Shown here in pieces: positions 1-64,000 of a stretch of 64,000 bases of DNA. The stretch is from Geodermatophilus sabuli (lineage in GTDB: Bacteria; Actinomycetota; Actinomycetes; Mycobacteriales; Geodermatophilaceae). The notes beneath the pieces are model-generated. The model saw nothing but the letters and a program-made list of their open reading frames with translations, was not told where the DNA came from and ran no database searches. The stretch's first letter is position 1. Every line of letters begins with the position of its first letter. The translations under genes and the position numbers were made by a program. The stretch spans positions 310,001 through 374,000 of the forward strand of contig NZ_OBDO01000001.1 in the NCBI RefSeq assembly GCF_900215145.1, written 5' to 3'.

Positions 1-266
1 AGGAGCTGGCCAAGGCGGGGGCCCGGGAGGGCGACGCGGTCACCATCGGCGGCGTCACCTTCGACTGGGCGCCCACCCTGCCGGCCGGCACGCTCACCGT
101 CGAGGAGAGCGCCGGGCTCGGCGGCCGCGGCACCGACGCCCGCATCGACGCCCCGCACCGGGTGCGCGCCGAGGAGCGGCTGGCGGCCAAGCGGGCCCGC
201 CGGGTGCCCTACGAGCTCGGCGACACCTGGACCGAGGAGGACCTCCCCACCGAGGAGGGCACGTGA
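1..266 (+). CDS. obgE: GTPase Obg/CgtA, C-terminal fragment
   Basis: Only the last 87 codons are in the window; the gene starts upstream. The visible part has the Obg carboxy-terminal (OCT) pattern, with [13 protein letters not shown] followed by a short basic and acidic tail. Obg GTPases act in ribosome assembly and stress control, and their GTPase domain lies outside the window. The TGA stop (264-266) overlaps the GTG start of proB (263), the usual actinobacterial obg-proB coupling. The call rests on this short tail plus its neighbour. Confidence 0.8.
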
Positions 267-1396
267 GCGAGCTCGTGAGCGCCCGGCCGGAGATCGGCGG
301 CGCACGCCGGGTCGTGGTCAAGGTCGGCTCGTCGTCGCTCACCACGCTGCCCGGCGGGCTCGACGAGGGGCGGCTCTCGGCACTGGTCGACGTCCTCGGC
401 GCCGCGCGGGCCGCCGGGCGGGAGGTCGTGCTGGTGTCCTCCGGGGCGATCGCCGCCGGCCTGGCCCCGCTGGGCATCGAGGGTCGCCCGCGGGACCTGG
501 CGACCGCCCAGGCCGCCGCCAGCGTCGGGCAGCTGCGACTGGTGCAGACCTACGCCGACGCCTTCGCCCGCCACGGGGTCACCGTCGGCCAGGTGCTGCT
601 CACCGCCGACGACCTCACCCGGCGCAGCCACTACCGCAACGCGCAGCGCACCGTCGAGCGGCTGCTCACCCTCGGGGTGCTGCCGATCGTCAACGAGAAC
701 GACACGGTGGCCACCGAGGAGATCCGTTTCGGCGACAACGACCGGCTGGCCGCCCTGGTCGCCCACGTCTCCCACGCCGACGCCCTGCTGCTGCTCTCCG
801 ACGTCGCCGGCGTCTACGACGGCGACCCGCGCAAGGGCCCCGCCGAGCTGCTGGACACCGTCCGCGACCCCGCCGACCTGGACGTCGTCACCCTCGGCAC
901 GGCCCGCCGCAACGGGGTGGGTACCGGCGGCATGGCCACCAAGGTCGAGGCCGCGCTGATCGCGGCGCACGCCGGCGTCCCCGTCGTCGTCACGTCCACG
1001 ACGCAGGCCGCCGCGGCCCTGGCGGGGGAGTCGGTGGGCACCCGGTTCGCCGTCATGGGCCCCCGCCCGCGGGCCCGGCAGTTCTGGCTGCGGTTCGCCA
1101 CCCGTCCCCGGGGGCGGCTGGTGCTCGACGACGGCGCGGTGCGGGCGGTGCGGGAGCGCAACGCCTCGCTGCTGGCCGCGGGCGTCACCGGTGTGGTGGG
1201 GGACTTCCTCGCCGACGACCCGGTGGAGCTGGTCGGCCCGGACGGCGTCGTCGTCGCGCGGGGCCTGGTCGCGTTCGACGCCCGGGAGCTGCCGCCGCTG
1301 TTGGGCCGCAAGACCAGCGAGCTGGACCCGGAGTACCAGCGGGAGCTCGTGCACCGCGACGAGATGGTGCTGGTCCGGCGTCCGTCCCTGGGCTGA
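263..1396 (+). CDS. proB: glutamate 5-kinase
   Basis: ProB phosphorylates glutamate to gamma-glutamyl phosphate, the first step of proline synthesis. The 377-residue protein has the full two-domain form. The amino-acid kinase fold shows VKVGSSSL (19-26), NENDTV (144-149), FGDNDRLAA (156-164), [14 protein letters not shown] (177-190) and GTGGM (220-224). A C-terminal PUA domain starts near residue 280. The GTG start overlaps the obg stop (GTGA), so translation is probably coupled. The second enzyme, proA, lies 5.2 kb downstream on the same strand, separated from proB by the def and zinc genes. Confidence 0.96.
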
Positions 1397-1409
1397 GAGA
1401 CTCGGTGCC

Positions 1410-1895
1410 GTGACGATCCGCCCCATCCGCGAACTCGGTGACCCGGTCCTGCGCACCCCCGCCGACGAGGTGCGCGCCTTCGACAAGGAGCTGGCCGCGC
1501 TGGTCCGGGACCTCGAGGACACCGTGGACAACCCCGGCCGGGCCGGTGTCGCCGCGCCGCAGATCGGGGTCGGGCTGCGGGCGTTCTCCTACAACGTCGA
1601 CGGCGTGATCGGGCACCTGGTGAACCCGCGGATCGTCGAGCTGTCCGAGGAGACCCAGGACGGCGACGAGGGCTGCCTGTCGATCCCCGGCATCTGGGCG
1701 CCCACGGTGCGGGCGATGCACGCCGTCGTCGAGGGCTTCGACGTCACCGGTGCGCCGCTGCGGCTGGAGGGCACCGGCCTCATGGCCCGTGCCCTGCAGC
1801 ACGAGGTCGACCACCTCGACGGCAAGGTCTTCCTCGACCGGCTCACCGGCGAGGCGCGCAAGGCCGCGCTGCGGGCGCTGCGGGACCGGGTCTGA
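1410..1895 (+). CDS. def: peptide deformylase
   Basis: Removes the formyl group from the initiator methionine of nascent proteins. The 161-residue product has all three family motifs: GVAAPQIG (46-53), EGCLSIPG with metal ligand Cys89 (87-94), and HEVDH (131-135), which supplies two His ligands and the catalytic Glu. GTG at 1410 gives the usual N-terminus (TIRPIRELGDPVLR). It starts 13 nt after proB ends and probably shares its message. Its length is normal and no key residue is missing. Confidence 0.96.
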   Translation: MTIRPIRELGDPVLRTPADEVRAFDKELAALVRDLEDTVDNPGRAGVAAPQIGVGLRAFSYNVDGVIGHLVNPRIVELSEETQDGDEGCLSIPGIWAPTVRAMHAVVEGFDVTGAPLRLEGTGLMARALQHEVDHLDGKVFLDRLTGEARKAALRALRDRV

Positions 1896-1905
1896 GCGGG
1901 TCGGC

Positions 1906-2211
1906 TCACACGGCGACGCCGGCTCCCGGCAGCAGCAGGCCGCGGACCTCGAAGGCGGTGGCGTCGTCGGCGGGCAGCGCCTGCCCGCCGGAGAGCTCGG
2001 CCACCACCGGCCCGACGACGTCGCGGGTGTAGCGCTCGCAGGCCTCGCGGGACTCCCACACCTCCACCACCTGGAACCCCTCGCCGGTCGCCCGGGCCAG
2101 GTGGACCAGCAGGCCATCGACGGCCCCGCCGGTGCGCCGGAGCAGCTCGGCGTGCACGGCGGCGTACAGCTCCACCGGTGCCGGGACGTCGATGGTGACG
2201 GCCCACGTCAC
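1906..2211 (-). CDS. small ABM-type (dimeric alpha-beta barrel) protein
   Basis: A 101-residue protein resembling the antibiotic-biosynthesis-monooxygenase/Dabb superfamily: a beta start (VTWAVTIDVP), a helix (ELYAAVHAELLRR), then FQVVEVWESREACERYTRDVVGP, the typical middle of these folds. Substrate and reaction cannot be read from sequence. The GTG start at 2211 overlaps the stop of the upstream mycothiol-isomerase-like gene (GTGA), so the two form a coupled pair transcribed away from marR. Its stop lies 10 nt from the convergent def stop. Confidence 0.72.
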   Translation of the reverse strand: MTWAVTIDVPAPVELYAAVHAELLRRTGGAVDGLLVHLARATGEGFQVVEVWESREACERYTRDVVGPVVAELSGGQALPADDATAFEVRGLLLPGAGVAV

Positions 2212-2867
2212 GACGTCCGCCTCGTCGGGTCGTCGCGACGGCCCCGGGCCGCCGCCAGCTGCTGCGCTCCGGTGCCGGCGAGCTGGTCGAGGGCGGCGTC
2301 GCGGCCGGTGAGCAGCAGCAGCAGCGCGGCGATCGGGCCCTCGACGGCCGCGCCCTCGCCGGCCGACCAGTCGGTGTCGGTGGCGGTGAGCCGGTACCCG
2401 CGCAGCCGCCGGCGCGCGTTGAACGGGAACCCCGTCTCCCAGACCCGGGTGGCCGCCGCGGCGGCGGCCGCGGTCGGCATCGGCCGGGTGCGGCCGAGCG
2501 GCAGCGCGACGTCCTGGCCGTGCACGAGGACGTCGGTGAGCGGCTCCATCGGGCTGATGAACGGAGCCCGGCGCCGCGAGCCGACCATCGCCCGGATGCG
2601 CCGCGGGTACTCCTCGACCGGCAGGCCGCCCGCCCGCAGGGCGGTGTCCCGGATCATCCGGTCGAAGCTGCCGCGCGCGCGGACCGCCTCGACCAGAGCC
2701 GGGCCGGCGCCCATGTGCGCGAGCGTGAGGTGCGCCGCGACGTGCCGGACGCGCCAGGCCGTGCACAGCGACGGCGCCTCCCACTCGGCGGGGGAGAGCT
2801 CTTCCAGCAGACCGGCCAGGCCGTCCCGCTCGGCGTCGATCGTCCGCCACACCTCGTCGACGTCCAC
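2208..2867 (-). CDS. maleylpyruvate isomerase-family (mycothiol-dependent) protein
   Basis: Belongs to the actinobacterial maleylpyruvate isomerase/DinB-like family, whose best-known members use mycothiol. The hallmark N-terminal region is present: an aspartate/arginine start (VWRTIDAERDGL) followed by EWEAPSLCTAWRVRHVAAHL. A later DVLVHGQDVALPLG supplies the second conserved His segment. I chose GTG at 2867 because GGGAGG sits just upstream; an in-frame ATG at 2903 would lie inside the MarR operator. It is divergent from marR and coupled to the ABM-type gene, so MarR may control all three. The substrate is unknown. Confidence 0.75.
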   Translation of the reverse strand: MDVDEVWRTIDAERDGLAGLLEELSPAEWEAPSLCTAWRVRHVAAHLTLAHMGAGPALVEAVRARGSFDRMIRDTALRAGGLPVEEYPRRIRAMVGSRRRAPFISPMEPLTDVLVHGQDVALPLGRTRPMPTAAAAAAATRVWETGFPFNARRRLRGYRLTATDTDWSAGEGAAVEGPIAALLLLLTGRDAALDQLAGTGAQQLAAARGRRDDPTRRTS

Positions 2868-2887
2868 GACGCCTCCCGCGAGTTGGT

Positions 2888-2914
2888 AAGATGCTCTGAC
2901 CATCTTCGTCAGAG
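2888..2914. promoter_or_regulatory. nested inverted repeats, putative MarR operator
   Basis: Two interlocked perfect inverted repeats lie between the divergent genes: AAGATG (2888-2893) with CATCTT (2901-2906), and CTCTGAC (2894-2900) with GTCAGAG (2908-2914). A further CTGACC half-site follows at 2918-2923. The position, 26 bp before the marR start, is typical of autoregulation by MarR dimers. Operator function is inferred from symmetry and place only. Confidence 0.6.
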
Positions 2915-2939
2915 GATCTGACCACCGTCAAGGGGGAGT

Positions 2940-3386
2940 GTGACCGAGGCAGCGGAGGAGCGGCAGAACCTGGGCCTGCTGTGCTTCTACCCGCACCGGG
3001 CCATGGAGGCCCGGTTGTTCGCCGCCCTCGCCGCGGCCGGGTTCGACGACATCACCCCCGCCCAGGGCCGGCTGGCCGCGCGGATCGGCCCGGGGGGTAC
3101 CCGCCTCACCGACCTCGCCGAGCAGGCGCTGGTGACCAAGCAGACCGCCGGTCACCTCGTCGACCAGCTGGAGCGCGCCGGCTACGTACGCCGGGTGCCC
3201 GACCCGACGGACGGGCGGGCGCGGCTGGTGCAGATGGCCGGCCGGGGCGAGCAGGTCGTGGCACTGGCCCGGCAGGTGGAGGCAGAGGTCGAGGCGGAGT
3301 GGACGGCCCACCTGGGGGAGGAGGCCACCGCGGCCCTCCGCGCCGCGCTCACCCGGCTCCGGGAGATCACCGACCCCTTCCGCTGA
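2940..3386 (+). CDS. MarR-family transcriptional regulator
   Basis: A 148-residue winged-helix repressor. The core reads TRLTDLAEQALVTKQTAGHLVDQLERAGYVRRVPDPTDGRARLV; its recognition helix, wing and conserved D-x-R-x-R loop fit MarR. The flanking helices would form the dimer interface. GTG at 2940 follows AGGGGGA. The ligand is unknown. The divergent mycothiol-isomerase-like and ABM-type genes are the likely targets, by way of the nested palindromes between them. Confidence 0.88.
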   Translation: MTEAAEERQNLGLLCFYPHRAMEARLFAALAAAGFDDITPAQGRLAARIGPGGTRLTDLAEQALVTKQTAGHLVDQLERAGYVRRVPDPTDGRARLVQMAGRGEQVVALARQVEAEVEAEWTAHLGEEATAALRAALTRLREITDPFR

Positions 3387-3389
3387 GCC

Positions 3390-3797
3390 TCAGCCGGCCG
3401 CGGTGCAGGAGGAGCAGGTGCCGAAGACCTCCAGCTGGTGCTGGACGTCGGCGAACCCGTGCTCGGCGGCGACCCGGGTCGCCCAGCGCTCGACCGGCGG
3501 GTCGGCCACCTCCACCGTGCGGCCGCACGACCGGCACACGAGGTGGTGGTGGTGCACCGGCGAGCACCGGCGGTAGGCGGCCTCGCCGTCACTGCCGCGC
3601 AGCACGTCGACCAGGCCGTCGTCCACCAGGGCCTGCAGGGCCCGGTACACCGTCGCCAGCCCCACCGCGTCGCCGCGCTCGCGCAGCAGCGCGTGCAGGT
3701 CCTGCGCGGTGCGGAACCCGTCGAGTTCGTCGAGGAGGGCGAGGACGGCGCTGCGCTGCCGGGTCTGCCGGCGGCCGGGCACCTCGGGGGCGGTCAC
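3390..3797 (-). CDS. zur: zinc-uptake repressor, Fur family (Zur)
   Basis: A 135-residue Fur-family repressor. Its winged-helix domain (TRQRSAVLALLDELDGFRTAQDLHALL ... GLATVYRALQALVDDGLV) is followed by the metal-sensing half, with HHHH at 82-85, a structural Cys pair at 88/91 and another at 128/131. It is the last gene of a znuA-znuC-znuB-zur cluster and its GTG start overlaps znuB (GTGA). That context makes zinc a better guess than iron. The predicted operator is at the znuA start. Confidence 0.9.
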   Translation of the reverse strand: MTAPEVPGRRQTRQRSAVLALLDELDGFRTAQDLHALLRERGDAVGLATVYRALQALVDDGLVDVLRGSDGEAAYRRCSPVHHHHLVCRSCGRTVEVADPPVERWATRVAAEHGFADVQHQLEVFGTCSSCTAAG

Positions 3798-4816
3798 GGA
3801 CGGCCTCCCCGTCCGGGAGCCGGCGCCGCGTGCTGGCCGTGCTCGTCGTAGTGCGTGCCCGCCCCGGTGCGGTGCGGGGCGTGCAGATGGCCGTCGTGGT
3901 CGTAGTCGACGTGGTCCCCGTGCGGCACCGGCTGGTGTCCGCACCCCGCGCCGTGCTCGTGCGGATGGGCGGCGTGGACCTCCGCCCGCCGCTGGTGCCG
4001 GCGCCGGGCCGTGGCGTCGCGCAGGGAGCTGGCAGTGGTGACGACGAGGAACAGTGCGATCGCCAGCAGCACGATCGTCCCGCCGGACGGCGTGCCCGCG
4101 TAGTAGGACGCCGTCGTGCCGGAGACGCTGACCACGAGGCCGATGGCGCAGGCCAGGTAGAGCGCCTGCCGGAAGCTGCGGGCCAGCAGCTGGGCGACCG
4201 CGCTCGGCACGATCATCAGGGCGCTGATCAGCAGCAGGCCGACCACGCGCATCGACAGTACGACGGTCGAGGCGACGAGGGCGGCGAGCACGATGTTCAG
4301 CGCGAGCACCGGCAGGCCGACGGCCCGGGCGTACTCCTCGTCGTCGCTGACCGCGTACAGCCGCTGGCCCAGCAGCCACACCGCGCCCAGCACCACGACG
4401 GTGATGACGGCGAAGACGGCGACGTCCGAGGCGCTGGTCGTGGTGATCGCGCCGAACAGGTAGGACTCCAGGTTGGTCGCCTGTCCCCGGGGCGCGAGGC
4501 TCAGCAGCACCACGCCGCCGGCGATGCCCCCGTAGAACAGGACGGCGAGGGCGACGTCCCCGCTGGTGCGGCCGCGGGCCCGCACGAGCTCGATGACCAC
4601 CGCGCCGAGGACCGCGGCCACCAGCGCCGTCCCGACCGGGGCGGTCGAGGTGAGCACGCCGACGGCGACGCCGGTGAGCGCGACGTGCCCGAGGCCGTCG
4701 CCGAGCAGCGACAGCTTGCGCTGCACCAGGAAGACGCCGACCGCCGGGGCGACCAGGCCGACCATCAGCGAGGCGAGCAGGGCCCGCTGCATGAAGCCGT
4801 ACTCGAGGATCTCCAC
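3794..4816 (-). CDS. znuB: zinc ABC transporter permease with His-rich tail
   Basis: Integral membrane subunit of a ZnuABC-type importer (ABC-3 family). The first ~265 residues hold about eight hydrophobic segments, including VFLVQRKLSLLGDGLGHVAL, which matches the family signature. After residue ~275 comes an unusual cytoplasmic tail of ~65 residues dense in His and Asp (HPHEHGAG, HGDHVDYDHDGHLH, HYDEHGQH), probably a metal buffer. GTG at 4816 lies 1 nt past the znuC stop, and the end overlaps the zur start, so all four genes look like one operon. Confidence 0.92.
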   Translation of the reverse strand: MEILEYGFMQRALLASLMVGLVAPAVGVFLVQRKLSLLGDGLGHVALTGVAVGVLTSTAPVGTALVAAVLGAVVIELVRARGRTSGDVALAVLFYGGIAGGVVLLSLAPRGQATNLESYLFGAITTTSASDVAVFAVITVVVLGAVWLLGQRLYAVSDDEEYARAVGLPVLALNIVLAALVASTVVLSMRVVGLLLISALMIVPSAVAQLLARSFRQALYLACAIGLVVSVSGTTASYYAGTPSGGTIVLLAIALFLVVTTASSLRDATARRRHQRRAEVHAAHPHEHGAGCGHQPVPHGDHVDYDHDGHLHAPHRTGAGTHYDEHGQHAAPAPGRGGRP

Positions 4817-4817
4817 G

Positions 4818-5603
4818 TCAGCGGCCTCCGTCGCTGGTCACCCGCGGCTGGTCGATGCGGTACCCCTTGACCGGGGGCTGGCCGGAGTCGTCGGGGTGGT
4901 GGTGGCCGCCGTCGGAGTGCACCTCGGCGCCGGCCAGCGGGCCGTCGTAGCCGATCCGTCCGTGGTCGACGACGACCGCGCGGGTCAGGACCCCGGCCAG
5001 CGGCCCGGTCTCGTGCGTGACGACGAGCAGGGTCGTGCCGCTCGCCGACACGCCGGCGAGGACGGCGGCGAGCGCGTCCTGGCTGGCGGCGTCCACCCCG
5101 GCGGTCGGCTCGTCCATGATCAGCAGCTCGGGCTGGGCGGCGAGCGCGCGGGCGACCAGCACCCGGCGCTGCTGTCCGCCGGAGAGGGAGGCCACCGGGT
5201 CACCCATCCGGTCGCTGAGCCCCACGGCGGCCACGGCGTCCGCGACCGCCGCGCGATCGGCCGGGCGCAGCCGCCGGAACAGCCCGAGGCGGGCCAGCCG
5301 GCCGACGCCGACCACCTCACGCACGGTGGCCGGGACCGCGCCGCTCACCGTGTGCCGCTGTGGCACGTAGCCGATGCGCCCGCGCTCGCGCAGCCGCCCG
5401 ACCGGGGCGCCGAGCACCTCGACCTCGCCCCCGAGCACCGCGGCCAGGCCGAGCAGGCCGCGCGCCAGCGTCGTCTTCCCCGACCCGTTGGAGCCGAGGA
5501 CGGCGACCGACTCGCCGGGCTGCACGGTGAGGTCCACGCCGCAGACCACCGGCACGTCGCCGTAGCCGATGCTGGCGTCCCGGAGGCGGATGGCGGCGGT
5601 CAC
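4818..5603 (-). CDS. znuC: zinc ABC transporter ATP-binding protein
   Basis: ATPase subunit of the zinc importer, 261 residues. Walker A is GSNGSGKTT (37-45), the ABC signature LSGGQ (140-144), Walker B LLIMDEP (160-166), and the switch His is in VVTHE. The C-terminus again carries a His patch (SDGGHHHPDDSG). GTG at 5603 overlaps the znuA stop (GTGA). It acts at the inner face of the membrane with ZnuB. Confidence 0.93.
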   Translation of the reverse strand: MTAAIRLRDASIGYGDVPVVCGVDLTVQPGESVAVLGSNGSGKTTLARGLLGLAAVLGGEVEVLGAPVGRLRERGRIGYVPQRHTVSGAVPATVREVVGVGRLARLGLFRRLRPADRAAVADAVAAVGLSDRMGDPVASLSGGQQRRVLVARALAAQPELLIMDEPTAGVDAASQDALAAVLAGVSASGTTLLVVTHETGPLAGVLTRAVVVDHGRIGYDGPLAGAEVHSDGGHHHPDDSGQPPVKGYRIDQPRVTSDGGR

Positions 5604-6565
5604 GAGCAGTCCTGGCCGTCCTGGAGCGTGGTCAGGTTGTCGCGCATGACCGACAGGTAGTCCGCGCCGGCCTCGTCGTCGGTCAGGCCCTCGAGCGGGT
5701 CCAGGACGGCGGTGCGCACCCCGGCCTCCTCCGCGACGGTCTCGGCGACGGCCGGGTCGACGAGGGTCTCGGTGTAGACGGTCGTGACGCCGAGCTCGCG
5801 GACCAGCGTCGAGATCTCGGCCAGCTGGGCGGGGTTCGGCTCCTGGGAGGGGCTCAGGCCGCTGATGCCCACCACCTCCAGGCCGTAGCGGCCGGCGAGG
5901 TAACCGAAGGCGTCGTGGCTGGTCACCAGGGTGTCCACGGCGCAGCCGGCCAGGCCCGTCTGCATCTCGGCGTCGAGGGCCTCCAGGTCGGCCCGGAGGG
6001 CGGCCGCGTTCTGCTCGAAGGTGGCCGCGCCGTCCGGGTCGAGCTCGCCGAGCTCCCCGGCCAGGGCGTCGCCGACGGCGGCCAGCCGGACCGGGTCCAG
6101 CCAGAAGTGCGGGTCGACGGGCTCGTCGCCGTGCGCGGGCTCGGCGTCGGCGTGCTCCCCGTCCGTGTGGTCCCCGTCCGTGTGCTCCCCGGCGATCAGG
6201 TCGGCGGCCGCGCCGGCGTCCCAGGCGGCGTCGCCGGCCTCCGACCGCGCGGCCTCGTCGAGGGCCGGCTGGAATCCGTCGAGGTAGACGAGCAGGTCGG
6301 CCTCGCCGACCGCGGCGACGTCCTGCGGCGCCAGCTCCAGGTCGTGCGCCTCCGCCCCGGGCGGGGTGAGCGAGGAGACGTCGACGCGGTCCCCGCCGAC
6401 GCGCTCGGCGGCCCACTGCAGCGGGTAGAAGCCGGCGACGACGGTGAGCCCGCCCGAGGCCCCTGCTGCCTCGTCCCCGCCTCCGCACCCGGCGAGCAGG
6501 AGGGCGGCGGCGCAGGCCGCGGCGGTCGCGGCCGTCCGCGTCGTCGACGTGTTCATGAGAATCAT
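5600..6565 (-). CDS. znuA: zinc-binding lipoprotein, ABC transporter (cluster A-I)
   Basis: Periplasm-side receptor of the zinc importer. A lipoprotein signal ends in LLAGC (Cys27 from the first ATG). The metal-site residues expected for ZnuA are all present: His74 (EAHDLEL), His153 (PHFWLDP), His217 (SHDAFGY) and Asp289 (VLDPLEG). Residues 128-153 form the mobile His/Asp-rich loop typical of zinc receptors. Two in-frame ATGs, 6565 and 6556, are possible; neither has a clear ribosome site, and the Zur box overlaps both, so a leaderless message is plausible. First gene of znuA-znuC-znuB-zur. Confidence 0.92.
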
Positions 6566-6569
6566 TCTC
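6557..6569. promoter_or_regulatory. Zur box at the znuA start
   Basis: A perfect inverted repeat, GAGAAT-C-ATTCTC, inside the longer stretch TGAGAATCATTCTCG. It matches the Zur/Fur box style (AT-rich 6-1-6 core) and is the only AT-rich island nearby. It overlaps the two candidate znuA start codons, so a bound repressor would block initiation directly. Confidence 0.72.
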
Positions 6570-6630
6570 GCATAAGCAGGACGGGGTGGGACGGCGAGGT
6601 CCGGCGGCTGGCCCGCGTACCCTCGCGGGC

Positions 6631-7905
6631 GTGTCCGACGTCTCCGGCCTGCCGCTGATCGGCGCCGCGGCGCAGCGTGCCCGCGCCGCCGCCCGGGTGC
6701 TGCGCACTCTCCCGACCGACACCAAGGACGCCGCGCTGCGGGCGATGGCCGACGCGCTGGTCGAGCGCACCGACGAGGTGCTCGCCGCCAACGCCGCCGA
6801 CGTCGAGGCCGCCGCGGCCGCGGGGACCCCCGCCGCGATCCTCGACCGGCTGCGGCTGGACCGGTCCCGGGTGGCCGGCGTCGCCGACGCGCTGCGCCAG
6901 CTGGTCGCGCTGCCCGACCCGGTGGGGGACGTCGTCCGCGGGTCGACGCTGGCCAACGGGCTGCAGCTGCGCCAGGTCCGGGTGCCCCTCGGCGTCGTCG
7001 GGATCGTCTACGAGGCCCGCCCGAACGTCACCGTGGACGCCGCCGGCCTGTGCCTCAAGAGCGGCAACGCGGCCCTGCTGCGGGGGTCGGCGTCGGCGTT
7101 CGGCACCAACACCGCGCTGGTCGCCGTCCTCACCGAGGCGGCGGAGAAGGCGGGGCTGCCGGTCGGGTCGATCGAGCTGCTGCCGGCCGACCGCGCCTCC
7201 GTCGGCGAGCTGCTCGACGCCCGCGGCGTCGTCGACGTCGTCATCCCGCGCGGCGGGGCGTCGTTGATCCAGCGGGTGGTGCGCGAGTCCCGGGTCCCGG
7301 TGATCGAGACCGGCGAGGGCAACTGCCACGTCTACGTCGACCCGTCGGCCGACCCCGCGATGGCCGAGGCGGTCGTGCTCAACGCCAAGACCCACCGGGT
7401 CAGCGTCTGCAACTCCGCCGAGACGCTCCTCGTGCACCGCGACGTCCCGTTCCTGCCGCGGTTGCTGTCGGCGCTGGTGGACGCCGGGGTGACCCTGCAC
7501 GGGGACGCCGGGACCATCGAGGAAGCCGCCCGCTCCGGTCTGTCGGCTGCCGTCGTCCCCGCGACCGACGAGGACTGGGGCACCGAGTACCTGTCGATGG
7601 ACATGGCCGTGCGGGTCGTCGACGACCTCCCGCAGGCCCTGGACCACATCGAGCAGTGGGGGACCGGGCACAGCGAGGCGATCGTCGCCGACTCCGCGTC
7701 CGCGATCGCCGCGTTCACCGCCGGCGTGGACGCCGCCGCGGTGCTGGTCAACGCCTCCACCCGGTTCACCGACGGCGGCGAGTTCGGGTTCGGCGCCGAG
7801 ATCGGCATCTCCACGCAGAAGCTGCACGCCCGGGGGCCGCTGGGACTGCCCGAGCTGACCTCCACCACCTACGTCGTGACCGGCAGCGGGCACACCCGCC
7901 GCTGA
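6631..7905 (+). CDS. proA: gamma-glutamyl phosphate reductase
   Basis: Reduces gamma-glutamyl phosphate to glutamate semialdehyde with NADPH, the second step of proline synthesis. The 424-residue aldehyde-dehydrogenase-type protein has [20 protein letters not shown] near 127-145, [10 protein letters not shown] (204-213) and the catalytic Cys260 in [14 protein letters not shown] at 6631 fits the conserved N-terminus and stands 7 nt after TACCCT (6618-6623), so the message is probably leaderless. A small inverted repeat (6611-6616 with 6625-6630) flanks this -10 box. It is separated from proB by the zinc cluster. Confidence 0.96.
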
Positions 7906-7912
7906 CCCGCCC

Positions 7913-7958
7913 TCAGGTCACCGGCCATCCCGCCGTCAGGTCACCGGCCATCCCGCCG
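7913..7958 (+). repeat. two perfect tandem copies of a 23-bp unit
   Basis: The unit runs 7913-7935 and again 7936-7958 without a mismatch, in the gap between proA and the MoxR gene. It holds no ORF and no obvious dyad. It may be slippage-prone, or two protein-binding sites upstream of the MoxR/VWA pair. Confidence 0.85.
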
Positions 7959-7971
7959 CCCGAGGAGTCGC

Positions 7972-8859
7972 ATGCCCCGCCCGCCCTCGCAGTCCCCGCA
8001 GTTCTCCTCGGTGGCGGACGTCGGCAAGCGCCTGTCGACCGCCGGGTACCTGCCCGACGCGCAGATCGCCACGACGGTCTTCCTCGCCGACCGGCTGGGC
8101 AAGCCGCTGCTGGTCGAGGGCCCGGCGGGCACCGGCAAGACGGAGCTGGCCAAGGCGCTGGCGGCGGCCACCGGCTCGGAGCTGATCCGGCTGCAGTGCT
8201 ACGAGGGCCTGGACGAGGCCCGCGCGCTGTACGAGTGGAACTACAAGAAGCAGCTGCTGCGGATCCAGGCGGCGCAGGGCACCGGGGGCGCGGACTGGGA
8301 CACCGTCCACGACGACATCTTCGGCGAGGAGTTCCTGCTCTCCCGGCCGCTGCTGACCGCCATCCGGCGCACCGAGCCGACCGTGCTGCTCATCGACGAG
8401 ACCGACAAGGCCGACGTCGAGGTGGAGGGTCTGCTGCTGGAGGTGCTCAGCGACTTCCAGGTGACCATCCCCGAACTGGGCACCGTCACCGCCGCACGCC
8501 GGCCGATGGTCGTGCTGACCTCCAACGCGACCCGGGAGCTGTCCGAGGCGCTCAAGCGCCGCTGCCTGTACCTGGCGCTGGACTACCCGTCGGCCGCACG
8601 CGAGCGGGAGATCGTGCTCTCCCGGGTGCCCGATCTCGCCCCGGGGCTGGCCGAGCAGTTGGTGCGCACCATCCGGGCGCTGCGGGCCCTGGAGCTGAAG
8701 AAGTCCCCGTCGATCTCCGAGACCCTCGACTGGGCGCAGACCCTGCTGGAGCTGGGCCTGGACACCCTCGACGAGACGGCCGTGCGCGCGACGCTGGGTG
8801 TGGTGCTCAAGCACGCCAGCGACCAGGAGCGGGCCGCGGCCGAGCTGCGGCTGAACTGA
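7972..8859 (+). CDS. MoxR-family AAA ATPase (CoxD-like)
   Basis: A 295-residue AAA+ ATPase. Walker A is GPAGTGKTE (50-58), Walker B LLIDETDKAD (139-148), sensor 1 VLTSNATRELSEALKRRC. It has the MoxR hallmark of one ATPase domain followed by a small helical lid, and ATG 7972 is preceded by GAGGAG. MoxR proteins act as chaperones with VWA-domain partners, remodelling metalloenzymes or envelope complexes. The next gene is such a partner and overlaps it by one base (TGATG). The client is not encoded nearby. Confidence 0.9.
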   Translation: MPRPPSQSPQFSSVADVGKRLSTAGYLPDAQIATTVFLADRLGKPLLVEGPAGTGKTELAKALAAATGSELIRLQCYEGLDEARALYEWNYKKQLLRIQAAQGTGGADWDTVHDDIFGEEFLLSRPLLTAIRRTEPTVLLIDETDKADVEVEGLLLEVLSDFQVTIPELGTVTAARRPMVVLTSNATRELSEALKRRCLYLALDYPSAAREREIVLSRVPDLAPGLAEQLVRTIRALRALELKKSPSISETLDWAQTLLELGLDTLDETAVRATLGVVLKHASDQERAAAELRLN

Positions 8860-10310
8860 TGTCCGGGCCGGGGGTGGGCGGGACGGGCGGGACGACCGCG
8901 CCCGGCGGTCTGGCCGGGCACCTCGACGGCTTCGTGCGCGCCGTCCGGGACGCCGGCATACCGGTCGGGATCACCCAGGCCGTGGACGCCGCCGAGATCC
9001 TCACCGTCGTCGACCTGCTCGACCGGGAGCAGCTGCGGCACGGGCTGGCCGCGGTGCTGCTGCGCCGCGCCGCCCAGCGCCCCGCCTACGACGTGCTGTT
9101 CGACCTGTGGTGGCCGCTGTCGGACCGGCCGGTGGTCGCGCCGGACGACGCCGACGGGGACGTGGACGGAGAACCGGGTGAGCCGGGGGAGTCGACGCTC
9201 GACGTGCCCGACGGCGTCGACCTGGCCGGGCTGCTGCGCGACCGGCTGGCCCAGCTGCTGCTCGACGGCGACCCCGAGGCGCTGCGCCGGTTCGCCCGCG
9301 AGGCCGTCGACCGGCTGGGTCGCGCGACGCCGTCGCCGTCCGGGCAGTCGTTCTTCAGCTACCGGGTGATGCGGGCGCTGTCGCCGGACACGCTGGTCGC
9401 CCAGCTGCTGGCCGGACTGCTCGGCGACGGCGAGCGTGGCGGGCTGGCCGAGCAGGTGGCCCGGCAGACGGTCCGGGAGCGGCTGGCGGCGTTCAAGTCG
9501 GCGGTCGAGGCCGAGGTCCGGCGGCGGGCGGCCGCCGAGCGGGGCCGGGACAAGGTGGCGAAGAGCGCCGTCCGGCCGCTGGCCGACCAGATCGACTTCC
9601 TCCGGGCCAACCAGGCCGACCTCGCCGAGCTGCGCCGGACGGTGGCCCCGCTCGCCCGGCGGCTGGCGGTGCGGCTCTCGGCCCGCCGCCGGATGGGCCG
9701 TGAGGGCCGGCTGGACTTCCGCCGGACCGTGCGCGCCTCCCTGGGCACCGGTGGCGTGCCAGTGGTGACCCACCACCGGCCGCGCCGGGTGCACAAGCCG
9801 GAGCTGGTCGTGCTCTGCGACGTCAGCGGCTCGGTGGCCGGGTTCAGCCACTTCACCCTGATGCTCACCCAGGCGTTGCGCGAGCACTTCTCCGGCGTGC
9901 GCGCCTTCGCGTTCGTCGACTCCACCGACGAGGTGACCCGGTTCTTCCGCCCCGGCGCCGACGTCACCGACGCGGTCGCCCGGATCGGCCGCGAGGCCGA
10001 CGTCGTGGGCTTCGACGGGCACAGCGACTACGGCACCGCCTTCGAGGTGTTCGCCGAGCGGTGGCCGTCCGCGGTCGGACCGAAGACGTCGCTGCTCGTG
10101 CTGGGCGACGGTCGCACCAACCACCGCCAGCCGGGGCTGCCGGTGCTGGCCGACCTGGTGCGCCGGTCGCGGACGGCGCACTGGCTCAACCCCGAGCCGC
10201 ACCGGTTGTGGGGCAGCGGTGACTCCGCCGCGCTGCGGTACGGCGAGGTGGTCGACATGGTCGAGTGCCGCACCGCCGCCCAGCTCGCCGACTTCGTGAC
10301 CACCCTCTGA
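8859..10310 (+). CDS. VWA domain-containing protein (CoxE-like)
   Basis: A 483-residue partner of the MoxR ATPase. The N-terminal half is helical (GHLDGFVRAVRDAGIPVGITQAVDAAEIL) with an acidic insert near residue 100. A von Willebrand A domain follows, with the metal-site motif DVSGS at 321-325 and a later DGRTNH. This layout is that of CoxE/YehP-like proteins. Its ATG overlaps the MoxR stop. The TGA stop (10308-10310) is also one copy of the target duplication of the adjacent IS5-type element, which inserted at the stop codon. Confidence 0.88.
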   Translation: MSGPGVGGTGGTTAPGGLAGHLDGFVRAVRDAGIPVGITQAVDAAEILTVVDLLDREQLRHGLAAVLLRRAAQRPAYDVLFDLWWPLSDRPVVAPDDADGDVDGEPGEPGESTLDVPDGVDLAGLLRDRLAQLLLDGDPEALRRFAREAVDRLGRATPSPSGQSFFSYRVMRALSPDTLVAQLLAGLLGDGERGGLAEQVARQTVRERLAAFKSAVEAEVRRRAAAERGRDKVAKSAVRPLADQIDFLRANQADLAELRRTVAPLARRLAVRLSARRRMGREGRLDFRRTVRASLGTGGVPVVTHHRPRRVHKPELVVLCDVSGSVAGFSHFTLMLTQALREHFSGVRAFAFVDSTDEVTRFFRPGADVTDAVARIGREADVVGFDGHSDYGTAFEVFAERWPSAVGPKTSLLVLGDGRTNHRQPGLPVLADLVRRSRTAHWLNPEPHRLWGSGDSAALRYGEVVDMVECRTAAQLADFVTTL

Positions 10311-10325
10311 CCGGGTGTGTCCCAT
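10311..10325 (+). repeat. left terminal inverted repeat of the IS5-type element
   Basis: CCGGGTGTGTCCCAT begins directly after the VWA stop codon. It matches the reverse complement of 11895-11909 at all 15 positions. Similarity beyond that is weak. Confidence 0.85.
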
Positions 10326-10370
10326 CCGGCTGCGACTGCCGTAGCAGGGTCGGTCGGCACCGTGCACGGC

Positions 10371-11038
10371 ATGTCGTACGCCAGTGACCTGACCGACGAG
10401 CAGTGGGCGCTGCTGGAACCGCTGCTCAACGCTCCGGGGCAAGCAAGAACCCGAGCACGCGCCGGACCTTCGGCGGGTGGTGGACGCGATGCGCTACATC
10501 TCCCACACCGGCTGCCAGTGGAGGTTTCTACCCGAGTCGTTCGGCCCTTGGACCCGTGTGGTCGCGGTTCCGCCGCTGGTCGCGCAACGGCACCTGGGCG
10601 CGGGCACTGACCGTGCTGCACGAGGCGGCACGGGAGGCGGATGGCCGCACCGAGGCGACGCCCTCGATGGTGGTCATCGACACCCACCTCGCCCGCGGAG
10701 CGTCCAACGGCGGGTTCACCTTCCACGACCGCGGTGGCCCCTACGGCCGTACGAAGGGAGCCAAACGGGTCGTGGCCGTGGACGTGACCGGGCTGCCGGT
10801 GGGTGCGCTGGTCGTGCCGGCCTCTACTCACGAGAACCGGACCAGTGAGGTGGTGCTGGAGCACCTGACTCGTCAGGGCGTCACCGAACGTCTCGAGCTG
10901 GTCCTGGTGAACCGTGGCGTCACCGAGGCCGGCGCCCGCACGCTCGGCCGACGCCAGGGCCTTGAGGTGCGGCGGGTCGGGTGGACGACGAGCAGCCGGT
11001 GTTCCGACCCATCCGCCAGTCCCCGAGCATCGTGTAGT
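10371..11038 (+). pseudogene. IS5-family transposase remnant
   Basis: The N-terminus MSYASDLTDEQWALLEPLL is a standard IS5-family opening. The reading frame then shifts near 10440 (continuing as PEHAPDLRRVVDAMRYIS...CQWRFLP), again near 10555 (VWSRFRRWSRNGTWARAL) and once more near 10985 (DDEQPVFRPIR). The catalytic core region (SMVVIDTHLAR ... KGAKRVVAVDVTGLPVGALVVPAS) is still legible. The C-terminal part is missing. At least three frameshifts and a truncation make it non-functional; mobility would need a transposase supplied in trans. Confidence 0.85.
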
Positions 11039-11091
11039 GATCTCTGCAGCGCGTCGGCCGGGGTGACCCCGGTGCGCGAGATCCGGCGCTG

Positions 11092-11661
11092 TCAGACAGT
11101 CTGGTCGGACTGCTTGCGGACGCGGAAGCGGAGGATGGTGGCGTCGCCCGACCGCGTGCTGCTGATTGGTTCCAAACCTGTCCTCACAAGACCCGGGGAC
11201 GAGAAGCGGATGCCGTCGCCGAGCAGAACCGGCAGTACATACACCAGGATCTCGTCGACGAGCCCCCGCTGGAGGCACTGGCCGGCCACGTCGGCGCCGA
11301 GGATCTCGAGGTTCTTGCCGCCGGCAGCGTCCAGTGCCGTCGCGACCGCTTCGCCGATGTCGCCGGTGAGGATCGTGACGTTCGGGTTCGGCGGTTCCAG
11401 CGGCCGATGGGTGAGGAGGAACATGGGTCCGGAGAAGGGGTAGTCGACGCTGCCCGGCTTCTCGGTCTCCATCCGGTCGCCTACCTCCCACGTCCGCCGG
11501 CCGACGAGCATGGCGCCGGTGGCCGCTGCGATCTCCGCGAAGTCGTCCGGTGCCACGAAGTCGGCGAGAGCGCGATCATCCCCCCAGTCCATGGAATGGC
11601 CGGGCCCGGCGATGAAGCCGTCCAGCGACATGCACCGGTTCACGACGACCTTGCCGCTCAT
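11092..11661 (-). CDS. dihydrofolate reductase family (RibD C-terminal-like) protein
   Basis: A 189-residue intact protein of the DHFR/RibD-C superfamily: KVVVNRCMSLDGFIAG at the N-terminus, MLVGRRTWEVGD in the middle, and the nucleotide-site stretch ILGADVAGQCLQRGLVDEILVYVLPVLLGDG. Such stand-alone proteins often lie next to transposons and regulators and have no settled substrate. ATG at 11661 has only a weak GTGAG upstream. The gene sits inside the terminal repeats of the IS5-type element, opposite in direction to the transposase, so it looks like cargo. Its base composition is visibly less GC-rich than that of its neighbours. Confidence 0.85.
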   Translation of the reverse strand: MSGKVVVNRCMSLDGFIAGPGHSMDWGDDRALADFVAPDDFAEIAAATGAMLVGRRTWEVGDRMETEKPGSVDYPFSGPMFLLTHRPLEPPNPNVTILTGDIGEAVATALDAAGGKNLEILGADVAGQCLQRGLVDEILVYVLPVLLGDGIRFSSPGLVRTGLEPISSTRSGDATILRFRVRKQSDQTV

Positions 11662-12044
11662 CTCACGACCGCCATCCCTGGGTCATCACCGCACGTCAGA
11701 CCTCTCCCGAGCGGACGCCTGCGAGACCCTAGCGCGCGGTGTCACGGTTCAGATCTCCCGTCGATCGGGCCAGTCGGGGACTGCCGCTCCAGCACGTCCA
11801 CGCGTGACAACCCGGCCGAGCAGCAGCGACAGGTACGACATCCGCATCTCGGCATGACAGCGCACCCGGCTCCCAGGGCCGGCGGCGCTAGGACATGGGA
11901 CACACCCGGTGAGACTGGGACTGAGGCGCCGCGCGACCGGTGGACGGGCTCCCCGGGGCAGTGGGTGCTGCGTCGGGCCCGCCGGCCCGGGCGGCGGACC
12001 GGTCCTCGCGGGCCGGTGTCGGAGCGCCCGGATAGGCTCGATCG
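11662..12044. other. 383-bp gap: right end of the IS5-type element and the nadD promoter
   Basis: No gene is supported here. The first ~250 bp belong to the element interior and show no recognisable transposase C-terminus in any frame. The right terminal repeat is at 11895-11909, followed by TGA. Beyond it comes host DNA leading to the nadD -10 box TAGGCT (12033-12038). Confidence 0.6.
11895..11909 (-). repeat. right terminal inverted repeat of the IS5-type element
   Basis: ATGGGACACACCCGG, the exact reverse complement of the left end at 10311-10325. It is followed by TGA (11910-11912), which repeats the TGA before the left end. Confidence 0.85.
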
Positions 12045-12794
12045 GTGGCAGGTCGGCGAGTCGGGGTGATGGGTGGGACGTTCGACCCCATCCACCACGG
12101 GCACCTCGTGGCGGCCAGCGAGGTGGCGGTCTTGTTCGGACTCGACGAGGTCGTGTTCGTGCCGACCGGTCAGCCGTGGCAGAAGGGCGACCGCGAGGTC
12201 AGCCCGGCCGAGGACAGGTACCTGATGACCGTCGTCGCCACCGCTTCCAACCCCCGCTTCTCGGTGAGCCGGGTCGACATCGACCGTGGTGGCCCCACGT
12301 ACACGATCGACACGCTCATCGACCTCCAGCACCAGCGCCCGGGCGACGAGTTGTTCTTCATCACCGGGGCCGACGCGCTCTCCCAGATCCTCAGCTGGCG
12401 CGACAGCGACCGCTGTTTCGAGCTGGCCCACTTCATCGGTGTGACCCGCCCGGGCTTCGACCTCGGGGCGGCGCACCTGCCCGAGGGCTCGGTGAGCCTC
12501 GTCGAGGTGCCGGCGCTGGCCATCAGCTCCAGCGACTGTCGTGAGCGGGTGGGCCGGGGCATGCCGGTCTGGTACCTGGTCCCGGACGGCGTCGTTCAGT
12601 ACATCGAGAAGCGCGGCCTCTACCGCGTGTCCGGCGCCGCCCGCCCCGCGCCGCGGGCGGTGGCCGGGCACGGGGGTGGCTCTGCGCCGCCGTCGGAAGA
12701 CCGCCCCACCTACGACCGGCCGCCGGCCACGGGTGATCCCGGTGGACCCTCGACCGAGCCACCGTCCCCCCATCTCCAGGAGGTACCCCGATGA
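12045..12794 (+). CDS. nadD: nicotinate-nucleotide adenylyltransferase
   Basis: Joins ATP and nicotinate mononucleotide to give deamido-NAD in NAD synthesis. The nucleotidyltransferase signature [10 protein letters not shown] is at residues 11-20, and the second site appears as [16 protein letters not shown] at 12045 lies 6 nt after TAGGCT, so it is probably leaderless. The enzyme core ends near residue 195. A further ~50 residues rich in Pro, Ala and Gly form a low-complexity tail not needed for catalysis. The stop overlaps the rsfS start (ATGA). Confidence 0.95.
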
Positions 12795-13327
12795 CCGCCT
12801 CGACCGAGGCGCGGGAGACCGCACTGCTGGCCGCCCAGGCCGCCGCCGACAAGCTCGCCACCAACGTCTCCATCGTGGACGTCAGCGAGCGGTTGGCCAT
12901 CACCGACGCCTTCGTGCTGGCCTCGGCGCCCAACGAGCGCCAGGTGCAGGCGATCGTCGACGAGGTCGAGGAGCGGCTGCGCCAGCACGGCGTGAAGCCG
13001 GTGCGGCGCGAGGGGGTCGCGGAGTCCCGCTGGGTGCTGCTGGACTTCATCGACGTCGTCGTCCACGTGCAGCACGCCGAGGAGCGCGCGTACTACGCCC
13101 TCGAGCGGCTGTGGAAGGACTGTCCGACGATCCCCTTCGTCGACCGTTCGGTGGCAGCGGCCGACGTCCCGCCGGCCGGGGTCGCCGCGGCCGGGGACGA
13201 CGCCCCCGGCACGACCCGGGAGACGCTGTCGGCCGACGACGTCGACCCGATGAGCGCCGACCCGACCCCGCTGGCCCCCGAGCCCGCCGGCGACGGCGTC
13301 CCGGGTCCGGAGGCGGCCGGCCGGTGA
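12791..13327 (+). CDS. rsfS: ribosome silencing factor
   Basis: RsfS (Iojap/DUF143) binds ribosomal protein L14 and blocks subunit joining in starvation. The core (about residues 5-115) reads [51 protein letters not shown] and ends in the conserved [28 protein letters not shown]. The family is usually ~110-130 residues; here an extra ~60-residue Ala/Pro/Asp tail follows. ATGA coupling to nadD and GTGA coupling to the phosphatase gene place it in a nadD-rsfS-phosphatase operon. Confidence 0.94.
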
Positions 13328-14061
13328 GTGGACCCGTCCCGTCGTTGCCGGTGCCCCGCCTGCTGATCTGGCGACACGGACGGACCGAGTGGAACGCCGT
13401 CGGGCGTTTCCAGGGCCAGCTCGACCCGCCGCTCGACGAGGAGGGCCGCCGGCAGGCCGCCCGGAACGCACCGCAGCTGGTGATGACCGGAGCGCTGCCG
13501 CAGGGCACCGTCGTGGTGTCCAGCGACCTCAGCCGGGCCGCGGAGACGGCGGCCACGCTGACCGGCCTCCTGGGGGTGCAGCTGCGGCTGGACGCGCGGC
13601 TCCGGGAGGTGGGCATGGGCTCCTGGGAGGGGCTCACCCGCGACGAGGTCGCCGAGCGCCATCCCGAGCAGTACGCGGACTGGCTGGCCGGCCGCCCGAT
13701 CCGCGGCCGGGGTGGGGAGGACCCCGCGACCGTTCCGCAGCGTGCGCTGGCCGCCCTGCAGGACCTGCCCGAGGCGCCGGCCGCCGTGGTGGTGACCCAC
13801 GGCGGTACCGGAGGACGGTTGATCGAGGCGCTGCTGGGGCTGGGCGTCGAGCACCGCCGGGTGTTCGGCCCGCTGGGCAACTGCGCCTGGAGCGAGCTGG
13901 CGGTGCAGGGGGAGCGGTGGCGGCTGCTGCGGCACAACAGCTCCGCGCCCCATCCGCCGGCCGAGGCCGCGGGCCCGGCCCGGGCCGCTGCCCCCCTGGA
14001 GGCCGGGGCCACGCCCGAGGAGGCGCCGGCACCGGTGCAGGACGCCGACGCCGTCGCCTGA
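13324..14061 (+). CDS. histidine phosphatase family protein (phosphoglycerate mutase-like, GpgP-like)
   Basis: A 245-residue branch-1 histidine phosphatase. The catalytic motif is LIWRHGRTEWN with His18; a second active-site segment is VVVTHGGTGG, and REVGMGSWEGL carries the general-acid Glu. In mycobacteria the gene after rsfS encodes glucosyl-3-phosphoglycerate phosphatase, which would fit here, but substrate cannot be read from sequence. The last ~40 residues are an Ala/Pro/Glu tail. GTG overlaps the rsfS stop. Confidence 0.85.
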   Translation: MSGPVPSLPVPRLLIWRHGRTEWNAVGRFQGQLDPPLDEEGRRQAARNAPQLVMTGALPQGTVVVSSDLSRAAETAATLTGLLGVQLRLDARLREVGMGSWEGLTRDEVAERHPEQYADWLAGRPIRGRGGEDPATVPQRALAALQDLPEAPAAVVVTHGGTGGRLIEALLGLGVEHRRVFGPLGNCAWSELAVQGERWRLLRHNSSAPHPPAEAAGPARAAAPLEAGATPEEAPAPVQDADAVA

Positions 14062-14130
14062 GTCCCCCGACCGGAGGGCCGCGGGGCGGACGGTGTCCGG
14101 TGGTCCGCCGCTGGCGGTTAGCCTCGCCGG

Positions 14131-15033
14131 ATGCCTGTCGCCGTGGTCACCGACTCCACGGCCTACCTGCCTGCCGAGCTCGTGGCGCAGTACTCGGTCG
14201 AGGTGGTCCCGCTCTACGTCGTGATGGCCGGACACTCCGGGCGCGAGGGTGAGGAGATCGGCCCCGCCGACGTCGCCCGCGCCCTGGCGACCCGGGGTCA
14301 GCGGGTCTCCACCTCCCGGCCCACGCCCGGGGACTTCGTCACCGCCTACCGGCGGCGGTTGGCCGCCGGCGCCGATCGGATCGTCTCGGTGCACCTGTCC
14401 GCCGAGCTGTCGGGCACCGTGGACGCCGCCCGGCTGGCCGCTGCGCAGGTCGGCGAGCACGTCGTCACGGTCGTCGACTCCCGCTCCGCGGCGATGGGTA
14501 CCGGGTTCGCCGTGCTCGCTGCCGCCCGCGCAGCGGCTGCCGGCGCGGACGCCGCGTCCGTCGCTGCAGCGGCGCGCGACACCGCCGCGGCGACCCGGAC
14601 CCTGTTCGTCGTGGACACCCTCGAGCACCTGCGGCGCGGAGGCCGGATCGGCTCGGCGGCCTCGCTGATCGGCACCGCGCTGGCGGTCAAGCCGGTGCTG
14701 CACGTCTCCGAGGGGCGCGTCGTCCCCCTCGAGAAGGTGCGCACGTCGGCGCGCGCGCTGGCCCGGCTGGTGCAGCGGGGTGTCGAGGCAGCCGACGGCC
14801 GGGCGGTGTCGGTGGCCGTCCACCACCTGGCGGCCCCGGAGCGGGCGGAGCGGCTCGCCGCCGAGCTCCGCGAGCGGCTGCCGCTCCTCCGGGAGCTGCA
14901 CGTCAGCGAGCTGGGCGCGGCGATCGGTGCCCACGTCGGGCCGGGAGCGGTGGGGCTGGTCGTGGCGCCGGCGTCGTCGCAGCCGTGGGACCGTCCGGAG
15001 ACCGGCGAGGAGGAGGACGGACAGCCGGACTGA
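14131..15033 (+). CDS. DegV family protein (fatty-acid binding)
   Basis: A 300-residue protein of the DegV/FakB fold. It has VAVVTDSTAYLPAEL at the N-terminus, a STSRPTPGDF loop, IVSVHLSAELSGT and LEHLRRGGRIG, the conserved lipid-site segments. Family members bind fatty acids, in some bacteria as FakB partners of a fatty-acid kinase. ATG 14131 lies 6 nt after TAGCCT (14119-14124), so it is likely leaderless. It is followed by comEA but probably separately transcribed. Confidence 0.9.
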   Translation: MPVAVVTDSTAYLPAELVAQYSVEVVPLYVVMAGHSGREGEEIGPADVARALATRGQRVSTSRPTPGDFVTAYRRRLAAGADRIVSVHLSAELSGTVDAARLAAAQVGEHVVTVVDSRSAAMGTGFAVLAAARAAAAGADAASVAAAARDTAAATRTLFVVDTLEHLRRGGRIGSAASLIGTALAVKPVLHVSEGRVVPLEKVRTSARALARLVQRGVEAADGRAVSVAVHHLAAPERAERLAAELRERLPLLRELHVSELGAAIGAHVGPGAVGLVVAPASSQPWDRPETGEEEDGQPD

Positions 15034-15173
15034 GCAACGGCGCTGCGCGGACACCGGCGCAGCGTCGCGCACCACCGCGCTCGCCCTCCCTCCGTCGTCC
15101 ACAGCCACGGCCCCCGTCCACAGCCGCGCAGCAACCGCCGTGCGCGGGCCGGGCGCTGCCTAGCGTCCGGCCG

Positions 15174-16097
15174 GTGCGCCTCTCCTCCCGTCGCAGCGAC
15201 GACGCCGACCTGATCCGCGCACGGCTGCGTGCGTTGCTCGACGAGCGGGGCGGGCCGACCGGCTGGGTGCCCGCGGACGAACCGGTCGACGAGGAGGAGG
15301 CCTGGGCCGACGAGGCCGGTACGCCCTCCGCGCCGGACGAGTACGAGGAACGGGGGAGGGCCGCCGAGCTCCCCGACGGCATCGGACGGCACCGCGCACC
15401 GGGCAGCGCGGTGCGCCTGGACCCGGGCCGGCGCGGCGCGTGGGCACTCTGGGTGGCCGGACTGCTCGCCGCGGTGCTCGTCGCGGTGCTCACCTGGGTC
15501 GACCGTCCCCGGGTGCAGCCGGCTCCCGGCACGTCGGCGTCGGCCGGCACCTCAGCGGAGGCACCGGCGACCGACGCCCCACCGCCCGACGCTCCGTCCG
15601 CCGGTGCCTCGCCCTCCGACGCCTCGTCCGCCGGTGCGCCGGCCAGCCCGTCGGTCGGGGTCGCGGCGGACAGCTCCGCCACCGTGGTCGTCGCCGTGGT
15701 CGGCCTGGTGGCGAGGCCGGGCCTGGTCGTCGTCCCGGCTGGCGCCCGGGTCGCCGATGCCGTGGCGGCCGCCGGCGGCCTGCTGCCGGAGGCCGACATC
15801 GCTTCGGTCAACCTGGCGGCGGTCGTGTCCGACGGCGAGCAGGTCGCGGTGGGGGTGCCGGGTGCGGCCGGGAGCGGGGCCGCCGCGCCCGGTCCGGCGG
15901 CCCCCGGCCGGGTCGACCTGAACACCGCGACCGCGGCCGACCTCGACGCGCTGCCCGGCATCGGCCCGGTCCTCGCCCAGCGGATCGTCGAGCATCGGGA
16001 GCAGCAGGGGCGGTTCACCAGTGTCGAGCAACTGGACGACGTGCCGGGCATCGGGCCGGCCACCTACGCGGAGCTGGCCGAGCTGGTGACCGTGTGA
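15174..16097 (+). CDS. comEA: ComEA-like DNA-binding protein
   Basis: Competence-type DNA receptor, 307 residues. An N-terminal cytoplasmic segment is followed by one membrane helix (89-108), a Pro/Ala/Ser linker (~118-165), an SLBB-like domain (VAVVGLVARPGLVVVPAGARVADAVAAAGG) and a C-terminal helix-hairpin-helix pair (VDLNTATAADLDALPGIGPVLAQRIVEHRE ... VPGIGPATYAEL). This is the standard ComEA plan. GTG at 15174 lies 7 nt after TAGCGT. The stop overlaps the comEC start (GTGTGA). Confidence 0.92.
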   Translation: MRLSSRRSDDADLIRARLRALLDERGGPTGWVPADEPVDEEEAWADEAGTPSAPDEYEERGRAAELPDGIGRHRAPGSAVRLDPGRRGAWALWVAGLLAAVLVAVLTWVDRPRVQPAPGTSASAGTSAEAPATDAPPPDAPSAGASPSDASSAGAPASPSVGVAADSSATVVVAVVGLVARPGLVVVPAGARVADAVAAAGGLLPEADIASVNLAAVVSDGEQVAVGVPGAAGSGAAAPGPAAPGRVDLNTATAADLDALPGIGPVLAQRIVEHREQQGRFTSVEQLDDVPGIGPATYAELAELVTV

Positions 16098-18656
16098 CGG
16101 TGCCGCACGGGCGCTGGACGTGGGTCGACCTGCGGCTGGCACCCGCCGCTGCCGCCGTCTGGGCGACCACCCTCGTCGCCGGACTCCTGTCCCCGGGCGC
16201 CCTGGCCGCGACCGCGCTGGCGGCCACGGTCGCGGCGGTGCCGGCCGCGCGCCGCCGCCGTTCCGCCGCGGCGGTGGTGCTGCTGGGGGTCCTCGCCGCG
16301 GTGGCCGTCACCGCCGGCACCGCCGCGGTCCGGGCCGCGGCACGGGAGTCCTCCCCCCTGGTCGCGGTGGCCGAGGCGCGGCGGACGGTGCTGCTGGACG
16401 TGGAACTCGACGGCGACCCCCGGACCGTGCGCGGTGCCGGCCCGCCGCGGGTGGTCGTCGAGGCCACGGTCACCCGGCTGGACGACGGCAGTACCCGGAC
16501 CCGGCTGGCCGACGACGTGGTGCTCTTCGCGCCCGCCGAGGAGTGGCGGGGGCTGCTGCCGGGGCAGGCGGTGCGCCTCCGGGCCACGGTCACGCCGGCG
16601 GACCCGGGCGACGGGCTGGTGGCCCGGGTGGCGGCCCGCGCGCCACCGACCCCGCTGGGCGGTGCGCCCTGGGGTCAGCGGGTGGCCGGGACGATCCGGG
16701 ACGCGTTCTCCGCGTCCGCCGTGCGGGTGCTCGGCCCGCAGGCGGGTGGGCTGCTCCCGGGCCTCGTGATGGGGGACACCCGGGCGATGGACCCCGTCCT
16801 CGAGGAGGACTTCCGGCGCGCCGGGCTCGCGCACCTCACCGCCGTCAGCGGGGCCAACGTGGCGATCGTGCTGTCCGGCGTGCTCGTCCCGCTGCGGCGG
16901 CGGGCGGTCGACCGCCGGGTCCAGGCGCTCGTCGGTGTCCTGGCCCTGGTCGGGTTCGTGCTGCTCGCCCGGCCCAGCGCGAGCGTCGTCCGGGCGGCGG
17001 CGATGGGTGCGGTCACGCTGCTCGCGCTGGCCGGCGGCCGGCCACGCGCCGCCGTGCCGGCGCTCGGTGCCGCCGTCGTCGTCCTGCTGCTGCTCGACCC
17101 GCAGCTCGCGAGGGACGCCGGCTTCGCGCTCTCCGTGCTGGCCACCGCGGCCATCGTGCTGCTGGCTCCCGGCTGGTCGCGCCGGTTGCGAGCCCGCGGC
17201 TGGCCGCAGCTGCTCGCCGACGCGGTGGCCGTGGCCGCCGCGGCCGGCCTCGCCACCGCCCCGCTGGTGGCCGGGTTGTCCGGTCTGGTCAGCCCCGTCT
17301 CGCTGCCGGCGAACCTGCTGGCCGCTCCCGTCGTGCCGGTCGCCACCGTGCTCGGCCTGCTGGCGGCCCTGGTCGGGGTGGTCGTGCCGGCCCTGGGGGA
17401 TCCCCTCGTGTGGCTGGCCGGGTGGCCGGTCCGTTGGCTGGTCGTGGTGGCCGAGCTGGCCGCGGCGCTCCCGGACGGCGCGACGGCCTGGCCGGCCGGC
17501 ACACGGGGGGCGATGCTGCTGACCGTCCTGCTGCTGGCCGTCGGCTGGCTGCTCTGGCGCTTCCCGAGGTCGCGGGCCCTGGCGCTGGCCGCCCTCGTCG
17601 GCGTGGTCGTCCTGGGCTGGCCGATCCGCCAGGTCACCCGCGGGTGGCCCCCGTCGGACACCGTGCTGGTCGCCTGCGACGTCGGCCAGGGCGACGCCCT
17701 CGTCGTCCCCACCGGCCCGGGCGAGGGGGTGCTGGTCGACGCCGGGCCGGACGTCGGCGCCGTCGACCGCTGTCTGGACCGCCTCGGCATCGACCGCCTG
17801 CCGCTGGTCCTCCTGACCCACCTCGACGCCGACCACGCCGAGGGCCTCGCGGGGGCGCTCGCCGGGCGGGCCGTCGGGACCGTCGCCACCGGTGCGCTCT
17901 CACCGGCCGACGACCGCGTCGACCGGCTGGACGAGCTCACCCGGCGGGCCGGTGCCGCGCGCTCGGAGCTGCACCCCGGCGACCTGCGCACGATCGGCAA
18001 CGCAACCGTGGAGGTCCTCGCACCGCCTCCGGAGCTGGCCTCGGCCACGGCCGAGCCCAACGACCTGTCGCTCGTCGTCCGGGTCACCCGCCACGGGGTG
18101 CGGGTGCTGCTCACCGGGGACCTCGGCGGTGAAGCGCAGGCGCGGATCGTCGCGCGCGGCGTGGACCTGCGCGCCGACGTGCTCAAGGTGCCGCACCACG
18201 GCAGCGCCGACGCTGACCGCGGCTTCCTCGCCGCCACCGGTGCCCGGGTGGCCCTGGTCTCGGTGGGTGCCGACAACCCCTACGGCCACCCCACGTCGCG
18301 CGTGCTGTCGTGGCTGGCCCGGGAGGGGATGCGGGTGCACCGGACCGACGGGGAGGGTGACCTCGCCGTCGCCGGGGGGGCCGGCCGGTGGGGCGTCGCC
18401 GGACGCGGCGCCGCACCCGCCGGGACGGCGGCCGGCCGCCCCGGCACCGGCCGTCCCGTCACCGGGCTCCCCGCCGGAACGGCCGTCGGCCGCTCCGGCC
18501 CGGGGCTCCCGCCCACGAGCGCGCCATGGGGCTCCGACGACGCGGCCCTGGCGCCGGTGGACGTCGGCCGGGCGCTGCCGGCGCGGGCCCGCCGAGCGGT
18601 GGGCGCTCCCGGCGCGGGCCGGCCGGACCGTCCCCGGCGCGTGGCACCATGCCGGT
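16094..18656 (+). CDS. comEC: ComEC/Rec2-type DNA uptake channel (end of gene uncertain)
   Basis: Membrane channel for single-stranded DNA uptake. An N-terminal OB-like region precedes the competence domain (GLVMGDTRAMDPVLEEDFRRAGLAHLTAVSG, many hydrophobic helices). A C-terminal beta-lactamase-like domain has HLDADH at 576-581, VLKVPHHGSADAD and SVGADNPYGHPT. Homology ends near 18420. The frame has no stop there: it stays open through all of holA and closes only at 19820-19822, so the listed end is simply the base before holA. No other frame offers an early stop either, so an indel (for example at the 7-G run 18374-18380) would not by itself explain it. Confidence 0.82.
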
Positions 18657-19649
18657 GTGGCAGCAGCACCCCCCGCCCCGACCTCACGCCTGCGCGCCGT
18701 GGTCGGCGAGGAGGAGCTCCTGCGGGCCCGCGCCGTCTCCGCCGTCCGCGCCGCCGTCCTCGAGCGCCACCCGGACGCCGAGCTGTACGAGCTGCCCGCC
18801 CTCGGGCTGCCGGTCGGCCAGCTCGCCGACGTCCTCGCGCCGTCGCTGTTCGGCGGGCACCGGCTGGTCGTCGTCACCGGTGTGCACGAGGCGGCGTCCG
18901 CGCTCGTCGACGCCCTCACCGGCTACGCGAAGGACCCCGACCCCGACCTCACGCTCGTGGTGGTGCACTCGGGGGGCAAGCGCAACGAGGCACTGCTCAA
19001 GGCGTTCACCGCGGCCGGTGCGGCCGTCGACGAGTGCCCGAAGGTCAGCTCGGTGGGGGACCGGATCGCCTTCGTGCGCAACGAGGTGCGCTCGGCCGGT
19101 GGGCGCATCACGCCGGACGCCGCGAGCGCGCTGGTCGAGGCGATCGGGGCGGACCTGCGCCAGCTGTCGTCCGCGGCGGGCCAGCTGGTGTCGGACTTCG
19201 GCGGGACGGTCGACGCCGACGCCGTGGCGCGGTTCCACCGGGGTCAGGCCGAGGTCACCGGCTTCACCGTCGCCGAGCGCGTGCTGGTGGGGGACCGGCA
19301 GGGATCGCTGGAGATGCTGCGGTGGGCCCTGCAGGGCGGGGTCGCGCACGTCCTGATCGCCGACGCCATCGCCGACGGCGTACGGACGGCGGCACGGGTC
19401 TCCTCACTGCGCACCACCAACCTCGGGGAGCTGGCCCGGACGCTGAAGCTGCCGCCGTGGAAGGTCAAGAAGGCCCAGAGCCAGGCGCGCGGCTGGAGCA
19501 TCGAGGGGCTGCAGCAGGCGATCGGGGTGGCCGCGGAGCTCAACGCCGACGTCAAGGGGGCGGCGGCCAGCCCCGACTACGCGTTGGAGCGAGCGGTCCG
19601 CCGCATCGTCGCGATCCGCGCCGCCACCGGCCGCGGCGTCCGCGGCTGA
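18657..19649 (+). CDS. holA: DNA polymerase III subunit delta
   Basis: Clamp-loader subunit that opens the sliding clamp, 330 residues. It starts SRLRAVVGEEELLRARAVSAVR, continues with PSLFGGHRLVVVTGVHEA and the domain III helices (MLRWALQGGVAHVLIADAIADGVRTAARV ... LKLPPWKVKKAQSQARGW). GTG 18657 lies 6 nt after CACCAT and gives the conserved N-terminus. The gene overlaps the still-open comEC frame along its whole length but uses a different frame. The normal actinobacterial order comEA-comEC-holA-rpsT is kept. Confidence 0.93.
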   Translation: MAAAPPAPTSRLRAVVGEEELLRARAVSAVRAAVLERHPDAELYELPALGLPVGQLADVLAPSLFGGHRLVVVTGVHEAASALVDALTGYAKDPDPDLTLVVVHSGGKRNEALLKAFTAAGAAVDECPKVSSVGDRIAFVRNEVRSAGGRITPDAASALVEAIGADLRQLSSAAGQLVSDFGGTVDADAVARFHRGQAEVTGFTVAERVLVGDRQGSLEMLRWALQGGVAHVLIADAIADGVRTAARVSSLRTTNLGELARTLKLPPWKVKKAQSQARGWSIEGLQQAIGVAAELNADVKGAAASPDYALERAVRRIVAIRAATGRGVRG

Positions 19650-19706
19650 GCGACCGCGGAGCGCACCCGCCCGAACGCGAGCGGAGCGTACCCGCCGGAA
19701 ACGCGA

Positions 19707-19739
19707 AGAGCCCCCGTCCCGCGAGGGGAGGGGGGCTCT
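19707..19739. terminator. bidirectional terminator between holA and rpsT
   Basis: AGAGCCCCC (19707-19715) pairs perfectly with GGGGGCTCT (19731-19739) across a 15-nt loop. It lies between the convergent holA and rpsT genes, 12 nt from the rpsT stop. No long T-run is present, as is common in GC-rich actinobacteria. Confidence 0.8.
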
Positions 19740-19751
19740 CTGCGAGGAGTG

Positions 19752-20018
19752 TCAGGCGCCGAGCTTGGCGACCTGCTTGGCCATGCCCGACTTGCGGTTG
19801 GCGGCCTGGTTCTTGTGGATGACGCCCTTGCTGGCGGCCTTGTCCAGCGCCTTGCTGGCCACCTGGAGAGCGGCGGTCGCGGCCGCGGCGTCCCCGGCGT
19901 CAGCGGCGGTGCGGAAACGCCGGACGGCCGTCTTGAGGGCGGACTTGACGGCAACGTTGCGCTGACGCGCCTTCTCGTTGGTCTTGATCCGCTTCATCTG
20001 GGACTTGATGTTCGCCAC
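19752..20018 (-). CDS. rpsT: 30S ribosomal protein S20
   Basis: An 88-residue basic, all-helical protein of the small subunit. It opens [20 protein letters not shown] and ends [13 protein letters not shown], both typical of S20. The GTG start is at 20018, although an ATG would be usual. It is convergent with holA and divergent from lepA; the 182 bp between rpsT and lepA should hold both promoters. Confidence 0.95.
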
Positions 20019-20200
20019 GCGTGAGCCTCGGGTGTCTCTCGGGAGGGAGTACTTCTGACAGTGCGTCCGGACGACAGGCGCCAGCGGACCGGTCTGCCAA
20101 GATACCAGCGTCGCCCGCGCGCGCCCAACCCGCGGGTACACCCGCGCAGGTCCGGGCAATGGCTGGACCTCGCGCCGACCCGTGGGACGATGGGGGCACT

Positions 20201-22045
20201 GTGACGACTCCTGCTGCCACCGACCCGGCCATCATCCGGAACTTCTGCATCATCGCCCACATCGACCACGGCAAGTCGACGCTGGCCGACCGGATGCTCG
20301 AGGTCACCGGGATCGTCGAGGGGCGCCAGATGCGGGCGCAGTACCTCGACCGGATGGACATCGAACGCGAACGCGGCATCACCATCAAGGCGCAGAACGT
20401 CCGCCTGCCCTGGACGCCGCGCTCCGGCACGCACGCCGGCGCCGACCACGTCCTGCACATGATCGACACCCCCGGGCACGTCGACTTCACCTACGAGGTG
20501 TCCCGGTCGCTGGCCGCCTGCGAGGGCGCGGTCCTGCTCGTCGACGCCGCGCAGGGCATCGAGGCGCAGACCCTGGCCAACCTCTACCTGGCCATGGAGA
20601 ACGACCTCACGATCATCCCGGTCCTCAACAAGATCGACCTCCCGGCCGCCCAGCCGGAGAAGTACGCCGCGGAGCTCGCCCACATCATCGGCTGCGACCC
20701 GGACGAGGTCCTGCGCGTCAGCGGCAAGACCGGCGAGGGCGTGCCCGAGCTGCTCGACGCGATCGTCGCGCAGATCCCGGCCCCGACCGGGGACGCCGAC
20801 GCTCCCGCCCGCGCGATGATCTTCGACTCCGTCTACGACATCTACCGCGGCGTCATCACCTACGTCCGTGTCGTCGACGGCCGGATCGCCGCCCGTGACC
20901 GGATCAGGATGATGTCGACCGGCGCGACCCACGAGCTGCTCGAGATCGGCGTCATCTCCCCGGAGCCCAAGCCGGTCGAGAGCCTCGGCGTCGGGGAGGT
21001 CGGCTACTTCATCACCGGGGTGAAGGACGTCCGCCAGTCCCGCGTCGGCGACACCGTCACCCTGCAGCACAAGCCGGCCACCGAGTCGATCGGCGGGTAC
21101 CGCGACCCCAAGCCGATGGTCTACTCCGGGCTCTATCCGATCGACGGCAGTGAGTACCCGCTGCTGCGTGAGGCCCTGGACAAGCTGCTGCTCAACGACG
21201 CCGCGTTGACCTACGAGCCGGAGACCTCCGCCGCGCTGGGCTTCGGGTTCCGCGTCGGCTTCCTCGGCCTGCTGCACCTGGAGATCGTGCGCGAGCGGCT
21301 GGAGCGCGAGGCCGGCATCAGCCTCATCTCCACCGCGCCGAACGTCGTCTACCGGGTGGTCATGGAGGACGGCTCGGAGATCACCGTCACCAACCCCAGC
21401 GACTGGCCCGAGGGCAAGATCGACAAGGTCTTCGAGCCGGTCGTCAGCGCGACGATCATCGCGCCCAGCGACTACACCGGCGCGATCATGGAGCTGTGCC
21501 AGAGCCGCCGGGGACAGCTGGGCGGCATGGACTACCTGTCGGAGTCCCGGGTCGAGCTGCGCTACACGCTGCCGCTCGGCGAGATCATCTTCGACTTCTT
21601 CGACGCGCTGAAGTCCCGCACCCGCGGCTACGCCTCCCTCGACTACGCCGAGGCCGGTGAGCAGGAGTCCTCGCTGGTGAAGGTGGACATCCTCCTGCAG
21701 GGTGAGGCGGTCGACGCGTTCAGCGCGATCGTGCACAAGGACAAGGCCTACAGCTACGGCGTGATGATGGCCGGCAAGCTGCGCGAGCTCATCCCGCGCC
21801 AGCAGTTCGAGGTGCCCATCCAGGCCGCCGTCGGCTCGCGGGTCATCGCCCGCGAGACCGTCCGCGCCATCCGCAAGGACGTCCTCGCCAAGTGCTACGG
21901 CGGTGACATCACCCGCAAGCGGAAGCTGCTGGAGAAGCAGAAGGAGGGCAAGAAGCGGATGAAGATGGTCGGCCGCGTCGAGGTCCCCCAGGAGGCGTTC
22001 GTCGCCGCTCTCTCCACCAACGAGTCCACCGCCTCCAAGAAGTGA
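20201..22045 (+). CDS. lepA: elongation factor 4 (LepA)
   Basis: Ribosome-bound translational GTPase, 614 residues, the usual length. G1 is AHIDHGKST (19-27), G2 RGITIKAQ, G3 DTPGHVDF, G4 NKIDLP. The LepA-specific C-terminal domain ends in [25 protein letters not shown] 20201 is preceded by GACGAT (20186-20191) 9 nt upstream, a weaker -10 candidate than its neighbours have. The stop overlaps the MOSC gene start (GTGA). Confidence 0.96.
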
Positions 22046-22698
22046 TCGGCCGGCTCGACGCGGTCTGCGTGTCCGGCAGCGAGCTGCTGCCGCTGCCCGG
22101 ACGCCGGCCGGGTCGCAGCGGCATCGACAAGAAGCCCGTGGCCGGCCGGGTGGCCGTCGGCGAGCTCGGTCTGGACGGCGACGTCCAGGTCAACCGCAAG
22201 TACCACGGCGGCGAGGGGCAGGCGCTCTACGCCTACGCCCAGGAGGACGCCGACTGGTGGGTCGCCGAGCTGGACCGTGAGCTGCCGCCGGGCCGGTTCG
22301 GCGAGAACCTGCGCACCTCGGGCCTGGACCTCACCGAGGCGCTGCTGGGCGAGCGCTGGCGGGTGGGGATGGCGCTGCTGGAGGTCACCGCGCCGCGGAT
22401 CCCGTGTGCCAACTTCGCCCGCTTCTGGGACGTGCCGGACCTGGTCAGGCGGTTCACCGCCCGGGGCACCGTCGGCACCTACCTGCGCGTGCTGGAGACC
22501 GGCGAGGTGGGCGCCGGCGACGAGGTCGAGGTCGTCGACCGGCCCGACCACGAGGTCAGCGTCGGCCTGGTCTTCCGCGCCTACACCACGCAGAAGTACC
22601 GGTTGCCGCAGCTGGAGCCGGCCCTGCGGTACCTGCCGCTGAAGGACCAGCCGAAGATCGCCGCGCGCATCGCCGCGCGGACCGCCGCCGTCCTCTGA
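22042..22698 (+). CDS. MOSC domain-containing protein (YiiM-like)
   Basis: A 218-residue MOSC protein with the YiiM-type layout: [39 protein letters not shown], then [13 protein letters not shown], and the conserved Cys in [14 protein letters not shown] proteins handle sulfur or molybdenum-cofactor ligands; YiiM acts on N-hydroxylated compounds. The C-terminal ~50 residues resemble the small 3-alpha domain of YiiM. The GTG start overlaps the lepA stop, so it is co-translated with lepA. Confidence 0.87.
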
Positions 22699-22722
22699 CG
22701 ACGGCGATCCGCGCGTCCGGCC

Positions 22723-23265
22723 TCAGGACCGCAGCGCGGCGACGAGGTCCTCGCGGATGAGGCCGACGTCGATGCCGCGGTCGTGCAACACCTTCATCGC
22801 CAGCCCCTGGCCCTCGCGGAGCAGGCCGAGTGCGATGTGCGGGTCGGAGATCGACTTCTGCTTGAGGGCGATCGCCTCGCGCAGGGCCAGTTCCAGCACC
22901 TTCTTCGCCCGCGGGCTGAACGGGATGTGCCACCGGGGTCCGCCCGCGCTGCGCCGTCCGCCCTCGAGCGCGCCGGGGCCGAAGGTGGCCTCCACGCTCT
23001 CCCGGACCGCGTCCAGGTCGATGCCGAGGGTGCTCAGCGCGTCGGCGTCCAGGTCGTTCCCGCCGAGGTGGCCGGCCAGCGCCTCGACCGCGTCCCGGTG
23101 GGTCAGCCCGTGCCGCTGGAGGACCGCGGCGGTCGCGGTGTCCGGCTGGGCGAGCAGCGCGAGCAACAGGTGCTCGGTCCCGATCTGTTCGGATCGCAGG
23201 TCGCGCGCCTCGACCTGGGCCCGGACGACGACGTCCCGGGCGCTGGAGGTGAACCGTTCGAACAT
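22723..23265 (-). CDS. Clp N-terminal domain protein
   Basis: A 180-residue protein made only of Clp-N repeats, as in the N-domain of ClpA/ClpC, without an ATPase. Repeat 1 is FERFTSSARDVVVRAQVEARDLRSEQIGTEHLLLALL; repeat 2 is FSPRAKKVLELALREAIALKQKSISDPHIALGLL. Such proteins are common in actinobacteria and are thought to modulate Clp substrates or adaptors. The gene starts 2 nt after the stop of the HTH gene, so the two are one operon. Confidence 0.88.
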   Translation of the reverse strand: MFERFTSSARDVVVRAQVEARDLRSEQIGTEHLLLALLAQPDTATAAVLQRHGLTHRDAVEALAGHLGGNDLDADALSTLGIDLDAVRESVEATFGPGALEGGRRSAGGPRWHIPFSPRAKKVLELALREAIALKQKSISDPHIALGLLREGQGLAMKVLHDRGIDVGLIREDLVAALRS

Positions 23266-23267
23266 CG

Positions 23268-23501
23268 TCAGTCCTTCCGCCGGAGCGGCCCGCGGCCGCC
23301 TGCGTACTTCTTGTGCACCGCCTGGCGGGTGACGCCGAGGAGCTGGGCGATCTGCTCCCACGTCCACCCCTGGTCGCGGGCGTTGTCCACCTGGAGGGCC
23401 TCCAGCCGTTCCACCAGCACCCGCAGCGCGCGGACCGCCTTCAGTCCCACGGCGGGGTCTCGGCTGCTGGCGGCGGAGGCCACCTGCGTCGTGTCGGCCA
23501 T
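23268..23501 (-). CDS. small helix-turn-helix protein paired with the Clp-N gene
   Basis: A 77-residue protein (from ATG 23501) whose C-terminal half is a helix-turn-helix: NARDQGWTWEQIAQLLGVTRQAVHKKYAGGRG. An in-frame ATG at 23522 would start inside the GTTGAC repeats and is less likely. This HTH/Clp-N pair is a recurring actinobacterial module. The inverted GTCAAC/GTTGAC half-sites upstream suggest that it represses itself. Confidence 0.82.
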   Translation of the reverse strand: MADTTQVASAASSRDPAVGLKAVRALRVLVERLEALQVDNARDQGWTWEQIAQLLGVTRQAVHKKYAGGRGPLRRKD

Positions 23502-23504
23502 GGC

Positions 23505-23539
23505 GTCAACTGTGGTTGACATACCGGGCGCCTGTCAAC
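23505..23539. promoter_or_regulatory. GTTGAC/GTCAAC half-site cluster, putative operator
   Basis: GTCAAC (23505-23510) and GTTGAC (23515-23520) form a perfect palindrome with a TGTG spacer directly at the HTH gene start. Another GTCAAC lies at 23534-23539 and a partial TTGAC at 23545-23549. Three to four copies of one hexamer in 45 bp upstream of an HTH gene suggest autoregulation. This is an inference from symmetry. Confidence 0.58.
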
Positions 23540-23563
23540 CCACTTTGACGAGCAGGGTCCCGC

Positions 23564-23872
23564 TCAGGCGGCGCCGTGCACGTCGAAGTGGGTGACGGTG
23601 ACCTCGCGGTCGACGAGGTAGCGGTCGTCCTCGGGGTAGAAGACGGCGGCGGAGACGTCCTCGCCGGCGAACGCCCGGATCGCGTCGTAGGAGGTCCAGA
23701 AGCTCAGCGTGACCACCTCGGTCCGGCCGTCGTCCAGATCGCGCAGCAGCATGTGCGCGCCCTGGTTGCCGGGCGTCCGCCGGTAGTGGGCGATGCCGGT
23801 GGCCTCGATGTAGTCGGCGTAGGCGGCGCGGTCCTCGGTCCGGACCCAGCCGCGCCAGATGCGGGCGATCAC
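23564..23872 (-). CDS. antibiotic biosynthesis monooxygenase (ABM) domain protein
   Basis: A 102-residue dimeric alpha-beta-barrel protein: MIARIWRGWVRTEDRAAYADYIEATG, then GNQGAHMLLRDLDDGRTEVVTLSFWTSYDAIRAFAG, a standard ABM pattern. GTG 23872 follows GGAGGAG at a normal distance. It sits between the Clp-N operon and the YbaK/MDR pair, all on the minus strand. Its substrate is unknown. Confidence 0.75.
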   Translation of the reverse strand: MIARIWRGWVRTEDRAAYADYIEATGIAHYRRTPGNQGAHMLLRDLDDGRTEVVTLSFWTSYDAIRAFAGEDVSAAVFYPEDDRYLVDREVTVTHFDVHGAA

Positions 23873-23897
23873 CTCGGGCTCCTCCCTCCGTCACCGC

Positions 23898-24398
23898 TCA
23901 GGCGACGGCCGCCTCCTCGCCGCCGGTCAGCCGGAGCAGGTCGGCGTAGTTCACGGAGAACATGGTGTGGTGGTCGCCGCCGCCGGCCCAGAGCAACGGG
24001 TACGCCGCGAGGTCGACGTCGACGACGGTCCGCAGGGGAGCCGGGTGACCGGTCGGGGCGACCCCGCCGACCTCCTGGCCGGTGGCGGCGGTGACGAACG
24101 CACTGCTGGCCCGCCGCACGCGGGTCGCGCCCACCAGCGCCGCCACCTTCGCCGTGTCGACGCGGTGCGCGCCGCTGGCGAGCACCAGCAGCGGCTCGCC
24201 GTCGGCGTCGAAGACCAGGCTGTTGGCGATCGCGCCGACGTCGCAGCCGAGCGCCTCGGCCGCGGCCGCCGCGGTCGGCACGGGGACGTCGAGGCGGCGG
24301 ACCCCCGCGTCGACGCCGGCCGCGTGCAGGGCGGCGACCACCCGCTGGACCGGCGTCACCGCGTCATCCGATCCGCTCCCGGGGGACGCTCCGCTCAC
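23898..24398 (-). CDS. YbaK/EbsC-type aminoacyl-tRNA deacylase
   Basis: A 166-residue trans-editing protein of the YbaK/ProX family that hydrolyses mischarged aminoacyl-tRNA. Conserved segments are GCDVGAIANSLVFDADGEPLLVLASGAHRVD, VGGVAPTGHPAPLRTVVDVDL and WAGGGDHHTMFSV. The GTG start overlaps the stop of the MDR gene upstream. Which tRNA it edits (Pro/Cys type or other) is not clear from sequence. Confidence 0.85.
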   Translation of the reverse strand: MSGASPGSGSDDAVTPVQRVVAALHAAGVDAGVRRLDVPVPTAAAAAEALGCDVGAIANSLVFDADGEPLLVLASGAHRVDTAKVAALVGATRVRRASSAFVTAATGQEVGGVAPTGHPAPLRTVVDVDLAAYPLLWAGGGDHHTMFSVNYADLLRLTGGEEAAVA

Positions 24399-25360
24399 AG
24401 GGTGAAGACGATCTTGCCGGCGGTCCGGCCCTCCAGCATCCGCGCGAAGCCCTCGCGCGCCTCGGCCAGGGGCACCTCCACGTCGATGACGGGGCGGACG
24501 CCGGTCACCGCGCACATCCGCACCAGCGACTCCAGCTCCTCGCGGGTGCCCATCGTGGAGCCGATGACCGACAACTGGGTGAAGAACACCCGGTTCAGCT
24601 CGGCGCCCGGGTTGAAGCCGGTGGTGGCGCCGGAGGTGACGATCACGCCGCCGGGCCGCAGCGACTTGACGCTGTGACTCCAGGTGGCGTCGCCGACGGT
24701 CTCCATGACGCCGTCCACCCGCTCGGGCAGCCGGGCGCCGGTCTCGAAGGCCTGCTCCGCGCCGAGGGCGAGCGCCGCCTGCCGCTTCGCGTCGCTGCGC
24801 CCGGTCACCCACATCCGGTAGCCGGCCGCCCGGCCGAGGCTCACCAGCGCCGTGGCGACGCCGCCGCTGGCGCCCTGCACGAGCACCGTCGACCCCGGGC
24901 GCAGCCCCGACTTCACGAACAGCATCCGGTAGGCGGTCAGCCAGGCCGTGGGCAGGCACGCGGCCTCGGCGAACGAGAGCCCGGCGGGCTTGGGCACCAG
25001 GTTCCGCCGCGGCACGGCGACCCGCTCGGCCATGGTGCCCTGGTGCAGCTCGGAGAAGAGGGAGCGCTTCGGGTCCAGCGTCTCGTCACCGGTCCAGCCC
25101 GGGCTGGCCACGACGCCGTGCACGATCACCTCGTTGCCGTCCTCGTCCAGCCCGGCGGCGTCGGTGCCGAGGATCATCGGCATCCGCTCCTCGGGCAGGC
25201 CGACCCCGCGCAGGCTGAACAGGTCGTGGTGGTTCAGCGACGCGGCTTTGACCGCCACGGTCGTCCAGCCGTCGGGCGCCTCCGGCTCGGGGCGCTCACC
25301 GATCTCCAGTACGGAGAGCGGGTCCTTCGGGGCGGGCGTCGAGACGAAGGCAGCGAGCAT
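24395..25360 (-). CDS. zinc-binding-type alcohol dehydrogenase (MDR superfamily)
   Basis: A 321-residue medium-chain dehydrogenase/reductase: N-terminal GroES-like domain (AASLNHHDLFSLRGVGLPEERMPMILGTDAAG) and a Rossmann domain with VLVQGASGGVATALVSLGRAAGYRMWVTGRSDAK. It resembles the NAD(P)H quinone-oxidoreductase/zinc-ADH-like group. I chose ATG 25360 (MLAAFVSTPAP); longer in-frame starts would enter the selD terminator hairpin. It is coupled to the YbaK gene. Substrate is unknown. Confidence 0.87.
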   Translation of the reverse strand: MLAAFVSTPAPKDPLSVLEIGERPEPEAPDGWTTVAVKAASLNHHDLFSLRGVGLPEERMPMILGTDAAGLDEDGNEVIVHGVVASPGWTGDETLDPKRSLFSELHQGTMAERVAVPRRNLVPKPAGLSFAEAACLPTAWLTAYRMLFVKSGLRPGSTVLVQGASGGVATALVSLGRAAGYRMWVTGRSDAKRQAALALGAEQAFETGARLPERVDGVMETVGDATWSHSVKSLRPGGVIVTSGATTGFNPGAELNRVFFTQLSVIGSTMGTREELESLVRMCAVTGVRPVIDVEVPLAEAREGFARMLEGRTAGKIVFTL

Positions 25361-25400
25361 GCCCCGCAACGTAACCGAGGTCACCGACGGCTGCGACGGC

Positions 25401-25444
25401 ACCTCCCACCTGCCGGTTCCCGCGGGAACCGGCAGCTGGGAGGT
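25401..25444. terminator. 44-bp near-perfect palindrome after selD
   Basis: ACCTCCCA (25401-25408) pairs with TGGGAGGT (25437-25444), and inside it CTGCCGGTTCCCG (25410-25422) pairs perfectly with CGGGAACCGGCAG (25423-25435). Only one C-C mismatch breaks the 44-bp stem. It ends at the selD stop, so it should terminate selD and insulate the MDR gene. The core matches palindromes at 54300 and 59652. Confidence 0.78.
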
Positions 25445-26451
25445 CAGCGGACGATGACGACGTGCTCCCCGCGGGGCACGAACTCGCCGATCACCGGCGC
25501 TCCCGGCACCTCGCCGCCCAGCAGCAGCCCGCCCGAGGTCTGCGCGTCCGCCAGCAGGAGGGCCTCGTCCTCGGAGACCGCGGACAGGTCGGTGTGCGGG
25601 CGCACCCAGTCGAGGTTGCGGCGGGTCCCGCCGGAGACGTGGCCGTCGGCCAGGGCCTCCCGCGCCCCGGCCAGGTAGGGGACGGCGGCGGCGTCGACCA
25701 CCGCGGTCACCCCGCTGGCGCGCGCCATCTTGTAGAGGTGGCCGAGCAGACCGAAGCCGGTGACGTCAGTGCCGGCCCGGATGCCCGCGGCGACCGCGGC
25801 CCGCCCGGCGTCCCGGTTGAGCGTGGTCATCGCGGCGACGGCCTCGTCGGAGACCTCGCCGGTCGCCTTCATCCGGCTGTTGAGCACGCCGACGCCGAGG
25901 GGCTTGGTCAGGGACAGCGGCGTCCCGGCGACGGCGCCGGAGTTGGTGATGAGCCGGTCGAGGTCGACAACACCGGTGACGGCCATCCCGTACTTCGGTT
26001 CGGGGTCGTCGATCGAGTGCCCGCCCCCCACGTGGCAGCCGGCCTCCTGGGCGACCTCCAGCCCGCCGCGCAGCACCTCCGCGGCGAGCTCGGCGGGCAG
26101 CACGTCCCGCGGCCAGCCGAGCAGGTTGACCGCGACGACCGGGGTGCCGCCCATCGCGTAGACGTCGGAGAGCGCGTTGGCCGCGGCGATCCGGCCGAAG
26201 GTGTACGCGTCGTCGACGACCGGGGTGAAGAAGTCGGTGGTGAGCACCAGACCCTGCCCGCCCGCGATGCGGACCACGGCTGCGTCGTCGCCGTCGTCCA
26301 GGCCGACGACGAGCTCGGCGGCGGGGTCGCGCGGCCCGGTGGCGGTCAGCCCGGCGACGACGGCCTCGAGCTCGCCGGGCGGGATCTTGCAGGCGCACCC
26401 ACCTCCGTGCGCGTACTGGGTGAGCCGGATGCGGGCGGGCGCGGTCGTCAC
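25444..26451 (-). CDS. selD: selenide, water dikinase (selenophosphate synthetase)
   Basis: Makes selenophosphate, the selenium donor for SelA. 335 residues. The catalytic region is GGGCACKIPP, with Cys19 and Lys22 at the positions of E. coli Cys17 and Lys20, so this SelD is the cysteine and not the selenocysteine form. Other marks are TDFFTPVVDDAYTFGRIAAANALSDVYAMGG and DVTGFGLLGHL. GTG 26451 lies 6 nt from TACGGT (26463-26458), so a leaderless message is likely. It is divergent from selC-selA-selB, which completes the pathway. Confidence 0.96.
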   Translation of the reverse strand: MTTAPARIRLTQYAHGGGCACKIPPGELEAVVAGLTATGPRDPAAELVVGLDDGDDAAVVRIAGGQGLVLTTDFFTPVVDDAYTFGRIAAANALSDVYAMGGTPVVAVNLLGWPRDVLPAELAAEVLRGGLEVAQEAGCHVGGGHSIDDPEPKYGMAVTGVVDLDRLITNSGAVAGTPLSLTKPLGVGVLNSRMKATGEVSDEAVAAMTTLNRDAGRAAVAAGIRAGTDVTGFGLLGHLYKMARASGVTAVVDAAAVPYLAGAREALADGHVSGGTRRNLDWVRPHTDLSAVSEDEALLLADAQTSGGLLLGGEVPGAPVIGEFVPRGEHVVIVR

Positions 26452-26514
26452 GGCCCGACCGTATCCCCGCGCCGACGGGGCCCGCGCCACCGCGTGGGCC
26501 TCCCGACCAGGGCC

Positions 26515-26520
26515 TAGGCT
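26515..26520 (+). promoter_or_regulatory. -10 box of selC
   Basis: TAGGCT ends 7 nt before the first base of the mature tRNA (26528). Transcription would then start at or next to G1, leaving little 5' trimming to do. The same hexamer with 6-nt spacing precedes nadD in this window. No convincing -35 box is seen. Confidence 0.55.
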
Positions 26521-26527
26521 GTCCGGC

Positions 26528-26623
26528 GGAGGCGTCAGGGCGCCTGGTGGCCCCCGCGGCCTCTAAAGCCGACGTGGCCGAGCAGCTCGGTCAGGCGGGT
26601 TCGATTCCCGTCCGCCTCCGCCA
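26528..26623 (+). tRNA. selC: tRNA-Sec with CUA anticodon (reads UAG)
   Basis: The acceptor strand GGAGGCG (26528-26534) pairs with CGCCTCC (26613-26619), followed by discriminator G and an encoded CCA (26621-26623). The T-arm GCGGG-TTCGATT-CCCGT (26595-26611) has the same G-T pair at its base as E. coli tRNA-Sec. The very long variable arm (26575-26582 with 26586-26593, 8 bp) is a tRNA-Sec hallmark. The anticodon loop 26561-26567 is CTCTAAA: after T33 comes CTA (26563-26565), not TCA. So this Sec-tRNA should read UAG. Odd points: the 8th acceptor pair is T-C, the D-stem has a C-C, and the anticodon stem seems to bulge A26572. selA and selB follow directly. Confidence 0.9.
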
Positions 26624-26661
26624 TCCACCTGCACGCGGGTCGGCGCCTACGCTCCGCAGCG

Positions 26662-27972
26662 ATGAGCGCCGACCCGCGGCGGCAGGTGCCCCGCACCGAC
26701 ACGCTGCTCGCCGACCCCGAGCTCGCACCCGCCGTCGACCGGCTCGGTCGCGAGCTGGTCAAGTCCGCCGTCCAGGAGGTCCAGCAGCGGATCCGGGACG
26801 GCGAGGTCGGGCCCGGCGACGCCGTGGCCGCCGTCCTGGCCGGCCTGCCGCCGACGGCGAGCAGCCTGCGGCCGGTGCTCAACGCCACCGGTGTGCTGGT
26901 GCACACCAACCTCGGCCGGTCCCCGCTGTCCGCGGCCGCGGTCGCGGCGATCGCGGCGGCCGGCGGCACCACCGACGTCGAGCTCGACCTGGTCACCGGT
27001 CGCCGCGGCCCCCGCGGTGCGGCGGCGATCACCGCGCTGCTCGCCGCGGTGCCCGCGGCCCAGGCGGCGATCGTGGTCAACAACTGCGCCGCCGCGCTCG
27101 CCCTGGTGGCCACCGCGCTCGGCGGGGAGCTGGTCATCGCCCGCGGCGAGCTGGTCGAGATCGGCGACGGCTTCCGCATCCCCGAGCTGCTGGTGGCCAC
27201 CGGCGCCCGGCTGCGCGAGGTCGGGACGACGAACCGGGTGACCCTCGACGACTACCGCGACGCCCTGCACGAGGAGACCGGCGCGGTGCTGAAGGTGCAC
27301 CCGTCGAACTTCGTCGTCCGCGGGTTCACCCGGGCCGTGCCGGTGGCCGAGCTCGCCGCCGCGCTGTCGGGCAGTGGTGTCCCGCTGGTCGCCGACGTCG
27401 GCTCGGGGCTGCTGCGCCCGCACCCGGCGCTGCCGGACGAGCCGGACCTGCAGACCACCCTCGCCGACGGCGCCGACCTCGTGCTGGCCAGCGGCGACAA
27501 GCTGCTGGGCGGACCGCAGGCCGGGCTGGTGCTCGGCCGGGCCGACCTGGTGCAGCGGCTGCGCCGGCACCCGCTCTACCGCGCCCTGCGGGTCGACAAG
27601 ACGACACTGGCCGCCCTGGAGGCGACGCTGCGCGGACCGCTGCCGCCGGTGCAGGAGATGCTCGCCGCGGACCTCGCCGGGCTGCGCCGGCGGGCCGCGG
27701 CCCTCGCCGCCCGGCTCGCCGCGGCCGGGCTCGACGCGGTGGCCGTCGACTCCGAGGCCCGCGTCGGGGGTGGCGGGGCGCCGGAGCACCCGCTGCCGAG
27801 CGCAGCGGTCTCCCTGCCCGGCGACCTCGCTGAGCCGCTGCGCGCCGGGACGCCGCCGGTGGTCGGCTACGTCGCCGGGAACCGCACCCTGCTCGACCTG
27901 CGCAGCCTGCCGCCCGCGGCCGACGACGCGCTGGCCGGCGCGGTGCTGGCCGTCGCGGAGGACGCGGCGTGA
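26662..27972 (+). CDS. selA: L-seryl-tRNA(Sec) selenium transferase
   Basis: PLP enzyme converting seryl-tRNA-Sec to selenocysteinyl-tRNA-Sec. 436 residues, slightly shorter than E. coli SelA (463). It has the N-terminal tRNA-binding part, then [18 protein letters not shown] (73-90) and the PLP lysine Lys280 in [16 protein letters not shown] 26662 follows TACGCT (26648-26653) by 8 nt. It starts 38 nt after selC, and its stop overlaps the selB start (GTGA), so selC-selA-selB form one compact unit. Confidence 0.96.
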
Positions 27973-29741
27973 CGGGGATGGACGTCATCGCGACCGCCGG
28001 CCACGTCGACCACGGCAAGTCCACGCTGGTCCGCGCGCTGACGGGGATGGAGCCCGACCGGTGGGAGGAGGAACGCCGCCGCGGGCTCACCATCGACCTC
28101 GGCTTCGCCTGGACCACCCTGCCCTCGGGCCGCCGTCTCGCGATCGTCGACGTCCCCGGTCACGAGCGGTTCATCGGCAACATGCTCGCGGGCGTCGGCT
28201 CGGTCCCGGCGGCCCTCGTCGTGGTCGCCGCGGACGACGGCTGGTCGGCGCAGACCGCCGAGCACGTCGCCGTCCTCGACGCCCTGGGGGTCCGGCACGC
28301 CCTGCTCGCCGTCACCAAGGCCGACCTCGCCGACCCCGCGCCGGTGCTCACCGACGTCCGGGAGCGGCTGGCCGCCACGTCCCTGGGCGACGTGCCCGGG
28401 CTCGCGGTGAGCGCGGCCACCGGTGCCGGCGTGCCCGAGGTCGCGGCGGCGCTGGAGACCCTGCTGGCCGGCCTGCCCGCGCCGGACCGCGGTGCCCCGG
28501 TGCGGCTGTGGATCGACCGTGCCTTCCCGATCAAGGGCGCCGGCACCGTCGTCACCGGCACCCTCGCCGCCGGCACCGTCGCGCCGGGCGACCGCCTGCA
28601 GCTGGGGGACCGGGAGGTCGGCATCCGGGGCGTGCAGTCCCTCGGGCGACCGGTCGAGCGCGCGGAGGCCACCGCGCGGGTGGCGCTGAACCTGCGCGGT
28701 GTCGCGGTGGAGGAGCTGGCACGCGGCGACGCGCTGCTCACCCCGGGCGCGTTCCGCTCCACCGTGGACGTCGACGTCACCCTGGACGTGGGCGGTGGAC
28801 GGGCTGCCGGGGACGAGGCGCGGCTACCGGCCGAGGCGGTCGTCCACGTCGGCTCGGCGGCCGTCGGTGCCCGGGTGCGGCCGCTCGAGGGGACGGCGGT
28901 GCGGCTGCGGCTGGCCGGGCCGCTGCCCCTGCGGATCGGCGACCGCCTGCTGCTGCGCGACCCGGGGGCCCGCCGGGTGCTGGGCGCCGACGTCCGTGAC
29001 GTGGACCCGCCGGAGCTGCGCCGACGGGGCGCGGCCCGGCAGCGCGCCGCGGAGCTCGCCGCCCAGCCGTCGGGTGCGGCCGGAGCCGCCGCGGACCTCG
29101 CCCGCCGCCGCATCGTGCGCACGGCCGACTTCACCGCGATGGGCTGGCCGGTGCCCGCGGGCGCCACCGCGGTCGGCCCGTGGCTGCTCGCCCCCGGCCT
29201 GGTCGACCAGCTCGCCGCGGCCCTGCCGGGCATCGTCGGCCGGTACCGCCAGCTGCGCCCGCTGGAGGCCGGACCTCCGGTGGCCGTGGTCCGGCGGGCC
29301 CTCGAACTGCCCGACGACGAGCTCGTGCCCGCCGTCGTGCGCCCGCCGCTGGCACTGCGTGAGGGGCGCGTGGCCGTCGCCACGGCGGGGCTGCCGCCGC
29401 GGGTGCAGCAGGCCGTCGACGCCGTCCGGACCCGGCTGGCCGGCGATCCGTTCGCCGCCCCCGAGGCCCCTGACCTCGCCGCCGCGGGGCTCGGGCCACG
29501 GGAGCTGGCGGCCGCGGTGCGCGACGGTCAGCTGGTCCGGATCGCCGACGGGGTCTACCTCGCGCCCGGCGTGGAGGCGGTGGCGCGGGAGCGGCTGGCG
29601 GGGGTGCCGGCGCCGTTCACCCTCAGCCAGGCCCGCTCGGCGTGGGGGACGACCCGGCGGGTCGCCGTCCCGCTCATGGAGTGGCTCGACGCCCGCGGCG
29701 TCACCGAGCGGCTGCCGGACAGCACCCGCCGGCTCCGGTAG
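27969..29741 (+). CDS. selB: selenocysteine-specific elongation factor
   Basis: Carries Sec-tRNA-Sec to the ribosome and recognises the SECIS hairpin. 590 residues. The EF-Tu-like GTPase starts with GHVDHGKST (11-19), then [28 protein letters not shown] and TKADL. After the beta-barrel domains the C-terminal ~250 residues form the winged-helix repeats that bind mRNA. GTG 27969 overlaps selA; an ATG three codons in is possible. The gene itself ends in TAG (29739-29741), the codon that this genome's tRNA-Sec appears to read. Confidence 0.95.
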
Positions 29742-30125
29742 TCCGGCGACGCCCGTGCGTTGCCCATCGGGGGCACGGAGCGCACGACCGGGCCGGGTCA
29801 GCCGCCGGCCTCGCGCAGGAACACCTCCCGCTCGTCACTGGCGTCCGGCGCGGGGACCGGCGAGGTGTCGACGGTCTCGACCGCGTCCTCCGGCCGGACC
29901 GGGTCGGGCAGCCGGTGGAAGCGCTCGCGTTCCCCGGGGACGGTCATGTGCGCAGCGTCCCCGCGCGGGGGCCACGCGGCAAGCCCCGCACCAGCTCCCG
30001 ATGGGAGGGAGCCGGTCGGTCGGCGGCCCGCACCCGGCGGGTGGGCCGCTCCTCGCGGGAGGCGGTCGGACGTCACGTCGCGCGTCCCGCCGGGCGGTGG
30101 CACCCGCGCGGCACACTGGGAGCAG
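29742..30125. other. 384-bp gap between selB and hemW
   Basis: Holds a small hairpin 11 nt after selB (CCGTGC 29753-29758 with GCACGG 29773-29778), the 49-residue minus-strand candidate, and the hemW -10-like CACACT (30112-30117). Nothing else is recognisable. Confidence 0.5.
29798..29947 (-). CDS. small acidic hypothetical protein
   Basis: A 49-residue candidate (MTVPGERERFHRLPDPVRP ... EREVFLREAGG) convergent with selB, in an otherwise gene-free stretch. Its composition (Glu, Asp, Arg, Pro; no long Ala or Arg shadow runs) looks protein-like, and GGGGA precedes ATG 29947. I do not recognise it. It could also be a chance ORF. Confidence 0.42.
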   Translation of the reverse strand: MTVPGERERFHRLPDPVRPEDAVETVDTSPVPAPDASDEREVFLREAGG

Positions 30126-31343
30126 ATGAACACCGTCCTGCCGCTGGAGACCCCGCCGCGCCCCTGGCAGCTCCCCGACAGCGCCCGCGAGGGCCTGGCC
30201 ACCACGCCGTTCGGGCTCTACGTGCACGTGCCGTTCTGCGCGACCCGCTGCGGCTACTGCGACTTCAACACCTACACCGCCGACGAGCTGGGCCCCGGCG
30301 CCAGCCGCGCCGAGTACGCCGGCACCGCGATCGCCGAACTGCGCCTGGCCGCCGCGACCCTCGGCCCGGACCTGCCGACGGTCTCCACCGTCTTCGTCGG
30401 CGGCGGCACCCCCACGCTGCTGGCCGCCGACGACCTCGCCGCCGTCCTGGCCGCCGTGCGGCAGCTGTTCCCGGTCGCCGACGACGTCGAGGTGACCACC
30501 GAGGCCAACCCGGAGACCGTCACGCCGGGAAGCCTGTCCCGGCTCCGCGAGGGCGGCTTCACCCGGATCAGCCTGGGCATGCAGTCCGCGGCCGAGCACG
30601 TGCTCGCCGTCCTCGACCGGCGGCACACTCCCGGGCGGGCCGTCGAGGCGGCGCGCGAGGCGCGGGCCGCGGGCTTCGAGCACGTCAACCTCGACCTCAT
30701 CTACGGCACGCCCGGAGAGACCGACGCCGACTGGGCCGCCTCCCTCGCCGCCGTCCTCGCCGCCCCGGTCGACCACGTCAGCGCCTACGCCCTGATCGTC
30801 GAGGAGGGCACCCGGCTGGCCCGCCGGATCAGCCGCGGCGAGCTGCCCATGCCCGACGACGACGTCCTCGCCGACCGGTACGAGCAGGCCGACGCCACCC
30901 TGCGCGGAGCCGGCTTCGACTGGTACGAGGTGTCCAACTGGGCGACCGGCGACGCCGCGCGCTGCCGGCACAACGAGCTGTACTGGGCCAACGCCAACTG
31001 GTGGGGCGTCGGCCCCGGCGCGCACAGCCACGTCGGCGGCCTGCGCTGGTGGAACGTCAAGCACCCGGCCGCCCACGCCGGCCGGCTGCTGCGCAGGGAG
31101 AGCCCGGCGCAGGACTCCGAGCTCCTGGACGACGACGACCGCGCGCTGGAGACGATCATGCTGCGGCTGCGGCTGCGGGAGGGGCTGGCGCTGACCGCGC
31201 TCTCGGCCACCGGCCGGGCCCGCGCCGCCGACGCCGTCGCCCGCGGGCTGCTCGACCGGACCGCGCACGCCGGCGGCCGCGCCGTCCTCACCGACCGCGG
31301 ACGGCTGCTCGCCGACGCGGTGGTCAGGGAACTGACGGACTAG
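30126..31343 (+). CDS. hemW: radical SAM heme chaperone HemW (HemN-like)
   Basis: A 405-residue radical-SAM protein. The iron-sulfur motif CATRCGYC has Cys38, Cys42 and Cys45, then FVGGGTPT and EANPETVTPG. The C-terminal HemN domain starts near VSNWATGDAARCRHNELYW. HemW-type proteins lack the extra residues of true coproporphyrinogen dehydrogenases and deliver heme. ATG 30126 fits the conserved N-terminus; GGGAGCAG before it could act as a ribosome site or as the spacer after CACACT. It ends in TAG. Confidence 0.92.
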   Translation: MNTVLPLETPPRPWQLPDSAREGLATTPFGLYVHVPFCATRCGYCDFNTYTADELGPGASRAEYAGTAIAELRLAAATLGPDLPTVSTVFVGGGTPTLLAADDLAAVLAAVRQLFPVADDVEVTTEANPETVTPGSLSRLREGGFTRISLGMQSAAEHVLAVLDRRHTPGRAVEAAREARAAGFEHVNLDLIYGTPGETDADWAASLAAVLAAPVDHVSAYALIVEEGTRLARRISRGELPMPDDDVLADRYEQADATLRGAGFDWYEVSNWATGDAARCRHNELYWANANWWGVGPGAHSHVGGLRWWNVKHPAAHAGRLLRRESPAQDSELLDDDDRALETIMLRLRLREGLALTALSATGRARAADAVARGLLDRTAHAGGRAVLTDRGRLLADAVVRELTD

Positions 31344-31685
31344 TTCCGTTCGTTGTCCCCTCGGGCTATGGTGCCCGTTCCGGCAACGGGGCCGGATTGG
31401 TCCAGGGGGTGGTCAGCAGTGGTCTCACGCACGTCCCCGCAGGCTCTCGGTTCCCCGATCCGCGCCCGATCCGCCGTCCCGCCGATGCGCCTGTCCGGCG
31501 GCATGCTGCTGGCCCTCGCGATGAACCGCCGGGCTCGCGGCCTCCGCGGCCTCGACGTCCTCCGCCGCAGCCAGGACCGGGCCCCGCCGCTCTCCTCCTG
31601 ACTCCGTCCCGGAGTCGCACCCGCCGTCTTGACGCGCACCGCACCGGTGATCGCGTCCCCCTGTGTTGCTCGAGGAGAGCCCGCC
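31344..31685. other. 342-bp gap with a probable promoter and long leader for the DksA-like gene
   Basis: TATGGT (31367-31372) is a good -10 candidate, which would leave a ~300-nt leader before the DksA/TraR-like gene. The leader starts with a small CCGG...CCGG hairpin and contains the low-confidence 60-codon ORF listed separately. No known riboswitch pattern is recognised. Confidence 0.45.
31419..31601 (+). CDS. possible leader peptide or small basic protein
   Basis: A 60-codon frame from GTG 31419 (VVSRTSPQALGSPIRARSAV ... MLLALAMNRRARGLRGLDVL). A G-rich stretch (AGGGGG) precedes it by ~9 nt. It is not recognised. It lies in the presumed leader of the DksA-like gene and may equally be non-coding. 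Confidence 0.25.
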   Translation: MVSRTSPQALGSPIRARSAVPPMRLSGGMLLALAMNRRARGLRGLDVLRRSQDRAPPLSS

Positions 31686-32012
31686 ATGACCAGCACCATC
31701 CCCGCCCCCGTCCCCGCCACCGGCGACTCGCAGTGGGAGCCCTTCCGGCTCCGGCTGGAGGCCCAGCGCGCCGAGTGCGTGCAGGAGCGGGAGCGCGCGC
31801 TCGCCGACACCGTGCAGTCGCTGCCCGACGACGTCGCCGTCAGCCGCGCCGCCAGCCTGCTGCAGACCATCGAGGACATCGACGCCGCGCTGGCCCGGAT
31901 CGCGGCGGGCAGCTACGGCCGGTGCGTCCACTGCGGCACCGACATCCCGGAGGAGCGGCTCGAGCTGCGGCCCTTCGCCACCGGGTGCGTGGCCTGCTCG
32001 CAGCGTCGCTGA
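31686..32012 (+). CDS. DksA/TraR C4-type zinc finger protein
   Basis: A 108-residue protein: a coiled-coil region (RLRLEAQRAECVQERERALADT) and a C-terminal four-Cys zinc finger with Cys80, Cys83, Cys101 and Cys104 (CVHC...CVAC), preceded by the typical IDAALARIAAGSYGRC. Such proteins bind RNA polymerase or act as small regulators. The acidic coiled-coil tip of true DksA is only partly matched. ATG 31686 follows GAGGAGA at a proper distance. Confidence 0.9.
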   Translation: MTSTIPAPVPATGDSQWEPFRLRLEAQRAECVQERERALADTVQSLPDDVAVSRAASLLQTIEDIDAALARIAAGSYGRCVHCGTDIPEERLELRPFATGCVACSQRR

Positions 32013-32128
32013 CGCCTCCCCAGCCACACCACCCGGGAGCCTCCCGGCCGGCGCAGCGTGCCCGGCCGGTGCCGAGGCGTGCCCGGGTGGACCGACCTCG
32101 TGGCCCGGCCACGGGAGAGGAGTTCCCC

Positions 32129-33409
32129 ATGTCACCGCACCCCGAGCCGGCGCCCGGCCTGTCCGGCGGCGCCCCCCGCTCCGTGGCGGTCGTCGGCGCC
32201 GGGATGGTCGGCCTGGCCACCGCCTGGTTCCTGCAGGAGAGCGGCGCCGAGGTCACCGTCTACGAGCGGGACCGGGTCGCCGCCGGCGCCTCCTGGGGCA
32301 ACGCCGGCTGGCTGACCCCCAGCCTGACCGCCCCGCTGCCGGAGCCGGCGGTCCTCCGGTACGGCGTGCGGGCGGTGCTGAGCCCGCGGTCGCCGGTCTA
32401 CCTGCCGCTGCGGGCGGACCGGTCGCTGCTGCGCTTCCTGGCCACCTTCGTCCGGCACAGCACCGGCCGGCAGTGGCGGCGCGGCATGCACGCCTACGCC
32501 CCGCTCAACGAGCGGGCGCTGGAGGCCTTCGACGTCCTCGGCGCCGGCGGTGTCACCGCGCCCACCCGCCGCGCGGACCCCTTCCTGGCCTGCTTCCGCC
32601 GGGAGCGCGACGCGGAGGCGCTGCTCACCGAGCTGCAGGCGGTCCGGGACGCCGGGCAGGCCGACGTGGTCTTCGGCCCGCTCCCCGGGCTGCGGGCCCG
32701 CGCCGCCGAGCCGGTGCTCACCGAGCAGGTGGGCGCCGCGGTGCAGGTCTACGGACAGCGGTACCTCCACCCGCCGGAGTTCGTCCGGTCCCTGGCACAG
32801 TCGGTGCGGGCGCGCGGCGGTGCGGTCGAGGAGGGCGCCGCGGTGACCGACCTGCGCGAGGAGCCGGGCGGGGTCGGCGTGGGCACGACGGACGGCGGCC
32901 GGCGCCACGACGCGGTCGTCGTCGCCACCGGGGCGTGGCTGCCGGAGCTGGCCGCGCGGTTCGGCGTCCGGCACCCGGTGCAGGCCGGGCGGGGCTACAG
33001 CTTCAGCGTCCCGGTCGAGCGCATGCCGGCCGGGCCGCTGTACTTCCCGCAGCAGCGGGTCGCCTGCACGCCGCTGGGCAGCCGGCTGCGGGTGGCCGGG
33101 ATGATGGAGTTCCGCCGGCCCGGTGACCCGCTCGACCCGCGCCGCATCGCCGCCATCGCCGACGCCGTGCGGCCCTTCCTGAGCGGGGTGCACCTGGACG
33201 ACCGGCGCAGCGAGTGGGTCGGCTCCCGGCCCTGCACGGCCGACGGGCTGCCGCTGCTCGGGTGCACCGCCTCGTCCCGGGTGTTCGTGGCCGGTGGCCA
33301 CGGCATGTGGGGCATCGCCCTCGGCCCGCTCACCGGGATGCTCATGGCGCAGACGGTGCTCAAGGGGGAGGCGCCGGTGGAGCTGGCGCCGTTCGACCCG
33401 CTGCGCTGA
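32129..33409 (+). CDS. FAD-dependent amino-acid oxidoreductase (DadA-like)
   Basis: A 426-residue flavoprotein of the D-amino-acid dehydrogenase/glycine oxidase family. The dinucleotide motif is VVGAGMVGLATAWFLQ (21-36), with an acidic loop at VTVYERD. The second half shows VVVATGAWLPELAARFGVRHPVQAGRGYSF and the C-terminal FVAGGHGMWGIALGPLTG. DadA-type enzymes deaminate D-amino acids and feed electrons to the membrane chain. ATG 32129 follows GAGAGGAG. It stands alone, so the substrate is open. Confidence 0.85.
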   Translation: MSPHPEPAPGLSGGAPRSVAVVGAGMVGLATAWFLQESGAEVTVYERDRVAAGASWGNAGWLTPSLTAPLPEPAVLRYGVRAVLSPRSPVYLPLRADRSLLRFLATFVRHSTGRQWRRGMHAYAPLNERALEAFDVLGAGGVTAPTRRADPFLACFRRERDAEALLTELQAVRDAGQADVVFGPLPGLRARAAEPVLTEQVGAAVQVYGQRYLHPPEFVRSLAQSVRARGGAVEEGAAVTDLREEPGGVGVGTTDGGRRHDAVVVATGAWLPELAARFGVRHPVQAGRGYSFSVPVERMPAGPLYFPQQRVACTPLGSRLRVAGMMEFRRPGDPLDPRRIAAIADAVRPFLSGVHLDDRRSEWVGSRPCTADGLPLLGCTASSRVFVAGGHGMWGIALGPLTGMLMAQTVLKGEAPVELAPFDPLR

Positions 33410-33429
33410 GTGGACGGAGCGGGCACGGT

Positions 33430-33443
33430 CTGACATCTGTCAG
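33430..33443. promoter_or_regulatory. perfect palindrome upstream of the two-component genes
   Basis: CTGACA (33430-33435) and TGTCAG (33438-33443) flank TC. The site is centred about 65 bp before the predicted start of the 46-residue ORF, a position typical for an activator. The response regulator encoded downstream is the obvious candidate to bind it. Function is inferred. Confidence 0.5.
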
Positions 33444-33501
33444 GGCGGGGTCCCGACGTCCCGCACTACTGCCCGGCCGCCGGGCTCGGCAGGCTGGTCC
33501 C

Positions 33502-33642
33502 GTGACTGGAGAGACCGCCCTCGACGTCCACGACCTGACCGTCCGCGTGCTCGGCCGGACACCGGCGGTGGCGATCCGGGCCGGGTGCGTCGGCGTGATG
33601 GCGGTCGGGCGGCGCCGTCCGCTGCACGCCGTGGCCGGCTGA
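33502..33642 (+). CDS. 46-residue hypothetical protein upstream of the sensor kinase
   Basis: A short frame from GTG 33502 (TGETALDVHDLTVRVLGRTP ... RRRPLHAVAG). Support is its position: CAGGCT (33490-33495) ends 6 nt before the GTG, the same leaderless arrangement as many real genes in this window, and the palindrome lies ~65 bp upstream. No domain is recognised. It precedes the kinase gene by 74 bp. Confidence 0.45.
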   Translation: MTGETALDVHDLTVRVLGRTPAVAIRAGCVGVMAVGRRRPLHAVAG

Positions 33643-33716
33643 GGGGCGCTGTGGTGGACCGGCTCCGCCGGGCGGGAGCGGACCGCGTCGTCGACGACCG
33701 GATTAGCGTCGCTCCC

Positions 33717-34826
33717 GTGGACCCGCGCACCCGCTGGCACCGGATCGGCTGGGCGGCGCCCTGGCTGCTGTTCCAGGTCTTCCCGCTCGCCGACCTGTTC
33801 TCCACCCCGCGCCCGGTCGCCGTCCGCGTGGTGGCGGTGGTGGGCCTGCTGGCCTTCACCGCGGCCTACCTCGTCGTGTTCAGCCGCATGTCCGGCCGGC
33901 GGGACCGCCCCTGGCCGTGGCGGGAGCTGCTCGTCGTCGCCGTCCTCGGGGTGAGCCTGGCGGTCTGGCTGGGGCCCTCCTGGTCGGGACTGATGATCTA
34001 CGTGTCGGCGGCCTCGGCCGCGGCGCTGCCCGAGCGGTTCGTGTGGCCGGCGATCGGCGGGGCCGCGGCGGTCTGCGCGTCGGTGAACGCCGCCCACGAC
34101 ATGCTCGGCGAGCTGTTCATCCTCCCGGTCATCTGCGTGCTCACCGCCTTCGCCCTGCGCGGCACCCGCTATCTCGTCTCGGTCAACGCCGAGCTGATCG
34201 AGGCGCGGGAGGAGCTCGCCCGCTCCGCGGTGGCCGAGGAGCGGTTGCGCTTCGCCCGCGACCTGCACGACCTGCTCGGCCACAGCCTGTCGCTGATCGC
34301 ACTGAAGAGCGAGCTCGCGGGCCGGCTGGCCGACCGCGACCCCGCGCGGGCGCGCGCGGAGATGGCCGACGTGGAGAGCACCGCCCGCCGGGCGCTGGCC
34401 GAGGTGCGCGAGGCGGTCAGCGGGTACCGCCAGGTCGGCCTGTCCCTGGCCCTCGCCGAGGCCCGTCCCGCGCTGTCGGCCGCGGGCATCGCGCTCACCG
34501 CGCCGTCACCGGTACCGCCGCTGCCCGGTCCCGTGGACACCGTCCTCGGCTGGGTGGTCCGGGAGGCGACCACCAACGTGCTGCGGCACAGCGGCGCCCG
34601 CGCGGTCATCGTCGAGCTCGGCATCACGGGTGGGGACGTGGCCCTGACGGTGACCGACGACGGCCGGGGGCCGGATGAGGCCGTGGGCCGCAGCGGCGCG
34701 GGCCTGGCCGGGCTGGAGGAGCGGCTCGCGGAGCTCGGCGGGCGGCTGGAGACCGGGACCACGCCCGGGGGCGGGTTCCGGCTCGGCGCGCGCGTCCCGG
34801 TGGCGGCGCGGGTGGGGGCACCGTGA
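33717..34826 (+). CDS. sensor histidine kinase, NarL/DesK type
   Basis: A 369-residue kinase. Four to five membrane segments fill residues 10-150, followed by a coiled linker and a HisKA_3 dimerisation domain with the phospho-acceptor His184 in RFARDLHDLLGHSLSLIALK. The ATPase domain follows (REATTNVLRHSG, VTDDGRGPDEAVGRSGAGLAGLEERL). The architecture resembles DesK. GTG 33717 lies 7 nt after TAGCGT, so it may be leaderless. It is coupled to the response regulator (GTGA). No desaturase gene is adjacent, so the signal is unknown. Confidence 0.9.
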   Translation: MDPRTRWHRIGWAAPWLLFQVFPLADLFSTPRPVAVRVVAVVGLLAFTAAYLVVFSRMSGRRDRPWPWRELLVVAVLGVSLAVWLGPSWSGLMIYVSAASAAALPERFVWPAIGGAAAVCASVNAAHDMLGELFILPVICVLTAFALRGTRYLVSVNAELIEAREELARSAVAEERLRFARDLHDLLGHSLSLIALKSELAGRLADRDPARARAEMADVESTARRALAEVREAVSGYRQVGLSLALAEARPALSAAGIALTAPSPVPPLPGPVDTVLGWVVREATTNVLRHSGARAVIVELGITGGDVALTVTDDGRGPDEAVGRSGAGLAGLEERLAELGGRLETGTTPGGGFRLGARVPVAARVGAP

Positions 34827-35428
34827 TCCGCGTGCTCATCGCCGAGGACCAGACGATGGTCCGCGGGGCGCTGCGGGCGCTGCTGGACCTGGAGGACGAC
34901 ATCGAGGTCGTCGCGGAGGTCGGCCGCGGCGACCTCGTGGTGGACGCCGCCCGCGAGCACCGGCCGGACATCGCGCTGCTCGACATCGAGATGCCCGGCT
35001 GCGACGGCATCGAGGCGGCCCGGGCGCTGGCCGCGGCGGTGCCCGACTGCCGGGCCGTCGTCCTCACGACCTTCGGGCGGCCAGGGTTCCTGCGCCGGGC
35101 GATGGAGGTCGGCGCCGCGGGGTTCCTCGTCAAGGACGCCCCGGTCGCCGAGCTGGCCCGGTCCATCCGCGCGGTGGTCGCGGGGGAGCGGGTCATCGAC
35201 CGGGACCTGGCCGCTGCCGCGCTGGCGCTGGGTGCGACGCCGCTGTCGGCCCGCGAGGCCGACGTCCTCCGCGCCGCGACCGACGGCGCGACGGTTGCCG
35301 ACATCGCCCGCCGGCTGTTCCTCTCGGAGGGGACGGTGCGCAACTACCTGTCCTCGGCGATCGGCAAGACCGGCGCCCGCACCCGGGTGGAGGCCGCCCG
35401 GGTCGCGGAGGAGAAGGGCTGGCTGTAG
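34823..35428 (+). CDS. LuxR/NarL-family response regulator (DesR-like)
   Basis: A 201-residue regulator. The receiver domain has the acidic pocket (AEDQ), phospho-site Asp54 in ALLDIEMPG and Lys104 in FLVKDAP. The C-terminal LuxR-type HTH is LSAREADVLRAATDGATVADIARRLFLSEGTVRNYLSSAIGKTGARTR. It partners with the preceding kinase and starts within its last codons. The likely target is the CTGACA/TGTCAG site upstream of the pair. The stop is TAG. Confidence 0.92.
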   Translation: MIRVLIAEDQTMVRGALRALLDLEDDIEVVAEVGRGDLVVDAAREHRPDIALLDIEMPGCDGIEAARALAAAVPDCRAVVLTTFGRPGFLRRAMEVGAAGFLVKDAPVAELARSIRAVVAGERVIDRDLAAAALALGATPLSAREADVLRAATDGATVADIARRLFLSEGTVRNYLSSAIGKTGARTRVEAARVAEEKGWL

Positions 35429-35471
35429 GAGGAGGACCCCCTTGCCCCCCACGGCCCCGTCCCGAGGCTCG

Positions 35472-35507
35472 CCCCGAGCTCGCGAGGGGGTGAGGAGGAC
35501 GGGGTCC
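35472..35507 (+). repeat. diverged copy of the interspersed 39-bp repeat
   Basis: Ends GAGGAGGACGGGGTCC and is clearly related to the two perfect copies at 47762 and 47829. It sits just after the response regulator stop, and with GGACCCC upstream (35433-35439) it can fold into a long-loop hairpin, so it may serve as a terminator. Confidence 0.6.
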
Positions 35508-35528
35508 TTCTACTGCAAGGGCGCCGTC

Positions 35529-35903
35529 TCAGTCGCGCGGCTGGCCAGGGACCGGCGGCTGGACCTGGATCGCGGCGGTGTCGGGGCCGGTGGCCTGGGG
35601 CGGGATCAGCGCGTCGAGGTCGAGGACCCGCACGTGGATGACGTTGCGCTGCTGCAGGGCTGCCCGCAGCGCCCGGTGCAGGCCGTCCTCGAGGTAGAGC
35701 TCGCCCTGCCACTGGACGGCGTGGGGGAACAGGTCGCCGTAGAAGGTGGAGTCGTCGGCGAGCAGCGTGTCGAGCGCGAGCTCGCTCTTGGTGGTCACGA
35801 GGGTGTCGAGCCGGATCTGCCGGGGCGGGATCATCGCCCAGTCCCGCGTGGACAGGCCGTGGTCGGGATAGGGGCGGCCGTTCCGGACCGCTTTGAAGAT
35901 CAG
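35529..35903 (-). CDS. conserved hypothetical protein, probable CTG start
   Basis: From the CTG at 35903 the protein has 124 residues: [39 protein letters not shown] ... [45 protein letters not shown]. The stretch before the first ATG (35834) is plainly coding, and no in-frame ATG, GTG or TTG lies between there and the upstream stop. GGAGG (35916-35912) stands 8 nt before the CTG, which supports a CTG start. I do not know the function. It is divergent from hrcA. Confidence 0.75.
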
Positions 35904-36049
35904 GGCACCGACCTCCGCTCCGCACGCGCCGGCGCGGGCGCCGGACCGTCGGCCAGCCTATCGGCCACCGCACCCGGCCGGTGCCCCCGTCCCGGTGCCG
36001 GTCGCTCGCCCATCGGGGCGAGCCACGCGACGGCGCAAGCCGCCCGACG

Positions 36050-36055
36050 TATGCT
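36050..36055 (+). promoter_or_regulatory. -10 box of the hrcA-dnaJ operon
   Basis: TATGCT ends 3 nt before the CIRCE element, so transcription would start inside CIRCE and HrcA binding would block it. No clear -35 is seen. Confidence 0.55.
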
Positions 36056-36058
36056 GGT

Positions 36059-36085
36059 CTGGCACTCGATCCGTACGAGTGCCAG
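36059..36085. promoter_or_regulatory. CIRCE element (HrcA operator)
   Basis: CTGGCACTC (36059-36067) and GAGTGCCAG (36077-36085) are perfect inverted arms with a 9-nt spacer, matching the CIRCE consensus (TTAGCACTC-N9-GAGTGCTAA) at most positions. An extra half-site CGAGTGTCAG follows at 36091-36100. It lies 86 bp before hrcA. Confidence 0.92.
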
Positions 36086-36171
36086 CCGCCCGAGTGTCAG
36101 GTGCCGGGGGCGCCGCGGCGCCTCCGCGCGGGTGTCGCACGACGCGTCGACCGGTACGGGGAGGTGTCACC

Positions 36172-37194
36172 GTGGCGCACGACGAACGCCGCCTGCAGGT
36201 GCTGCGGGCCATCGTCCAGGACTACGTCTCGACCAACGACCCGGTGGGCAGCAAGGCCCTCGCCGAGCGGCACGACCTCGGGGTCTCGCCGGCCACCATC
36301 CGCAACGACATGGCCGTGCTGGAGGAGCAGGGGTACATCGCCCAACCGCACACCAGCGCCGGCCGGGTGCCCACCGACAAGGGCTACCGGCTCTTCGTCG
36401 ACCGGCTCTCGGCCGTCAAGCCGCTGTCGGCGGCCGAGCGTCGCGCGATCGAGCGCTTCCTCGACGGCGCCCTCGACCTGTACGACGTCCTGAGCCGGAC
36501 GGTGCGGCTGCTCGCCCAGCTCACCCACCAGGTCGCCGTCGTCCAGTACCCGACGCTGTCGCGCAGTGCGGTGCGCCACCTGGAGGTGGTGCAGGTGGCC
36601 GGCTCCCGTCTGCTGCTGGTGCTGATCACCGACACCGGCCGGGTCGAGCAGCGGCTGATCGAGTGCCCGGTGGACGTCGCGCACGAGGACGTCGCCGACC
36701 TCCGGGCGCTGCTGAACTCCGCGTTCAACGGGGCGAAGCTGGCCGACGCCGGCAGCAAGGTGCCCGACCTGCTGGACACCGCGCCGCCGAACCTGCGCTC
36801 GTTGGTCGCCTCGGTCAGCGCTGCGCTGGTCGAGACGCTGGTCGAGCCGGGGGAGGACCGGCTGGTGATCGGCGGGACGGCGAACCTCGCCCGTGCCGCG
36901 GTTGACTTCCCGGGCAGCCTGCGCCCGCTGCTGGAGGCATTGGAAGAACAGGTCGTGGTCCTGCGGTTGATCAGTGAGGTGGACACCGGCGGCGCGGTGC
37001 TCGTGCGCATCGGCGAGGAGAACGCGCACGAGGCGCTCACCGGGGCGTCGGTCGTCTCCATGGGCTACGGCTCGGCGGACCGCGCGCTCGGGGGCCTCGG
37101 CATCGTCGGCCCCACCCGGATGGACTACCCAACGAACATGGCCGCGGTCCGCGCCGTGGCCCGCTACGTCGGCCAGATCCTGGCCGAGAGCTGA
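36172..37194 (+). CDS. hrcA: heat-inducible transcription repressor HrcA
   Basis: Represses heat-shock genes by binding CIRCE. 340 residues: an N-terminal winged helix ([50 protein letters not shown]), then the [14 protein letters not shown] loop typical of HrcA, and a GAF-like dimer domain ending in [27 protein letters not shown] 36172 has GGGGAGG 7 nt upstream. It is followed by dnaJ 15 nt later, and a CIRCE site upstream implies autoregulation. Confidence 0.96.
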
Positions 37195-37209
37195 GGCTGA
37201 GACTTCTCG

Positions 37210-38343
37210 ATGGCAACCGACTACTACGGCGTCCTGGGGCTGTCCCACGGAGCCACCGACAACGAGATCAAGAAGGCCTACCGTCGGCTGGCCCGCGACC
37301 TCCACCCCGACGTCAACCCCGACCCGGGCGCCAAGGAGCGCTTCCAGGAGGTCAGCAAGGCCTACCAGGCGCTGACCGACCCGGAGAAGCGCCGGATCGT
37401 CGACCTCGGCGGCGACCCGTTCGACAACGGTGCCGGCGGCGCGGCGGGCAACCCCTTCGGGGGTGCGGGCTTCGGCGGCCTCGGCGACATCATGGACGCC
37501 TTCTTCGGCGGTGGGGGCGCGACGCGGGGCCCGCGCAGCCGCGTCCGTGCCGGGGGCGACGCGCTCATCCGGGTCGACCTCGACCTCGACGAGACGGTGT
37601 TCGGCACCACCAAGGACATCACCGTCGACACCGCCGTCCTCTGTGACGCCTGCACCGGGGCGGGCACCGCGCCCGGCACCCACCCGACCACCTGCACCAC
37701 CTGTTCCGGCCGCGGCGAGGTGCAGAGCGTGCAGCGCTCCTTCCTCGGCCAGGTGGTCTCCACCCGCACCTGCCCGACCTGCGCCGGCACCGGCCAGGTC
37801 ATCCCCGAGCCGTGCATGAAGTGCGGCGGGGACGGGCGGGTCCGCGCCCGGCGGACCATCCCGGTCAAGGTGCCGGCCGGCGTCGAGGACGGCATGCGGA
37901 TCCGGCTCACCGGGCACGGCGAGGTCGGTCCCGGCGGCGGCCCGGCCGGCGACCTCTACGTGGAGATCGTCGAGCGGCCGCACCCGGTGTTCACCCGCGA
38001 CGGGGAGGACCTGCACTGCCGGGTCACCCTCCCCATGACCGCCGCGGCCCTGGGCACCACCCTCACGCTGGAGACCCTCGACGGCGAGGAGGAGGTCGAC
38101 ATCCGGCCCGGCACGCAGTCGGGCAGCGTGCTGACCATGCGCGCCAAGGGCGCGCCGCGGCTGCGGGCCACCGGGCGGGGCAACCTCCTCGTCCACGTCG
38201 AGGTGGAGACGCCGACCCGCCTGGACGCCGAGCAGGAGAAGCTGCTGCGCGAGCTGGCGGCGCTGCGCGGCGAGGACCGGCCGGCGTCGTCCCCCGAGGG
38301 GCACGGCGGGCTGTTCTCCAAGCTGCGGGACGCGCTCAAGTGA
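37210..38343 (+). CDS. dnaJ: chaperone DnaJ (type I, DnaJ2)
   Basis: Hsp70 co-chaperone, 377 residues. The J-domain carries HPD at 32-34, followed by a Gly/Phe-rich linker and a zinc-binding domain with four Cys motifs ([32 protein letters not shown]). The C-terminal substrate domains follow. The short G/F region and the location after hrcA mark it as the DnaJ2 type. It is controlled through CIRCE with hrcA. Confidence 0.96.
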
Positions 38344-38416
38344 GTGGGCTCGCGGGCTCACGAGGGGGATCAGCAGCGCCGCGCACGGGATCGACGAGCG
38401 TCGGCGAGGAGCGGCC

Positions 38417-39181
38417 GTGAGCGTCGCCACCGACGACCGGGTGCCCGAGCTGGACGGGAGCCCGCTGTTCCTGCTCGACGAGTTGCCCGGCGCCGAGGAG
38501 CTCCTGGTCGACGGCGCCGAGGGCCGGCACGCCGTCGACGTCCTGCGGATGACGCCGGGCGAGTGGGTGCGGGTCGGGGACGGCCGCGGCACCGTCGTCG
38601 AGGGGGAGGTCGTCGCCGCGGGGTCCGAGGGCCTGCGGGTGCGGGTCTCCGTCCGGCACGAGGTGCCGCCGCCCGCCCTGGAGCTCGTGCTCGTGCAGGC
38701 GCTGCCCAAGGGCGAGCGCGGGCCCCTGGCCGTGGAGCTGGCCACCGAGCTCGGCGTCGACCGGATCGTCCCGTGGGCGGCGGCACGCTGCGTCACCCGC
38801 TGGCGCGAGGACCGCGCCGCCAAGGGCGTCGCCAAGTGGCGGTCCGCGGCGCGGGCGGCCAGCAAGCAGTCCCGCCGTCCACGCGTACCCGAGGTCACCG
38901 ACGTCATGACCACCCGGCAGGTGTGCGGCGCGCTCGCCGACGTCGACGTGGCGCTGGTCCTGCACGAGCGGGCCCGCCACCCCCTGGCCACCGTCGCGCT
39001 CCCGTCCACCGGCACCGTCGCGGTGGTCGTCGGCCCCGAGGGCGGGCTCGCCGACGGCGAGGTGGTGGCCCTGCGCTCCGTGGGCGCACAGCCGGTCCGG
39101 CTGGGCCCGGAGGTGCTGCGCACCTCGACCGCGGGCGCGGCGGCGCTGGCCGCCCTGTCGGTCCGCACCCGCTGGTCGTGA
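38417..39181 (+). CDS. rsmE: 16S rRNA (uracil-1498-N3)-methyltransferase
   Basis: Methylates U1498 of 16S rRNA. 254 residues with a PUA-like N-terminal domain (DGAEGRHAVDVLRMTPGEWVRVGDG) and a SPOUT domain with the knot motif VAVVVGPEGGLADGEV and LGPEVLRTSTAGAAALAAL. GTG 38417 follows GGCGAGGAGCGG. The hrcA-dnaJ-rsmE order is a common actinobacterial operon. Confidence 0.94.
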   Translation: MSVATDDRVPELDGSPLFLLDELPGAEELLVDGAEGRHAVDVLRMTPGEWVRVGDGRGTVVEGEVVAAGSEGLRVRVSVRHEVPPPALELVLVQALPKGERGPLAVELATELGVDRIVPWAAARCVTRWREDRAAKGVAKWRSAARAASKQSRRPRVPEVTDVMTTRQVCGALADVDVALVLHERARHPLATVALPSTGTVAVVVGPEGGLADGEVVALRSVGAQPVRLGPEVLRTSTAGAAALAALSVRTRWS

Positions 39182-39223
39182 CCGCGGGGCGCTGTCGCCA
39201 CGCCCCGTCCCCGCCGCCGCCGT

Positions 39224-39256
39224 CACCGCACGATCAGCTCAGCTGATCGTGCGGTG
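39224..39256. terminator. 33-bp perfect palindrome between rsmE and the phn genes
   Basis: CACCGCACGATCAGCT (39224-39239) and AGCTGATCGTGCGGTG (39241-39256) are exact inverted arms around one C. It lies between convergent operons, so it is probably a bidirectional terminator. A degenerate half copy, CAGCTGATCATGCGGG, follows at 39303-39318. Confidence 0.75.
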
Positions 39257-39349
39257 TCCTGGCTCAGCTCCGGCGGTGAGCCAGGAGGCGTTCCGTCGAG
39301 CCCAGCTGATCATGCGGGGGCGATCGCAGCGCGACGGTGCGGACGGCGG

Positions 39350-40963
39350 TCACCGCATGACGGAGCGGGCGCGGTCGCTGACCAGGTCCACCAGGAGGGT
39401 CAGGACGACGATCGCGGCGAGCACCGTCGTGACGGCGGCCCAGTCGAAGGCGGCGATCTCCGAGGCCAGCAGCGCGCCCAGCCCGCCGGCACCGAGCAGG
39501 CCGACCAGCACGGTGTCCCGGATGGCCACCTCCCACCGGTACAGCGCGTAGGCCAGCACGGGACCGGCGGCACCCGGCAGCACGCCGTACAACCAGGCGC
39601 CGACCGGCCGCGCCCCCAGCGCGGCGAGCGCCGCCCGCGGCCGGGGGTCGAGCTCCTCGACCGCCTCCGCGGTGAGCCGGCCGAGGACGCCGAGGGTGTA
39701 GACGCCCAGCGCGAGCGCGCCCGGCAGCACCCCGGGCAGCAGTACGAACAGCAGCACCAGCGCCCACACCGGTGGCGGCACCGCGCGCAGGAGCAGCAGG
39801 ACGGTCCGCACCACTGCGCCGCCCACCCGCCGCGCCGGTGACAGCCGCCCCGGTGGGCGGGCCGCCGCGCCCGCCAGCAGCACCGCCCCGAGCGCGGCGA
39901 CGGCGATCGCGATCACCGACATCTGCACGGTGTCCACGGCGAGCGCGCCGAGGGAGCCGAGCAGGGCACCGTCGGTCGCCGGGGGCCACGCCGCGCCGAG
40001 GACGTGGGCCAGCTGCTCGGCGGTCCGCGCCGACACCAGGCTCGCCGGTGACACCGCGAGGTACCACCACGACCAGGCGACGAGCAGCAGGGGGACGACG
40101 ACGGCCCCGGTGAGCACCGGGTCCCGCCCCGGTCCGGGCGGCGGCGCGGCCAGCCGCCGGCGCACCGCCCGCCCGGCGACGTCGGCGGCCAGGCACAACA
40201 GCGACAGCGCGTAGACGCACGACCACACCTGCTCCCACCGCAGCGACGCGAACGACAGCGACAGCTGGTAGCCGAGCCCGCCGGCGCCGACCATGCCGAG
40301 GACGACGGCGGAGCGGACGGCGCACTCCAGCCGGTAGGCGGAGTAGGAGAGCAGCCCGCCCGCGGCGGGGGGCAGCAGCCCGTACAGCGTCGCCGAGGCG
40401 CGGCCGGCTCCGGCGGCCAGCAGGGCGGAGTGGGCGCCGCGCGGCACCTCGTCGACCAGGTCGGCGAACACCTTTGCGGTGACCGCGCCGTAGGGGATGC
40501 CGATCGCGAGGATCCCCACCCACGGGTCCAGGCCCAGGACGTTGACCAGCAGCAGCCCCCACACCGCCTCGTGCAGGCCGCGGGGGACGGCGAGGACACC
40601 GCGCGACAGCAGCCACCCCAGCCGGCGTCGTCCCCACGTGGTGCGGGAGACGAGCACCGCGCCGACCGCGCCGAGGGCCAGGGCCAGCGCGGTGCCCAGG
40701 ACGGCGTAGGCGACGGTGACCAGGGCCGAGGAGGCCAGCAGGCCGAGGAAGCCCGCGTCCAGCGCGGGGGAGAGCGCGGCGGCGGCGAACCGGCCGAACT
40801 GCGCCGTCCCGCCGGGGTTGACGACGTCGCCGGTGAACAGGCCGGCACCGGCCAGCGACCACAGCAGCACCGCCGCCGCGCCCAGCGCCCAGGCCCACCG
40901 TCGGCGGTCCCGGCGGAGCCGGGCGACGACCGGCCGCACCGGGCGGTCGAGCACGGTGGTCAT
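39350..40963 (-). CDS. phnE: phosphonate-type ABC transporter permease, fused double PhnE
   Basis: A 537-residue protein with two PhnE-like permease modules in tandem. Module 1 (about 1-275) contains AVPRGLHEAVWGLLLVNVLGLDPWVGILAIGIPYGAVTAKV and VLGMVGAGGLGYQL; module 2 (about 285-537) repeats the plan with RAVPPPVWALVLLFVLLPGVLPGALALGVYTLGVLGRL and VLVGLLGAGGLGALL. A typical PhnE is ~270 residues, so both halves of the channel come from one chain. ATG 40963 overlaps the phnC stop. Third gene of phnD-phnC-phnE. Confidence 0.9.
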   Translation of the reverse strand: MTTVLDRPVRPVVARLRRDRRRWAWALGAAAVLLWSLAGAGLFTGDVVNPGGTAQFGRFAAAALSPALDAGFLGLLASSALVTVAYAVLGTALALALGAVGAVLVSRTTWGRRRLGWLLSRGVLAVPRGLHEAVWGLLLVNVLGLDPWVGILAIGIPYGAVTAKVFADLVDEVPRGAHSALLAAGAGRASATLYGLLPPAAGGLLSYSAYRLECAVRSAVVLGMVGAGGLGYQLSLSFASLRWEQVWSCVYALSLLCLAADVAGRAVRRRLAAPPPGPGRDPVLTGAVVVPLLLVAWSWWYLAVSPASLVSARTAEQLAHVLGAAWPPATDGALLGSLGALAVDTVQMSVIAIAVAALGAVLLAGAAARPPGRLSPARRVGGAVVRTVLLLLRAVPPPVWALVLLFVLLPGVLPGALALGVYTLGVLGRLTAEAVEELDPRPRAALAALGARPVGAWLYGVLPGAAGPVLAYALYRWEVAIRDTVLVGLLGAGGLGALLASEIAAFDWAAVTTVLAAIVVLTLLVDLVSDRARSVMR

Positions 40964-41706
40964 GCCGGCGCCTCGTAGAGGTCCGCCAGGTCGGCGGGGG
41001 ACAGCCCCGCCGCCGGCCGGTCGAGGACCACCCGCCCGTCGGCGAGGCCGACGACGCGGTCGCAGTGCCGCAGCACCAGGCCGGGGTCGTGCAGCGCCGC
41101 GACCAGCGTGCCGCCACGGTCCCGGGCCAGGTCGCCCAGCAGCGCCAGCGCCCGGTCCGCCAGGGCCGGGTCGAGCGCGGAGGCGGGCTCGTCGGCGAGC
41201 ACGAGGTCGGGCTGCTGGACCAGCAGCCGGGCGATCGCCACCCGCTGCCGCTGCCCGCCCGACAGCCGCTCGGTGCGCTCGAAGGCGCGGTCGGCCAGGC
41301 CCACCCGCTCCAGCGCGGCGACGACGTCCGGGACGCCCTGCGGTCGCAGCAACGACCACGCCGCCCGCGCCGCCGGCCACGTCCCCAGCCGGCCGGCGTT
41401 CACGTTGTGCACCACCCGGAGCGAGCCGACCAGCTCCAGGTGCTGGTGCACCGTGCCGATCCGGGCACGCAGCCGGCGACCGGCCCGCCCGGAGCGCGCG
41501 GACGGGTCGGCGTCCAGCACCCGCACCGACCCGGCCGTCGGGGTCACCGATCCGTTGGCCAGCTCGAGCAGCGTCGACTTCCCGGCCCCCGACGCGCCGA
41601 CCAGAGCGACCCGCTCGCCGGGGCCGACCGTGAGGTCGACCCCGGCCAGCGCCGTCGTCCCGCCGTACCGCACCTCGACGCCGGAGAGCCGCAGGACGGC
41701 GGTCAG
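40960..41706 (-). CDS. phnC: phosphonate-type ABC transporter ATP-binding protein
   Basis: ATPase of the importer, 248 residues. Walker A is GASGAGKST (37-45), signature LSGGQ (148-152), Walker B DLVLADEP (167-174), switch His in AALHDP. No ATG or GTG lies where the first beta-strand requires it. CTG 41706 overlaps the phnD stop as CTGA and gives LTAVLRLSGVEVRYGG, a complete N-terminus. The first GTG inside (VRYGG) would delete that strand, so a coupled CTG start is my preferred reading. Confidence 0.87.
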   Translation of the reverse strand: MTAVLRLSGVEVRYGGTTALAGVDLTVGPGERVALVGASGAGKSTLLELANGSVTPTAGSVRVLDADPSARSGRAGRRLRARIGTVHQHLELVGSLRVVHNVNAGRLGTWPAARAAWSLLRPQGVPDVVAALERVGLADRAFERTERLSGGQRQRVAIARLLVQQPDLVLADEPASALDPALADRALALLGDLARDRGGTLVAALHDPGLVLRHCDRVVGLADGRVVLDRPAAGLSPADLADLYEAPA

Positions 41707-42671
41707 CTGACCAGCCCGAGGTCGCGGCCGATCTCCTCGATCTGGTCGTAGTTCGCGACCTCGGTCGGGATGAAGGAGCCGGCCCCGAACAGCTCGAGCA
41801 CCTCGGCGTCGGCCGGGTCGCCGGCCGACAGCCCGGTGAAGTAGTCGATCAGCCGGCCGCCGAGGTCGTCGACCCCGAGCCGTTCGGCGGCGCGCGGGCC
41901 GAGCAGCCAGTGGTAGTCGTGGTACGGCGGCGTCTCGGTGTGGAGGACGACGGACGGGTCGACGGAGCCCTCCTCCGACCGGGAGGTCCAGACCTGCTTG
42001 TTGAGCACCCCGGCCTGGTAGCTGCCGGACGCGACGAGCTGCAGCGTGGCGTCGTGCGACCCGGAGAAGCCGGGGCCGCCCGGGAAGCCCTGGGGGTCGA
42101 CGCCGGCCTCGCGCAGGAAGTAGGCGGGCATGAGCCGGCCGGAGGTGGAGGTCTCGCTGCCGTAGGTGAAGCGCAGCGGCGCGAGCGGGGCGAGGTCGTC
42201 CGACGGCGTCAGCCCGGTGGCGGCGTTCACGACGAACACCGAGGTGAAACGCTCGTCGATGTCGCGCTGGGCGACCGGTTCGGCGCCGGGGGTCTGCAGC
42301 CGGGCCTGGACGCCGGTCAGCCCGCCGAACCACACGAGGTCCAGGTCGCCGGTGCGGAACAGGGAGACCGCCGCGCCGTAGTCGGTGACCGGGCGGTACT
42401 CCACGTCGAGGTCCAGCGCGGCCGACATCGAGTCGGCGACGGTGCCGTAGAGGCGCTGGAGGACCTCGGGGTCCTGGTCGGGGATGGCGCCGATGCGCAG
42501 CGGGCCCGCGGAGCCGGAGGCGGACTGCGAGACGGGGGAGGAGCGGCCGCAGCCGGGGAGCGCGGCGGCGAGGACGACGCCCGCGCCGGCCAGCAGGGAG
42601 CGGCGGGAGAACGGGGGGAGCGGGGACTGGGACCGGAGGACACCCGACCGGGCGGCGCGACGGGTGCTCAC
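41703..42671 (-). CDS. phnD: phosphonate-type ABC transporter substrate-binding lipoprotein
   Basis: A 322-residue receptor of the PhnD/PtxB family. The signal has both a twin-arginine motif (SRRSLL, 22-27) and a lipobox ending at Cys41 (LPGC), suggesting Tat export of a lipoprotein. The PhnD-like core is IGAIPDQDPEVLQRLYGTVAD, DLVWFGGLTGVQARLQ and FTYGSETSTSGRLMPAYFL. GTG 42671 follows GAGGA. The ligand could be phosphonate, phosphite or another oxyanion; no C-P lyase genes are nearby. Confidence 0.9.
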   Translation of the reverse strand: MSTRRAARSGVLRSQSPLPPFSRRSLLAGAGVVLAAALPGCGRSSPVSQSASGSAGPLRIGAIPDQDPEVLQRLYGTVADSMSAALDLDVEYRPVTDYGAAVSLFRTGDLDLVWFGGLTGVQARLQTPGAEPVAQRDIDERFTSVFVVNAATGLTPSDDLAPLAPLRFTYGSETSTSGRLMPAYFLREAGVDPQGFPGGPGFSGSHDATLQLVASGSYQAGVLNKQVWTSRSEEGSVDPSVVLHTETPPYHDYHWLLGPRAAERLGVDDLGGRLIDYFTGLSAGDPADAEVLELFGAGSFIPTEVANYDQIEEIGRDLGLVS

Positions 42672-43009
42672 TACGTCCTCGAGCAGGGGGAGGGGACGGG
42701 CACGGGGGACCTCCGAGGAAGGGGCGGGGACGTCTCATCCTGCACCGCGCGCAGGTCGGGGGCCCCGTGGCCCGGGTCCGGCCGACCCGGTCCTGGACCG
42801 GCCGGTCACGTTCTGGGCACGGTGGCCGGTCGGGCGCGCGGACCACCCCGGGGGCGTGCTTACTGTGAGCCCGGCAACGCGCCGGCCGGTACCGGCCGGC
42901 CGCACGACGACCGCGCCACCGCGGCGGCCGGACCAGCCGCCGCCGGCGCGGCGCCGGACGCGGGCCCCGCGGCCCGGGTTCGGTCGTCGTGCACGACGAG
43001 GGGAGAGAC
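42672..43009. other. 338-bp divergent promoter region between phnD and the branched-chain transporter
   Basis: No ORF is supported. TACTGT (42861-42866) is a possible -10 for the plus-strand operon. A perfect 20-bp palindrome, GCCGGCCGGTACCGGCCGGC, lies at 42881-42900 just downstream of it and could be an operator or a leader hairpin. GC-rich short repeats fill the rest. Confidence 0.5.
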
Positions 43010-44185
43010 ATGCGCGCCACGCTCAGCACCGCCGCCGTCGCGACAGCGGCGGTCTTCGTCCTCGCGTCCTGCGGCTCCGAGGGGGAGGGCAGCGGCTCCG
43101 CAGCCTCCGGCGACCTCGCCGGGGAGGGCAGCGGCGACTCCTGCAGCATCGAGGCCGCGGTGCCCATCGGGGCGGTCCTGAGCCTCACCGGTGCCGCGGC
43201 CAGCTACGGCGAGTCGCAGCAGCGCGGCCTGGATCTGGCCGCCGCAGAGCTCGCCGAGAAGGGCGGGGTGACCTACGACCTGCGGATCGAGGACGACCAG
43301 ACCGACCCGCGCCAGGCCATCACCCTCTTCGACCAGTTCGTCTCCGACGACGTGAGCCTGATCATCGGGCCGACGCTGTCCAACGCCGCGGTGCAGGCCG
43401 ACCCGGTCGCCCAGGACGCCGGCGTCCCCGTGCTGGGGATCTCCAACACCGCCGCGGGCATCACCGACATCGGTGACTACGTCTTCCGCGACTCCCTCAC
43501 CGAGCAGGCGGTCATCCCGCAGACCATCGCCAAGGCCACCGAGGAGTTCGGCCTGCAGAACGTGGTCGTCATGTACAGCAACGACGACGCGTTCACCGAG
43601 TCCGGCTACGAGGCCTTCGCGGCCGCGCTGGAGGACGAGGGCGTGGGGGTGGCGGAGACGATCACCTTCTCGAAGTCCGACACCGACTTCCGCGCCCTCC
43701 TGACCCAGGCCCAGGCCAGCAACCCCGACGCGCTGGTCGTCTCCGCGCTGATCGAGGCCGCCGTCCCGCTGGTGACCCAGGCCCGGGAGATGGGCATCGA
43801 CGTGCCGATCATCGGCGGCAACGGGTTCAACAACCCGCGGCTGATGGCCGACGCCGGCGAGGCGGCCGAGGGCGTCGTCGTCGGTGCCGCCTGGAACTCC
43901 GCCTCGGAGAACCCCGAGAACACCGCCTTCCTGGAGGCCTTCGAGGCGGAGTACGGCACCCAGCCCGACCAGTTCGCCGCGCAGGCGTACGCCGGTCTGC
44001 TGCTCGTCGACCAGGCCGTCCGCACCAACTGCGCCGCCGACCACGACAGCATCAAGGAGGCGCTCGGCGGGCTGGAGAACGTCCCCACCGTGCTCGGGGA
44101 GTTCTCCATCGACGAGAACCGCGACGCCGTCCACCCGGCGGTCGTGCAGGTGGTGCAGGACGGCGCGTTCGCCGTCCTGGAGTGA
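43010..44185 (+). CDS. branched-chain amino-acid-type ABC transporter substrate-binding lipoprotein
   Basis: A 391-residue receptor of the LivJ/LivK family. A lipoprotein signal ends at Cys21 (LASC), followed by a Gly/Ser/Glu linker and the core VPIGAVLSLTGAAASYGESQQRGLDLAAAELAEKGG, LIIGPTLSNAAVQADPVAQDAGVPVLGISNTA. ATG 43010 has GAGGGGAGAG upstream. The true ligand may be an amino acid, urea or an amide. A strong hairpin separates it from the permease genes, which fits higher receptor expression. Confidence 0.9.
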   Translation: MRATLSTAAVATAAVFVLASCGSEGEGSGSAASGDLAGEGSGDSCSIEAAVPIGAVLSLTGAAASYGESQQRGLDLAAAELAEKGGVTYDLRIEDDQTDPRQAITLFDQFVSDDVSLIIGPTLSNAAVQADPVAQDAGVPVLGISNTAAGITDIGDYVFRDSLTEQAVIPQTIAKATEEFGLQNVVVMYSNDDAFTESGYEAFAAALEDEGVGVAETITFSKSDTDFRALLTQAQASNPDALVVSALIEAAVPLVTQAREMGIDVPIIGGNGFNNPRLMADAGEAAEGVVVGAAWNSASENPENTAFLEAFEAEYGTQPDQFAAQAYAGLLLVDQAVRTNCAADHDSIKEALGGLENVPTVLGEFSIDENRDAVHPAVVQVVQDGAFAVLE

Positions 44186-44226
44186 TCACGGCGGAGTGAC
44201 CCCCCGCCGGGCGCTCCGCACCTCTC

Positions 44227-44258
44227 GCGCGGGGACCCGGCCCACCGGGTCCCCGCGC
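44227..44258 (+). terminator. strong hairpin between receptor and permease genes
   Basis: GCGCGGGGACCCGG (44227-44240) pairs perfectly with CCGGGTCCCCGCGC (44245-44258) around a CCCA loop. It sits 42 nt after the receptor stop and 48 nt before the permease gene. In ABC operons such hairpins often partly terminate or protect the receptor message. Confidence 0.68.
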
Positions 44259-44305
44259 CGGGCCCCGGGACGCCGGGCCCGTACTCGCGACAGGACAGGA
44301 CGGCT

Positions 44306-45181
44306 GTGCAGCAGCTCCTCAACGGCATCTTCATCGGTTCGATCTACGCGCTGTTCGCGATCGGCTTCACCCTGGTCTTCGGCATCCTCGACCGGCTCAA
44401 CCTGGCCCACCCCGCCGTCTTCGCGGCCTCGGCCTTCGTCGGGATCGAGCTGGTCGAGCGGGGCGGGCTGTCCCTGTGGGCTGCGCTGCCGATCGTGTTC
44501 GTCTTCGGCGCGGTGCTCGGCCTGCTCATCGAGCGGCTGGCCTTCCGTCCGCTCAAGGGGAGGGCCGACGCCCACTTCGCCGGGCTCATCTCCTCCATCG
44601 CCCTGGCCGGGATGCTCATCGCCCTGCTGCAGTGGCGGTACGGCCCGGACACCCGCCGGTTCCCGGCCGGGTCCTTCCCCGACACCCGGTTCGAGGTCGC
44701 CGGCGCCCAGGTGACCCTCGTGCAGGTGGTCATCCTGGCCGTCTCGCTCGCCCTGATGGTGGGTCTGACCTACATGGTCACCCGGACCAGGCTGGGCCGC
44801 GGCATGCGAGCGGTCGCGGAGAACCCGACGGCGGCCCGCGTGCTCGGCGTCAACGTCGACCGGATCACCGCGGTCACGTTCGCGATCTCCTCGGCGCTCG
44901 GGGCGGTCGCCGGCGTGCTGTTCGCCATCAACGTCAACACCGCGCAGCTCGGCATGGGCTCGGCCATCGAGCTCAAGGGCCTGGCCGTCATCATCGTCGG
45001 GGGCATGGGGTCACTGCCCGGCGCGCTCATCGGCGGCCTGGTGCTCGGGTTGGCCGAGGTGTTCGCCGTCCAGTACATCGGGTCGTCCTGGCGTGACGTG
45101 ATCGCCTTCGGCCTGCTGTTCCTGATCCTGCTGGTGCGGCCGCAGGGCCTGCTCGGCGCCCGCAGGGTCCGGGAGGTCTGA
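44306..45181 (+). CDS. livH: branched-chain amino-acid-type ABC transporter permease (LivH-like)
   Basis: A 291-residue membrane subunit. It opens QQLLNGIFIGSIYALFAIGFTLVFGILDRLNLAHPAVFAASAF, the standard LivH start, and has the cytoplasmic coupling stretch RGMRAVAENPTAARVLGVNVDRI and GLAVIIVGGMGSLPGALIGGL. About eight hydrophobic segments are seen. GTG 44306 gives this start. The stop overlaps the next gene (TGATG). Confidence 0.92.
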   Translation: MQQLLNGIFIGSIYALFAIGFTLVFGILDRLNLAHPAVFAASAFVGIELVERGGLSLWAALPIVFVFGAVLGLLIERLAFRPLKGRADAHFAGLISSIALAGMLIALLQWRYGPDTRRFPAGSFPDTRFEVAGAQVTLVQVVILAVSLALMVGLTYMVTRTRLGRGMRAVAENPTAARVLGVNVDRITAVTFAISSALGAVAGVLFAINVNTAQLGMGSAIELKGLAVIIVGGMGSLPGALIGGLVLGLAEVFAVQYIGSSWRDVIAFGLLFLILLVRPQGLLGARRVREV

Positions 45182-47025
45182 TGCTCGCCGAGTACGCCAC
45201 CCCGCTGACCTTCATCGCCCTCGGGGCGGTCTTCGCCTACTCCTTCTACGCCGTCCTGATCGCCGGGCAGCTGAGCCTCGGGCAGGCCGGGTTCGCCTCC
45301 GTGGCCGCGTTCTCCGCCGCCACCCTCGCCCCCAGCGGAGACGACGTCGGCGACGTGCCGGCGCTGCTGGTCGCGGTCGTGATCGGCATGGCGGTCGGCG
45401 CCCTCGCAGCCGTCGTGCTGGGCCTGCCGACGATGCACCTGCGCGGCGTCTACCTGGCCATCGCCACGCTGGGGTTCGCCGAGGCGGTGCGCGTGGTGCT
45501 GCTCAACCTGGAGTGGACCGGCGGTGCGCAGGGTCTCGGCGTACCGCGGATCCTGACGGTCGGGATGGCGTGGACCGCGCTGGCCGTCGTCGCGTACTGG
45601 TTCTGGCGGATGGGGCGCTCGCGGTACGGCCGGGCGCTCGAGGCCATCCGCGAGGACGAGCTCGCCGCCCGCTCCATGGGCATCGACGTGGGCCGTCACC
45701 GGCTCGCGGCCTTCGTCACCGCAGGCGCGGTCGCCGGTCTGTACGGAGTGCTGTTCGCCTACTACGTGCGGCTCATCGCGCCGGGCGACTTCGACTTCTC
45801 CGCCGCCGTCGAGGGCCTGGTGACCGCCGTGGTCGGCGGCTCCACGATGTTCCTCGGGCCGCTGCTCGGCAGCGGGTTCCAGACGATGGTCCCCGAGATC
45901 CAGCGGGCGGTCGGCGTCGAGGCGGGGTGGATCCGCCCCTTCCTGGCCGGCCTGCTGCTGCTCGTGGTGATCCTCTTCCTGCCGGGCGGGCTGGCCAGCC
46001 TGATCCCGCGCCGCACACGCATGCCGTCGTCGGTCGGCGGCGGCGAGGACGGCGGGACGTCGCACCTCGCGGCCCGCCGGCACCCCACCCCCGGGGAGAC
46101 GGTGGTCTCCCTGTCCGGCCTGGGCAAGGAGTACGGCGGGGTGCACGCCGTCCGGGGCGTCGACCTGGAGATCGGCAGCGGCGAGGTCGTGGGGCTGATC
46201 GGCCCCAACGGCGCGGGAAAGACCACCCTCGTCAACATGATCAGTGGCCTGGTGCCGCCGAGTTCGGGGTCGGCCACGGTGCTGGGCGTCCCGGTCGGGC
46301 GCACCCCGGTGCACCGGGTCGCCGCGGCGGGCGTGAGCCGCACGTTCCAGCACTCCAAGCTGTTCAACCGCCTGTCGGCGCTGGAGAACGTCCTGGTCGG
46401 CGCGCACCTGGTCAGCCGCCCCACCTTCCTGCGCCGCCTGCTGTGGCTGCCCTCGGCCCGGCGTGACGAGCGGGCCTCCCTCGAGCACGCGGCCCGGTGC
46501 CTGCAGCGGGTCGGCCTGGGCGACCTCGCCGGCAACCGGGCGTCGTCCCTGTCCTACGGCGACCAGCGCCGGCTGGAGATCGCCCGCGCGCTGGCCTCGG
46601 ACCCCTCCCTGCTCATCCTCGACGAGCCGGCCGCCGGCATGAACCACGTCGAGGCTGCGGGACTGTCCGAGCTGATCCGCTCCCTGGCCCGGGGCGGGCT
46701 GACGATCCTCTTCATCGAGCACAACGTCGGCATGGTCCTGGAGACGTGCACCCGGGTGGTCGTGCTCGACTTCGGTGAGGTCATCGCCAGCGGCACACCG
46801 GAGGAGATCGCCGCCAACCCGGCCGTCATCGAGGCATACCTCGGCACGGCGGACGAGGAGCCGGCGGCCGGGTCGATCGCCGAGGGCACGCTCGCCGACC
46901 CGACCGGGGGCGGCGCCCACGCGATGCCCCCCGACACGAGGACCCCCGACGCCGTCACCAACGTCGACCCCGGCTCGGCCGGCACGCTCCCGCCGCCGGA
47001 CACCACCCCGAGGAGCGCGACATGA
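45181..47025 (+). CDS. fused ABC permease-ATPase (LivM-LivG-like)
   Basis: A 614-residue fusion. Residues 1-~280 form a LivM-type permease (GQLSLGQAGFASVAAFSAA, HLRGVYLAIATLGFAEAVRVVL, RYGRALEAIREDELAARSMGI). After a ~25-residue linker, residues ~302-560 form a LivG-type ATPase with GPNGAGKTT (341-349), a LSYGDQRR signature and LLILDEPAAGMNHVE. A Pro/Thr/Asp-rich tail of ~50 residues ends the protein. The two subunits are usually separate. The frame is continuous with no internal stop, and the stop overlaps livF. Confidence 0.93.
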   Translation: MLAEYATPLTFIALGAVFAYSFYAVLIAGQLSLGQAGFASVAAFSAATLAPSGDDVGDVPALLVAVVIGMAVGALAAVVLGLPTMHLRGVYLAIATLGFAEAVRVVLLNLEWTGGAQGLGVPRILTVGMAWTALAVVAYWFWRMGRSRYGRALEAIREDELAARSMGIDVGRHRLAAFVTAGAVAGLYGVLFAYYVRLIAPGDFDFSAAVEGLVTAVVGGSTMFLGPLLGSGFQTMVPEIQRAVGVEAGWIRPFLAGLLLLVVILFLPGGLASLIPRRTRMPSSVGGGEDGGTSHLAARRHPTPGETVVSLSGLGKEYGGVHAVRGVDLEIGSGEVVGLIGPNGAGKTTLVNMISGLVPPSSGSATVLGVPVGRTPVHRVAAAGVSRTFQHSKLFNRLSALENVLVGAHLVSRPTFLRRLLWLPSARRDERASLEHAARCLQRVGLGDLAGNRASSLSYGDQRRLEIARALASDPSLLILDEPAAGMNHVEAAGLSELIRSLARGGLTILFIEHNVGMVLETCTRVVVLDFGEVIASGTPEEIAANPAVIEAYLGTADEEPAAGSIAEGTLADPTGGGAHAMPPDTRTPDAVTNVDPGSAGTLPPPDTTPRSAT

Positions 47026-47753
47026 GCGACCCCCTCCTCCGCGTCGAGGACCTGCGCGTCAGCTACGGCCGGGTCGAGGCCGTCCGGAGGGTCTCCTTCC
47101 AGGCCGACCGGGGGTCGCTGGTCACGCTGGTCGGGGCCAACGGCGCCGGCAAGTCCTCCGTCATCAACGCCGTCTCCGGCATGCTGCGCCCGGCGGGCGG
47201 GCGGATCACGTTCGAGGGGCGGGACGTCACCCGGACCCCGGCCCACCAGCTCGTGGGGCGTGGGCTGGTGCAGGTGCCGGAGGGCCGGCAGATCCTGGCC
47301 ACGCTGACCATCGAGGAGAACCTCCAGATGGGGGCGTGGCACACCGGCGGTACCGCCCAGCGCTCCATCGACGCCGTGTACGACCGCTTCCCGGTGCTGG
47401 CCCAGCGGCGCGCCCTGCCCGCCGGCTCGCTCTCCGGCGGGGAGCAGCAGATGCTCGCCATCGCGCGGGCGCTGGTGGCGGCGCCGACGGTCATGCTGAT
47501 GGACGAGCCCTCCATGGGCCTGGCTCCCAAGATCGTCGACGAGGTGTTCCGGGTGATCGAGGAGATCCGGGCGTCGGGCACCACGGTCGTGTTGGTAGAG
47601 CAGAACGCCCGCCGGGCGCTGCGCGCCGCCGACCACGGCTACGTCCTGCAGAGCGGGGAGATCGTGCACTCGGGTCCGGCGGACCAGCTGCTGGCCGACG
47701 AGCGCATCGTGCAGGCCTACCTGGGGGTGGAGACCCGCCCCGACCAGCGGTGA
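47022..47753 (+). CDS. livF: branched-chain amino-acid-type ABC transporter ATP-binding protein (LivF-like)
   Basis: The second ATPase, 243 residues. It has GANGAGKSS (Walker A), the LivF-type QVPEGRQILATLTIEENLQMGAW, LSGGEQQMLAIARAL and VMLMDEPSMGLAPKIV. ATG overlaps the stop of the fused permease-ATPase gene. It completes a five-function importer: receptor, LivH, LivM-G, LivF. The stop is followed by the 39-bp repeats. Confidence 0.94.
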   Translation: MSDPLLRVEDLRVSYGRVEAVRRVSFQADRGSLVTLVGANGAGKSSVINAVSGMLRPAGGRITFEGRDVTRTPAHQLVGRGLVQVPEGRQILATLTIEENLQMGAWHTGGTAQRSIDAVYDRFPVLAQRRALPAGSLSGGEQQMLAIARALVAAPTVMLMDEPSMGLAPKIVDEVFRVIEEIRASGTTVVLVEQNARRALRAADHGYVLQSGEIVHSGPADQLLADERIVQAYLGVETRPDQR

Positions 47754-47761
47754 CGCCCGGC

Positions 47762-47867
47762 CCCGCCGCGAGCGTGCGAGGGGTGGGGAGGACGGGGTCC
47801 CGCCTCGGTTCCCGGCTCCGTCCCGGGGCCCGCCGCGAGCGTGCGAGGGGTGGGGAGGACGGGGTCC
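47762..47867 (+). repeat. two identical 39-bp repeats in the livF-HIT gap
   Basis: The unit occupies 47762-47800 and 47829-47867 without mismatch (it contains GCGAGCGTGCGAGGGG and ends GACGGGGTCC). A diverged third copy is at 35472-35507. Copy 2 runs straight into TTC and the HIT gene -10 box TAGGGT. These look like mobile or amplified intergenic repeats that can also act as terminators. Confidence 0.82.
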
Positions 47868-47883
47868 TTCTAGGGTCGGGGAC

Positions 47884-48243
47884 GTGACGGACTGCCTCTT
47901 CTGCCGCATGGTCGCCGGCGAGATCCCCGCCGACGTCGTCCACGAGACCGACCGGACCCTCGCCTTCCGCGACATCAACCCGCAGGCGCCGACGCACGTG
48001 CTGGTGGTCCCCAAGGACCACCACCCCACGGTGGCCTCCCTCGCCGGCGCCGACCCCGACCTGCTCAGCGCCGTCGTCCGGGCCGCGCACGCGGTGGCGG
48101 TGCAGGAGGGGCTGGCGACCGAGTACGACGTCGAGCCGGGCTACCGGGTGGTCACCAACACCGGACCGGCGGCCGGGCAGACGGTGCACCACGTGCACCT
48201 GCACGTGCTGGGCGGCCGGCACATGAACTGGCCCCCCGGCTGA
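47884..48243 (+). CDS. HIT family protein (HinT-like)
   Basis: A 119-residue nucleotide hydrolase/transferase of the histidine-triad family. The N-terminal zinc-type pair CLFCRMVAGEIPADVVHE and the triad HHVHLHVLGG are intact. HinT proteins hydrolyse AMP-amine conjugates. GTG 47884 lies 7 nt after TAGGGT (47871-47876), so it is probably leaderless. The usual actinobacterial neighbour phoH follows two genes later. Confidence 0.94.
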   Translation: MTDCLFCRMVAGEIPADVVHETDRTLAFRDINPQAPTHVLVVPKDHHPTVASLAGADPDLLSAVVRAAHAVAVQEGLATEYDVEPGYRVVTNTGPAAGQTVHHVHLHVLGGRHMNWPPG

Positions 48244-48304
48244 GAACGGCGCCGCGCCAAGGGCGAAGATGGCCATTTCTGCCCCTCGGCGACAGGGTGG
48301 TGGC

Positions 48305-49117
48305 GTGACCGAGCCCGTGCGCATCGAGCGGGACGGCGACGTCGCCGTCGTCGTCCTGGACAACCCGCCGCTGAACCTCTTCGACGCCCCGGTGTTCGAC
48401 GCGCTCGAGCGGCTCGCCGCCGAACTCGTCCGGCTCACCGACCCGGCGGACGACGCCCGGGCCCGGGCGGTCCTGGTCGAGGCGCGCGGCAAGGTCGTCT
48501 CCGGCGGGGTCGACGTGACGTTCTTCCGCGACATCGCCGAGGGGCCCGAGCCGACCGAGCGGGGCGCCGAGCTCTGGCGCCGCCTGCTGCGGATCGCCCG
48601 GACGTTCGAGGACCTCCCGGTGCCCACGGTCTTCGCCGCGCACGGGCTCACCCTCACCGCGGCCTTTGAGCTGGCGCTGGCCTGCGACGTCCTGCTGGCC
48701 GCCGAACGCGCGTCGTTCGGGCTGGTGGAGATCGTCGTCGGGCTCACTCCGTCGATGGGCGGGCCGCAGCGGCTGGCCGAGCGCGCCGGACCGGCCCGCG
48801 CCAAGGAGCTGGTCTTCACCGGCGAGCGCTACCCGGCCGCGGTGCTCGAGCGGTGGAACGTCGTCAACCGAGTGCTGCCCGACGACGGGTTCGCCGAGGC
48901 CGCCCGCGAGTACGCCCGGCGCGTCGCCGCCGGGCCGACCGTCGCGCACGCGGCCACCAAGACGCTGGTCGCCACCGCGGTCCGCCAGGGCGCGCGGGCC
49001 GCCGACGACGTGGTCCCCGAGGTGTCCGGCGCGCTGTTCGCGACCGAGGACCTGCGCGGCGCGGTGCGGTCCTTCCTCGCCGAGGGGCCGGGGAAGGCCA
49101 CCTACTCGGGGCGGTGA
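48305..49117 (+). CDS. enoyl-CoA hydratase/isomerase family protein
   Basis: A 270-residue crotonase-fold protein: VVVLDNPPLNLFDAPVFDALERLAAEL, ARGKVVSGGVDVTFFRDI (oxyanion loop), and AAHGLTLTAAFELALACDVLLAAERASFGLVEIVVGLTPSMGGPQRLAERAG. The usual GG-x-G of the second oxyanion loop is replaced by HGLTLTAAF, so the exact reaction is open. GTG 48305 lies 6 nt after CAGGGT. It lies between the HIT gene and phoH; the neighbours give no clue to a pathway. Confidence 0.86.
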   Translation: MTEPVRIERDGDVAVVVLDNPPLNLFDAPVFDALERLAAELVRLTDPADDARARAVLVEARGKVVSGGVDVTFFRDIAEGPEPTERGAELWRRLLRIARTFEDLPVPTVFAAHGLTLTAAFELALACDVLLAAERASFGLVEIVVGLTPSMGGPQRLAERAGPARAKELVFTGERYPAAVLERWNVVNRVLPDDGFAEAAREYARRVAAGPTVAHAATKTLVATAVRQGARAADDVVPEVSGALFATEDLRGAVRSFLAEGPGKATYSGR

Positions 49118-49207
49118 CCTGCGCCTCGGACGGCGGTTCGCAGGGTGCTGCGCGGGTAGACTCGACAGGTCCGCACCCCCTCCGCAGGAAGGCAGGGTCG
49201 AGGGTTC

Positions 49208-51433
<2,226 letters not shown>

Positions 51434-51438
51434 TCGCG

Positions 51439-51942
51439 GTGCCGGTCGAGGTCGCCAACGAGTCCGAGATCGCCGTCGACGAGTCCTCGCTCGCCGCGAT
51501 CTGCACGTACGTGCTCGCCGAGATGGGGGTCAACCCCCTGGCCGAGCTGTCGGTGCTCTGCGTCGACCCGGACTACATGAGCACGCTGCACGAGCGCTGG
51601 ATGGGGGAGAAGGGCCCCACCGACGTCCTGGCCTTCCCCATGGACGAGCTGGACACCGGCCGCCCGGACGAGCCCGAGCCGGGCCCTGCGCTGCTCGGCG
51701 ACGTGGTGCTCTGCCCCTCGGTCGCCATCCGGCAGGCCCGCGCGGCCGGACACACGATGGACGACGAGCTGGTCCTGCTGGCCACCCACGGCGTGCTCCA
51801 CATCCTGGGCTACGACCACATGGAGCCCGAGGAGGAGAAGGAGATGTTCGGCCTCCAGGCCTCCCTGCTCGAGGGGTGGCGCTCGGCCCCGCGGGCCCCG
51901 ATGACCGGTGAGGCCGTCGAGCGGGGGCCCCGACCGGGATGA
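51439..51942 (+). CDS. ybeY: endoribonuclease YbeY (rRNA maturation factor)
   Basis: A 167-residue zinc RNase for 16S rRNA 3' processing. The metal motif is [11 protein letters not shown], preceded by [15 protein letters not shown] 51439 is 5 nt after the phoH stop, in the usual phoH-ybeY order. The last ~20 residues overlap upstream sequence of the next gene but do not reach its chosen start. All three His ligands are present. Confidence 0.95.
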
Positions 51943-51952
51943 GCTGCTCCCG

Positions 51953-53293
51953 ATGACCTCCGGCGAGATCACCCTGCTGGTGATCGCCGTCTGCCTCATC
52001 CCGCTCGCCGGGGTCTTCGGCGCCATGGACGCCGCCCTCCAGCGGGTCTCCCGGGCCCGCGTCGAGGAACTGCGGCGCGACGGCGTCAAGCGGGCCGCCG
52101 TCCTCGAGGACGTCGTCACCGAGCGGGCGCGGCACGTCTCCCTGCTCCTGCTGCTGCGGATCGCCTGCGAGATGGTGGCCGCCGTCCTCGGGACGGTGGT
52201 GCTCTACCGGCTGTGGGGCGGCGGCTGGCAGACGGTGCTCACCGCGGCCGGCGTCATGACCGTCGTCAGCTACGTGCTGGTCGGCGTCGGGCCCCGGACG
52301 CTGGGGCGCCAGCACGCCTACGGTTTCGCGTTGCGCACCGCGGGCGTCGTCCGGCTGCTCGGGCGGCTGCTCGGCCCGGTGGCGACGCTGCTGATCCTGG
52401 TCGGCAACATGATCACCCCCGGCCGCGGCTACCGGGACGGGCCGTTCTCCTCCGAGGTGGAGCTGCGCGAGCTGGTCGACATGGCCGAGGAGCGCGGCGT
52501 CGTCGAGTCCGGCGAGCGGAACATGATCCACTCGGTGTTCGAGCTCGGCGACACGATCGCCCGCGAGGTCATGGTGCCGCGCACCGACGTCGTCTGGATC
52601 GAGCGCAGCAAGACCGTCCGCCAGGCGCTGGCGCTGGCCATGCGCAGCGGTTTCAGCCGGCTGCCGGTCATCGGAGAGAACGTCGACGACGTCGTCGGCG
52701 TGGTCTACCTCAAGGACCTCATCCGCCGGGCGCAGGGCACCCCGGACCCGAGGAACGGCCCGCGCGTCGAGGAGCTCATGCGCCCGCCGACGTTCGTGCC
52801 GGAGTCCAAGCCGGTCGACGAGCTGCTGCGCGACATGCAGGCCCAGCGCATCCACATCGCGATCGTGGTCGACGAGTACGGCGGCTTCGCCGGGCTGGTG
52901 ACGATCGAGGACATCCTCGAGGAGATCGTCGGCGAGATCGCCGACGAGCACGACGCCGTCCAGCGTCCGCCGGTGGAGCACCTGGAGGACGGCGCGGTGC
53001 GGATCACCGCCCGGCTGCCGGTCGGCGACCTCGCCGAGCTGTTCGACGTCGAGCTCCCCGAGGACGACGACGTCGAGACCGTGGGCGGCCTGCTCGCCCG
53101 GGAGCTCGGCCTGGTGCCGATCGAGGGGTCGGCCGCGGAGGTGTCCGGGCTGCGGCTGGTCGCCGAGAGCACTGGCGGGCGACGCAACCGGATCGACACC
53201 ATCCTGGTCTGCCGGGCGGCCCCGCCCGACGCCGAGGAGACAGCGGAGTCGGGGGCCACCCGGGCGGACGTGCCGGCGGTCGTGGAAGGGTGA
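51953..53293 (+). CDS. CNNM/CorC-type hemolysin family protein
   Basis: A 446-residue membrane protein. A DUF21/CNNM domain with three to four hydrophobic helices fills residues 5-~160. A CBS pair follows (REVMVPRTDVVWIERSKTVRQALALAMRSGFSRLPVIGENVDDVVGVVYLKDL and IHIAIVVDEYGGFAGLVTIEDILEEIVGEI), then a CorC-HlyC domain. Relatives act in magnesium efflux or cobalt resistance. ATG 51953 gives a clean membrane start. It lies between ybeY and era as in mycobacteria. Confidence 0.92.
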   Translation: MTSGEITLLVIAVCLIPLAGVFGAMDAALQRVSRARVEELRRDGVKRAAVLEDVVTERARHVSLLLLLRIACEMVAAVLGTVVLYRLWGGGWQTVLTAAGVMTVVSYVLVGVGPRTLGRQHAYGFALRTAGVVRLLGRLLGPVATLLILVGNMITPGRGYRDGPFSSEVELRELVDMAEERGVVESGERNMIHSVFELGDTIAREVMVPRTDVVWIERSKTVRQALALAMRSGFSRLPVIGENVDDVVGVVYLKDLIRRAQGTPDPRNGPRVEELMRPPTFVPESKPVDELLRDMQAQRIHIAIVVDEYGGFAGLVTIEDILEEIVGEIADEHDAVQRPPVEHLEDGAVRITARLPVGDLAELFDVELPEDDDVETVGGLLARELGLVPIEGSAAEVSGLRLVAESTGGRRNRIDTILVCRAAPPDAEETAESGATRADVPAVVEG

Positions 53294-53299
53294 CCGTCC

Positions 53300-53632
53300 G
53301 TGAGTGATCTGCAGCCCGAGGACGCCAAGCTCGTCACCCTCGCCCGCTCGGCCCGCGGCCGCACCGGCGCCGCCGAGGGGGCGGCCGTGCGCGACACCGA
53401 CGGCCGCACCTACGTCGCCGCCACGGTCGCGCTCCCGTCGCTGGAGCTCTCGGCGCTGCAGGCTGCCGTCGCCGCCGCCGTCTCCAGCGGGGTCGAGGGG
53501 CTGGAGGCGGCCGCGATCGTCTCCGGCGCCGACGCGGTCGAGCAGGCCGGGCTGGCCGCGGTGCGCGACCTCACGCCGTCCGCGCCGGTGTTCCTGGCCG
53601 GCCCCGACGGCGCCGTCCGCGGCACCTCGTAG
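53300..53632 (+). CDS. cytidine deaminase-fold protein, apparently inactive
   Basis: A 110-residue protein (PEDAKLVTLARSARGRTGAAEGAAVRDTDGRTYVAATVALPSLELSALQAAVAAAVSSG). The spacing of strands and helices resembles cytidine deaminases, but neither the C/H-A-E zinc motif nor the P-C-x-x-C motif is present. It occupies the place of a conserved small gene between the CorC-like gene and era in mycobacteria. GTG 53300 is close to the preceding stop, and the stop is TAG. A structural or binding role is likelier than catalysis. Confidence 0.78.
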   Translation: MSDLQPEDAKLVTLARSARGRTGAAEGAAVRDTDGRTYVAATVALPSLELSALQAAVAAAVSSGVEGLEAAAIVSGADAVEQAGLAAVRDLTPSAPVFLAGPDGAVRGTS

Positions 53633-53675
53633 GGACCCTCGCAGGTTCGCGGCGGGACCCCGCCGGGGGCCGAGG

Positions 53676-54272
53676 TCACGCCAAGGGCACGCCGAGGGCC
53701 GCGGCGAACGCCTCAGGGTCGCGGACCCACACGGTGAGCGTCTTCTCCCCGTCGCCCCCCGCGGCCAGGTGCCGGACGGCGACCCGCGTCCGGCCCGGCC
53801 ACCACCCGCCGCGCGAGCGCCCCTTCGGCCAGCCCTCGGGCGGCGTGCCGCGGCGGACCTCGCGGACGAGGCTGCGGGGCACCACGTGCAGGGACGACGT
53901 CCGTCGCAGCCCGGCGACGTCGAACGACAGCCCGGAGTCGGAGACGGTCATCCGGGCGGCCGAGAGCACCACGACGGCGACGCCGAGGAGCAGCGCCAGC
54001 GGCAGTTCGCCCAGCGCCGCCGACGTCCCGCCGGTCCAGGCGAACAGCGCCAGCCAGACGACGACGAGGACGACGGCGGCGAGCAGCAGCCACGGCCGGG
54101 GCGGGTCGTACTGCCAGTAGCGCAGCGGCGCCGGCGTGACCGTCGCCGACCGTCGCGGGCCGCGAGCGGGGAAGAACCCGTACGCCGCGACCTGCGCCGT
54201 GTGCCGCTCCTGCTCGCGCAGTGCCCGCACCGCCAGTGGTTCGTCCTGCGCCCGTCGCCTCCGCCCAGCCAT
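53676..54272 (-). CDS. hypothetical membrane protein
   Basis: A 198-residue protein from ATG 54272 (MAGRRRRAQDEPLAVRALREQERHTAQVAAYGFFPARGPRR). Two adjacent hydrophobic helices (LLLAAVVLVVVWLALFAW and LALLLGVAVVVLSA) are followed by a ~100-residue soluble domain of PH-like strand pattern (MTVSDSGLSFDVAGL ... LTVWVRDPEAFAAAL). No function is recognised. It points against era and is convergent with the small CDA-fold gene. Confidence 0.72.
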   Translation of the reverse strand: MAGRRRRAQDEPLAVRALREQERHTAQVAAYGFFPARGPRRSATVTPAPLRYWQYDPPRPWLLLAAVVLVVVWLALFAWTGGTSAALGELPLALLLGVAVVVLSAARMTVSDSGLSFDVAGLRRTSSLHVVPRSLVREVRRGTPPEGWPKGRSRGGWWPGRTRVAVRHLAAGGDGEKTLTVWVRDPEAFAAALGVPLA

Positions 54273-54299
54273 GCCCGCGATCCTCCCAGCCGGCCTGCC

Positions 54300-54321
54300 G
54301 CCGGTTTCCGCGGAAACCGGC
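54300..54321. terminator. 22-bp perfect palindrome upstream of era
   Basis: GCCGGTTTCCG followed by its exact complement CGGAAACCGGC. The same core occurs at 25410 (after selD) and in degraded form at 59652 (after glyS). Here it lies between divergent genes, so termination is less obvious and it may be an interspersed palindrome. Confidence 0.6.
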
Positions 54322-54365
54322 ATCGGGTGCGCGGGGGTGTCGGGCCCCGGTGGGAGACTGGCGCC

Positions 54366-55280
54366 GTGACCTCACCGGACCAGCCGTACCGCAGCGGCTT
54401 CGCCTGTCTGGTGGGCCGCCCGAACGCCGGCAAGACCACGCTCACCAACGCGCTGGTCGGTGAGAAGGTCGGCATCGTCAGCAACCGTCCCCAGACCACC
54501 CGGCACGCCATCCGCGGCGTCGTCCACCGCCCCGGCGGGCAGCTGGTGCTCGTCGACACCCCCGGTCTGCACAAGCCCAAGAGCCTGCTCGGCCGCCGGC
54601 TCAACGACGTCGTCCGCGACACCCTGTCCGAGGTCGACGTCGTCGTCCTCTGCGTGCCGGCCGACCAGCCCGTCGGCACCGGTGACCGGTTCATCGCCCG
54701 GCGGCTGAAGGAGGTCACGGCGCCGGTCGTCGTCGTCGTCACCAAGACCGACGCGGCGAGCAAGAAGCAGGTCGCCGAGCAGCTCGTGGCCGCCAGCCAG
54801 CTCGTCGAGGCCGCCGAGGTCGTGCCGGTGAGCGCGGTGGCCGGCGAGCAGGTCGAGCTCCTGGAGGACCTCCTGGTCGGTCTGCTGCCCGAGGGTCCGC
54901 CGCTCTACCCCGAGGAGCAGACCACCGACGAGGACGTCGAGCGGCAGATCGCGGAGCTGGTGCGCGAGGCCGCCCTGGAGAAGGTCTGGCAGGAGGTGCC
55001 GCACTCCCTCGCCGTCACGGTGGAGGAGATGACCCGCCGGCCCGACCCCAGGCGGGCCGGGAGCGAGCTGGTCGAGGTGCACGCGCTGCTGCACTGCGAG
55101 CGGGCCAGCCAGAAGCCGATGCTGCTGGGGCGCGGCGGGCAGATCATCAAGGCGATCGGCACCGAGGCCCGCCAGGGGATGGAGGCGCTGCTGGGTGCCC
55201 GGGTGCACCTGGAGCTGCACGTGACCGTGCTGGGGGAGTGGCAGGACGACCCCAAGAAGCTCAACAGGCTCGGGTACTGA
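54366..55280 (+). CDS. era: GTPase Era
   Basis: Essential GTPase for 30S assembly that binds the 3' end of 16S rRNA. 304 residues: G1 GRPNAGKTT (17-25), G2 region [13 protein letters not shown]3 DTPGLH, G4 TKTD, and a C-terminal KH domain ([32 protein letters not shown]). GTG 54366 lies 6 nt after GAGACT (54354-54359). It heads an era-recO-uppS cluster. Confidence 0.96.
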
Positions 55281-55281
55281 G

Positions 55282-56073
55282 GTGTCGACCACGCCGAAGG
55301 CGCTGTACCGGGACGAGGGCGTCGTGCTGCGCACCCAGAAGCTGGGCGAGGCCGACCGGATCGTCACCGTGCTGACCCGCCGGCACGGCAAGGTGCGGGC
55401 CGTGGCGAAGGGCGTGCGCCGCACCAAGAGCAAGTTCGGCGCCCGGCTGGAGCCGTTCACCCACGTCGACCTGCAGCTCTACACCGGCCGCAACCTCGAC
55501 ATCGTCAGCCAGGCCGAGTCGATCCGGTCCTACGGCCAGCCGATCGCTGGCGACTACCCCGCCTACACCGCCGGCACCGCCGTCCTGGAGACCGCCGACC
55601 GGCTCACCGCGGAGGAGAGGGAGCCGTCGCTGCGGCTGTTCCTCCTCGTCATCGGCGCGTTGCGCTCGCTGGCCGAGCGGACCCACCCCGCCGGGCTGGT
55701 GCTCGACGCCTTCCTGCTGCGCGCGATGTCGGTGGCCGGCTGGGAGCCGGCGCTGACCGGCTGCGCCCGCTGCGGCGAGGAGGGGCCGCACCGGCACTTC
55801 TCCGTGCCGGCCGGTGGCATGGTCTGCCCGCCCTGCCGCCCCGCCGGTTCGGCGATGCCCAACCCGGTCACCATCGAGCTGCTCGAGGCGCTGCTCACCG
55901 GCGACTGGGACCTCGCCGAGGCCAGCCAGGGCGGCACGCGGCGCGAGGGCAGTGGCCTGGTCGCCGCGCTGCTGCAGTGGCACCTGGAACGCGGCCTGCG
56001 CTCCCTGCCGCTCGTGGACCGCTCCGACCCGTCGGCGCCGCGCCGGGAAGTGGGCCTGCTGAGTGAGGCGTGA
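55282..56073 (+). CDS. recO: DNA repair protein RecO
   Basis: Recombination mediator loading RecA, 263 residues. N-terminal OB fold ([51 protein letters not shown]). A zinc-type Cys cluster CARCGEEG...CPPC follows within the helical domain. GTG 55282 is one base after the era stop, and the gene overlaps uppS by 11 nt. Confidence 0.95.
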
Positions 56074-56827
56074 GGTGAAGGCCCCGAACCCGCACCCGTC
56101 GGGCGCGCGGCCACCGCAGATCCCGGCCGACAAGGTGCCCGGCCACGTCGCGATCGTCATGGACGGCAACGGCCGCTGGGCCAAGCAGCGCGGCCTGCCC
56201 CGCACTGCCGGGCACGAGGCGGGGGAGTCCTCGCTGTTCGACTGCGTCGAGGGGGCCATCGAGCTCGGCATCACCGCGATCAGCGCCTACGCCTTCTCCA
56301 CGGAGAACTGGCGGCGCAGCCCGGAGGAGGTCCGCTTCCTCATGGGCTTCAACCGCGACGTCATCCGCCGTCGCCGCGACGAGATGCACGAGCTCGGGGT
56401 GCGGGTGCGCTGGGCCGGGCGCCGGCCGCGGCTGTGGCGCAGCGTCATCAAGGAGCTCGAGGTCGCCGAGGAGCTCACCCGGGACAACGACGTCCTGACG
56501 CTCACCATGTGCGTCAACTACGGCGGGCGCGCGGAGATCGCCGACGCCGCCGCGGCGATCGCCCGGGAGGCCGCCGCCGGCCGGCTGCACCCCGACAAGG
56601 TCGACGAGCGGACCGTCGCCCGGTTCCTCGACGAGCCGGACATGCCCGACGTCGACCTGTTCGTCCGCAGCTCCGGCGAGAACCGCACCAGCAACTTCCT
56701 GCTCTGGCAGTCGGCCTATGCCGAGTTCGTCTTCCTCGACACCCTGTGGCCCGACTTCGACCGCCGGCACCTGTGGGCGGCCTGCGAGGAGTACGCGTCC
56801 CGCCAGCGCCGCTTCGGCACCGCCTGA
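56063..56827 (+). CDS. uppS: isoprenyl transferase (polyprenyl diphosphate synthase, UppS-like)
   Basis: Cis-prenyltransferase making the lipid carrier for cell-wall synthesis. 254 residues; conserved [20 protein letters not shown] with the catalytic Asp, [22 protein letters not shown] and [28 protein letters not shown] 56063 overlaps recO; a GTG at 56075 is an alternative. In mycobacteria the equivalent enzyme makes decaprenyl diphosphate. Product length cannot be told from sequence. Confidence 0.95.
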
Positions 56828-56980
56828 GCGCGCTCCTCGCAGGTCGGGGCCGGCCGGCGGATCGGGATTCGGCTGCCGTCGTCCACCCCGTTGACAGGGC
56901 TGGGCGGGCGCGCCGTCACTACGGTGCACCTGCTCCCGGCCCCAGCCGGGCGAGCGGCGCCCTCCGGACGAGAGATGCAG

Positions 56981-57685
56981 ATGAGCCAGCCTCCAGGTCA
57001 GCACGGCGGCCCGTACGGCCAGCCCGGTCCGTACGGGCCCCGGGGCCAGGGACAGCCGCCGCGGGAGCGGAGCGTCCTGCCGTGGGTGGCCGCGGCGATG
57101 GTCGTCGTGCTGGCCGGCGTCGGCGTCCTGCTCGTCGTCCTCCTGCGCGGCGACGGGAACGGCGGCGAGGGGACGGCGAGCGGCTCGACCACCAGCCCGG
57201 TGAGCAGCGCGCCCGGTCCCGGCGAGCCCCCGATCGCGATGGAGCCGTCGGGGCCGGTGACGATCCCCGGGGGTGCGGGCAGCGCGCCGGGTGGCGGCAT
57301 GCGGACGGAGACGCCCGAGGCCCCCTCCGGCGGCGCGGACGAGGGACAGATCCCGGGCTCGGCGGACCTGGCCTCCCAGTGGGTGGCCGGCATGGCCGCG
57401 CTGGACCCGGCCGGCGTCTGGGCGCTCACCTGCCCGGCGCTGCAGCGGGCGGCCGAGGAGGGCTCGACCGGGACCGACCTCACGCCGCAGGACCACCTGC
57501 TCGGGTACTTCACCACCCAGACCCTCGGCGGCGAGACCATCGCCGACGGCGGGGTCGACAGCGTCGCGTACGACCCGGCCGCCGACGTGGACGTCGTCAC
57601 GTTCACGCTGCAGCTGGCCGACGGCGCGAGCCAGAGCGTCGAGGTGTGGGTCGACCCGACCCTGACGGTCTGCGACTTCTCCTGA
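56981..57685 (+). CDS. membrane-anchored secreted protein, hypothetical
   Basis: A 234-residue protein: a Gly/Pro/Gln-rich cytoplasmic start, one membrane helix (about 34-56, VLPWVAAAMVVVLAGVGVLL), a Ser/Thr/Pro/Gly linker (~60-120), and a small C-terminal domain with two Cys (TCPALQRA, TVCDF). The domain resembles the small NTF2-like/DUF4878-type extracytoplasmic domains. A shorter relative with the same plan lies at 60962. GAGAG precedes ATG 56981 by 6 nt. Confidence 0.75.
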   Translation: MSQPPGQHGGPYGQPGPYGPRGQGQPPRERSVLPWVAAAMVVVLAGVGVLLVVLLRGDGNGGEGTASGSTTSPVSSAPGPGEPPIAMEPSGPVTIPGGAGSAPGGGMRTETPEAPSGGADEGQIPGSADLASQWVAGMAALDPAGVWALTCPALQRAAEEGSTGTDLTPQDHLLGYFTTQTLGGETIADGGVDSVAYDPAADVDVVTFTLQLADGASQSVEVWVDPTLTVCDFS

Positions 57686-57756
57686 TCGTCGCGGCGACCC
57701 GGACGGCCCGTCTGCGACCATCGGCGCTCCGGTCCGGGCGAGGGGAGCAGGTTGTC

Positions 57757-58053
57757 GTGTTCGCGGTGACCCGGTTGCGGGTGTCGGAGCGGGACGCCGG
57801 CGCCCTGGCCGCCGACGTCGGCACCCTGCTGGCCGCCCTCGCGGCGCGCCCCGGCTTCCGGGACGGCGAGCTGGGCCGCTCCGCCGACGACCCTCAGCTG
57901 TGGGCGCTGGTCACCCGCTGGGACGGCGTCGGCGCGTACCGCCGCGCGCTCTCGGCCGCCGAGGTGAAGATCGCCGGGGCGCCGGTGTGGGTGCACGCCC
58001 TCGACGAGCCGGGGGTCTACCTGCCGGGGGAGGACGGCGGCCGCCCGGGCTGA
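57757..58053 (+). CDS. antibiotic biosynthesis monooxygenase-like small protein
   Basis: A 98-residue ABM-type protein: [65 protein letters not shown]. The strand-helix-strand plan and the W-x-x-V/L stretch fit. GTG 57757 follows AGGGGAG. It lies just before glyS. The third member of this fold in the window; function is unknown. Confidence 0.76.
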
Positions 58054-58240
58054 GGGGTCCGCGGGGAGGCGTGCCCTGCCCACGACGGTGGGCAGAGCAC
58101 GAGCACCCGCGCCAGGGACCTCCGGCCGGTGCGCCGCCGAGCGCCCCACGTCCGGCCGGTGCGCCGCCGGGCGGCCTGTGGCGGGCAACTACCGTGGACG
58201 GGTCAACCCGCCGACCGCCAGCCGGATGGAGCCTCTCGCC

Positions 58241-59644
<1,404 letters not shown>

Positions 59645-59651
59645 GCCACCC

Positions 59652-59673
59652 GTCGGATTCCCCGGAAACCGAC
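59652..59673 (+). terminator. hairpin after glyS
   Basis: GTCGGATTCC (59652-59661) pairs with GGAAACCGAC (59664-59673) at 9 of 10 positions, 7 nt after the glyS stop. A second, larger stem follows (59686-59697 with 59732-59743) before dus. Confidence 0.62.
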
Positions 59674-59792
59674 AGATGGTCGAGCGGGCAGTTGTGGTCG
59701 CCGACACGGTGGGGCACGCCGGTCGCAGCGGCCGCAACTGCCCACTCGGGCGGAGGAGCCGGGTGATCCAGGTCGCCACCTACTCTGGTGGG

Positions 59793-60965
59793 GTGAGCAG
59801 CAGCGTCCTCGCGCGGGGTCCGTCCACCGGGACGGGCCCCGCGCCGCTGCGCCTGGGCGCGCTCACCGTCGACCCCGCGGTGGTGCTCGCACCGATGGCC
59901 GGCATCACCAACCCGGCGTTCCGCACCCTGTGCCGGGAGTTCGGTGCCGGCCTCTACGTCTGCGAGATGATCACCACGCGGGCGCTGGTGGAGCGCAACG
60001 AGAAGACACTGCAGATGGTGCGGGCCACCCCTGACGAGGAGGACGCGTTCTCCGTCCAGCTCTACGGCGTGGACCCCGCGACCGTCGGCCGGGCGGTGGA
60101 GATGCTCGTCGACGAGGGCGTGGCCGGTACCCGCCCGGCGCACATCGACCTGAACTTCGGGTGCCCGGTGCCCAAGGTGACCCGCAAGGGCGGCGGCTCG
60201 GCGCTGCCGTGGCGGCGGGTGCTCTTCCGGCGCATCGTCCGGGCCGCGGTCGCCGCGGCCGGCGACGTACCGGTCACCGTCAAGACCCGCATCGGCATCG
60301 ACGCCGACCACGTCACCTACCTCGACGCCGGCCGGATCGCCCAGGACGAGGGCGCCGCGGCGGTCACCCTGCACGGGCGCACCGCCGACCAGCTCTACAG
60401 CGGCACCGCCGACTGGACGCCGATCGCGCGGCTGGTGGAGGCCGTCGACATCCCGGTGCTCGGCAACGGCGACGTCTGGGAGGCCGACGACGCCCTGCGC
60501 CTGGTCGCCGAGACCGGCTGCGCCGGCGTCGTCATCGGGCGCGGCTGCCTGGGCCGCCCGTGGCTGTTCGGCGACCTCGCCGCCGCGTTCGCCGGGGAGA
60601 CGCGGCGGGCGCTGCCGACGTTGCGCGAGGTGGCCGCGGTGATGCTCCGGCACGCCGAGCTGCTGTCGGAGGACCAGGGCGAGCTGCACGGCTGCACCGA
60701 CTTCCGCAAGCACGTCGCCTGGTACCTCAAGGGCTTCTCCGTCGGGTCGGACGTGCGCCGGTCGCTGGCGATGGTCAGCTCCCTCGACGAGCTGGCCGAG
60801 CTGCTCGCCGGCATCCCCGACCAGCCGTACCCGGTCGCCGTCCTGGGCGGGCCGCGCGGGCGGACCGGCCCACCCCGCCCGGTGGCGCTGCCCGAGGGCT
60901 GGCTGGCCGACCGGGACGACCCCCGGCCGCCGGCCGGGGCAGAGCTGATGGTGAGTGGCGGATGA
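59793..60965 (+). CDS. dusB: tRNA-dihydrouridine synthase (DusB-like)
   Basis: FMN enzyme reducing uridines in tRNA D-loops, 390 residues. TIM-barrel motifs are APMAGITNPAFRTLCREFGAG, DLNFGCPVPKVTRKGGGSALP (with the catalytic Cys in NFGCP), HGRTADQLYSGTADW and GNGDVWEADDALRLV. A helical C-terminal domain follows. GTG 59793 lies 6 nt after TACTCT (59781-59786), so it is likely leaderless. The stop overlaps the next gene (ATGA). Confidence 0.94.
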   Translation: MSSSVLARGPSTGTGPAPLRLGALTVDPAVVLAPMAGITNPAFRTLCREFGAGLYVCEMITTRALVERNEKTLQMVRATPDEEDAFSVQLYGVDPATVGRAVEMLVDEGVAGTRPAHIDLNFGCPVPKVTRKGGGSALPWRRVLFRRIVRAAVAAAGDVPVTVKTRIGIDADHVTYLDAGRIAQDEGAAAVTLHGRTADQLYSGTADWTPIARLVEAVDIPVLGNGDVWEADDALRLVAETGCAGVVIGRGCLGRPWLFGDLAAAFAGETRRALPTLREVAAVMLRHAELLSEDQGELHGCTDFRKHVAWYLKGFSVGSDVRRSLAMVSSLDELAELLAGIPDQPYPVAVLGGPRGRTGPPRPVALPEGWLADRDDPRPPAGAELMVSGG

Positions 60966-61414
60966 GTCAGACCGAGGGTCCACACCTCTACGACGACGGC
61001 CCCGAGGCGCTGCACACCGGCACCCCGCGCGGGGCGCGCGGGCTGATCCTGGCCGTCCTCGGCGGAACGGTGCTGGTCGCCGTCGGCATGGCCGTCGGCC
61101 TGCCGCTGGTGAAGGGCACCCCCCACGAGCAGGCGCGGGAGGTCACCGGTGTCTTCCTGGACGCGCTGGCCGGCGGCGACGCCGAGACCGCCCACCAGCT
61201 GCTGTGCGAGGACGAGCGGGCTCGCGTGCCGGCCGCTGAGGTGGCGGCCGAGTACGCCCCGGGCGGGGTCGGCGAGATCACCGGCACCTCCGCGGCCGAC
61301 CTCGACGGGGTGCCGGTGCAGCAGGTGGAGATCGGCTGGCCCGACGGCAGCACGTCGACGTTCACCGTGCTCAGCGAGGACGGTCCGCGCGTGTGCGGGG
61401 TCTCCGCCGGCTGA
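60962..61414 (+). CDS. small membrane-anchored protein, hypothetical
   Basis: A 150-residue protein with one membrane helix (about 29-50, GLILAVLGGTVLVAVGMAVGLPL) and a ~95-residue extracytoplasmic domain (EQAREVTGVFLDALAGGDAETAHQLLCEDERARVP ... DGPRVCGVS) resembling DUF4878/NTF2-like domains, with two Cys that could pair. It is coupled to dusB by ATGA overlap. It shares its plan with the 234-residue protein at 56981. Confidence 0.75.
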   Translation: MSQTEGPHLYDDGPEALHTGTPRGARGLILAVLGGTVLVAVGMAVGLPLVKGTPHEQAREVTGVFLDALAGGDAETAHQLLCEDERARVPAAEVAAEYAPGGVGEITGTSAADLDGVPVQQVEIGWPDGSTSTFTVLSEDGPRVCGVSAG

Positions 61415-61665
61415 CCCCGCACGGGGAGCTCGCGGACCACGCCTCGCCGTTCGACCGGGTCCGCTCGCGGTCCACCGGTCGTGTGCAGCTGGTCACAGGA
61501 GGCTGGTGCCGGCCCCCGATGTGGGACAGGATCCCCCTCCTAGGTCCCGACAGGACGTATGAGACGTCTATGCGTCGGGGCCGTGCTCGTCGGGGTGGGG
61601 GCACCCTGGCGCGCCACCATCCCGGCACGCGGATCGCAGCCGGCGGACGAGCGCGGAGGTGCACG
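61415..61665. other. 251-bp gap before ppdK
   Basis: No gene is supported. CCTAGG (61540-61545) and the staggered repeat GACGTATGA/GACGTCTATG (61554-61572) form the only less GC-rich island and probably hold the ppdK promoter. No clear terminator is seen. Confidence 0.4.

Positions 61666-64000
<2,335 letters not shown>

Follow-up and report, generated by a model that had tools for sequence, protein, structure and literature searches.

The canonical selenocysteine (Sec) system is that of E. coli, with its selABCD genes, an in-frame UGA and a SECIS hairpin that in fdhF has the apical loop GGUCU. A UAG-decoding tRNA-Sec, together with 75Se labelling in Geodermatophilus and Blastococcus, was reportedly described by Mukai et al. 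2016 (Angew. Chem. 55:5337, doi 10.1002/anie.201511657). Passages of PMC10778597 and PMC5133445 cite that work for UAG-Sec, and the section on CUA tRNA-Sec in the Secmarker paper of 2017 (PMC5330540) credits an earlier report and gives three Geodermatophilaceae genomes with this tRNA, with TAG in the genes for formate dehydrogenase (FDH), a UGSC protein and the AhpC of B. saxobsidens; that section mentions neither UCA relatives within the family nor any genome that has CUA and UCA together. The precedent in Geodermatophilaceae that an earlier note on this DNA had named is a real one. UAG-Sec in this family is already known, having been published in 2016, and as the code is established the locus described here adds a well-documented further case. 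It shares with the system of Mukai et al. 2016 the family, the anticodon and the TAG selenoproteins FDH and UGSC-motif protein, its genome being a further member, and it is like the Secmarker genomes in its CUA tRNA-Sec and its TAG at FDH and UGSC. The likeness to the canonical system lies in selA, selB, selC and selD and in an in-frame codon with a hairpin, the difference in that UAG replaces UGA and the anticodon is CUA. What is added is a near-complete survey of the family, sister genera with UCA, covariation in the SECIS and a relative with two anticodons, none of which was met in the literature searched, a search that did not cover the 2016 primary report.

The window is the whole stretch of 64,000 nucleotides that was analysed (G000:C14:310001-374000), part of a 5.5-Mb genome in 25 contigs. 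A cmscan search of all of it gave one Rfam match, tRNA-Sec (RF01852) at 26528-26619 with 65.3 bits (E 4.7e-11), above the gathering score of 47 bits, and ARAGORN finds the same gene with the anticodon CTA at its position 36. The parts of the tRNA are:

26528..26623, forward strand: tRNA-Sec gene (selC), 96 nt, with G73 and an encoded CCA (RF01852, ARAGORN, fold)
26563-26565, forward strand: anticodon CTA (CUA), which reads UAG, in the loop CTCTAAA at 26561-26567 (sequence, ARAGORN)
26560:26568, forward strand: closing pair of the anticodon stem, C-G here and T-A in the UCA sister tRNAs (GGTCTTCAAAACC), from 33 CUA sequences against the UCA sequences of the family

The discriminator G at 26620 and the CCA at 26621-26623 can be read directly, and RNAfold gives a variable arm of 8 bp and an acceptor/T stack of 7+6 = 13 bp. 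These marks and the Rfam score bear out the identity as tRNA-Sec put forward in the earlier note, and the anticodon CUA that it had read is confirmed from the letters and by ARAGORN. The bacterial tRNA-Sec of RF01852 usually have UCA, which this gene does not; CUA is a known variant and the anticodon does not exclude membership of the family, according to the Secmarker section (PMC5330540).

ARAGORN labels the gene tRNA-Pyl because of the anticodon CTA, and anticodon and label together are what would speak for a pyrrolysine tRNA. Such an identity can scarcely be credited, as no Rfam family but tRNA-Sec passes the threshold, the 8-bp variable arm and 13-bp stack do not match a tRNA-Pyl, which has a variable arm of 3 nt (PMC7609411), selA, selB and selD flank the gene, and the target TAGs are at Sec positions. 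Further RF01852 matches in the genome were considered as candidates for a second tRNA-Sec and rejected, being tRNA-Ser, tRNA-Leu and tRNA-Met, and the window gene is the sole tRNA-Sec of its genome. Chance and sequencing error are excluded as sources of the CUA because relatives hold 33 distinct CUA tRNA-Sec sequences. The CTCTAAA loop and the C-G closing pair are common to all 33, and since the pair is T-A in UCA tRNAs it has changed along with the anticodon.

The tRNA gene had been placed directly before selA-selB, in the company of SelD, and matches to TIGR00474, TIGR00475 and TIGR00476 uphold this arrangement, with a divergent selD upstream and selA-selB downstream of the tRNA:

25444..26490, reverse strand: selD, selenide water dikinase, Cys form (GGGCACK), TIGR00476 388 bits, divergent from tRNA-Sec
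26662..27972, forward strand: selA, L-seryl-tRNA(Sec) selenium transferase, TIGR00474 413 bits, PF03841
27969..29741, forward strand: selB, Sec-specific elongation factor with C-terminal winged helix, TIGR00475 277 bits, PF09107
29739..29741, forward strand: ordinary TAG stop of selB, at a place where 33/48 relatives have TGA and 15/48 have TAG

The two genes selA and selB overlap by 4 bases, and the window SelA has 88% identity to those known from Geodermatophilus sp. TF02-6 and from G. sabuli, which puts the genome in Geodermatophilus or very close to that genus. A CUA tRNA-Sec is found in the window together with selA, selB and selD, the combination that marks a UAG-Sec system.

The target genes are on contigs other than that of the window. 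The FDH gene was found by searching the genome for molybdopterin oxidoreductases, one of which has its frame broken by TAG, and downstream of it are an iron-sulphur subunit and then an NrfD-like subunit:

G000:C11:54001-57292, reverse strand: formate dehydrogenase alpha, NF041513, 1933 bits
G000:C11:56732-56734, reverse strand: in-frame TAG of FDH, codon 187, in the context ...GAIQIENQARI-TAG-HSATVPG
G000:C18:11385-11387: TAG of a UGSC-family gene (NF041046), at the U of UGSC

Codon 187 is the Sec position, going by what is established for FdhF and FdnG. Three UGSC paralogues without an in-frame stop are found in the same genome (G000:C14:940398-940835, C14:952353-952790 and C7:4716-5150), and the one of the three that was read, C7:4716-5150, has Cys. 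The TAG gene and its Cys paralogue make a natural Sec/Cys pair within one genome.

Across the family all 45 distinct FDH sites that were read directly have TAG, with neither TGA nor Cys at any, and in searches of 115 genomes the matches that span the Sec site carry one TAG in frame, except in G080. Both FDH alpha copies of that genome (on C12 and C4; L174, L182) are without the stretch around the Sec codon and look broken, and a CUA tRNA-Sec is present. Extra TGAs in the FDH frames of 8 family genomes were considered as a second Sec codon and rejected, all being terminal stops when read; the FDH stop itself is TGA in the relatives read. It might be supposed that the TAGs are nonsense mutations in decaying fdh and UGSC genes, with the CUA anticodon a coincidence or an error, as each is a lone TAG that breaks an otherwise open frame. 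Against this, some 100 genomes share TAG at one and the same Sec codon and keep the frame intact beyond it, no loss of purifying selection past the TAG is seen in the family, and CTA is the anticodon at 75 named loci, so that decay is a most improbable reading.

Both TAGs are followed by a hairpin, with a loop whose first base is nucleotide 22, the T of TAG being nucleotide 1, in FDH and UGSC alike, and the pentaloops GGUCU (FDH) and AGUCU (UGSC) are both of the form RGUYU. In 30 distinct FDH sequences 98.6% of the cells of the 7-bp stem are paired, and changes on both sides are seen at pair 18:30 (G-U, G-C, C-G) and at pair 21:27 (C-G, G-C), which are third codon positions. The observed pairing or covariation score was reached by 0/500 shuffles, and sliding the register of the stem lowers the paired fraction to 61% or less. 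On comparison of these sequences the hairpin covaries at silent positions.

The earlier note had asked for a search for in-frame TAG with a SECIS elsewhere in the genome, and such TAGs are there, at the Sec sites of FDH and UGSC. The pattern TAG-N14-SSSS-RGTYT-SSSS was fitted to these two sites, so other types of SECIS could escape it; it occurs at 3 places in the 5.5-Mb genome and has a complementary stem at FDH and UGSC only. The TGA version of the pattern also occurs 3 times, with a complementary stem in 0/3. As the pattern with such a stem follows only the two TAGs and no TGA, the selenoprotein genes of this genome use UAG and not UGA for the RGUYU type of SECIS, the opposite of what would have told against a UAG-decoding tRNA. 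A relaxed TAG+RGTYT pattern gave 21 sites, of which the 19 besides FDH and UGSC were rejected, with stems of 2 bp or less. Within the family all four pairs form in 56/56 matches to FDH or UGSC as against 4/49 others, the latter being close to chance.

A tRNA with the anticodon CUA could in principle read any UAG, and it could be proposed that the window tRNA is a general amber suppressor with UAG reassigned throughout the genome. This is very unlikely, as TAG closes 7 genes, selB among them, of the 73 that were crudely called in the window and in three stretches elsewhere, the stop of selB alternates between TAG and TGA at one site in relatives, and the tRNA-Sec fold with the conserved SelB and SECIS hairpins implies a context-dependent delivery. 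The exchange of stops in selB and the TAG-ended gene calls mean that UAG acts as an ordinary stop wherever no SECIS comes after it. The use of UAG is a SelB- and SECIS-directed, context-dependent recoding, not REASSIGNMENT. The earlier note was thus right that the genome also uses UAG as a stop, and its term codon reassignment does not hold, with UAG remaining a stop and Sec confined to UAGs before a SECIS.

The best explanation of the locus, and very probably the correct one, is a UAG-decoding tRNA-Sec with delivery by SelB and SECIS to the UAGs of FDH and UGSC, and with the switch of codon made within the family. The tRNA-Sec(CUA) would be charged with serine, which going by the protein families would be converted to Sec on the tRNA by SelA with selenophosphate from SelD. 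SelB would then bring the Sec-tRNA to a UAG 18 nt upstream of an RGUYU SECIS hairpin; the hairpin rests on comparison, and SelB binding and selenium insertion are expected from the families and from published relatives. The targets in its own genome would be codon 187 of FDH alpha and the UGSC-family protein, both TAGs being putatively translated as Sec, and the remaining UAGs would end genes. UAG would have taken over from UGA as the Sec codon within Geodermatophilaceae, on the branch that parts the cultured genera from three uncultured UCA genera.

A tRNA-Sec is present in 112/115 genomes of the family. CTA is found at 75/78 named Geodermatophilaceae selA loci, the other 3 having no tRNA in the available stretch, and the genera covered are Geodermatophilus, Blastococcus, Modestobacter, Klenkia, Goekera and Trujillonella. 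Three uncultured genera (codes g5, g6 and g7) have UCA, in the loop CTTCAAA with a T-A closing pair, and the body of this tRNA is almost identical to that with CUA, e.g. GGAGGCGTCAGGGTGCCTGGTGGCCCTCGCGGTCTTCAAAACCGACGTGG...; the genomes concerned are G067, G069-G071 and G073-G075 (L099-L104, L107, L132, L135, L256, L257). In a quick SelA tree, with SH-aLRT support and without bootstrap, all CUA rows fall on one side of a branch (SH-aLRT 99) and the UCA rows of the family and of actinobacterial plasmids on the other. The parsimonious reading is that a single switch from UCA to CUA took place, with a compensatory change in the stem. At a cut-off of E 1e-60 the UCA genera gave no FDH close to the query, and the stretches read near their sel loci hold no convincing UGA selenoprotein.

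In G110 on C255 (L130, L131) and in Blastococcus endophyticus (L080, L087) there is a pair of sel loci with some 59 kb between them. Each has its own CUA tRNA-Sec, selA, selB and selD, with SelA 84% and 81% identical to that of the window. A Blastococcus-like sel locus with a CUA tRNA is also found under the title Bacillus sp. AZ43 (L054, SPQJ01000003.1; unverified organism), a name that is probably wrong.

A further genome, G059, belongs to the same genus as the window and is 100% complete with 1% contamination. It has a CUA tRNA-Sec with selA-selB-selD on contig C11 and TAG in both FDH and UGSC, and on another contig are:

C17 (69,133 bp), L128:1169-1263, reverse strand: second tRNA-Sec, with UCA, whose 81.8 bits are the top score of the family
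C17, L128:1579-2157, forward strand: CMD/AhpD-like gene, TIGR01926 112.6 bits, NF041238

The body of the UCA tRNA differs from that of the CUA tRNA of the same genome. The AhpD-like gene is divergent from it at a distance of 315 bp and belongs by match to NF041238, a seleno-protein family named CFYUT. Its in-frame TGA (L128:1870-1872) takes the place of the second Cys of CxxC...H, an active-site residue, where 19/19 aligned homologues have Cys, and is followed by a 6-bp hairpin with the loop AGUUU, a loop shared by the UAG-UGSC gene of G054. Of the 3,527 TGA triplets that 10 stretches contain, no other has such a hairpin after it. It is probable, going by these features, that G059 uses two Sec codons.

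Contig C17 carries no second SelA, SelB or SelD, and only one SelB passes the threshold in G059. GC is 59-65% over the initial 6 kb of the contig, which lie between transposase-like genes; the rest agrees with the host in GC and tetranucleotides. Viral contigs gave no relatives of the AhpD-like gene and plasmids only distant ones, and the plasmid matches to the UCA tRNA are the tRNA-Sec of complete UGA-type sel-fdh cassettes. Complete selB-selA-tRNA-Sec(UCA)-selD-fdh cassettes are found on the Arthrobacter plasmid pYA7-1a (L248) and on Tsukamurella plasmid 17 (L249), one of these plasmids being conjugative. The presence of sel-fdh cassettes on actinobacterial plasmids makes UGA-Sec a mobile trait in the phylum. 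The region of the second tRNA-Sec in G059 is best explained as an acquired UGA-Sec cassette that would be served by the resident SelA and SelB, the assembly at IS elements being a main doubt. In the literature searched, to which the 2016 primary report did not belong, no bacterium is described as having CUA and UCA tRNA-Sec side by side.

The use of this group lies in comparison, as the near-identical UCA tRNA-Sec of the sister genera allows the switch to be pinned to a single branch and to few bases, those of the anticodon and the closing pair. It seems somewhat more probable than otherwise that the family holds the states before and after a switch of Sec codon plus a genome that uses two codons, in which UAG would serve FDH and UGSC through CUA, and UGA the AhpD-like gene through an acquired UCA tRNA on a low-GC, IS-flanked island, with one SelB and SECIS recognition shared. 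If true for G059, one SelB would serve two Sec codons, the genome would offer protein engineering a naturally occurring selenocysteine system with two codons, and it would show directly how the Sec codon can change by way of a period with both tRNAs.
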